From: a virus | Reading direction: 5' to 3' (one strand) | IMG/VR virus record: IMGVR_UViG_3300030331_003665 | Coordinates: 15,943-40,866 of that record | DNA: 24,924 nucleotides | In this document: positions 1 to 24,924 of the stretch, in pieces | Layout: the number at the start of each line of letters is the position of its first letter | How positions within the stretch are numbered: the stretch's first letter is position 1 | Made by a program: the position numbers and the translations under genes | Notes under the pieces: generated by a model | What the model saw: the letters and a program-made list of their open reading frames with translations, nothing else | The model's database searches: none | What the model was told of the DNA's origin: nothing

Positions 1-2
1 CA

Positions 3-701
3 CCTTACGATTGGGATCTAATCGGTGTAGATGCTAAAGCTTTAGAACTTCGTTGTCTCGCAGGGTACTTGGCTCTATGGGATGAAGGTGAATACGCTGC
101 CATGGTTATTAACCCAGAGGTAGACATACATACTTATAATCAAGAGCAATTTGGTGTTGCTAATCGAGATATAAGTAAACGTCTACTTTATGGAATGTTG
201 TATGGCTGTGGTGCAGCTAAAGCAGGTACTATTATTGATCCCAATGAAAAGAATGAAACCAAATTAAAACGTATGGGAAGAGATGCAATTAATGGTTTTA
301 TGAAAGGTGTACCTGCACTTAAAAAGTTAAAAGATCAAATTGAAGAAACAATTAGTAACCGTGGTTATTTAATCGGTTTAGATAGACGTATCCTTCACTG
401 TCGCTCTTCTTTTAAAGGACTTAATGTTTTGTTGCAATCTGCTGGTGGCATATTAATGAAACAAGTTGTTGTAAACATTCACAACAATATTGAAAATAAC
501 TTAAATATGCCTCATGGTAATAATTGGCAACAGTTATTAATGATCCATGACGAAGTACAATTGACTTGTAACAAAAAGTATACAGAAAAAATAAGAGAAC
601 AAGCAATGGCAGCCTTCCCTCAAGCACAAGAGTTCTTTAACTTTAGATGCAAAATTGAAGGTGATTCATGTATAGGTAGCACCTGGGCAGAAACGCATTA
701 G
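3..701 (+). CDS. polA: DNA polymerase, A family (T7-like), C-terminal part, 5' truncated by window edge
   Basis: Replicative DNA polymerase; only the palm/fingers C-terminal part (about 232 residues) is inside the window and the frame stays open to its left edge. Motif A is at nt 27-53 (VDAKALELR, catalytic Asp at nt 30-32). Motif B reads RDISKRLLYGMLYG, with Arg, Lys and an aromatic Tyr (nt 189-191) at the O-helix position. Motif C is HDEVQ at nt 546-560. The ending NFRC...G..WAETH matches the T7 gene 5 polymerase ending. The Tyr corresponds to T7 Tyr526 and to E. coli Phe762, a position known to affect nucleotide discrimination. An SSB-like gene follows directly. The first in-frame start-like codon (TTG at 69) lies after motif A, so it is not the start. 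Confidence 0.95.
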   Translation, partial: PYDWDLIGVDAKALELRCLAGYLALWDEGEYAAMVINPEVDIHTYNQEQFGVANRDISKRLLYGMLYGCGAAKAGTIIDPNEKNETKLKRMGRDAINGFMKGVPALKKLKDQIEETISNRGYLIGLDRRILHCRSSFKGLNVLLQSAGGILMKQVVVNIHNNIENNLNMPHGNNWQQLLMIHDEVQLTCNKKYTEKIREQAMAAFPQAQEFFNFRCKIEGDSCIGSTWAETH

Positions 702-703
702 AA

Positions 704-725
704 TAACGTCCTGAGCATGACGTTA
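704..725 (+). promoter_or_regulatory. Hairpin upstream of the SSB gene (AACGTC/GACGTT stem)
   Basis: TAACGTC (704-710) and GACGTTA (719-725) form a perfect 7-bp stem with an 8-nt loop. An ATG at 717 lies inside this hairpin, while the next in-frame ATG (756) follows 30 nt of unpaired CT/A-rich leader. The same six-base stem recurs at 4488-4510. Its position suggests a translational operator or RNA-processing site; that is inference. Confidence 0.6.
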
Positions 726-755
726 AAAGGTTTACAACTCATTCTCAATTCAACT

Positions 756-1610
756 ATGAATTTCATTACTGTGTCAGCTAAAGCAGTTGACAAACCAGAA
801 TCTCTTAAATCCAAAATACCTTGCACAGTTTGCAATGTAGAAATTCCTAAACCAGCATTTGGTAAAAGTTATGTACCTGTCTATGCTCAATTAAAAATAT
901 GGGGTAGAAATGCAGCTCTTTTAGCTGGTGTTCCACAAGGACAGCATCTACTTATTGTTGATGGTGAATTACTTATTAACTACAACAAAGAGACTCAAAC
1001 TAATGAGATTGAAATAAAAGCTAGAACAATAGCTCCATATCATGATGGTCCTTCTTGGCCTCCTATTAATAATGTCATTCTTTCAGGAAGAACATTTATT
1101 GATTTTGATCCTTCAGATCCTAAACAAAGAAACTATAGAGCAACTGACTCTGGATGGATCTTTGCTGAACAACGTTTAGCTGTTCAAAATAAACCTATCA
1201 GTACAAATAACTATCCTGATATTTATAGTTTCAAAACTGTATACAACAACAATGCTGAATACAGAGGAACTAATTATGCAAATGTTATAGCTGATATGCT
1301 GAACAGAAAAAATGTACCTGTCACAATAAAAGGTTCATTAGTTCGTGAAGAATCTAAGAATCCTGAAACAGGAGATGTTAGACATTATCCAAAAATCTTA
1401 TTAGCTGATAAAAATGCTTTATGTGTTGCGAAATTAACACCAGAGCCATCACAAAATGTAAAGCCAACAAAGCCAAAAGCTCAGTCAGCACCTACAGTTA
1501 TAGCAGATAACCCTTGGAAAGATTCTGATAACTTTCCAAGTTTAGCTCCTGATCCAACTCCTGTTCCTGCTGTAGCAACAGCACCAGATACGAGCGAAGA
1601 TCCTTTCTAA
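756..1610 (+). CDS. ssb: Single-stranded DNA-binding protein (OB-fold type, acidic C-terminal tail)
   Basis: About 284 residues. It probably coats ssDNA at the replication fork and recruits partners through its tail. Residues 1-95 look like one OB-type beta domain (VPVYAQLKIWGRNAALLAG...GQHLLIVDGEL). Residues 105-235 hold a second beta-rich segment. A Pro/Ala/Lys-rich linker leads to an acidic tip ending in SEDPF, closely like the DDDIPF tip of bacterial SSB. It sits directly behind DNA polymerase. An upstream in-frame ATG at 717 would add 13 residues, but it lies within a hairpin. The ATG at 756 is preceded by CTCAATTCAACT, a leader shared with the genes at 3391 and 4539, so I prefer 756. 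No Shine-Dalgarno is seen at either start. The double-domain length exceeds that of ordinary SSB. Confidence 0.75.
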   Translation: MNFITVSAKAVDKPESLKSKIPCTVCNVEIPKPAFGKSYVPVYAQLKIWGRNAALLAGVPQGQHLLIVDGELLINYNKETQTNEIEIKARTIAPYHDGPSWPPINNVILSGRTFIDFDPSDPKQRNYRATDSGWIFAEQRLAVQNKPISTNNYPDIYSFKTVYNNNAEYRGTNYANVIADMLNRKNVPVTIKGSLVREESKNPETGDVRHYPKILLADKNALCVAKLTPEPSQNVKPTKPKAQSAPTVIADNPWKDSDNFPSLAPDPTPVPAVATAPDTSEDPF

Positions 1611-1720
1611 ATTTCTAGGCGTTCATCTCGCAAGCATTAAGTTGCTAAAAGCCAATTGATGTAAGTCGGGGAGACATTGTGGGTTCGTCCTACTAAGAGC
1701 TTCTCCCTCCTAGAACCCCC
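1611..1720 (+). ncRNA. Candidate structured RNA / 5' leader element (multi-helix junction)
   Basis: The 126-nt gap between the SSB gene and the next gene folds on paper into a compact junction. P1 is TTCTAGG (1613-1619) with CCTAGAA (1709-1715). P2 is CATC (1624-1627) with GATG (1658-1661), enclosing GCAA/TTGC (1630-1633/1642-1645). P3 is GGGGAGA (1668-1674) with TCTCCCT (1702-1708), stacked directly on P1. P4 is GTGGG (1679-1683) with CCTAC (1689-1693), with one G-U pair. A competing helix, GGGTTC (1681-1686) with GAACCC (1713-1718), would break P1 and P4, so two exclusive folds are possible, as in a switch. The segment is more GC-rich than its surroundings and lies 17-22 nt before the ATG at 1737. 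No known class is recognised. Confidence 0.5.
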
Positions 1721-1736
1721 TTAACTACTGCCTCTA

Positions 1737-2753
1737 ATGACGCAATTAACTACGATGCCTTCTTCCAAGACAAAACCTAGTTCAATCACAAACTTTGAAG
1801 CCTCTTTCTCTATGTTTAGAGAAACCGAATTTATTGATGGTATAGATGGCTTTGGTACTCTTCAACCTTTACATAACAATGACAAAGCTTATTGGGCCGT
1901 AAAGGAAGAAAGTTTAAAAACATGTAAGTGGACTGCCACTGAAAAAGATTTCGATAAAGATTCAGTTCTTTGGAATCACTCTCACCGTTTTGCTAATGGT
2001 GCTAGAGAAACAATGCATGCTTTTATTAAGCCAAGAATCCAAATCATTCACACTTCTAACATCTTAGTTGTTGATGATCAGATTAAGGATAGAGCTGGTA
2101 AACCAATGAATATTATCGTTGGTGATCTTTCTATGCCTCATATCGCTAAAGCTTTTGAAGCTGATAAAGAACAGGCTGGTGAAAAAGGTGAACGTCAGTA
2201 TTCAACTAGAACTAAGTATCTAGTTAATATCCTTACTAAGGATAATCAACCAGCTCATGAAGTTCCTCTAGTTTTTACAGTTAAAGGATTAGCTAGTGTT
2301 GACATGTCTCAAATGTTGAAAGACTTTAATAGCCAAATGAACAAGTGTTATAGCACTGGTTTAGAGCTAAAAGGCAACATGAAGTTCGACAATAGAACTC
2401 AATCAACATTTGTCTTTGTACCTCACTTAGATATTCGTTCTGTACCTGCTCGTGGTAATAGAAGCGTCAACATCTGTGCAATAGAAGGTTATGAAAAACC
2501 TGACTATTCAACAGTTGAGAAAGCAAAAGAATCCATGTTTGAATACTCCATTCCTGTAGAGAATAGAGAAAAGACATGGGAACAGATGCAAGATGAATTC
2601 TTAGGTAATTACATCAACAAACATAGTGAACAGGAAGCTGCAAAGCTTAATGGTGCTTATGGTATTGCTGATGGAGTTCCAGCTCTAATGCCTAAGACAG
2701 TAGCAGTTCTACCAGAAGGTGCAGCTGATACTGGAGAAGACGCAGCTTTATGA
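1737..2753 (+). CDS. Conserved hypothetical protein of the replication cluster
   Basis: 338 residues, no membrane segment or signal peptide, with an acidic C-terminus (AADTGEDAAL). Internal features include FEASFSMFRETEFIDG near the start, a tryptophan-containing middle (YWAVKEE, LKTCKW), and a later beta-rich stretch (STFVFVPHLDIRSVP). I do not recognise the family with certainty. It is distantly reminiscent of cyanobacterial and phage proteins of unknown function that accompany SSB and recombination genes (DUF5895-like is a guess). Its place right after polymerase and SSB suggests a role in DNA replication or recombination, for example a single-strand annealing or binding partner; that is inference. 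The start at 1737 (ATGACG, no Shine-Dalgarno) follows a structured leader. Its stop overlaps by 6 nt the stop of the opposing NblA-like gene. Confidence 0.7.
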   Translation: MTQLTTMPSSKTKPSSITNFEASFSMFRETEFIDGIDGFGTLQPLHNNDKAYWAVKEESLKTCKWTATEKDFDKDSVLWNHSHRFANGARETMHAFIKPRIQIIHTSNILVVDDQIKDRAGKPMNIIVGDLSMPHIAKAFEADKEQAGEKGERQYSTRTKYLVNILTKDNQPAHEVPLVFTVKGLASVDMSQMLKDFNSQMNKCYSTGLELKGNMKFDNRTQSTFVFVPHLDIRSVPARGNRSVNICAIEGYEKPDYSTVEKAKESMFEYSIPVENREKTWEQMQDEFLGNYINKHSEQEAAKLNGAYGIADGVPALMPKTVAVLPEGAADTGEDAAL

Positions 2754-2972
2754 TTTAAGTACGATGTTATCAGGGCTAACTAGCTCGCTAATTAGTCCTT
2801 TTATAATGACATTACGTTGTGTTGCTAACTGTGCAAGGTAAGTTGCTACATGTTTTAAAGCATCTTTATCTTCACAGTTATCAATGCTTCTTCTAAACTT
2901 TTCAAATACGAACTGATCTTCTAACGGAATTTTATATTCCAAAAATTCTAATTTAGAAGATTTGTCTTCCAT
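2748..2972 (-). CDS. nblA: NblA/Ycf18-like phycobilisome degradation adaptor (putative)
   Basis: 74 residues predicted to form two helices. The core follows the NblA pattern: L17-E-D-Q-F21, F26, I30 in helix 1, then A38...Y45-L46..Q48-L49...R53-N54...L60 in helix 2. This compares with the family's L.xEQxF....F...V...s.eqA.efL.eLy.QmM.RE...L. NblA binds phycobilisome rods and presents them to Clp protease. Homologues are known in freshwater cyanophages such as Ma-LMM01. A good ribosome site, AGAGGG (2984-2979, minus strand), lies 6 nt before the ATG. The gene stands alone on the minus strand inside a plus-strand cluster and overlaps the upstream neighbour's stop by 6 nt. It has about 10-15 extra residues compared with typical NblA. 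The helix pattern fits well, but a short protein leaves room for doubt. Confidence 0.6.
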   Translation of the reverse strand: MEDKSSKLEFLEYKIPLEDQFVFEKFRRSIDNCEDKDALKHVATYLAQLATQRNVIIKGLISELVSPDNIVLKS

Positions 2973-3020
2973 TTTGAACCCTCTTATTTCTTTATTCTAC
3001 ATGCATCCAGGAGTTTAATT

Positions 3021-3200
3021 ATGTTAAATAAGTTCGGTCCTCTTACTCTAATGGGTGCTGGTATATTTACAGCTGCTAATAACCCTATTACATGGGCTGC
3101 TGTTGCTAGTTTTGCAACCTTTAAAGTTAGTCAAAAATTTTATAAAAAAGCTAAACAAAGAGCTAAAACTAAACTTGAAGAATATGATTTATTTATTTAA
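3021..3200 (+). CDS. Small membrane-associated hypothetical protein
   Basis: 59 residues. The start is strongly supported by AGGAG (3009-3013), 7 nt before the ATG. An N-terminal hydrophobic stretch (about residues 7-36, FGPLTLMGAGIF...WAAVASFATF) is followed by a Lys/Arg-rich segment (KKAKQRAKTK) and an acidic end. This suggests one or two membrane-inserted helices with a cytoplasmic basic tail. It is unrecognised. Its stop overlaps by 8 nt the end of a small minus-strand ORF. It is one of the few genes in this cluster with a canonical ribosome site, so it may be translated under different control from its neighbours. Confidence 0.65.
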   Translation: MLNKFGPLTLMGAGIFTAANNPITWAAVASFATFKVSQKFYKKAKQRAKTKLEEYDLFI

Positions 3201-3345
3201 TTAATTCTGAAAGATTTTTCGTTAAATTATTAACACTATTGGACATTGTTTTATATCCATGTCCTACATAAATCTGACCACTAACAACACTAGCTGTCAT
3301 GATTGCCCAAAAGATATAGTACCAACGTGCTTTGATCTGGGTCAC
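3193..3345 (-). CDS. Small single-TM hypothetical protein, GTG start
   Basis: 50 residues if started at the GTG (3345); an internal ATG at 3300 would remove most of the hydrophobic segment. After a basic N-terminus (TQIKAR), residues 8-28 form a tryptophan/tyrosine-flanked hydrophobic stretch (WYYIFWAIMTASVVSGQIYVG) typical of a membrane anchor. A polar helix-like tail follows (SNSVNNLTKNLSELIK). No clear Shine-Dalgarno is present. It fills an otherwise empty 190-nt gap and ends 8 nt inside the preceding plus-strand gene, as other small minus-strand genes here do. Function unknown; coding status is supported by composition and arrangement only. Confidence 0.45.
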   Translation of the reverse strand: MTQIKARWYYIFWAIMTASVVSGQIYVGHGYKTMSNSVNNLTKNLSELIK

Positions 3346-3362
3346 AAGAATCTTGTATTCTT
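3346..3362 (+). promoter_or_regulatory. Hairpin upstream of the SWIM-protein gene
   Basis: AAGAAT (3346-3351) and ATTCTT (3357-3362) form a perfect 6-bp stem with a 5-nt loop, 28 nt before the ATG at 3391. The intervening leader contains CTCAATTTCAACTTAA. The same arrangement, a hairpin and then a ~30-nt CAACT leader, is seen at 704-755 and 4488-4538. Confidence 0.4.
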
Positions 3363-3390
3363 ATCCAACACTAACTCAATTTCAACTTAA

Positions 3391-4296
3391 ATGACAAATG
3401 AAATTTATTCTGAGCTAAATGAAGCTCAAAAGATTATCTATACACGCTCTATGATTGGTAGAGCTTTTTCTGATTTCGATCATGGACAAATCTGTACCAT
3501 TTATCGTGTAGGAAAAAATTGTATAGTAAAAAGAAAAAATGGGATAGAAGAAAAATATCCTGCAGAAGATATCAAAGTTGCTTACTTAAAATTTATACAA
3601 AGAGAAGTTCCTTTCTTTTCTTATCTTGGTCCTAATTATCGTGGTCCAATTCCTTGGCCTTATCAATCCAATACTTATATACTTCTTAAAGGTTGGAATT
3701 ATGCCTATCAAGGATCTCATAAGATTCCAGAAGCAAGGATGCAACAACTCTGGGCTAATTCATTTACTAATTTAAAAAGTATTGAATCAGTTAAAAGTGT
3801 ACTTGATAATTTAAATGATGATGATCCAGATGATGAAGGATTAGAAGATACAGAAAAAGCATTAGGACATATTATGACTCCTTATAAATATTGTTCTTGC
3901 CAAGCTTTTCAAAAACAACTTAAAAACTTAGATCAATTTAAAGAAGAATTCTATGAAAATTATCAACCTATGTGTAAACATCTCCATTGGTATGACAACT
4001 TTAAATTATTCCAGAGGAAACGCAATGAACTAGCAGAAGACTTAGGAGGAAGATCTCCAATGAATGTTGTTATTTGGTTCTATATTCCACCTGCTAAACA
4101 ATATCAAAAGGGTACCTTTAAGCTCTGGTGGACTAGAAAAGGACTATATTCTGACATATGTAACTGGAAACAAATTAATTCCTTAAGTCAATGGGATGCA
4201 TGGAGTTATTTCGATAGGATGTTAGAGAAAGGTTTTATTCCTTATGAATCCTCTACTGTCCCAAAATTAAAATCTATACTATGCGGAAAGTCTTAA
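3391..4296 (+). CDS. SWIM zinc-finger protein, conserved hypothetical
   Basis: 301 residues. Residues 168-197 carry a SWIM-type zinc-binding signature: C168-S-C170 ... C195-K-H197, with F173 and L198 at the usual hydrophobic positions. SWIM fingers act in DNA or protein contacts in transposases, helicases and Rad51-pathway partners. Residues 30-65 (HGQICTIYRVGKNCIVKRKNGIEEKYPAEDI) look like a small beta domain. An acidic linker (DDDPDDEG) lies at 143-150. The C-terminal third is tryptophan-rich. The gene lies within the polymerase/SSB cluster, so a role in DNA metabolism or host takeover is likely but unproven. The ATGACA start has no Shine-Dalgarno. It overlaps the next gene by 16 nt. Confidence 0.7.
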   Translation: MTNEIYSELNEAQKIIYTRSMIGRAFSDFDHGQICTIYRVGKNCIVKRKNGIEEKYPAEDIKVAYLKFIQREVPFFSYLGPNYRGPIPWPYQSNTYILLKGWNYAYQGSHKIPEARMQQLWANSFTNLKSIESVKSVLDNLNDDDPDDEGLEDTEKALGHIMTPYKYCSCQAFQKQLKNLDQFKEEFYENYQPMCKHLHWYDNFKLFQRKRNELAEDLGGRSPMNVVIWFYIPPAKQYQKGTFKLWWTRKGLYSDICNWKQINSLSQWDAWSYFDRMLEKGFIPYESSTVPKLKSILCGKS

Positions 4297-4484
4297 TAGA
4301 TGGTCTTAAAGCACATGCTCTAGGTCACATCGAAAAACATAAAGCTAACATTGAAATTTATTTACATGGATCTGTAGGTATTGGAGAACACTCTGATATT
4401 ATTGCTGCAATTCAAACTGAATTAGACCATATTGCACACTATGAAGATCAATTAGAAGTGATTGATAAATACTTTAGTATATAA
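4281..4484 (+). CDS. Small conserved phage protein, unknown function
   Basis: 67 residues, probably mostly helical, rich in His and acidic residues (GLKAHALGHIEKHKANIEIYL near the start; LDHIAHYEDQLEVIDKYF at the end). Its ATG lies inside the last codons of the SWIM-protein gene (16-nt overlap), so it is probably translated by coupling. No motif gives a function. Similar short proteins with this His/Glu pattern are common in phage early regions, which is a general impression rather than a search result. Confidence 0.65.
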   Translation: MRKVLIDGLKAHALGHIEKHKANIEIYLHGSVGIGEHSDIIAAIQTELDHIAHYEDQLEVIDKYFSI

Positions 4485-4487
4485 CTA

Positions 4488-4510
4488 AACGTCCTTTAAG
4501 TTATGACGTT
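4488..4510 (+). promoter_or_regulatory. Second AACGTC/GACGTT hairpin, upstream of the 4539 gene
   Basis: AACGTC (4488-4493) and GACGTT (4505-4510) form the same 6-bp stem as at 704-725. The flanking CT and AT on the loop side are shared (AACGTCCT...ATGACGTTAAA), but the loop is 11 nt instead of 8. The start codon follows after 28 nt of leader containing CAATTTAACTCAACTCTA. Conservation of the stem with a changed loop argues for a paired RNA or a dyad-binding site. Confidence 0.6.
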
Positions 4511-4538
4511 AAACTGACTTCAATTTAACTCAACTCTA

Positions 4539-5276
4539 ATGACACAATCTAATCTTTCTCTCCTTAATAAGGCTCCAAAAGAAATGCCTTTTAAGGAATT
4601 AATTAATCAAAGAGCAGCTTTAACTAGAACAATACCTCTTTTAGATGATGAATCAAAAGAGATTGCAAAAGCTGATCTTGCTGCAGTCGCTAAGGAATGT
4701 TCACCTAAATGGGATGATCTCTATGTAACTAGAGAAAATTTAAAATCAATTATTAATAATTTAAAAGAAGAAAAATCTCAAGTTGATAAAAGTATCAAAT
4801 CAAAAACAAATGATCTTGATTCTTTAAATGTTTTACTTAGAGAAATCAGAAGAACTTTTCCACCACATTCTGATTGTGATACCTTCTCAGGTAAATACTT
4901 TCAGTTTAAAGTTAAAGCATACACACCAGGACAACAGTATTCTTTGAAACTTGTACAGACAAAAGACTTCTTTGAATTTTCTCCAGAAGATCAGGAGAAG
5001 TTCTTTTATAAAGAAGAAAAGATTGAAACTAAGGAAACCGTGATAACGTCAATATCAGGTAAGGAAGTTAAACGAACGACTGAACCTAAGACAACAACAC
5101 AATTTATTCTGAATCAAGATGCAGTCATCAGTGCTTACCAAGACGGAAGTCTCCCCCATGGAATCAAAGTCATCCAAAATTACAGAATTACCACAAAGCG
5201 AATCAGTGGCGAGCTGGACGTGGAAACATCCGAATATACAAAACAGTTTCTTCGAGAATCTAATACCTCCAAGTGA
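4539..5276 (+). CDS. Coiled-coil protein, possibly Siphovirus Gp157-like
   Basis: 245 residues. Residues 55-105 form a probable coiled coil (NLKSIINNLKEEKSQVDKSI and onward). A beta-rich C-terminal domain follows (KYFQFKVKAY..., TTTQFILNQDAVISAY, IKVIQNYRITTKR). A helical hairpin followed by a beta domain ending in a strand like this recalls the Gp157 family, linked in siphoviruses to phage resistance or recombination; the match is by layout only. The start ATGACA has no Shine-Dalgarno and follows the repeated hairpin/CAACTC leader. The last 119 nt also encode the N-terminus of the next gene in another frame. In that stretch the base composition rises in G+C, as expected for double coding. 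Confidence 0.6.
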   Translation: MTQSNLSLLNKAPKEMPFKELINQRAALTRTIPLLDDESKEIAKADLAAVAKECSPKWDDLYVTRENLKSIINNLKEEKSQVDKSIKSKTNDLDSLNVLLREIRRTFPPHSDCDTFSGKYFQFKVKAYTPGQQYSLKLVQTKDFFEFSPEDQEKFFYKEEKIETKETVITSISGKEVKRTTEPKTTTQFILNQDAVISAYQDGSLPHGIKVIQNYRITTKRISGELDVETSEYTKQFLRESNTSK

Positions 5277-5553
5277 TGTAGAGGAAGCTCATCTCTACAT
5301 GTGCTGTCATCAACATAATGAGCAAGACTTCGACCTCCAGCTTAAAACTATGGAGCTGGAGTTAGATGAATACTTAGATGCTGATGATAGACCAGTAGAA
5401 GATTTAATTGCTGATACTCGTTCTAATCAGATTCGTTATTTGAAAAGTAAAAGATATCATCATAATGCTCGTTGTTGTTATTGGTACTGGATGCAAAGAG
5501 AATCAGATGCTAACCATAAAAAAGCAAAACGTAAAAAGAAAGTTCAAAAGTAA
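5158..5553 (+). CDS. Hypothetical protein, overlapping start
   Basis: 131 residues from ATG 5158, chosen because GGAAG lies 8 nt upstream; an ATG at 5119 would extend it by 13 residues. The N-terminal third (SWTWKHPNIQ...FFENLIPPSDVEE) is encoded within the end of the preceding gene. The middle is acidic (DEYLDADDRPVEDLI). The end is His/Cys/Trp-rich, then strongly basic (KKAKRKKKVQK), which could contact nucleic acid. No known family is recognised. The overlap of 119 nt is far longer than the usual 1-16 nt in this genome. Confidence 0.6.
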   Translation: MESKSSKITELPQSESVASWTWKHPNIQNSFFENLIPPSDVEEAHLYMCCHQHNEQDFDLQLKTMELELDEYLDADDRPVEDLIADTRSNQIRYLKSKRYHHNARCCYWYWMQRESDANHKKAKRKKKVQK

Positions 5554-5589
5554 AATTCGTATAGAATAAAAGAACAAATAAAGGAGTTC

Positions 5590-5856
5590 ATGGAAAGAGA
5601 TCCAGCTAATCTATACAATTTGCTCGCTGGGTTTACTCAGGAAGGAACTCCTTTAGAAGCTTTAGTTGGTAGCAAAATTGAATGGGGTGTTACTGTTTTA
5701 ACTGCTGCAATGCTTGCTAATGAGAATTTAGCAGGAAGTATGGAGGCACAAGAGATGGTTGATGGTGCTATTAATTATTACAACCTAATCCAGGAACGCT
5801 TGGCTTATTACAGACAGAACCAAGTCCATGCTCTTGAAAAGATGATTGATAAATAA
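5590..5856 (+). CDS. Hypothetical protein
   Basis: 88 residues, predicted largely helical. AAGGAG (5581-5586) lies only 3 nt before the ATG, a short but usable spacing. Features are an alanine-rich middle (WGVTVLTAAMLANENLAG) and a helical end with several aromatic residues (INYYNLIQERLAYYRQNQ). No membrane segment is convincing. It is the last gene before the tail-fibre block and is separated from it by a strong hairpin. Function unknown. Confidence 0.65.
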   Translation: MERDPANLYNLLAGFTQEGTPLEALVGSKIEWGVTVLTAAMLANENLAGSMEAQEMVDGAINYYNLIQERLAYYRQNQVHALEKMIDK

Positions 5857-5870
5857 TATTTATTCCTAAA

Positions 5871-5905
5871 AATGCTGGCGTTAAAATAATACTATCGCCA
5901 GTATT
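5871..5905 (+). promoter_or_regulatory. 10-bp stem-loop at the boundary before the tail-fibre gene
   Basis: AATGCTGGCG (5871-5880) pairs with CGCCAGTATT (5896-5905), 10 bp with one G-U, around a 15-nt AT-only-but-one loop (TTAAAATAATACTAT). It falls exactly between the early block and the first fibre gene, 11 nt before that ATG. There is no T-run after it, so a Rho-independent terminator is not obvious. RNA processing, an operator, or a phage promoter inside a dyad are options. Confidence 0.5.
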
Positions 5906-5916
5906 CGTGGGAAAGA

Positions 5917-7842
5917 ATGTCACAAACAAAAGCCCAATTAATTAGTGATTTAGTTCAAGCATTAAATTTTACAGGGACATCCAGTGCTCCAGCTAATGGG
6001 ATGTATTTGTCAGCAGCTAATACTATTAAGTTAGCTACTAATTCAAATGGAAGATTAACAATAGATAGTTCAGGTAATGCAACTTTTACAGGTACATGTA
6101 CTGCTACAACTTTTATAGGTGCTTTAACTGGTACATCAACTAAAATTGATCTTAATTCAAATAATGATAATACTGCTTTCAGAGTTCCTTTTACAAGTGG
6201 AAATTCAGGGAGTGTCTTTTTGTATGCAGATAATGCTGATGGAATGACATATAACCCCAGTACTGGGAAACTTACTGCTCAACAACTACAAGGAACTTTA
6301 ACTACTGCTGCTCAAACAAATATAACTTCTCTTGGTACTTTATCTAATTTACAAATTGCTAATCATCTTGGATTAGGTATAGCTGGAGCAGAATTTGGTA
6401 GTGGTGTAAAAACAATTCTTTTACAAGGAGGTAGTAGTACAAAATCTGGATGTATTGATTTTAAAGAATATAGTTCAGGTACAAGGTTAGCCAATATTTT
6501 TGTTCAAAATGACACCAGTTATGGAATGTCTATCGGTACAAGTTGTAGTGGACAAAATGGTGACTTTATAAGATTTCATACAGGTGCTTTAGGTTCTGAA
6601 AAAGTCCGCATTACATCAGCAGGTAATGTTGGTATAGGTACAACAAGTCCTAGTAACTTATTGCATGTTGCTGGTGTACTTGAATGTTCCAATATAAAAA
6701 TTCTCGGCACAAATTCATTTGAAAGTAGTGCAAATGTTTTTGAAGGTAAAGGAACTAATGGAGCAAGGTTGAGATCAGCATTATCAGACGCTACTGTACC
6801 TACTTTTTCAAATAAAGATGATACAAACACTGGTATGTTCTTACCTGGTTCAGATGTTCTAGGGTTAACGACTGGTGGAGCAGAAAGACTTCGCATTGAT
6901 TCGAGTGGAAGATTATTAATAGCAAAAGGAACTGCAAGCACTACTACTTCTCAAATTCAAATTGGAGATCCTGCAGGTGGATATACATGGGATGTAGGAG
7001 ACGTACCACAGGTGTTAATTGCTGGTGTTAATAATGAATCACCTACAAGCGGAACATTAAATATTGCTCTTAGAGTAGCAGATGAAAATAATAATAATAT
7101 GTTCCAAATCCACAATAGAGGTGGAGGTAATAGTGACGTTGGTGAGGTTTACATGGCTGGAAAAGTTGGGATAGGTACAACAAGTCCTAGTGAACAATTC
7201 CATCTTTTAAAGAGTCATAATGGACACACTAGAGCAGTTATTCAAAACAACTGGGGTGCTAGTGCTACAGCACAATTAAAACTAATATCACCAACTGATG
7301 AATTTCAATTAATTAAATATGCTTCTGGTCCTGCTGCTCTTAATCTTTCTAATAACAGCAGAATTTATCATAGTGTTGGTGGACAAGTTAGACATCAAAT
7401 AACTGCTGATACTGCTGGACAGACAGCATGTGTAGTTAATACTCCTGCTGATGGTGGTGTTAACTCTCAATATGTAACTGCAACAAAAGCTGCATCAGGA
7501 AATTATAATACCTTTCGAGTTACTATTAATCAAAGCAGTTGGGGTTCATTCTTTTTAAAAGTATATGTTTCTGCTCACGATGGAAATTCCGCTTATAAAT
7601 GGGTAACTGGATATATGAATACTGGATTTTCCACGGTACTTAATACATTAAGCAATATGAGTGGAAATTTTTCTGGTGGTACTGCAACAAATACACATAT
7701 AAGTGGTCAGACATGGAAATATGAAATAATAACTAATGGTGGTAATAGTTCTGTAACTCACCCTGTAATGGGTGTTGAACTTATATTTGGTGGGAATGGA
7801 AACATGTTAGACACTGGTTCCATTTCTCTCGAAATTTCTTAA
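5917..7842 (+). CDS. Tail fibre / receptor-binding structural protein with GIGTTSP repeats
   Basis: 641 residues. The Gly/Ser/Thr/Asn-rich, repetitive sequence is typical of trimeric beta-structured fibres that contact the host surface. Two VGIGTTSPS... units are at about residues 238-251 and 417-430. Further fibre-type phrases are [14 protein letters not shown] (near 47-60), GGAERLRIDSSGRLL (near 320) and VRITSAGNVGIG. The C-terminal 150 residues are non-repetitive and aromatic, a likely receptor-binding head domain. It ends SISLEIS without an obvious endosialidase-type chaperone. A weak ribosome site, GGGA, lies before the ATG. Its relative at 22803-24677 lies on the opposite strand and shares the repeat at the DNA level. 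Confidence 0.85.
   Translation: MSQTKAQLISDLVQALNFTGTSSAPANGMYLSAANTIKLATNSNGRLTIDSSGNATFTGTCTATTFIGALTGTSTKIDLNSNNDNTAFRVPFTSGNSGSVFLYADNADGMTYNPSTGKLTAQQLQGTLTTAAQTNITSLGTLSNLQIANHLGLGIAGAEFGSGVKTILLQGGSSTKSGCIDFKEYSSGTRLANIFVQNDTSYGMSIGTSCSGQNGDFIRFHTGALGSEKVRITSAGNVGIGTTSPSNLLHVAGVLECSNIKILGTNSFESSANVFEGKGTNGARLRSALSDATVPTFSNKDDTNTGMFLPGSDVLGLTTGGAERLRIDSSGRLLIAKGTASTTTSQIQIGDPAGGYTWDVGDVPQVLIAGVNNESPTSGTLNIALRVADENNNNMFQIHNRGGGNSDVGEVYMAGKVGIGTTSPSEQFHLLKSHNGHTRAVIQNNWGASATAQLKLISPTDEFQLIKYASGPAALNLSNNSRIYHSVGGQVRHQITADTAGQTACVVNTPADGGVNSQYVTATKAASGNYNTFRVTINQSSWGSFFLKVYVSAHDGNSAYKWVTGYMNTGFSTVLNTLSNMSGNFSGGTATNTHISGQTWKYEIITNGGNSSVTHPVMGVELIFGGNGNMLDTGSISLEIS
6634..6654 (+). repeat. Fibre repeat unit DNA, copy 1
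   Basis: A 21-nt segment starting ATAGGTACAACAAGTCC codes for part of GIGTTSPS. It is identical to 7171-7191 and, for 19 nt, to the reverse complement of 24380-24398. Confidence 0.8.
7171..7191 (+). repeat. Fibre repeat unit DNA, copy 2
   Basis: Exact 21-nt direct copy of 6634-6654 in the same gene, 537 nt downstream. Recombination between the two would remove a whole number of codons (537 = 3 x 179) and so shorten the fibre in frame. Confidence 0.8.
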
Positions 7843-7854
7843 TAAGAGGTCATT

Positions 7855-8073
7855 ATGTCTGTAGTTAAAAATGCAAGATGGATTATTGCAGAAAGCGATC
7901 CAATGAAACAGGTAGAAATTGTTTTTGATGACATACCTTGTAAGTATGCTTCATCATCTGATGATGATGGTTGGAGTGATTTACAAGCGTGGGTTAATTC
8001 TGGCAATACAATTATTGCATGGAGTAAAGAGGCATCATCAACACCTGATTTCATTACATCATCAAGATCATGA
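7855..8073 (+). CDS. Small fibre-associated hypothetical protein
   Basis: 72 residues. AGAGG (7845-7849) sits 5 nt before the ATG. The protein has an acidic Ser/Asp patch (SSSDDDGWSDLQAWV) and no membrane segment. A plus-strand frame starting at 7919 and a minus-strand frame (7839-8054) overlap it but lack a ribosome site. Directly following a fibre gene, it may be a fibre assembly factor or a virion accessory; that is inference from position. Confidence 0.65.
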   Translation: MSVVKNARWIIAESDPMKQVEIVFDDIPCKYASSSDDDGWSDLQAWVNSGNTIIAWSKEASSTPDFITSSRS

Positions 8074-8152
8074 AAGCAATAGAAGCATTTTAAATTTAGT
8101 AGGAATACAATACTTAATGCCTAAACCTGTTTAATTCGGAGGGATTTTCCTA

Positions 8153-8467
8153 ATGGCATTAACTGAAACAATTGAATACGACAAAATTGAAGTCGTAGGC
8201 CAGTACAAAGCTGTACAGGTCAGAAAAGCAACAGTTATCAAGAAAGATGGTGTTGAACTAACTCGTTCATTCAATAGATTTGTACTTGATCCAGGTACTC
8301 TTGATGAATCTGATAATCTTGTTGATAATCCTTTATCAAAAGAACCAGATGGTACAACTGATATTGCAGACGAAGTAAAAAGTATTTGCACAGCAGCTTG
8401 GACAACAGCCGTAAAGGATGCGTGGAAAGCTAAGTTAATTGCTGACAAGTCTTCTGGACCTGGCTAA
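8153..8467 (+). CDS. Conserved cyanophage-type hypothetical protein
   Basis: 104 residues, soluble. It has a beta-rich N-terminal half (YDKIEVVGQYKAVQVRKATV) and a helical C-terminal half (CTAAWTTAVKDAWKAKLI). A strong Shine-Dalgarno, GGAGGG (8138-8143), is 9 nt before the ATG. The start MALTE.IEYDKIEVVG with a following DG VE LTRSF stretch is familiar from short proteins near structural genes of marine cyanophages. I know no function. The neighbours are a fibre gene and small accessory genes, so a virion or morphogenesis role is possible. Confidence 0.7.
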   Translation: MALTETIEYDKIEVVGQYKAVQVRKATVIKKDGVELTRSFNRFVLDPGTLDESDNLVDNPLSKEPDGTTDIADEVKSICTAAWTTAVKDAWKAKLIADKSSGPG

Positions 8468-8599
8468 TTATTTCTTACGCTTACGTTCAAAGTGGAGATC
8501 TATTCTCAATTTGCCATAGTACAAAATACCAAGCCAGATTGAGAATGCTACTCCATCAAACCAACTTAGACTATGCCAAGCATCTACTGCTCCATCCAT
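8468..8599 (-). CDS. Small single-TM hypothetical protein, antisense
   Basis: 43 residues: an N-terminal amphipathic part (MDGAVDAWHSLSWFDG), one hydrophobic segment at about 17-29 (VAFSIWLGILYYG) and a strongly basic tail (LRIDLHFERKRKK), so the C-terminus is probably cytoplasmic. The stop directly abuts the stop of the plus-strand gene ending at 8467. The ATG (8597-8599) interlocks with an ATG of the divergent PsbN-like gene. No Shine-Dalgarno is visible. It fills an otherwise empty gap. Function unknown; the aromatic-flanked membrane helix makes it credible. Confidence 0.55.
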   Translation of the reverse strand: MDGAVDAWHSLSWFDGVAFSIWLGILYYGKLRIDLHFERKRKK

Positions 8600-8825
8600 G
8601 TCTTATATCTTTTTAGCTAAATCCATCATCTCACATGGACATATGCAACCATTGCCACCACAAGGTCAACTCGTTGTAATTATTGTTGCAATACTTGCTC
8701 TTCTGATGGGTTATGGATTTTATGTAACCTTTGGTCCAGGAGCAGAGGATCTTAGAGATACTATTGATGAACATGCAAAAATGCATGAACTAGGTATTGC
8801 TCATGGACATACAAAGAAAAAATGA
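8598..8825 (+). CDS. psbN: PsbN-like photosystem II assembly protein (putative)
   Basis: 75 residues as the longest reading; the ATG at 8643 (residue 16) gives a 60-residue protein closer to PsbN's ~43. One membrane helix lies at about 24-40. It is followed by G38-Y39..Y42..F45-G46.....L52-R53-D54...E58-H59, which matches the PsbN ending (G-Y-x-x-Y-x-x-F-G-x-P-S-x-x-L-R-D-P-F-x-E-H). PsbN is needed for assembly and repair of photosystem II rather than being a stable subunit. The phage protein lacks the P-S pair and adds a His-rich basic tail (HELGIAHGHTKKK). The start is unresolved because no Shine-Dalgarno precedes either ATG. Another small membrane protein remains the alternative. Confidence 0.5.
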   Translation: MSYIFLAKSIISHGHMQPLPPQGQLVVIIVAILALLMGYGFYVTFGPGAEDLRDTIDEHAKMHELGIAHGHTKKK

Positions 8826-8860
8826 AGACTGCTATCGTTAATATATAGTCAAGAAATTAA

Positions 8861-9067
8861 ATGGATTCCGTTCCAGTACCTCGTTTAACTCTAAGTTTTT
8901 CTGTCGATCTAGATGTAGATTACGATCCTTTTAAAGGTAAAACTCAACAAGAATTTGTTAAGTATATTGAATCTGAATTACATGAAGTTCTTTACGATAT
9001 AAATCCTGCCGTAAAAAACGCTTATACTTCACTTATAGCTATTGAGGAAAATGACAAACAAAGCTGA
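8861..9067 (+). CDS. Small hypothetical protein
   Basis: 68 residues, acidic, soluble. A beta-type start (VPRLTLSFSVDLDVDYDPF) leads into a helical part (TQQEFVKYIESELHEVLYDI). There is no clear Shine-Dalgarno; the start is the first ATG after the PsbN-like gene. It overlaps the next gene by 17 nt, which supports co-translation. No family is recognised. Confidence 0.6.
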   Translation: MDSVPVPRLTLSFSVDLDVDYDPFKGKTQQEFVKYIESELHEVLYDINPAVKNAYTSLIAIEENDKQS

Positions 9068-9551
9068 TCAAATCGGAACTCGTGAATGGTTAGAAGAAAA
9101 TAACCGTAGAGTAATCTTCCAAAATCATATGTACAAATGTGCAGGAAGAGATAATCCTGACCACCCAATGCATGGACTCTTTACTGGTTTATGGGAAGAT
9201 TTTTGTTTAAACGAAGCAGGTAAAGCACAACGAGATGGATGGTTTGAACGTTTGGAATTTTTACAGAAAGTAGAAAGTGGTGAAATTGAAATACCTAAAC
9301 CACATTATTACAATTCTGAAGGAGAGATTCCTAGACCTGAAGAACAAGTTGCAGATGATTTTAATGTTTCTAATTCTTCTGATCCAGTAGATGATTATCT
9401 TAATTGTTCAGCTGAATGTGATATTGATGATCAAGAATGCCAAGACATTTGTTTAGATGAATTAAAAAAACCTGTAATAGAAGAATTTAATGATTTTTCA
9501 GTTGGTCAAGCAGATTCACCACATCAAGCTGCTATAGCTAGATCAAGCTGA
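9051..9551 (+). CDS. Conserved hypothetical protein with a twin CX3C motif
   Basis: 166 residues. The ATG at 9051 is preferred (GAGG at 9044-9047) over a TTG at 9042. The N-terminal 70 residues (TREWLEENNRRVIFQNHMYK, then HPMHGLFTGLWEDF) look like a compact conserved domain. The middle is Pro/Glu-rich and acidic. Residues 119-134 hold C119-x3-C123-x6-C130-x3-C134 in an Asp/Glu-rich context. This could form a disulfide-linked helical hairpin or bind metal. The layout, a conserved head and an acidic tail, suggests a virion or assembly protein, but I know no function. The stop overlaps by 9 nt the end of the opposing HNH gene. Confidence 0.65.
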   Translation: MTNKADQIGTREWLEENNRRVIFQNHMYKCAGRDNPDHPMHGLFTGLWEDFCLNEAGKAQRDGWFERLEFLQKVESGEIEIPKPHYYNSEGEIPRPEEQVADDFNVSNSSDPVDDYLNCSAECDIDDQECQDICLDELKKPVIEEFNDFSVGQADSPHQAAIARSS

Positions 9552-9809
9552 TTCCGCTTCATTCCAATGTTCGATACGATGACAATTGCTACATAAAGCG
9601 ACGCATTTATCAATTTCTTTCATAATTGTTTTCCATCCATATCCCACACCTACCATTCTAGAAATACATCCTTCTTTATCACAAAGATGATGAAATTCTA
9701 GAACACGATAATCATCTAAACCACATGCTTTACAGCATAATGTTTTTTTATATTTAATTAGCTTCTGACGATTCTTACGAATTCGTTTCTTATCATCTTT
9801 CCAGCTCAT
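9543..9809 (-). CDS. HNH endonuclease (small, free-standing)
   Basis: 88 residues with a clear HNH core: C26-x2-C29, LEFHH (H40/H41), then C73-x2-C76-H77 and H81. A Lys/Arg-rich start (KDDKKRIRKNRQK) suits DNA binding. Such small HNH proteins cut DNA as homing endonucleases or aid packaging. With no terminase nearby, a free-standing homing type is the better guess. A 16-bp palindrome lies just upstream of its ATG, and the methyltransferase gene precedes it by 16 nt on the same strand. The C-terminal coding end overlaps the plus-strand neighbour by 9 nt. Confidence 0.85.
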   Translation of the reverse strand: MSWKDDKKRIRKNRQKLIKYKKTLCCKACGLDDYRVLEFHHLCDKEGCISRMVGVGYGWKTIMKEIDKCVALCSNCHRIEHWNEAESA

Positions 9810-9812
9810 GAT

Positions 9813-9828
9813 TAATACTTAAGTATTA
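9813..9828. repeat. 16-bp perfect palindrome
   Basis: TAATACTTAAGTATTA is fully self-complementary. It spans the stop codon of the methyltransferase gene and the region 4-19 nt upstream of the HNH start. It could be a protein-binding dyad or a recognition remnant of the mobile nuclease. Confidence 0.6.
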
Positions 9829-10413
9829 TTCTTTCCAAATCCATCCTATTTGATATTCATCTATGTAAGGTTTTAAATCTAATGCATCCATTAGTTCACC
9901 AATAAGGCGACCTTTCCCTAGTAGTCTGCCATCTGCTGCTCTTAAATTATCATCTACAACAATTAAAGTTCCTGGTTTGATAATATTTTTAGCTGCAAAT
10001 AATTCTTTTAAATGATGTGAAGATGATTCCCAATCGTTTCCCCAGTCTATGATGTTAAATGAATCTAAATAAAGTAAATCTACCTTTCCTTCTAAATATC
10101 CAAGCTCCTCTACTGAATCACCACAAATAACTTCAACTTGTTTGCTAGTATTACTTCTGGCAAGCTCACATGCTTTAGGGTTAATATCAATTGATATAAC
10201 ATTACCCCCTCTGTATTGTACATAATTGTCAAACAATAATGTAGAACAACCATCACCACTATAATTGTCTTCTTCTCTGTAGCAGCCTGTTTCTACAATG
10301 AAGACTTCTTTACATTTAAGACTATCTAAATACTTAAAAATTTGTTTAAAACTACCAGATCTTCCTGCTAAATTTTGTGATACTTCCTCGAAATATTCAT
10401 TCCAAAAAGTCAT
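9826..10413 (-). CDS. Class I SAM-dependent methyltransferase (Methyltransf_24/TylF-like)
   Basis: 195 residues, a complete Rossmann-type methyltransferase. Motif I is at 40-56 (VETGCY ... GDGCS). SIDINP at 74-79 follows with the acidic residue that binds the SAM ribose. Post-motif strands are CGDS at 97-100, DLLYLDS at 112-118 and GTLIVVDDN near 148-156. The VDDN end and short length resemble the Methyltransf_24 / cephalosporin-hydroxylase-like group, which acts on sugars and small molecules rather than on DNA; there is no target-recognition domain. With the glycosyltransferase, cupin and nucleotidyltransferase elsewhere in the window, methylation of a surface sugar is a reasonable inference. 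It is transcribed divergently from the exonuclease gene. Confidence 0.85.
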   Translation of the reverse strand: MTFWNEYFEEVSQNLAGRSGSFKQIFKYLDSLKCKEVFIVETGCYREEDNYSGDGCSTLLFDNYVQYRGGNVISIDINPKACELARSNTSKQVEVICGDSVEELGYLEGKVDLLYLDSFNIIDWGNDWESSSHHLKELFAAKNIIKPGTLIVVDDNLRAADGRLLGKGRLIGELMDALDLKPYIDEYQIGWIWKE

Positions 10414-10450
10414 TTTGTTCTACTGATTACCTCTTTGAATATAACTAATC

Positions 10451-10468
10451 TATCTGATTTGTCAGATA
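10451..10468. promoter_or_regulatory. Operator-like dyad in the divergent intergenic region
   Basis: TATCTGA (10451-10457) and TCAGATA (10462-10468) form a perfect 7-bp inverted repeat with a 4-base centre. It lies between the divergent methyltransferase and exonuclease genes and 24 bases upstream of a perfect -35 hexamer. Size and spacing fit a repressor or activator dyad. Confidence 0.45.
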
Positions 10469-10491
10469 AAATATTATTTTTACTCTTATAC

Positions 10492-10519
10492 TTGACAATG
10501 TGGATAACATAAACACAAT
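10492..10519 (+). promoter_or_regulatory. Sigma-70-type promoter for the exonuclease/primase genes (putative)
   Basis: A consensus -35 TTGACA (10492-10497) is followed after 16 nt by CACAAT (10514-10519), four of six matches to TATAAT. Initiation would fall near 10526, leaving a leader of about 8 nt before the ATG at 10534. The transcript would therefore be nearly leaderless, consistent with the missing Shine-Dalgarno. Confidence 0.4.
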
Positions 10520-10533
10520 AAACAACATCTTGA

Positions 10534-11385
10534 ATGACTGAAGCTAATATTCTTGAATTTGAAAAGAAAGATCAGGTTATAAATCCTGATGTAATGAAAG
10601 ATATTAATAAAACAGCTGCACGTATAACTCTTAATGGTAAACGACATTACACTACTCCTTTATTTACTGGACCAGCTCCTTCCGTTACAACCATAATTTC
10701 TGAGACTGCTTCTGAACAAAACAAAAAGAAATTGGAGATGTGGTCTAAAGCTAATCCTGGTGTAAAAGAAAAAGCAGCTGAACGTGGTACTGCTGTTCAC
10801 TATGGAATGGAACAATATTTAAAAGGTAATAAAGATCCAGAAATTCCTGAAGAATACGTTGAGTTTTGGTCTGGTATGCCAAAAATTCTTGATCAGTTTG
10901 GAGATGTACTTTGGGCAGAATCACCAATCTTAGAAGCTTTTGATTTTACAATGGGTGCTGATGAAGTTGCTCGTGTATGGGGAGCTGATGAAGAAGGACG
11001 TGCATGGGCTGGTGCTCCTGACATCATTGGCTTTGTCGAAGATAAATTAACTCTTGCTGATTTAAAAACAAGTGTCAAACCTTACAGTCGTAAGTGGCCT
11101 AAAGAATATGAAAAAGGTTCTAAAGAGTGGAGAGATTTATTAGGTGGTTATATGAAATTTAAAAAAACTTGTAAACAATTAGCAGCCTATGACCTTGCTA
11201 TACAACAAACTTTAGACGTTAAAGTTGATCAAGCTGCCATATTAGTATCAACACCTTTACGTACTCAAGTATTTAAAATATCTAGAAAGTTTTTAGATAA
11301 ATTACATGTTGATTGGCTAAAAGTAGTAGCAGAATATTATAAACAAATCGACAATTGTAACGTATATGATCCCGATGCAATTTAA
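10534..11385 (+). CDS. PD-(D/E)XK exonuclease (RecB/MGME1-like)
   Basis: 283 residues. This is a phage exonuclease that probably degrades host DNA or processes ends during replication and recombination, the role of T7 gene 6. Signature parts in order: SVTTII (50-55), RGTAVHYGMEQYL (84-96) with H89, GAPDIIGF with D163, DLKTS with D176 and K178, and QLAAY (215-219), the Q-x3-Y motif of RecB-type nucleases. Residue order and length fit the MGME1/RecB-nuclease group. It has its own putative promoter and divergent control region and lies upstream of the primase-helicase, so it belongs to the replication set although separated from polymerase by about 10 kb. Confidence 0.85.
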   Translation: MTEANILEFEKKDQVINPDVMKDINKTAARITLNGKRHYTTPLFTGPAPSVTTIISETASEQNKKKLEMWSKANPGVKEKAAERGTAVHYGMEQYLKGNKDPEIPEEYVEFWSGMPKILDQFGDVLWAESPILEAFDFTMGADEVARVWGADEEGRAWAGAPDIIGFVEDKLTLADLKTSVKPYSRKWPKEYEKGSKEWRDLLGGYMKFKKTCKQLAAYDLAIQQTLDVKVDQAAILVSTPLRTQVFKISRKFLDKLHVDWLKVVAEYYKQIDNCNVYDPDAI

Positions 11386-11404
11386 AATTCAAGCTTAATA
11401 TTTT

Positions 11405-11427
11405 GAATAATTTATTTCAGATTATTC
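11405..11427 (+). promoter_or_regulatory. AT-rich stem-loop after the exonuclease gene
   Basis: GAATAAT (11405-11411) and ATTATTC (11421-11427) form a perfect 7-bp stem with a 9-nt loop in the 79-nt gap before the next gene. There is no T-run, so it is more likely an mRNA stability or processing element than a terminator. Confidence 0.3.
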
Positions 11428-11464
11428 GCACTAGGATAATAGAACACGTAAAAAATACCTGCCA

Positions 11465-11650
11465 ATGGAGATCAGAATTTCCGTTGGTGAGTGGATGAAT
11501 ACTCTTCAAGACCGCATGCACAAGGCGGTGGAAGGGGATTGTTTTCATTTGCCAACACATATGCATTACCATGCATTCACGCTATTAAGTAAAGAGGTAT
11601 TCCCTGACAAAAAGTTCAATGTAACTATTGACAACAACACTCAACCCTAA
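11465..11650 (+). CDS. Small hypothetical protein coupled to the primase-helicase
   Basis: 61 residues. The pattern is IRISVGEWMNTLQDRMHKAV, then HLPTHMHYHAFTLL, with several His and Met residues, and no membrane segment. Its TAA shares a base with the next ATG (TAATG), so the two are translationally coupled. A local rise in G+C (about 11,500-11,545) contrasts with the AT-rich surroundings. Unknown function; a helper of the replicative primase-helicase is possible from position alone. Confidence 0.6.
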   Translation: MEIRISVGEWMNTLQDRMHKAVEGDCFHLPTHMHYHAFTLLSKEVFPDKKFNVTIDNNTQP

Positions 11651-14232
11651 TGACAAAATCACAACCACAACCACTAAAGCCTGGAGAGATTAGACTTGAT
11701 CTCATATCTGCCGAATGGCCCCTTACTCCTTTAGGTGGGAGTAAAGATCCTTACATTACTGGATGGCAAAACAAACCTTGCAGTCTCCATGAAATTGAAG
11801 CTGAAATACTTACAGGGCGATGCAAAGCCATCGGTCTTTTATCGGGTCCAGTTTTTAATCTCCCTTATGGTTTGGTATGGGTTGATGTTGATGGCCCTAG
11901 TGTATACGAATTGATTGAAGGTATATCTGATAAGTCAGTAGATGAAGCTTTACCAAAAACATTAACCATTCTTAGTGGTAAAGAAGGAAGAGAAAGAAAG
12001 CTTTATAAACTACCAAGAGAAAAGCATAAACATTTTGTTCGTAATAAATATACGTGGCATGCAGAAACGGATAAAGAAAAATTAGAAATCTTATGGCAAA
12101 AGCATCAAGGAGTCTTGATGGGTTTACATCCTGATACGGATGGATACTACACAGCTCCAGATGAAGGTTTTGAATGGATTACTGATCTTGCTGAACTTCC
12201 TGAATGGCTATTAAATTGCATCATTAATAAAAACGTAAAGCAAGGTGTACCAGCGAAAGAAACGACTAGAATAGTAGGTCCAACCTTTGCTGTAAATGCA
12301 GAAGCTTCTCTCGAAAGAGATATGCAACTTGCTACCGAAGCAATGTGGGCTATGCCTCCAGAAGCTTGCGATGACTACGACATTTGGATTACTGTTGGAC
12401 AGTCACTTCATTCATTAGACGATTCGTTGCTTGATGATTGGGATGAATGGTCTAAACAGTCTGAAAAATATAAGGCTGGTGAATGTACTAGACGTTGGAA
12501 ATCTTTTGACAAAGGTGGAGCACGTACTCTCGGTTCTTTAATCCACCATGCAAAAGAATTTGGTTGGAAACCTTCTCAAGAACATAAGGTTGTCAACAGA
12601 GAAATTGATGAAAAAACACTAGAGGATCTACAGAAAATGATGGCTGATTTCGACGCAATTCCAACGACAACTAAACCAAAGGTTGTACGTAAAAAAAAGC
12701 TTGCACCAATCGAAGGAAAGGGAAGGGAACAGAAACCAAGAAATCCTTCTTCAGACATTATTACTAATGTTTTAATTCAATCCTATGACGGAACCCTTAG
12801 ATATAGTCAGGCACAAGGATGTTTCTTTAATTACAACTATCATTCAGAAGGTTTATGGTCTGCTCTATCAGATACAGAAACAAAAGGTGAAATAAAAAAT
12901 AGACTTGAAATGTTGAAAGATCATCTATTGCCTAATGGCTATAGTATGAATCTCGTTAATGACGTATTAGAACAATTAAAAATCAGCTTAATTCATGATG
13001 AATGGTATGAAGGTAATGACTACTTACTATTCACTAATGGAATATTAGAACTCGCAACCAGGGAGTTAATTCCTTTTAGAAAGGATATGTTTATGACTCA
13101 ACAGTTGCCCTATGACTATGATCCTAGTGCGACATGTGAGCCGATTATTAAATGGTTAAAACATGTACAAGATGGTAACTGGGGACGTGTACAAGTCCTT
13201 AGAGCATGGTTACGTGCTGTTCTATTAAGTCATTCAGATATACAAAAGTTCGTTGAAATTGTTGGTCCAGGTAAGTCTGGTAAGTCTACTTATTCCAATC
13301 TTGCACATGCATTAGTAGGTGATACAAACGCTATCATTTCTTCTCTTGATCACTTAGAAAAAAGTAGATTTGAAACAGCTAATTTATATAAAAAGAAACT
13401 ACTTTTATTTAATGATGTTGAAAGATATGGTGGGTCAGTTTCAGTATTGAAGGCAATTACTGGTCGTGATTTAATTCGGAATGAACGTAAATTCCAAGGA
13501 GGTTCATTAAAGCCGTTTAAATTTAATGGGTTGGTAATGATAACTGCTAATGAACCCATTCAAACGACAGATCCTACATCTGGGCTTGCACGTCGTCGTC
13601 TTACTATTCCTTTTGATCGACCTTTCACTGGTAGTTCAGCTGAACAACGCACCTTAATTGATATGGATGATAGTGGAGTACCTTTTGGTGACTTCGCTAA
13701 ATTACTTCCTGGCTTGGTGAATTGGTTATTAGATATGACTGAAATGGATATGCGTCAATATTTAATGGAGACAAATCAAAAGGTTGCTTTCTTTGCTAAA
13801 CATCATCGAGAACAAATTCTTAAATCAAATCAGATTATGGATTGGATGGATCATTGTTTGATCTTTGATCCAGGAAACTCTGCTCCTGTTGGTCTAGCTA
13901 AGAACTCTCAACCAGGATCTTCTAATGTTTATGTGTCTTGGGATAAGTGGCTTTATGCCAGCTATTGTGAATTTTCTCGTGGCTCTAATAGTAATATTCT
14001 TGGTCGTAGCAGATTTGAAACATTATTAATGGATGTTTGTGTCCATCAGCTTCGTTTAAACATTTATAAATTTAAAGATCGTAGAGGCATGAGAGTAAAG
14101 AATCTGGCTTGTCGTTCATCCGATCAAAAGTATTCTGATTATCCTTCTATTATTGAAGTTGGTTTGAATAAAGATAAATGGAGAAAGGAATATGGAGACA
14201 TAATTGATAAAAAAGAAATAGAAGAAGGGTAA
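11650..14232 (+). CDS. PrimPol-D5 type primase-helicase
   Basis: 860 residues combining three domains. (1) Residues ~60-190: bifunctional primase/polymerase with W77-V-D79-V-D81, and a later HQGVLMGLHPDTDGYY / EWI segment typical of PrimPol ends. (2) Residues ~240-310: PriCT-like region (YDIWITVGQSLHSL ... RRWKSFDKG ... LGSLIHHA). (3) Residues ~500-700: D5/superfamily 3 helicase with Walker A GPGKSGKST (539-547), Walker B LLLFNDVE (584-591), sensor Asn634 in MITANEP and an RRR (648-650) near the arginine-finger region. It makes primers and unwinds DNA at the fork. Pairing it with a T7-like polymerase is notable, since T7 uses a TOPRIM primase with a RecA-fold helicase. Confidence 0.9.
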   Translation: MTKSQPQPLKPGEIRLDLISAEWPLTPLGGSKDPYITGWQNKPCSLHEIEAEILTGRCKAIGLLSGPVFNLPYGLVWVDVDGPSVYELIEGISDKSVDEALPKTLTILSGKEGRERKLYKLPREKHKHFVRNKYTWHAETDKEKLEILWQKHQGVLMGLHPDTDGYYTAPDEGFEWITDLAELPEWLLNCIINKNVKQGVPAKETTRIVGPTFAVNAEASLERDMQLATEAMWAMPPEACDDYDIWITVGQSLHSLDDSLLDDWDEWSKQSEKYKAGECTRRWKSFDKGGARTLGSLIHHAKEFGWKPSQEHKVVNREIDEKTLEDLQKMMADFDAIPTTTKPKVVRKKKLAPIEGKGREQKPRNPSSDIITNVLIQSYDGTLRYSQAQGCFFNYNYHSEGLWSALSDTETKGEIKNRLEMLKDHLLPNGYSMNLVNDVLEQLKISLIHDEWYEGNDYLLFTNGILELATRELIPFRKDMFMTQQLPYDYDPSATCEPIIKWLKHVQDGNWGRVQVLRAWLRAVLLSHSDIQKFVEIVGPGKSGKSTYSNLAHALVGDTNAIISSLDHLEKSRFETANLYKKKLLLFNDVERYGGSVSVLKAITGRDLIRNERKFQGGSLKPFKFNGLVMITANEPIQTTDPTSGLARRRLTIPFDRPFTGSSAEQRTLIDMDDSGVPFGDFAKLLPGLVNWLLDMTEMDMRQYLMETNQKVAFFAKHHREQILKSNQIMDWMDHCLIFDPGNSAPVGLAKNSQPGSSNVYVSWDKWLYASYCEFSRGSNSNILGRSRFETLLMDVCVHQLRLNIYKFKDRRGMRVKNLACRSSDQKYSDYPSIIEVGLNKDKWRKEYGDIIDKKEIEEG

Positions 14233-14289
14233 TTAACTATTACTATTTTTGTGTAATCTATGTATATTTAATACAGAAATAGAATTGTA

Positions 14290-15543
14290 ATGCCAAAAAA
14301 ACCAAAGCTTTTATGGTGTGGTGATATAGCTGCAAAGACTGGTTTCGCTCGTGTAACAGAAAATGTTCTACCTTATCTAGCAAAACAATTTAATATCGTT
14401 GTCTTAGCTCATAACTGGTGGGGTGATCCAACACCTTGGCAAAAGAAATATAAACTTTATCCTTCATCAAATAGATTTCAAACTGCACCATTTGGAGAAG
14501 ATCGAATTCGAGAAATTGTTCAAATAGAAAAACCAGATTTAGTTTTTACGATTAATGACATGTGGATCATTAATGAACAATACAGACGTATACAAGATTT
14601 TCATAAAGATAAAAAATTTAAATTCGTTGGCTATGCACCAATGGATTCTTATGGCTGGATTGGTTGTTTAGCTGATACTGCTAATGATTGGGATGGAGTC
14701 ATTTCCTATACCCAATTTGGTGCATATGAATTTATTCAAGGTGGTATTACAAAACCAATAGCTGTTATTCCTCATGGAGTGACACCAGGGCAATTCTTTC
14801 CTATGGATAAAGCTGAAGCTAGAAAACAATTAAATATAAAAGAAGATATATTTATTGTCTTCAATGGTAATCGAAATCAATTCCGTAAACGAATTGATAT
14901 AACCATTGCTGCCTTCGCTAAGTTTGCAAGAGATAAACCTAATACCCAGTTGTACTTACATATGGGTAAAAAAGATCAAGGTTGGGACATTATGCATCTC
15001 TTTAATCGAGAGATGAAACGAAATAAATTAGATCCCAATAACAGAATTATTCTTACAGCAGATGTTGATGGACCTCCAAGTGTTGAGATAGAGATGCTCA
15101 ATACGATCTATAACGCAGCTGATGTTGGAGTTAATACCTGTAAAGGCGAGGGTTGGGGTCTTGTTAGTTTTGAACAAGCTGCTTGTAAAGTTGCCCAAGT
15201 TGTACCAGGGCATACATCTTGTAAAGAAATCTTTGAAGGTTATGGTCAACTTATACGTTGTGATCATATAGATACTGATACTAATTTCGGTAGAGAGATG
15301 CCTTGTCCTTCTACAGATCATTTAGCAGAAATATTAGATGACTTATATAAGAATCCTAAAAAGCTAGAAGCAACAGCTGAACTTTGTTATGAAAGAGCTT
15401 TAGAAAAACAATTTACTTGGGAAGTAATTGGTGCTCAGTTTGCAGGAATATTTGATGATGCCATTAAAGGTGTAGATCATTCTGTTAAAAAAGTTTCACC
15501 TAAGAAAAAAACTCGTAAGAAGAGGAAAATAGGTAATGCTTAG
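14290..15543 (+). CDS. Glycosyltransferase, GT4 family (GT-B fold)
   Basis: 417 residues. The N-terminal Rossmann half starts KLLWCGDIAAKTGFARV, where the glycine-rich loop normally contacts the acceptor or phosphate. The C-terminal half carries the E-x7-E signature: E287 in CKGEGWG and E295 in VSFEQAA. IPHGVTPGQFFP (near 160-171) and FNGNRNQFRKRIDI (near 192-205) match GT4 landmarks. The final 25 residues are Lys/Arg-rich (KKVSPKKKTRKKRK), perhaps for membrane or nucleic-acid contact. It transfers a nucleotide-activated sugar to an unknown acceptor: host LPS, a virion protein or modified DNA. It overlaps the cupin gene by 8 nt, so the two are likely one operon. Confidence 0.9.
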   Translation: MPKKPKLLWCGDIAAKTGFARVTENVLPYLAKQFNIVVLAHNWWGDPTPWQKKYKLYPSSNRFQTAPFGEDRIREIVQIEKPDLVFTINDMWIINEQYRRIQDFHKDKKFKFVGYAPMDSYGWIGCLADTANDWDGVISYTQFGAYEFIQGGITKPIAVIPHGVTPGQFFPMDKAEARKQLNIKEDIFIVFNGNRNQFRKRIDITIAAFAKFARDKPNTQLYLHMGKKDQGWDIMHLFNREMKRNKLDPNNRIILTADVDGPPSVEIEMLNTIYNAADVGVNTCKGEGWGLVSFEQAACKVAQVVPGHTSCKEIFEGYGQLIRCDHIDTDTNFGREMPCPSTDHLAEILDDLYKNPKKLEATAELCYERALEKQFTWEVIGAQFAGIFDDAIKGVDHSVKKVSPKKKTRKKRKIGNA

Positions 15544-15895
15544 AAAGATTACCTTTCGTCCTTGGGGTTGGTGGCAAGCTTTATTCCAAGGACCTGGCTA
15601 TCTAGCCAAAATTATTAATGTAAAAAAAGGACAACAACTTAGTCTTCAGTACCACAAGCATCGAAGTGAGACTTGGATTATTGCATCAGGTAAAGGAGAA
15701 GTTTTTGCAAATGGTATATGGCAAAAAGCTAGGACAGGTAAATGTATTCACATCCCTGTTCTAGGAACGCATCGTGTAAAAGCAGATGAAACAGACTTAG
15801 TTCTTATAGAGGTCCAATTTGGGGATAAAATTTCTGAAGACGATATTGTACGTATCGAAGATGATTATGGTCGTGTACAGAAAAACCTAGAATAG
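15536..15895 (+). CDS. Cupin, mannose-6-phosphate isomerase type II-like
   Basis: 119 residues, a single cupin barrel matching the C-terminal domain of type II phosphomannose isomerase (ManC/AlgA C-terminus). It begins RPWGWW, has LSLQYHKHRSETW with metal ligands Q38, H40, H42 and E45, and IPVLGTHR with H79. The ending LIEVQFGDKISEDDIVRIEDDYGR is the diagnostic signature. It would interconvert fructose-6-phosphate and mannose-6-phosphate, feeding GDP-mannose synthesis. The pyrophosphorylase half found in bifunctional enzymes is absent. Its ATG is within the end of the glycosyltransferase gene. A run of nine T follows the stop at 15896. Confidence 0.88.
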   Translation: MLRKITFRPWGWWQALFQGPGYLAKIINVKKGQQLSLQYHKHRSETWIIASGKGEVFANGIWQKARTGKCIHIPVLGTHRVKADETDLVLIEVQFGDKISEDDIVRIEDDYGRVQKNLE

Positions 15896-16021
15896 TCTTT
15901 TTTTTTCTTATATATGGCCTAAATTACACTCTTATTCTGAGTCTCAATAGACTGTAAAACTTAGAATAAAAATGTAATTTAACTATAGACATAAGAAATT
16001 TCTAAGCTATTCTGTGTTTTT

Positions 16022-16342
16022 ATGACATTTATGCCACATAATTATAAAAAACTGCCTGAAATGTGGCGTATAGAAGAGTTATTTAAACTCTCTGATAAAT
16101 ATCCATCAGGTCTTGAATGGGCAAAAAAGAAAGCTCGTTATAAAAAAGGAGATCAAGCTGGACGTTTAAATCGAAGTAATGGTTATTATTTTGTTTCTAT
16201 AGATAATGAAGAATACATGGTACATCGAATTGTTTATTATTTAAGAACTGGATATTGTCCTGATAAATATTGTGTAAAACATAACTATCGAAATAAAGAA
16301 AAAGACAACAGATTAGAATTAAAACCTATCTTCAATATTTAA
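16022..16342 (+). CDS. HNH homing endonuclease-like protein
   Basis: 106 residues. The C-terminal half is of HNH_3 type: GRLNRSNGYYFVSIDNEEY, H68-R, LRTGYCP, KH87, and D95-N96-R97. The usual Asp before the catalytic His is Lys here (VKH87), and the N of the normal terminal DNR..NL is absent. Activity is therefore doubtful, and a degraded or structural HNH fold is possible. The N-terminal 40 residues are Lys-rich and probably bind DNA. The TAA shares its last A with the ATG of the next gene (TAATG). The 126 nt upstream hold only short AT-rich inverted repeats (for example AGTCT/AGACT). Confidence 0.75.
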   Translation: MTFMPHNYKKLPEMWRIEELFKLSDKYPSGLEWAKKKARYKKGDQAGRLNRSNGYYFVSIDNEEYMVHRIVYYLRTGYCPDKYCVKHNYRNKEKDNRLELKPIFNI

Positions 16343-17025
16343 TGTCTAATTTAAATGAATTAATCGAAATGTCATCTGGTCCTGAACTCTTTCGCTATAT
16401 TCCTGATATAGATAAAGTTAGTTTAGATGAGTTAGATAACAATGGTTACTACCATGGTTTCCCTTGCGTTCATGGTCATACAATTAGAGACAAAGACAGA
16501 CATTGGTGTTATCACTGTGCAATAAAAATACAATCCAATGTTTGTGGTTTTGATATTAACCATTTACATAAAGATTACATTACTAAATATCATCGCTTAT
16601 GGGCTAACATCAATATTAAAAATTTTGATGAATGTTGGGAAGCTAGTCTTCCAGGTAAACGTGGTCCTCATCGAGTTTGTTTTCCTTCTTATCGTTCACA
16701 ATACAGTTGTCAAAAAGCAGAAAATACAACAGCACATAAAGTCATTTATCAATGTGCATGGGGTGATATAGGAAGTATGTTTGTTACTAGGTTATGTGGT
16801 AATCCATGGTGCCTTAATCCTTTACATATGACATCCAAATGGAATCGAAGAACTTATCCAAAAAAAATACATCCTTTTAATAATAAGTTTGAAGCAGAAA
16901 AATTAATGAGAATTAGTAAAGCTCGTTTATTAAATAGAGAACAAGAAATTGTAGAAGAAAAATATAAAAAAACAATCAATGATCCTTTAACTGTTAAAGA
17001 TACCCCCGATTATGATGAGGGATAG
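16342..17025 (+). CDS. Zinc-ribbon / His-Me finger endonuclease-like protein
   Basis: 227 residues with two metal-binding parts. First, residues 42-59: C42-V-H-G-H46 ... H54-W-C56-x2-C59, a zinc ribbon. Second, residues 132-162: H132-K ... C152-GNPW-C157-LNP-L-H162, the zinc-binding loop of His-Me (HNH-superfamily) homing endonucleases. Proteins with the phrase GFPC.HGHT.RD..HWCYHC recur in marine phage genomes near structural genes, usually annotated HNH. It is coupled to the preceding HNH-like gene by TAATG. Whether it cuts DNA or plays a structural role in the virion or in packaging cannot be told here. Confidence 0.75.
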   Translation: MSNLNELIEMSSGPELFRYIPDIDKVSLDELDNNGYYHGFPCVHGHTIRDKDRHWCYHCAIKIQSNVCGFDINHLHKDYITKYHRLWANINIKNFDECWEASLPGKRGPHRVCFPSYRSQYSCQKAENTTAHKVIYQCAWGDIGSMFVTRLCGNPWCLNPLHMTSKWNRRTYPKKIHPFNNKFEAEKLMRISKARLLNREQEIVEEKYKKTINDPLTVKDTPDYDEG

Positions 17026-17042
17026 ACTAGTGTTAAATAATA

Positions 17043-17765
17043 ATGGCTCGCAACCAAACAACACAAAGACAAAGAACAGCTCAAGATCCATTATTAGTTG
17101 GAACATTTGATCAAACTTCTATTCGTTATCTAACAGGTAAACTTGGTGGAACACATACTCCAAGATCAGGAGGATATGCAGGTGGTTCTGTAAACCATTG
17201 GTTTAAATTTAAAATTGAAACTGCTGCTTGGATAATATTAACGAAAGCTGGTGGATGGGAAAAATGGTTTAATGTTTCTGCTTACGATATAAATAGAAAT
17301 CCTATTGAAGGTCGAGCAATTTTTGATGATGATAGTATAACAATTACATCAGATGGAAAAGTTTTAAATCCATATATTGGGCATGTAATGGGTGCTCAAT
17401 CTGATCTATATAATAATTTTGATGCAAGACGATTAGATAAAGGAGACTCAAGATATTATCCTCTAAAGATAGGTGAGTACTTGCTTTGTGTATCTAGTAC
17501 TCTTAATACACCATTTGATTATGCAGTAGGTGTAGTAGTAGAAATGGCTGATCCATTTCCTGTTTTACTTACTGAAGATTATGACCGATTGTTATTAGAA
17601 ACCACGGCAACTCAAGATAATATTATTTGTGACACTACTCCTAACTATACTGGAGCAGAGGACCATGAACATTCATTAACTGAGTGGAAAACAGCATGGA
17701 GTCGTGAACGTCAAGCTTATGAAAAATTCCCTGACGCTTTAATTCCTCTGACTACAAAACCATAA
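17043..17765 (+). CDS. Conserved cyanophage virion-type protein, unknown function
   Basis: 240 residues, beta-rich and aromatic (HWFKFKIETAAWIILTKAGG, WFNVSAYDINRNPIEGRAIF, YYPLKIGEYLLCVSS). There is no signal peptide or membrane segment. The start MARNQTTQRQRTAQDPLLVG is basic and disordered. The beginning, with LTGKLGGTHTPRSGGYAGG, recalls proteins found in the structural half of T7-like and other marine cyanophage genomes. I am confident that it is a real phage gene but not of its role. No Shine-Dalgarno is visible before the ATG. Confidence 0.7.
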   Translation: MARNQTTQRQRTAQDPLLVGTFDQTSIRYLTGKLGGTHTPRSGGYAGGSVNHWFKFKIETAAWIILTKAGGWEKWFNVSAYDINRNPIEGRAIFDDDSITITSDGKVLNPYIGHVMGAQSDLYNNFDARRLDKGDSRYYPLKIGEYLLCVSSTLNTPFDYAVGVVVEMADPFPVLLTEDYDRLLLETTATQDNIICDTTPNYTGAEDHEHSLTEWKTAWSRERQAYEKFPDALIPLTTKP

Positions 17766-17773
17766 GATTTCTT

Positions 17774-18046
17774 ATGACTATTAATCGAGTACCAAATAAA
17801 CCTTATTTAGGTTTTGATGATTGTGTTTACGATGAAATAGCAATGAACAGTGTAATAGCACTGGAAGAAAGAAAACAACAATTAAAGGATGAACAATTCA
17901 TGGATTCAAACTTATATACAGAGATCTTAGATTCTCAATATTTTAAATGGAAATCCAAGCAGAATCAATTAGATTTACCAGCTAGATTTAAAGAGGAATG
18001 TGAACAAATTCCTTTCTTGCAGCAATGTAAAATTTATGACTGTTAA
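17774..18046 (+). CDS. Hypothetical protein
   Basis: 90 residues, acidic and helical (AMNSVIALEERKQQLKDEQF), with a Cys near the end (QQCKIYDC). It starts ATGACT 8 nt after the previous stop, without a Shine-Dalgarno. The next gene begins inside its last codons (11-nt overlap). No family is recognised. Confidence 0.6.
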   Translation: MTINRVPNKPYLGFDDCVYDEIAMNSVIALEERKQQLKDEQFMDSNLYTEILDSQYFKWKSKQNQLDLPARFKEECEQIPFLQQCKIYDC

Positions 18047-18266
18047 TGATGAGTTTAAGAACAACGAGAGCAAAGAAAGTAGCGACAACTCGTATTGGGA
18101 AATATATTTTGAAAGTGAGACTGTTACCATGGATGTTCTTAGGAAAAGATGGAGTGATATGGCTGGCAAGTCTAGCGATAGGAAAAAGCAATCGACAAAT
18201 CAACGATTGGATGAATCGGAAAACAAACAAAAGAAGATACCTGATGGATACATCTTTGACAGGTAA
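18036..18266 (+). CDS. Small hypothetical protein
   Basis: 76 residues from the ATGACT at 18036, whose first bases overlap the end of the preceding gene. An acidic N-terminal half (DEFKNNESKESSDNSYWEIYF) is followed by a basic helix (VLRKRWSDMAGKSSDRKKQ). The start at 18036 is preferred over an in-frame ATG at 18000, because overlaps of about 10 nt are the rule here. The other plus frame open from 18046 across this stretch gives a less natural protein, so I use its later start for the next gene. Confidence 0.5.
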   Translation: MTVNDEFKNNESKESSDNSYWEIYFESETVTMDVLRKRWSDMAGKSSDRKKQSTNQRLDESENKQKKIPDGYIFDR

Positions 18267-18477
18267 ATTTGGATCTAAAACTCAAGCAATTGCTATTCGT
18301 CAAGTTAGAGAATGGATGAAAGAAATACCAGTAGGAGATTCTATTACATTAAGATGTGAATCAGCTTTGTCAGATAAACAATTTAGAGTATGGAAAAAAT
18401 GGTTTGAAAAACATGAAAATTCTAATTGGAAAGTAAATGAAAAATATAAATCTTTCTTTTTTTATAGGGCTGAGTAA
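18244..18477 (+). CDS. Small hypothetical protein
   Basis: 77 residues from ATG 18244, overlapping the previous gene by 23 nt. The same frame is open back to 18046, giving 143 residues, but that N-terminal extension lies antiparallel in composition to the more natural 18036 frame. The product is basic and Trp/Lys-rich (AIAIRQVREWMKEIP, FRVWKKWFEKHEN). No known domain. Confidence 0.5.
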   Translation: MDTSLTGKFGSKTQAIAIRQVREWMKEIPVGDSITLRCESALSDKQFRVWKKWFEKHENSNWKVNEKYKSFFFYRAE

Positions 18478-18502
18478 AATATAAATAGTTTTAAATCAAA
18501 AA

Positions 18503-18676
18503 ATGATTGCCCTCATTCGTCCATTACTTTTCAAATTTGTTAATACTCCTCAAGTTAAGCAATTAATTGTAGATCTTTTAACGAAACTTGCAGATTCAAC
18601 TGATAATACTGTTGATGATAAAGCAGTTGTATTTATAAAAAATGGTTTATTTCCTGGAGGGAACCAAGCTAAATAG
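18503..18676 (+). CDS. Small conserved cyanophage-type protein
   Basis: 57 residues: IALIRPLLFKFVNTPQVKQL, then VDLLTKLADSTDNTVDDKAV, ending in a Gly-rich tail. An amphipathic, partly hydrophobic N-terminus suggests membrane association. Short proteins with this IRPLL.KF..TP.VKQL pattern sit near lysis and packaging genes in marine cyanophages, by my recollection. There is no Shine-Dalgarno. A TATAAATA octamer lies at 18480-18487. The stop region overlaps the end of a minus-strand ORF by 8 nt. Confidence 0.6.
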   Translation: MIALIRPLLFKFVNTPQVKQLIVDLLTKLADSTDNTVDDKAVVFIKNGLFPGGNQAK

Positions 18677-18824
18677 CTGTAAACCACCAAACAACACCTT
18701 CTTCTTTATTAACGTAATTACGTAAATTAAATGCATCATACTTATTTAGTGTGGTGCATTTTCTTTCTCCATGCACTTCATAGCACACGTTTACAGTTAT
18801 ATCCTTGTGTCTATTAAATGTCAT
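18669..18824 (-). CDS. Small hypothetical protein, antisense
   Basis: 51 residues: FNRHKDITVNVCYEVHGERK, CTTLNKYDAFNLRNYV and a hydrophobic, aromatic end (VVWWFTAI). AGGA lies 2 nt before the ATG on the minus strand. It fills the gap before the holin candidate and terminates 8 nt within the preceding plus-strand gene, repeating the tail-to-tail pattern seen at 2748, 3193, 8468 and 9543. Function unknown; the composition looks like a folded small protein rather than noise. Confidence 0.5.
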   Translation of the reverse strand: MTFNRHKDITVNVCYEVHGERKCTTLNKYDAFNLRNYVNKEEGVVWWFTAI

Positions 18825-18860
18825 AATCCTATACTAATCAGTAGCAGTTAAATATTACAA

Positions 18861-19295
18861 ATGCCAGAGAAGAAAGATGCGGAAATCCTAGAAGAAAAAA
18901 AGGATGAAAATAAAAAAAGTTTACTAAAAAAAATAACTGATGCAGTTCCAGATAGAGAAGAACAGTTTGAACTTGTTAGTTTAGGAGTGAGATTATTTTT
19001 GTTGACTTGGGCAACATTAATGTTGTCATTATCGTACCTAGATTTGAGTAAACTTGGTATTCCTCAACAAAAAATAGATCCAACCTTTATAGCTTCGGTC
19101 TTTGTCGGATTGGCAAGTTCCTTTGGAGCTTCTATTACACAAAAAGGAAAAGAAAATGGAGGTAAAGCAAATCAAGGTATAACTGCTGCACAAATGAAAG
19201 AAATACTAGGTAATTCCCAAATAGTAAGAATTGAACATCCTCCTTTAGTAATTAAGGCAGAAACACCTAGTAAAGAAAATAAGTATCAGATGTAA
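18861..19295 (+). CDS. Holin candidate, two-TM phage membrane protein
   Basis: 144 residues. A Lys/Glu-rich cytoplasmic start (1-35) precedes two hydrophobic segments, about 38-60 (LVSLGVRLFLLTWATLMLSL) and 74-92 (PTFIASVFVGLASSFGASI), joined by a short loop. A soluble tail follows (GKENGGKANQGITAAQMKEI). Two helices with charged ends resemble class II holins, which form lesions in the inner membrane and release endolysin. No endolysin is next to it. Length slightly exceeds usual holins because of the two tails. Another small phage membrane protein is the alternative. Confidence 0.55.
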   Translation: MPEKKDAEILEEKKDENKKSLLKKITDAVPDREEQFELVSLGVRLFLLTWATLMLSLSYLDLSKLGIPQQKIDPTFIASVFVGLASSFGASITQKGKENGGKANQGITAAQMKEILGNSQIVRIEHPPLVIKAETPSKENKYQM

Positions 19296-19329
19296 AATAA
19301 AAAAGGAACATAACTAAGGAGGTTTATTT

Positions 19330-19470
19330 ATGAACAGTCCACTTTATATTCCTAATTGGCAATATCATTCAAAGAAAGATATAACACTTGATTTTGTTAG
19401 AAAAGAAAATATGTTAAGGCGAGCATTACATCGTGGAAAAACAATAATTAAAAAAATCCGACGAATGTAA
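19330..19470 (+). CDS. Very small basic protein
   Basis: 46 residues with the best ribosome site in the window: AAGGAGG (19316-19322), 7 nt before the ATG. The N-terminal part is Tyr/Trp-rich (NSPLYIPNWQYHSKKD). The C-terminal part is strongly basic (MLRRALHRGKTIIKKIRRM) and could bind nucleic acid or membrane. It is unrecognised. The strong signal implies high expression, perhaps of an inhibitor of a host process; that is inference. Confidence 0.65.
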   Translation: MNSPLYIPNWQYHSKKDITLDFVRKENMLRRALHRGKTIIKKIRRM

Positions 19471-19500
19471 TATATTGTAGGTAGAAATAATATTTAAATA

Positions 19501-19956
19501 ATGTTTTTTGATTCACTTACTCTTGTAACTGGAGGATTTGATCCTATTCATAGTGGACATATAAAATATTTTGAAGACGCTAAAACTTTTTCTGATAATC
19601 TTGTTGTTGGTTTAAATAGTGATCAATGGTTAATTAATAAAAAAGGGCAGTACTTCCAAACTTGGAAAGAACGTGCAAATATAATTAGTCATTTAGATAT
19701 GGTTAATATTGTTATAGATTGGGATGATTCTGATAATTCTGCATGTAAAGCAATTGAGAAATGTTTTCAATTAACTAATAAGATTTATTTTGCAAATGGT
19801 GGTGATAGAGCTGAAGATAATACTCCAGAACTTGATGCTTTTGAAAATGATGAAAGAGTTTTATTTATATGGGGTGTAGGTGGTAATAATAAGATAAACA
19901 GTAGCTCTTGGATATTAGATAAATATTATCAACAAAGAGAATTAATTTGTGGATGA
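19501..19956 (+). CDS. Nucleotidyltransferase, cytidylyltransferase-like (HxGH family)
   Basis: 151 residues. TGGFDPIHSGH (10-20) carries the H-x-G-H nucleotide-binding motif. VVGLNSDQWLINKKG (35-49) and ERANII are family landmarks. SSSWIL near residue 138 replaces the usual I-S-T-T. The family includes glycerol-3-phosphate cytidylyltransferase and the adenylyltransferase domain of HldE. The reaction is NTP plus a sugar or polyol phosphate giving an NDP-sugar and pyrophosphate. This would supply an activated sugar to the GT4 enzyme at 14290. No Shine-Dalgarno is near the ATG. Confidence 0.85.
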   Translation: MFFDSLTLVTGGFDPIHSGHIKYFEDAKTFSDNLVVGLNSDQWLINKKGQYFQTWKERANIISHLDMVNIVIDWDDSDNSACKAIEKCFQLTNKIYFANGGDRAEDNTPELDAFENDERVLFIWGVGGNNKINSSSWILDKYYQQRELICG

Positions 19957-19979
19957 TAGACTTTAATGAAGTAATGTAA

Positions 19980-20498
19980 ATGTTTAAAATGTGGAAATTA
20001 CTTTCATTTTTGATATTAATATTTAGTCCACTTTCAGTACGTGCAGATTTGATTCATCGTCTATCAACTAGTACGCAATTAAACGTGGGAGGAGCTAGTA
20101 CAACATCTGAACGTATCGGTTCAACTTATGCGGTTTCTGGATCTAATATCAAAGTTGCCTCTGGTGATGATCATTTTGGAAAATTATTAGCACCTAGCAA
20201 TAATGCAGCAGCAACTCTTGATCCTGGTACATATGACATAAATACTGTCGGATCTGCTTTCAGTTTTAGCGAAAGTTTCACAGCAGGAGATTCCGTAAAT
20301 CCTATTGGTAGTGGTGTGGATGTGACCAGCGGAGTAGTGGCTGACATGCCAGCTTTTGGTAATACCACAACTCAATCGGGCGGTGTGGCAGGTTCCCTCG
20401 CAGGTACGATTTTGAGTTCGGGAGTCATGACATTAACCGCAGGAGGTGCAAACACTTCAGCCGTAGGCCAATTCGTAAGTGAAATAACCGTCAAGTAG
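19980..20498 (+). CDS. Exported protein 1 (signal peptide, Ser/Gly/Thr-rich)
   Basis: 172 residues. A classic signal peptide occupies 1-22: basic K3/K6, hydrophobic LLSFLILIF, and cleavage after VRA before DLIHR. The mature part is beta-type and repetitive (TQLNVGGASTTSERIGSTYAVS..., TLDPGTYDINTVGSAFSFSESF), like phage and cyanobacterial surface proteins. Export during infection suggests it acts in the periplasm or becomes part of the virion. It is the first of three neighbouring exported genes. Toward the gene's end, codons become more G/C-rich than elsewhere in the window. Confidence 0.7.
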   Translation: MFKMWKLLSFLILIFSPLSVRADLIHRLSTSTQLNVGGASTTSERIGSTYAVSGSNIKVASGDDHFGKLLAPSNNAAATLDPGTYDINTVGSAFSFSESFTAGDSVNPIGSGVDVTSGVVADMPAFGNTTTQSGGVAGSLAGTILSSGVMTLTAGGANTSAVGQFVSEITVK

Positions 20499-20503
20499 CA
20501 GTC

Positions 20504-20929
20504 ATGAAGCGGCTTTTACTGCTTTTATTATTAGCACCAATCCCTGCTTTTTCTGTGCCCGTCACGCCAAATTTTCAAAGTGGTAGTATGACCTCTCATA
20601 CAGAGACTACTAGTAAAGTAAGCGAAACGATTAACGTGATAGATTATCAAACAGGGTGGCAATATGTAGTTACAGGAAATAACATAACTACAAGTGCAGA
20701 TAGTTTAGTTCCTACTGCAAGTTCGACATCTAATACCGTTAATGGGGTGGTTACAACGTGGACAAGTTTGGATGCAAATCAAATGCCAGATTTCACAATC
20801 AAAAATCCAGATTTGCCTTGGCAATTAACAACGAGCGTCAGCCAACCAGGGATGAAGTCGCAGACCATAATAACTCGTACAACAGACATAACATCAGTCA
20901 CAGACACCGTTTCAACGTTCAGTCAATAA
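20504..20929 (+). CDS. Exported protein 2 (signal peptide)
   Basis: 141 residues, with a short strongly hydrophobic signal peptide (KRLLLLLLLAPIPAFS, cleavage likely after FS). The mature protein is Thr/Ser-rich and beta-type (TSHTETTSKVSETINVIDY..., WQYVVTGNNITT, IITRTTDITSVTDTV). It follows exported protein 1 by 5 nt, and its stop interlocks with the proposed start of exported protein 3. No family is recognised. Its position and shared style suggest the three form one functional unit, for example a virion-decorating or periplasmic complex. Confidence 0.7.
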   Translation: MKRLLLLLLLAPIPAFSVPVTPNFQSGSMTSHTETTSKVSETINVIDYQTGWQYVVTGNNITTSADSLVPTASSTSNTVNGVVTTWTSLDANQMPDFTIKNPDLPWQLTTSVSQPGMKSQTIITRTTDITSVTDTVSTFSQ

Positions 20930-21792
20930 AATATATCTTATTGGCTCTGTTCAATGCGGTATCACTATTCCCCCAGTCAGTACGTGCAGAAAGTGTTGGT
21001 GGGGTTAGTGCCTCTGCTGCTCCTGTTGCTAATAGCAGTGGTAGTGTAACAAATCAAGCTATTCAAGTCCTCCAGGGACCATACATTAATAATTCGTATG
21101 GGAATGGAGTCTCGTGTCAAGGACCAACGCTAAACGTTACCCCCTTCGTGACTGGAAGTAATTCTTGGAAAGATCCCTATGAAGATTATTGGGATTCGCC
21201 TGTCTATGACATGACAACAGATGATGATGGTAATCTGAACAATCCAGGTTCTATTTTGTATTACGTTCCTACAAGGACTGGTCAAAAAGCAAATAACAAT
21301 GTTTCATTAGGTATTAGTGCAACCATATCCATACCATTAGATAAACGTCACCATGAAGGTTGTTTAAGAGCAGCTAATACTCAAACAGATTTAACTCAAC
21401 AGCTATTAGCTAATAAAAGATTAGATTTTGAAATGGCAAGACTCAAGCATTGTGCAGAACAAAAAAGGTTAGGCGTTTCATTCCATCCAAAATCACCATC
21501 ATTTCAAATTTGTGCAGATATTGTAGTAACCAATCCTCATGGAGTAATTCCACAGCATCAACATACTATTTCTTCTCCTTCTTCTTCTTCGGTTCCTTCA
21601 GAGCAGGAAGACCTTTCTTCTCTCGATACTGATTCGCAACAATCTCAGCTCGATTCAAAGTCCTCGGCTTCTTCCCAAGAAGTTTCTGAATCTTCTTCAT
21701 TGCAGTCTTTATCAGAGGCTTTATTGCCTTCAGAACAAGATCAGCCAGGGGCTTTGCTAGGACTGCCGATGACGTTGCCACAAGAGCAATAG
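20926..21792 (+). CDS. Exported protein 3, apparent non-ATG start and overprinted Ser-rich tail
   Basis: About 288 residues if started at ATA 20926, which gives a complete signal peptide (KYILLALFNAVSLFP, then SVRA before ESV). No ATG exists in frame before the mature region. A GTG at 20758 would place the signal 56 residues inside the protein; a TTG at 20941 would lose the basic start. ATA overlaps the previous TAA as ATAA. The mature part has Cys pairs, NVSLGISATISIPLDKRHHEGC, a helical region with Gln/Leu, and FQICADIVVTNPHG. The last 75 residues are Ser/Gln/Glu-rich and lie fully antisense to the next minus-strand gene (21566-21792), so the tail may be an overprinted extension or a lost stop. 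Confidence 0.6.
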   Translation: MKYILLALFNAVSLFPQSVRAESVGGVSASAAPVANSSGSVTNQAIQVLQGPYINNSYGNGVSCQGPTLNVTPFVTGSNSWKDPYEDYWDSPVYDMTTDDDGNLNNPGSILYYVPTRTGQKANNNVSLGISATISIPLDKRHHEGCLRAANTQTDLTQQLLANKRLDFEMARLKHCAEQKRLGVSFHPKSPSFQICADIVVTNPHGVIPQHQHTISSPSSSSVPSEQEDLSSLDTDSQQSQLDSKSSASSQEVSESSSLQSLSEALLPSEQDQPGALLGLPMTLPQEQ

Positions 21793-22342
21793 ATGCAGTA
21801 GTTGTAACAGCTCCAGCAGTAGGTAATGCTGCAACTACTTGTTCAATAATTGGAATTTCTTCGTAGAGGGTAACGCATCTACCATTCTGTAATTTATAAC
21901 CACTTATCTTTTTATTTCCTTCAACCTTAGTACCGACTATAGGAGCGTCATTTGGGGGACAAATAATTTTAGGAACAGATGGTTGAGGTACTTCTGGATT
22001 AATAGGTTCAGCTATTTCATTATTGTCTAATGGAACCATTGGTACTTCAGCTGCTTTAGTAAGTACTAAGTTCTCTGGTGTGTAATCTATGGGGTCATAA
22101 CTAGGAACCGTACCATCACATAAAATTCGATTACCTCTCGGATCATCATCAACTAATTGATTCGATTCCTTATTGCCAGAATTATATTCAACACATCCAG
22201 GTAATTCGATAATTGGAGATCCAATACTTAAAGTTACAGCAGGAGTTCTAGGAATATTTAACTTAAGAATTGAGTCGTAGTCTGGTATTTCTGTTGTTCT
22301 TATTTCAATGTCGTAGATACCAATTTCTGGTATTTCAGGCAT
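21566..22342 (-). CDS. Conserved cyanophage virion-associated protein, unknown function
   Basis: 258 residues. The N-terminal 140 residues are Pro/Ile/Glu-rich (PEIPEIGIYDIEIRTTEIPD, PEVPQPSVPKIICPP) and probably extended. Residues ~165-200 are hydrophobic (VVAALPTAGAVTTTASIALV and onward). The C-terminal 60 are strongly basic (KPLIKTAMKKIQKLLGKKPR, ending KKKKEKK). The pattern TAGAVTTTASIA.VATSSA...KPLADL is familiar from cyanophage proteins next to fibre genes. It is coupled to the upstream gene by a one-base TAATG overlap. The basic end lies antisense to the plus-strand exported protein 3. Confidence 0.65.
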   Translation of the reverse strand: MPEIPEIGIYDIEIRTTEIPDYDSILKLNIPRTPAVTLSIGSPIIELPGCVEYNSGNKESNQLVDDDPRGNRILCDGTVPSYDPIDYTPENLVLTKAAEVPMVPLDNNEIAEPINPEVPQPSVPKIICPPNDAPIVGTKVEGNKKISGYKLQNGRCVTLYEEIPIIEQVVAALPTAGAVTTTASIALVATSSAVLAKPLADLVLKAIKPLIKTAMKKIQKLLGKKPRTLNRAEIVANQYREKKGLPALKEPKKKKEKK

Positions 22343-22593
22343 TAGAACTGAGGAACTCCTAACCCACTTCTTGTACTTCTTGGTGCGACAGGACCAGTAA
22401 CACTAGGTAGTTTTGGAATTGGAAGATTTTTTAAAGCTGCATCTGCTGCTGCTCCTCCTACCTGTTTCATGATTTTTTCTTTAGCACTTTCTAGGAGTGC
22501 ATCCTTATTTGCATATACGTAAACACCAGCACCAACAACGGAAGCAGATATAACGAAAGACGCAACAGAAAGTACATTAATTATTTTCTGCAT
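22342..22593 (-). CDS. Small signal/anchor protein, conserved cyanophage type
   Basis: 83 residues. The N-terminus (QKIINVLSVASFVISASVVGAGVYVY at 2-27) is a hydrophobic anchor after one Lys. An amphipathic helix (NKDALLESAKEKIMKQV) follows, then a Pro/Gly-rich C-terminus. No A-x-A cleavage site is clear, so it is probably membrane-anchored. The same anchor, helix and Pro-rich layout occurs in small proteins beside fibre genes of marine cyanophages. It forms an operon with its downstream partner (TAATG overlap). Confidence 0.65.
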   Translation of the reverse strand: MQKIINVLSVASFVISASVVGAGVYVYANKDALLESAKEKIMKQVGGAAADAALKNLPIPKLPSVTGPVAPRSTRSGLGVPQF

Positions 22594-22638
22594 AATGAAA
22601 AAGTAATTTATGTCCTAATTATATGAGGAATAGACTTA

Positions 22639-22800
22639 TCAGTCAGCAGGATCTGGTGTATTTCCTTCTGCTACCCATTCTAGGTACTCTTGATAGTCTG
22701 TGTTTGCTGGGTCGAAAGGTATCCATGCACCATCAGATTTTCGTCTGATCTGATCGTCTCTTACATTCCCTTCGGAATCTTTTGTCTTTTTATAACTCAT
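22639..22800 (-). CDS. Small fibre-associated protein
   Basis: 53 residues. GGAG, with about 9 nt of spacing, precedes the ATG (inside the end of the fibre gene, which stops 2 nt upstream). The sequence [32 protein letters not shown] and [13 protein letters not shown] is the familiar phage pattern of a short protein after a tail-fibre gene, with an I-P-x-D-x-x-N-x-D-Y-x-x-Y-x-x-W core. The core resembles phage proteins thought to help fibre assembly (for example XkdW-like or tail-assembly chaperones), which is inference. Confidence 0.75.
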
Positions 22801-22802
22801 GG

Positions 22803-24677
22803 TTAAAGCTCCGCTGTTGCTATGAAGTTAAACAAACTAGCTCCTGTACCTGATAAGCCATCGAAAGTAGCATAGAATCCATCTTTTGATGATCCCTGTG
22901 CAAGTAGATTTCCAGTGCTAGTTTCAGTAATAGTTACAGTAGGATTGGATCTCATTGTTTGCACAAAGATGTGGCTTCCTCTTGAATAACCATTAGCACT
23001 ACCATACCCAGAACTTAAGACTGAATCTGGAACTGTTTGATAATATCTCTGACACCTAGCTAATTCTTCTCCATATGATCTATGATCAAATTCTGTAGCT
23101 ATAGATCCTACTTCAAGTTGAACGCCTGTAAGTTCAAATGTTGCATCATTTGTTGTCCACCAAGTAGATGTCATATCAGGAATACGATTACCACTAGAAA
23201 AAGAAGCCCATGTATTTAAACTAGGGCTACCTGTATAATTAGTACCTCCAAAAGGCCACCAATATATAACCATTCCTTGTTTATTATTGTTATCAAATTG
23301 AACGTTAGTTCCTCCAGGGATTTTAATTTCTACTTTTGTCCAAGTATTAGCACTCAAAGCACCTGTTGAGAAAGGAAAATTTTGAGGGCTACCATCTTGT
23401 GAAAATACTTGTCCATAGAATGTCTGAGCAACACTTGATCTTACCCAGAAAGATAAAGTTGCATAGCTATTACTACTGGTGTAATGCCATCCAGAATTAG
23501 CAAGATCTTGTGCTTCTAATCTTGTAATAATCCTTATATAGTCAGCAGCACCAGCTCCACTTGTTTGATTTCCATTTTGAATATGGTATGAATATCTAAA
23601 ACCTTTTGCCCATGGACCTGTATCACTCGACGTAAGAGCATGTTGTGATTGAGTTGGTGCTTCATTTTCTCCACCATATCCCATTTCAAATCTATCAACT
23701 GTATGTATTCCATCGCTTGTTGATGATGTTCCTCTTTGAGCAATTGTAAAAGCACCATTAATTATTAAATTTCTACCAAGTAAATTATTAGTTTTTAAAT
23801 TACCACCTACTTCTATATCTCCTAAACTATTTATAGTTAATCTATCTGCACCAGCATTTGTAGTATCTTCAATATGGAAGGTACCTGCTTCTACTTGTAT
23901 CCTAAAATCGCTGTCATTATTAGTATCAGTAAAATTTATAATTGGGTTAGCATCTGATACTGTTATATCTCCTTTAAAAGTGGCGTTTCCAGAACTATCA
24001 ATATCAAGATGAATAGAAGTTCCATCATTCCCTGAAAAATCAAAACCATTAGCAGATCTAAGACCCATTCGACCTGCTGTAGATCCGTTTATAAGATTTC
24101 CTGTATTTTGAATTGCCCAAATATATGCGTTACATCCATTTGACTCCATAAACAAACCACCAGAGGAAGAACCAGAGCTAGTGTGAATTAAAGATTGTGG
24201 ATTTGTTGTACCTATACCTACATTTCCAGTACTACCTCGTACTGTCATTATTGTTGAATCATTTACTTGTAAAAAAACATCTCTATTAGCACTACCAGCA
24301 TTTAATTTTAAATCATTGCCTGTTTTAGAACGTAATTCGTTTAAACATTCAATAGTTCCTTCTACATCTAATAATTCAGTAGGACTTGTTGTACCTATTC
24401 CTAATTTTCCATCTACAATTCTTAATGCTTCAGTACCTGCTTGATTATCTACTCTAAAAGCGTAATTTCCCGTTCCACCACCTTTTACATAAAGACCATA
24501 TCCACTTGCATGTGTATTAGTAAGATTAAAACCTGTTGTACCACTTAATGCTCCTTCAACATGTAATAAATGATTAGGACTTGTAGTTCCTATACCAATT
24601 TTTCCATCAGTTTTTAGATAAAGCTGATCACCAGCAAAACTTTCGTTCTTTATATTTGTGACTTTAAGTGTTGCCAT
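22803..24677 (-). CDS. Second tail fibre with GIGTTSP repeats and C-terminal carbohydrate-binding-type region
   Basis: 624 residues. Three repeat units ([17 protein letters not shown] near 26-42, [17 protein letters not shown] near 91-107, [13 protein letters not shown] near 152-164) alternate with fibre phrases ([28 protein letters not shown]). From about residue 305 the sequence is non-repetitive: [60 protein letters not shown] and [14 protein letters not shown]. This series is characteristic of a phage tail-fibre C-terminal domain with a jelly-roll look that probably binds host glycans. AAGAGA is 10 nt upstream of the ATG. It is the lead gene of the minus-strand block with three small partners. 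Confidence 0.88.
24380..24398 (-). repeat. Inverted copy of the fibre repeat DNA
   Basis: On the minus strand this reads ATAGGTACAACAAGTCCTA, identical over 19 nt to 6634-6652 and 7171-7189, but in opposite orientation. A partial copy (ATAGGTACAACAA) occurs near 24,205-24,217. Confidence 0.75.
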
Positions 24678-24723
24678 AATCTCAGTCTCTTAAATACATT
24701 TTATTCGTAGTACATTTATAAAA

Positions 24724-24924
24724 TTATGCGACTCTATATATAACTGTTCCTCTTATTTCATCATCATCTAAATGAGTGCATTGAATAGCATTACCACTTC
24801 CATCGAAGAGATATATACGAGCCTCACTATTTCCAATTAAGAAACTTTGAACATTGCTATCAGTAGTGAAAGTAGGAGCACCACCATGTCTTGAAGCACT
24901 ACCACTACCACCACTAACAAATGG
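24724..24924 (-). CDS. Structural/tail protein, C-terminal 66 residues, truncated by window edge
   Basis: The frame is open from the right edge to TAA at 24724-24726. The visible part is Gly/Ser-rich at first (SGGSGSASRHGGAPTFTTDS), then beta-type (FLIGNSEARIYLFDGSGNAI), and ends DDDEIRGTVIYRVA. Composition and neighbourhood, directly upstream of a tail fibre on the same strand, suggest a fibre or other virion protein. The gap to the fibre ATG is 46 nt and contains TATAAATG on the minus strand, which is weak evidence of a promoter. Confidence 0.6.
   Translation of the reverse strand, partial: PFVSGGSGSASRHGGAPTFTTDSNVQSFLIGNSEARIYLFDGSGNAIQCTHLDDDEIRGTVIYRVA

Follow-up and report, generated by a model that had tools for sequence, protein, structure and literature searches.

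In the early RNA of phage T7, RNase III sites are intercistronic hairpins with an asymmetric internal loop, and they separate the phage messages. The REP elements of enterobacteria are dispersed intercistronic structures that can protect the upstream mRNA from 3' exonucleases, and gp32 of phage T4 regulates initiation on its own mRNA. The T4 gene 32 leader comprises a pseudoknot of ~28 nt followed by an unstructured leader of >40 nt (PMC535899), and T4 offers precedents for post-transcriptional control in intergenic regions (PMC3014915). The manA (RF01745) and wcaG (RF01761) RNAs are conserved structured RNAs of unknown function in the 5' regions of several T4-like cyanophage genes (Weinberg 2010, PMC2864571).

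We analysed a structured region between two genes in a viral DNA stretch of 24,924 nucleotides (the window). The upstream gene, itself preceded by a gene for a family A DNA polymerase, encodes a single-stranded DNA-binding protein (SSB); its NCBIfam SSB match is weak, and the syntenic gene in record G003 matches Pfam SSB with an E value of 6e-10. The layout of the locus, including the two RNA motifs, A and B, defined below, is as follows.

705..741, + strand: degenerate motif B in the SSB leader, with a stem at 705-710/719-724 and a degenerate second stem at 712-715/738-741
753..1610, + strand: upstream gene (SSB), stop codon TAA at 1608-1610
1615..1619, + strand: 5' strand of helix P1, CTAGG, 4 nt past the stop codon; invariant in four lineages, P1 covarying in the family
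1620..1622, + strand: 5' side of the internal loop in the family register, C1620, G1621 (A in most members) and U1622, opposite U1660
1623..1659, + strand: P2, with proximal pairs 1623-1625/1657-1659, then a hairpin variable in length and sequence among members
1660..1666, + strand: 3' side of the internal loop, U1660 and GTAAGT 1661-1666, the hallmark of motif A
1667..1708, + strand: extra arm of 42 nt, inserted before the 3' strand of P1 (P1') and containing P3 (1668-1674/1702-1708) and P4 (1679-1683/1689-1693)
1709..1713, + strand: P1', CCTAG, where conservation with L010 ends
1714..1736, + strand: G-poor leader without Shine-Dalgarno sequence, containing the 3' strand of an unconserved competing helix
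1737..2753, + strand: downstream gene, a DUF5895 protein of unknown function (Pfam PF19247, E 4e-10)

P1 (core 1615-1619/1709-1713), P3 and P4, as drawn in the preliminary description of this region, are all present in the letters and in the minimum-energy fold. The P2 proposed there had to be replaced: it is not conserved, its sequence differs in L006 and L010, and the family register is 1623-1625/1657-1659. Because a plain energy model favours another P2 by 4 kcal/mol, we assigned the P2 of the window from the family and not from its own energy. The region is indeed GC-rich (47%, compared with 35% for the window, a value equalled by only 1.4% of 110-nt windows) and it stops 23 nt 5' of ATG 1737 with no Shine-Dalgarno sequence, as had been noted. 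Folding energy, suggested as a check, gave modest z-scores that depended on the segment taken (-0.41 for 1600-1740, -2.04 for 1610-1720), and those of homologues were -1.21 (L006) and -0.78 (L010).

It is conservation, more than folding energy, that exceeds chance, as judged by comparing the core with the DNA of the flanking genes. Using relatives of the flanking genes and a core pattern, we found the SSB/DUF5895 junction in four distinct lineages, i.e. the window (= L001), L002, L006 and L010. The 52-base core, from TAAGT to CCTAG, is identical in the window, L002 and L006, and L010 matches it at 51 of 52 bases, as against 75% identity for the SSB DNA and 66% for the DUF5895 DNA; the DUF5895 proteins of L010 and the window share 43% identity. 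Towards the downstream gene, conservation in L010 does not go beyond P1'. P1 is unchanged in L006 and L010 despite a 5' hairpin unlike that of the window, and the P3/P4 arm is kept in the four lineages with one substitution. The sole change in the loop of L002 turns GTAAGT into ATAAGT, a variant known from 12 family members. L013 (record G002) and L015 (record G003) have copies at this junction that lack the arm, so that GTAAG(T/G) is immediately followed by P1'. The first ~10 DUF5895 codons are identical at each base in the window (1737-1767) and L006 (1252-1285); as the SSB DNA of L006 is only ~72% identical, nucleotide constraint or recent exchange reaches into the DUF5895 gene there.

These comparisons indicated that the region first described is one enlarged copy, and that the finding proper is a dispersed RNA family. 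Judged from sequence, the element is an enlarged member, with its 42-nt extra arm, of the compact family that we call motif A. The latter consists of P1 (CUNGG/CCNAG), an asymmetric loop (CA.../GUAAGU) and the variable hairpin P2, with P1 closing directly after GUAAGU. With a first descriptor we located six copies in G003, two in S-EIV1 and one at another place in the genome of the window (G000:13081). The pattern built from these first copies matched at least 120 IMG/VR stretches, whereas a reversed control pattern matched none in IMG/VR; the motif A pattern tested was absent from 84,980 cellular genomes. A looser descriptor yielded 177 distinct copies in the loci collected here, with one to nine copies per record. 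The collections are metagenomic and include related contigs, and the counts are lower bounds.

P1 is CUNGG/CCNAG in 170 of the 177 copies and AUGGG/CCCAU in the other 7. Its third pair is G-C in 142, U-A in 20 and A-U in 15, and is never unpaired; two more pairs, further outward, covary as well. On the 5' side of the loop (C-A), the A is found in 156/177 copies and replaced by G in 8/177; the 3' side is (G/A)UAAG(U/C), with GTAAGT in 152/177 and ATAAGT in 12/177. The loop is followed by a U.U pair (127/177) or G-C, then by P2, whose pairs are formed in 99, 91, 86 and 91% of the copies (83, 51, 41 and 54% after shuffling). Since the descriptor presets GG, C, UAAG and CC and requires three outer pairs, the invariance of these letters carries no independent weight, unlike the covariation of P2 and of the outer positions. 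When 140 distinct copies were aligned by fitting them to a covariance model, the covariation score was 0.178, versus 0.073 after shuffling (0/500 reached 0.178) and at most 0.075 after sliding. Thus, the compensatory changes that the preliminary description had called for are found in both P1 and P2 across the family, while the two conserved halves stand 9 to 61 nt apart.

The window reads CTAGGC(G)...GTAAGT...CCTAG, with G for A at 1621, and has the placement of a motif A (4 nt past TAA 1608-1610, 23 nt before ATG 1737), but P1 does not close directly after GUAAGU, the 42-nt arm intervening. The covariance model R1 did not detect the window, L002, L006 or L010, on account of the inserted arm. 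We therefore call the element an enlarged variant, its membership resting on the conserved core and on the orthologous junctions. The arm itself may hold a nested second motif A copy (C-A-U 1675-1677, U-A-A-G 1694-1697). R1 found two matches in S-EIV1 and none in S-CBWM1, S-TIM5, PA-SR01, B23, Lsp-JY19 or RcapMu. The motif A copies of S-EIV1 lie at about 40.7 and 41.4 kb, and this phage also has several copies of motif B. The host assignment comes from S-EIV1, a phage of Synechococcus, and from cyanophage-like genes; several groups may differ in host.

The position of motif A is constrained: the distance from the upstream stop codon to P1 is mostly 3-4 nt, and that from P1' to the ATG mostly 25-31 nt. 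The leader after P1' contains 7.5% G, and a Shine-Dalgarno-like sequence is present in 4/114 copies. In all copies examined, motif A was on the strand of the downstream gene. The downstream genes are varied (SSB, DUF5895, GP88-like, many small unknown proteins). Furthermore, P1' stands 1-6 nt before a tRNA in 31 cases, of which 30 are tRNA-Leu(UAA), for instance in L042 (7996-8041, with the tRNA at 8039), L083, L079, L050, L057, L089 and others. Many of these tRNA-Leu copies overlap the coding 3' end of the upstream reading frame, the stop codon of which sits inside the tRNA. Another phage group (L036, L052, L054, L059, L082, L120) has one motif A before a major capsid gene that is 67% identical to that of Synechococcus phage S-CBWM1. 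Phages of a GC-rich group (L043, L053, L067, L098, L115, L152; also L103, L117, L130) have a single motif A 3' of a conserved gene; next comes a long GC-rich tract of low complexity, frequently without a clear reading frame.

The preliminary description had called the region a structured phage RNA ahead of a gene that matches no described class, and this was borne out. An Rfam scan of the window gave nothing at the gathering threshold, with chance-level matches only (E up to 10), and the family copies were also unmatched, at that threshold and at relaxed ones, by Rfam models, including those of manA, wcaG, glutamine riboswitches and ribozymes. A glutamine riboswitch had been suspected from CGTTCATCT at 1620-1628, and cmscan gave no support to it. 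Neither the locus nor a motif A probe had blastn matches in phage genomes, and a literature search with motif sequences gave, among the matches listed, only unrelated ones for the short probe CTGGGCATCC. The exact core pattern was, like that of motif A, absent from the cellular genomes, which makes it unlikely that the element is an integration site derived from a gene of the host. Motif A resembles manA and wcaG in being a conserved structured RNA located 5' of several cyanophage-type genes. The latter, which gave no cmscan match, are in contrast larger riboswitch candidates linked to metabolic genes, and they neither adjoin stop codons nor precede tRNAs. Like REP elements, motif A is dispersed and intercistronic; unlike them, it has a different sequence, is phage-borne, keeps a fixed spacing to stop and start codons and was not found in cellular genomes with the pattern tested.

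A second motif is common at the same junctions. Motif B (NNGUCC-UGAGCA-U-GACNN-UAAAC-UGCUCA) is an H-type pseudoknot whose second stem covaries (GGGCA/UGCCC, GGACA/UGUCC, AAGCA/UGCUU), the longest exact stem averaging 4.66 bp, against 3.24 bp with partners shuffled. Its exact pattern occurs in at least 120 IMG/VR stretches (one copy is L037 2605-2634) and it had no match in Rfam, whether at gathering or at relaxed thresholds. It lies mostly 4 nt past stop codons and 20-29 nt before start codons, precedes many different genes and stands in for motif A at SSB and DUF5895 junctions, so that SSB leaders have motif A or motif B. The hairpin of the degenerate copy in the SSB leader of the window is kept in L002, L006 and L010. 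Closely 3' of two motif B copies we found candidate hammerhead ribozymes, just under the Rfam gathering thresholds: L257 1896-1942 (31.0 bits, gathering 34; E 2e-6) and L234 2633-2691 (45.9 bits, gathering 48.5; E 2e-9). A third candidate, identified by pattern only, lies directly 3' of motif B on the minus strand of L247 (~8657 on the reverse complement). The hammerheads adjoining motif B suggest cleavage of the transcripts immediately 3' of this fold.

The element is almost certainly a genuine conserved RNA. As to its function, we tentatively favour, with nearly an even chance of being right, the hypothesis that motifs A and B punctuate transcripts by setting or protecting the ends of mRNAs. 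Motif A would mark boundaries within polycistronic phage transcripts, and the folds of both motifs would act as RNA roadblocks. The transcript would be cut in the single-stranded leader, or by RNase P at the 5' end of a tRNA, after which the fold would act as a cap that guards the upstream message, at its 3' end, from 3'-to-5' exonucleases. The fold may in addition protect the 5' side and hold the leader open for the ribosome. One long transcript would in this way give separately stable messages. We favour this hypothesis because the core is more conserved than the flanking genes, because the 177-copy family shows compensatory changes in P1 and P2 and a spacing fixed to the upstream stop and the downstream start, and because 31 copies stand 1-6 nt 5' of a tRNA, a place in which a role in translation would be hard to understand. 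The use of the unrelated motif B at the same junctions and at almost equal distances, the candidate hammerheads 3' of two of its copies and the G-poor, single-stranded leader point in the same direction. The presence of two unrelated compact folds at one site is easier to reconcile with a structural role, as roadblock or end protection, than with the recognition of one sequence; the neighbouring tRNAs and hammerheads favour RNA processing or stability over a control of translation alone.

Three observations speak against punctuation. The near-invariance of GUAAGU implies that something reads the loop or that the loop builds a special fold, which suggests specific recognition beyond the needs of a bare roadblock. 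The overlap of tRNA-Leu copies with the 3' end of the upstream frame sits badly with protection of that message. Finally, a fold 4 nt past a stop codon would open with each terminating ribosome.

The main rival, possible but less likely, is a translational operator similar to that of gene 32. A phage or host protein, such as SSB or ribosomal protein S1, would bind motif A or B and then the unstructured leader, and repress or promote initiation. T4 gene 32 has the same layout (PMC535899), the distance to the start codon is fixed and SSB leaders carry motif A or B. The operators of T4, T2 and RB69 similarly combine a compact fold with an unstructured leader, SSB is among the genes concerned here, and motif B is also an H-type pseudoknot with a short first loop. 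Motif A, however, is not a pseudoknot, and the motif B that precedes SSB is one, but degenerate in the window. Moreover, motif A precedes many unrelated genes and, directly, tRNA genes, and motif B also precedes many different genes. One protein would need to read two different folds.

We also considered that motif A might itself direct cleavage, as the signal read by an endonuclease of host or phage or as a self-cleaving RNA of an undescribed type, which seems rather improbable. The products would be mRNAs with a ~27-nt leader and tRNAs with a 1-6-nt leader, in keeping with the uniform distance of P1' to ATG and tRNA 5' ends, the strong conservation of the asymmetric loop and the hammerheads beside motif B. 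The resemblance to the T7 sites extends to the intercistronic position and the asymmetric loop, but GUAAGU and CUNGG are conserved in motif A, and RNase III sites comprise ~20 bp of double-stranded RNA. With inner segments down to 9-11 nt, many copies have only ~5 + 3 base pairs, too few for RNase III; the enlarged copy of the window is longer, yet is not one continuous helix. Known ribozyme models gave no match either.

A DNA-level element (promoter, origin or recombination site, with the hairpin in DNA) is very unlikely. Inverted repeats and the near-identical block shared by lineages would fit it, but an inner spacing of 9 to 61 nt with compensatory changes suits RNA over a rigid protein-DNA site, the copies examined were always on the strand of the downstream gene, and no conserved -10/-35-like sequence was seen.

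The preliminary description had proposed two exclusive folds and a riboswitch-like control. The competing helix (1681-1686/1713-1718) is found in the letters of the window. In place of GAACCC, its 3' strand, L002 has GCACCC and L010 has GTTTTC, which breaks the helix in two of the four lineages. The two-state idea thus fails, and the family copies do not have the arm that bears the 5' strand of this helix. A riboswitch is likewise not supported, given the many unrelated genes and the tRNA genes that follow the same element. Largely refuted by the homologues, a ligand- or temperature-sensing switch retains only a slight likelihood. A chance hairpin or intrinsic terminator, although a hairpin does follow the stop codon and folding z-scores are modest, has next to no likelihood and is already refuted for the family as a whole by the compensatory changes, by the at least 120 pattern matches against none for the reversed control and by the T-run required of a terminator, which is absent after P1' in 110/114 copies, seen in 4/114, and not found directly 3' of the hairpin in the window.

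Returning to punctuation, a broader version of it, which we put forward more tentatively still, is that many phages, cyanophages included, possess a two-part RNA punctuation system in which two unrelated compact folds, a hairpin with an internal loop and an H-type pseudoknot, can replace each other at a fixed spacing at the borders of genes and tRNAs, where they would protect or define the ends of mRNAs. If true, its role would be comparable to that of the exonuclease-resistant RNAs of eukaryotic viruses. A widespread, sharply defined RNA with compensatory changes and no Rfam entry represents a phage-shared device new to the sources searched, and an isolated carrier is known, S-EIV1 of Synechococcus. 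Its fixed placement at stop codons, start codons and tRNAs and its exchange for a pseudoknot make it directly testable by what means phages keep the messages of a long transcript separate and stable.
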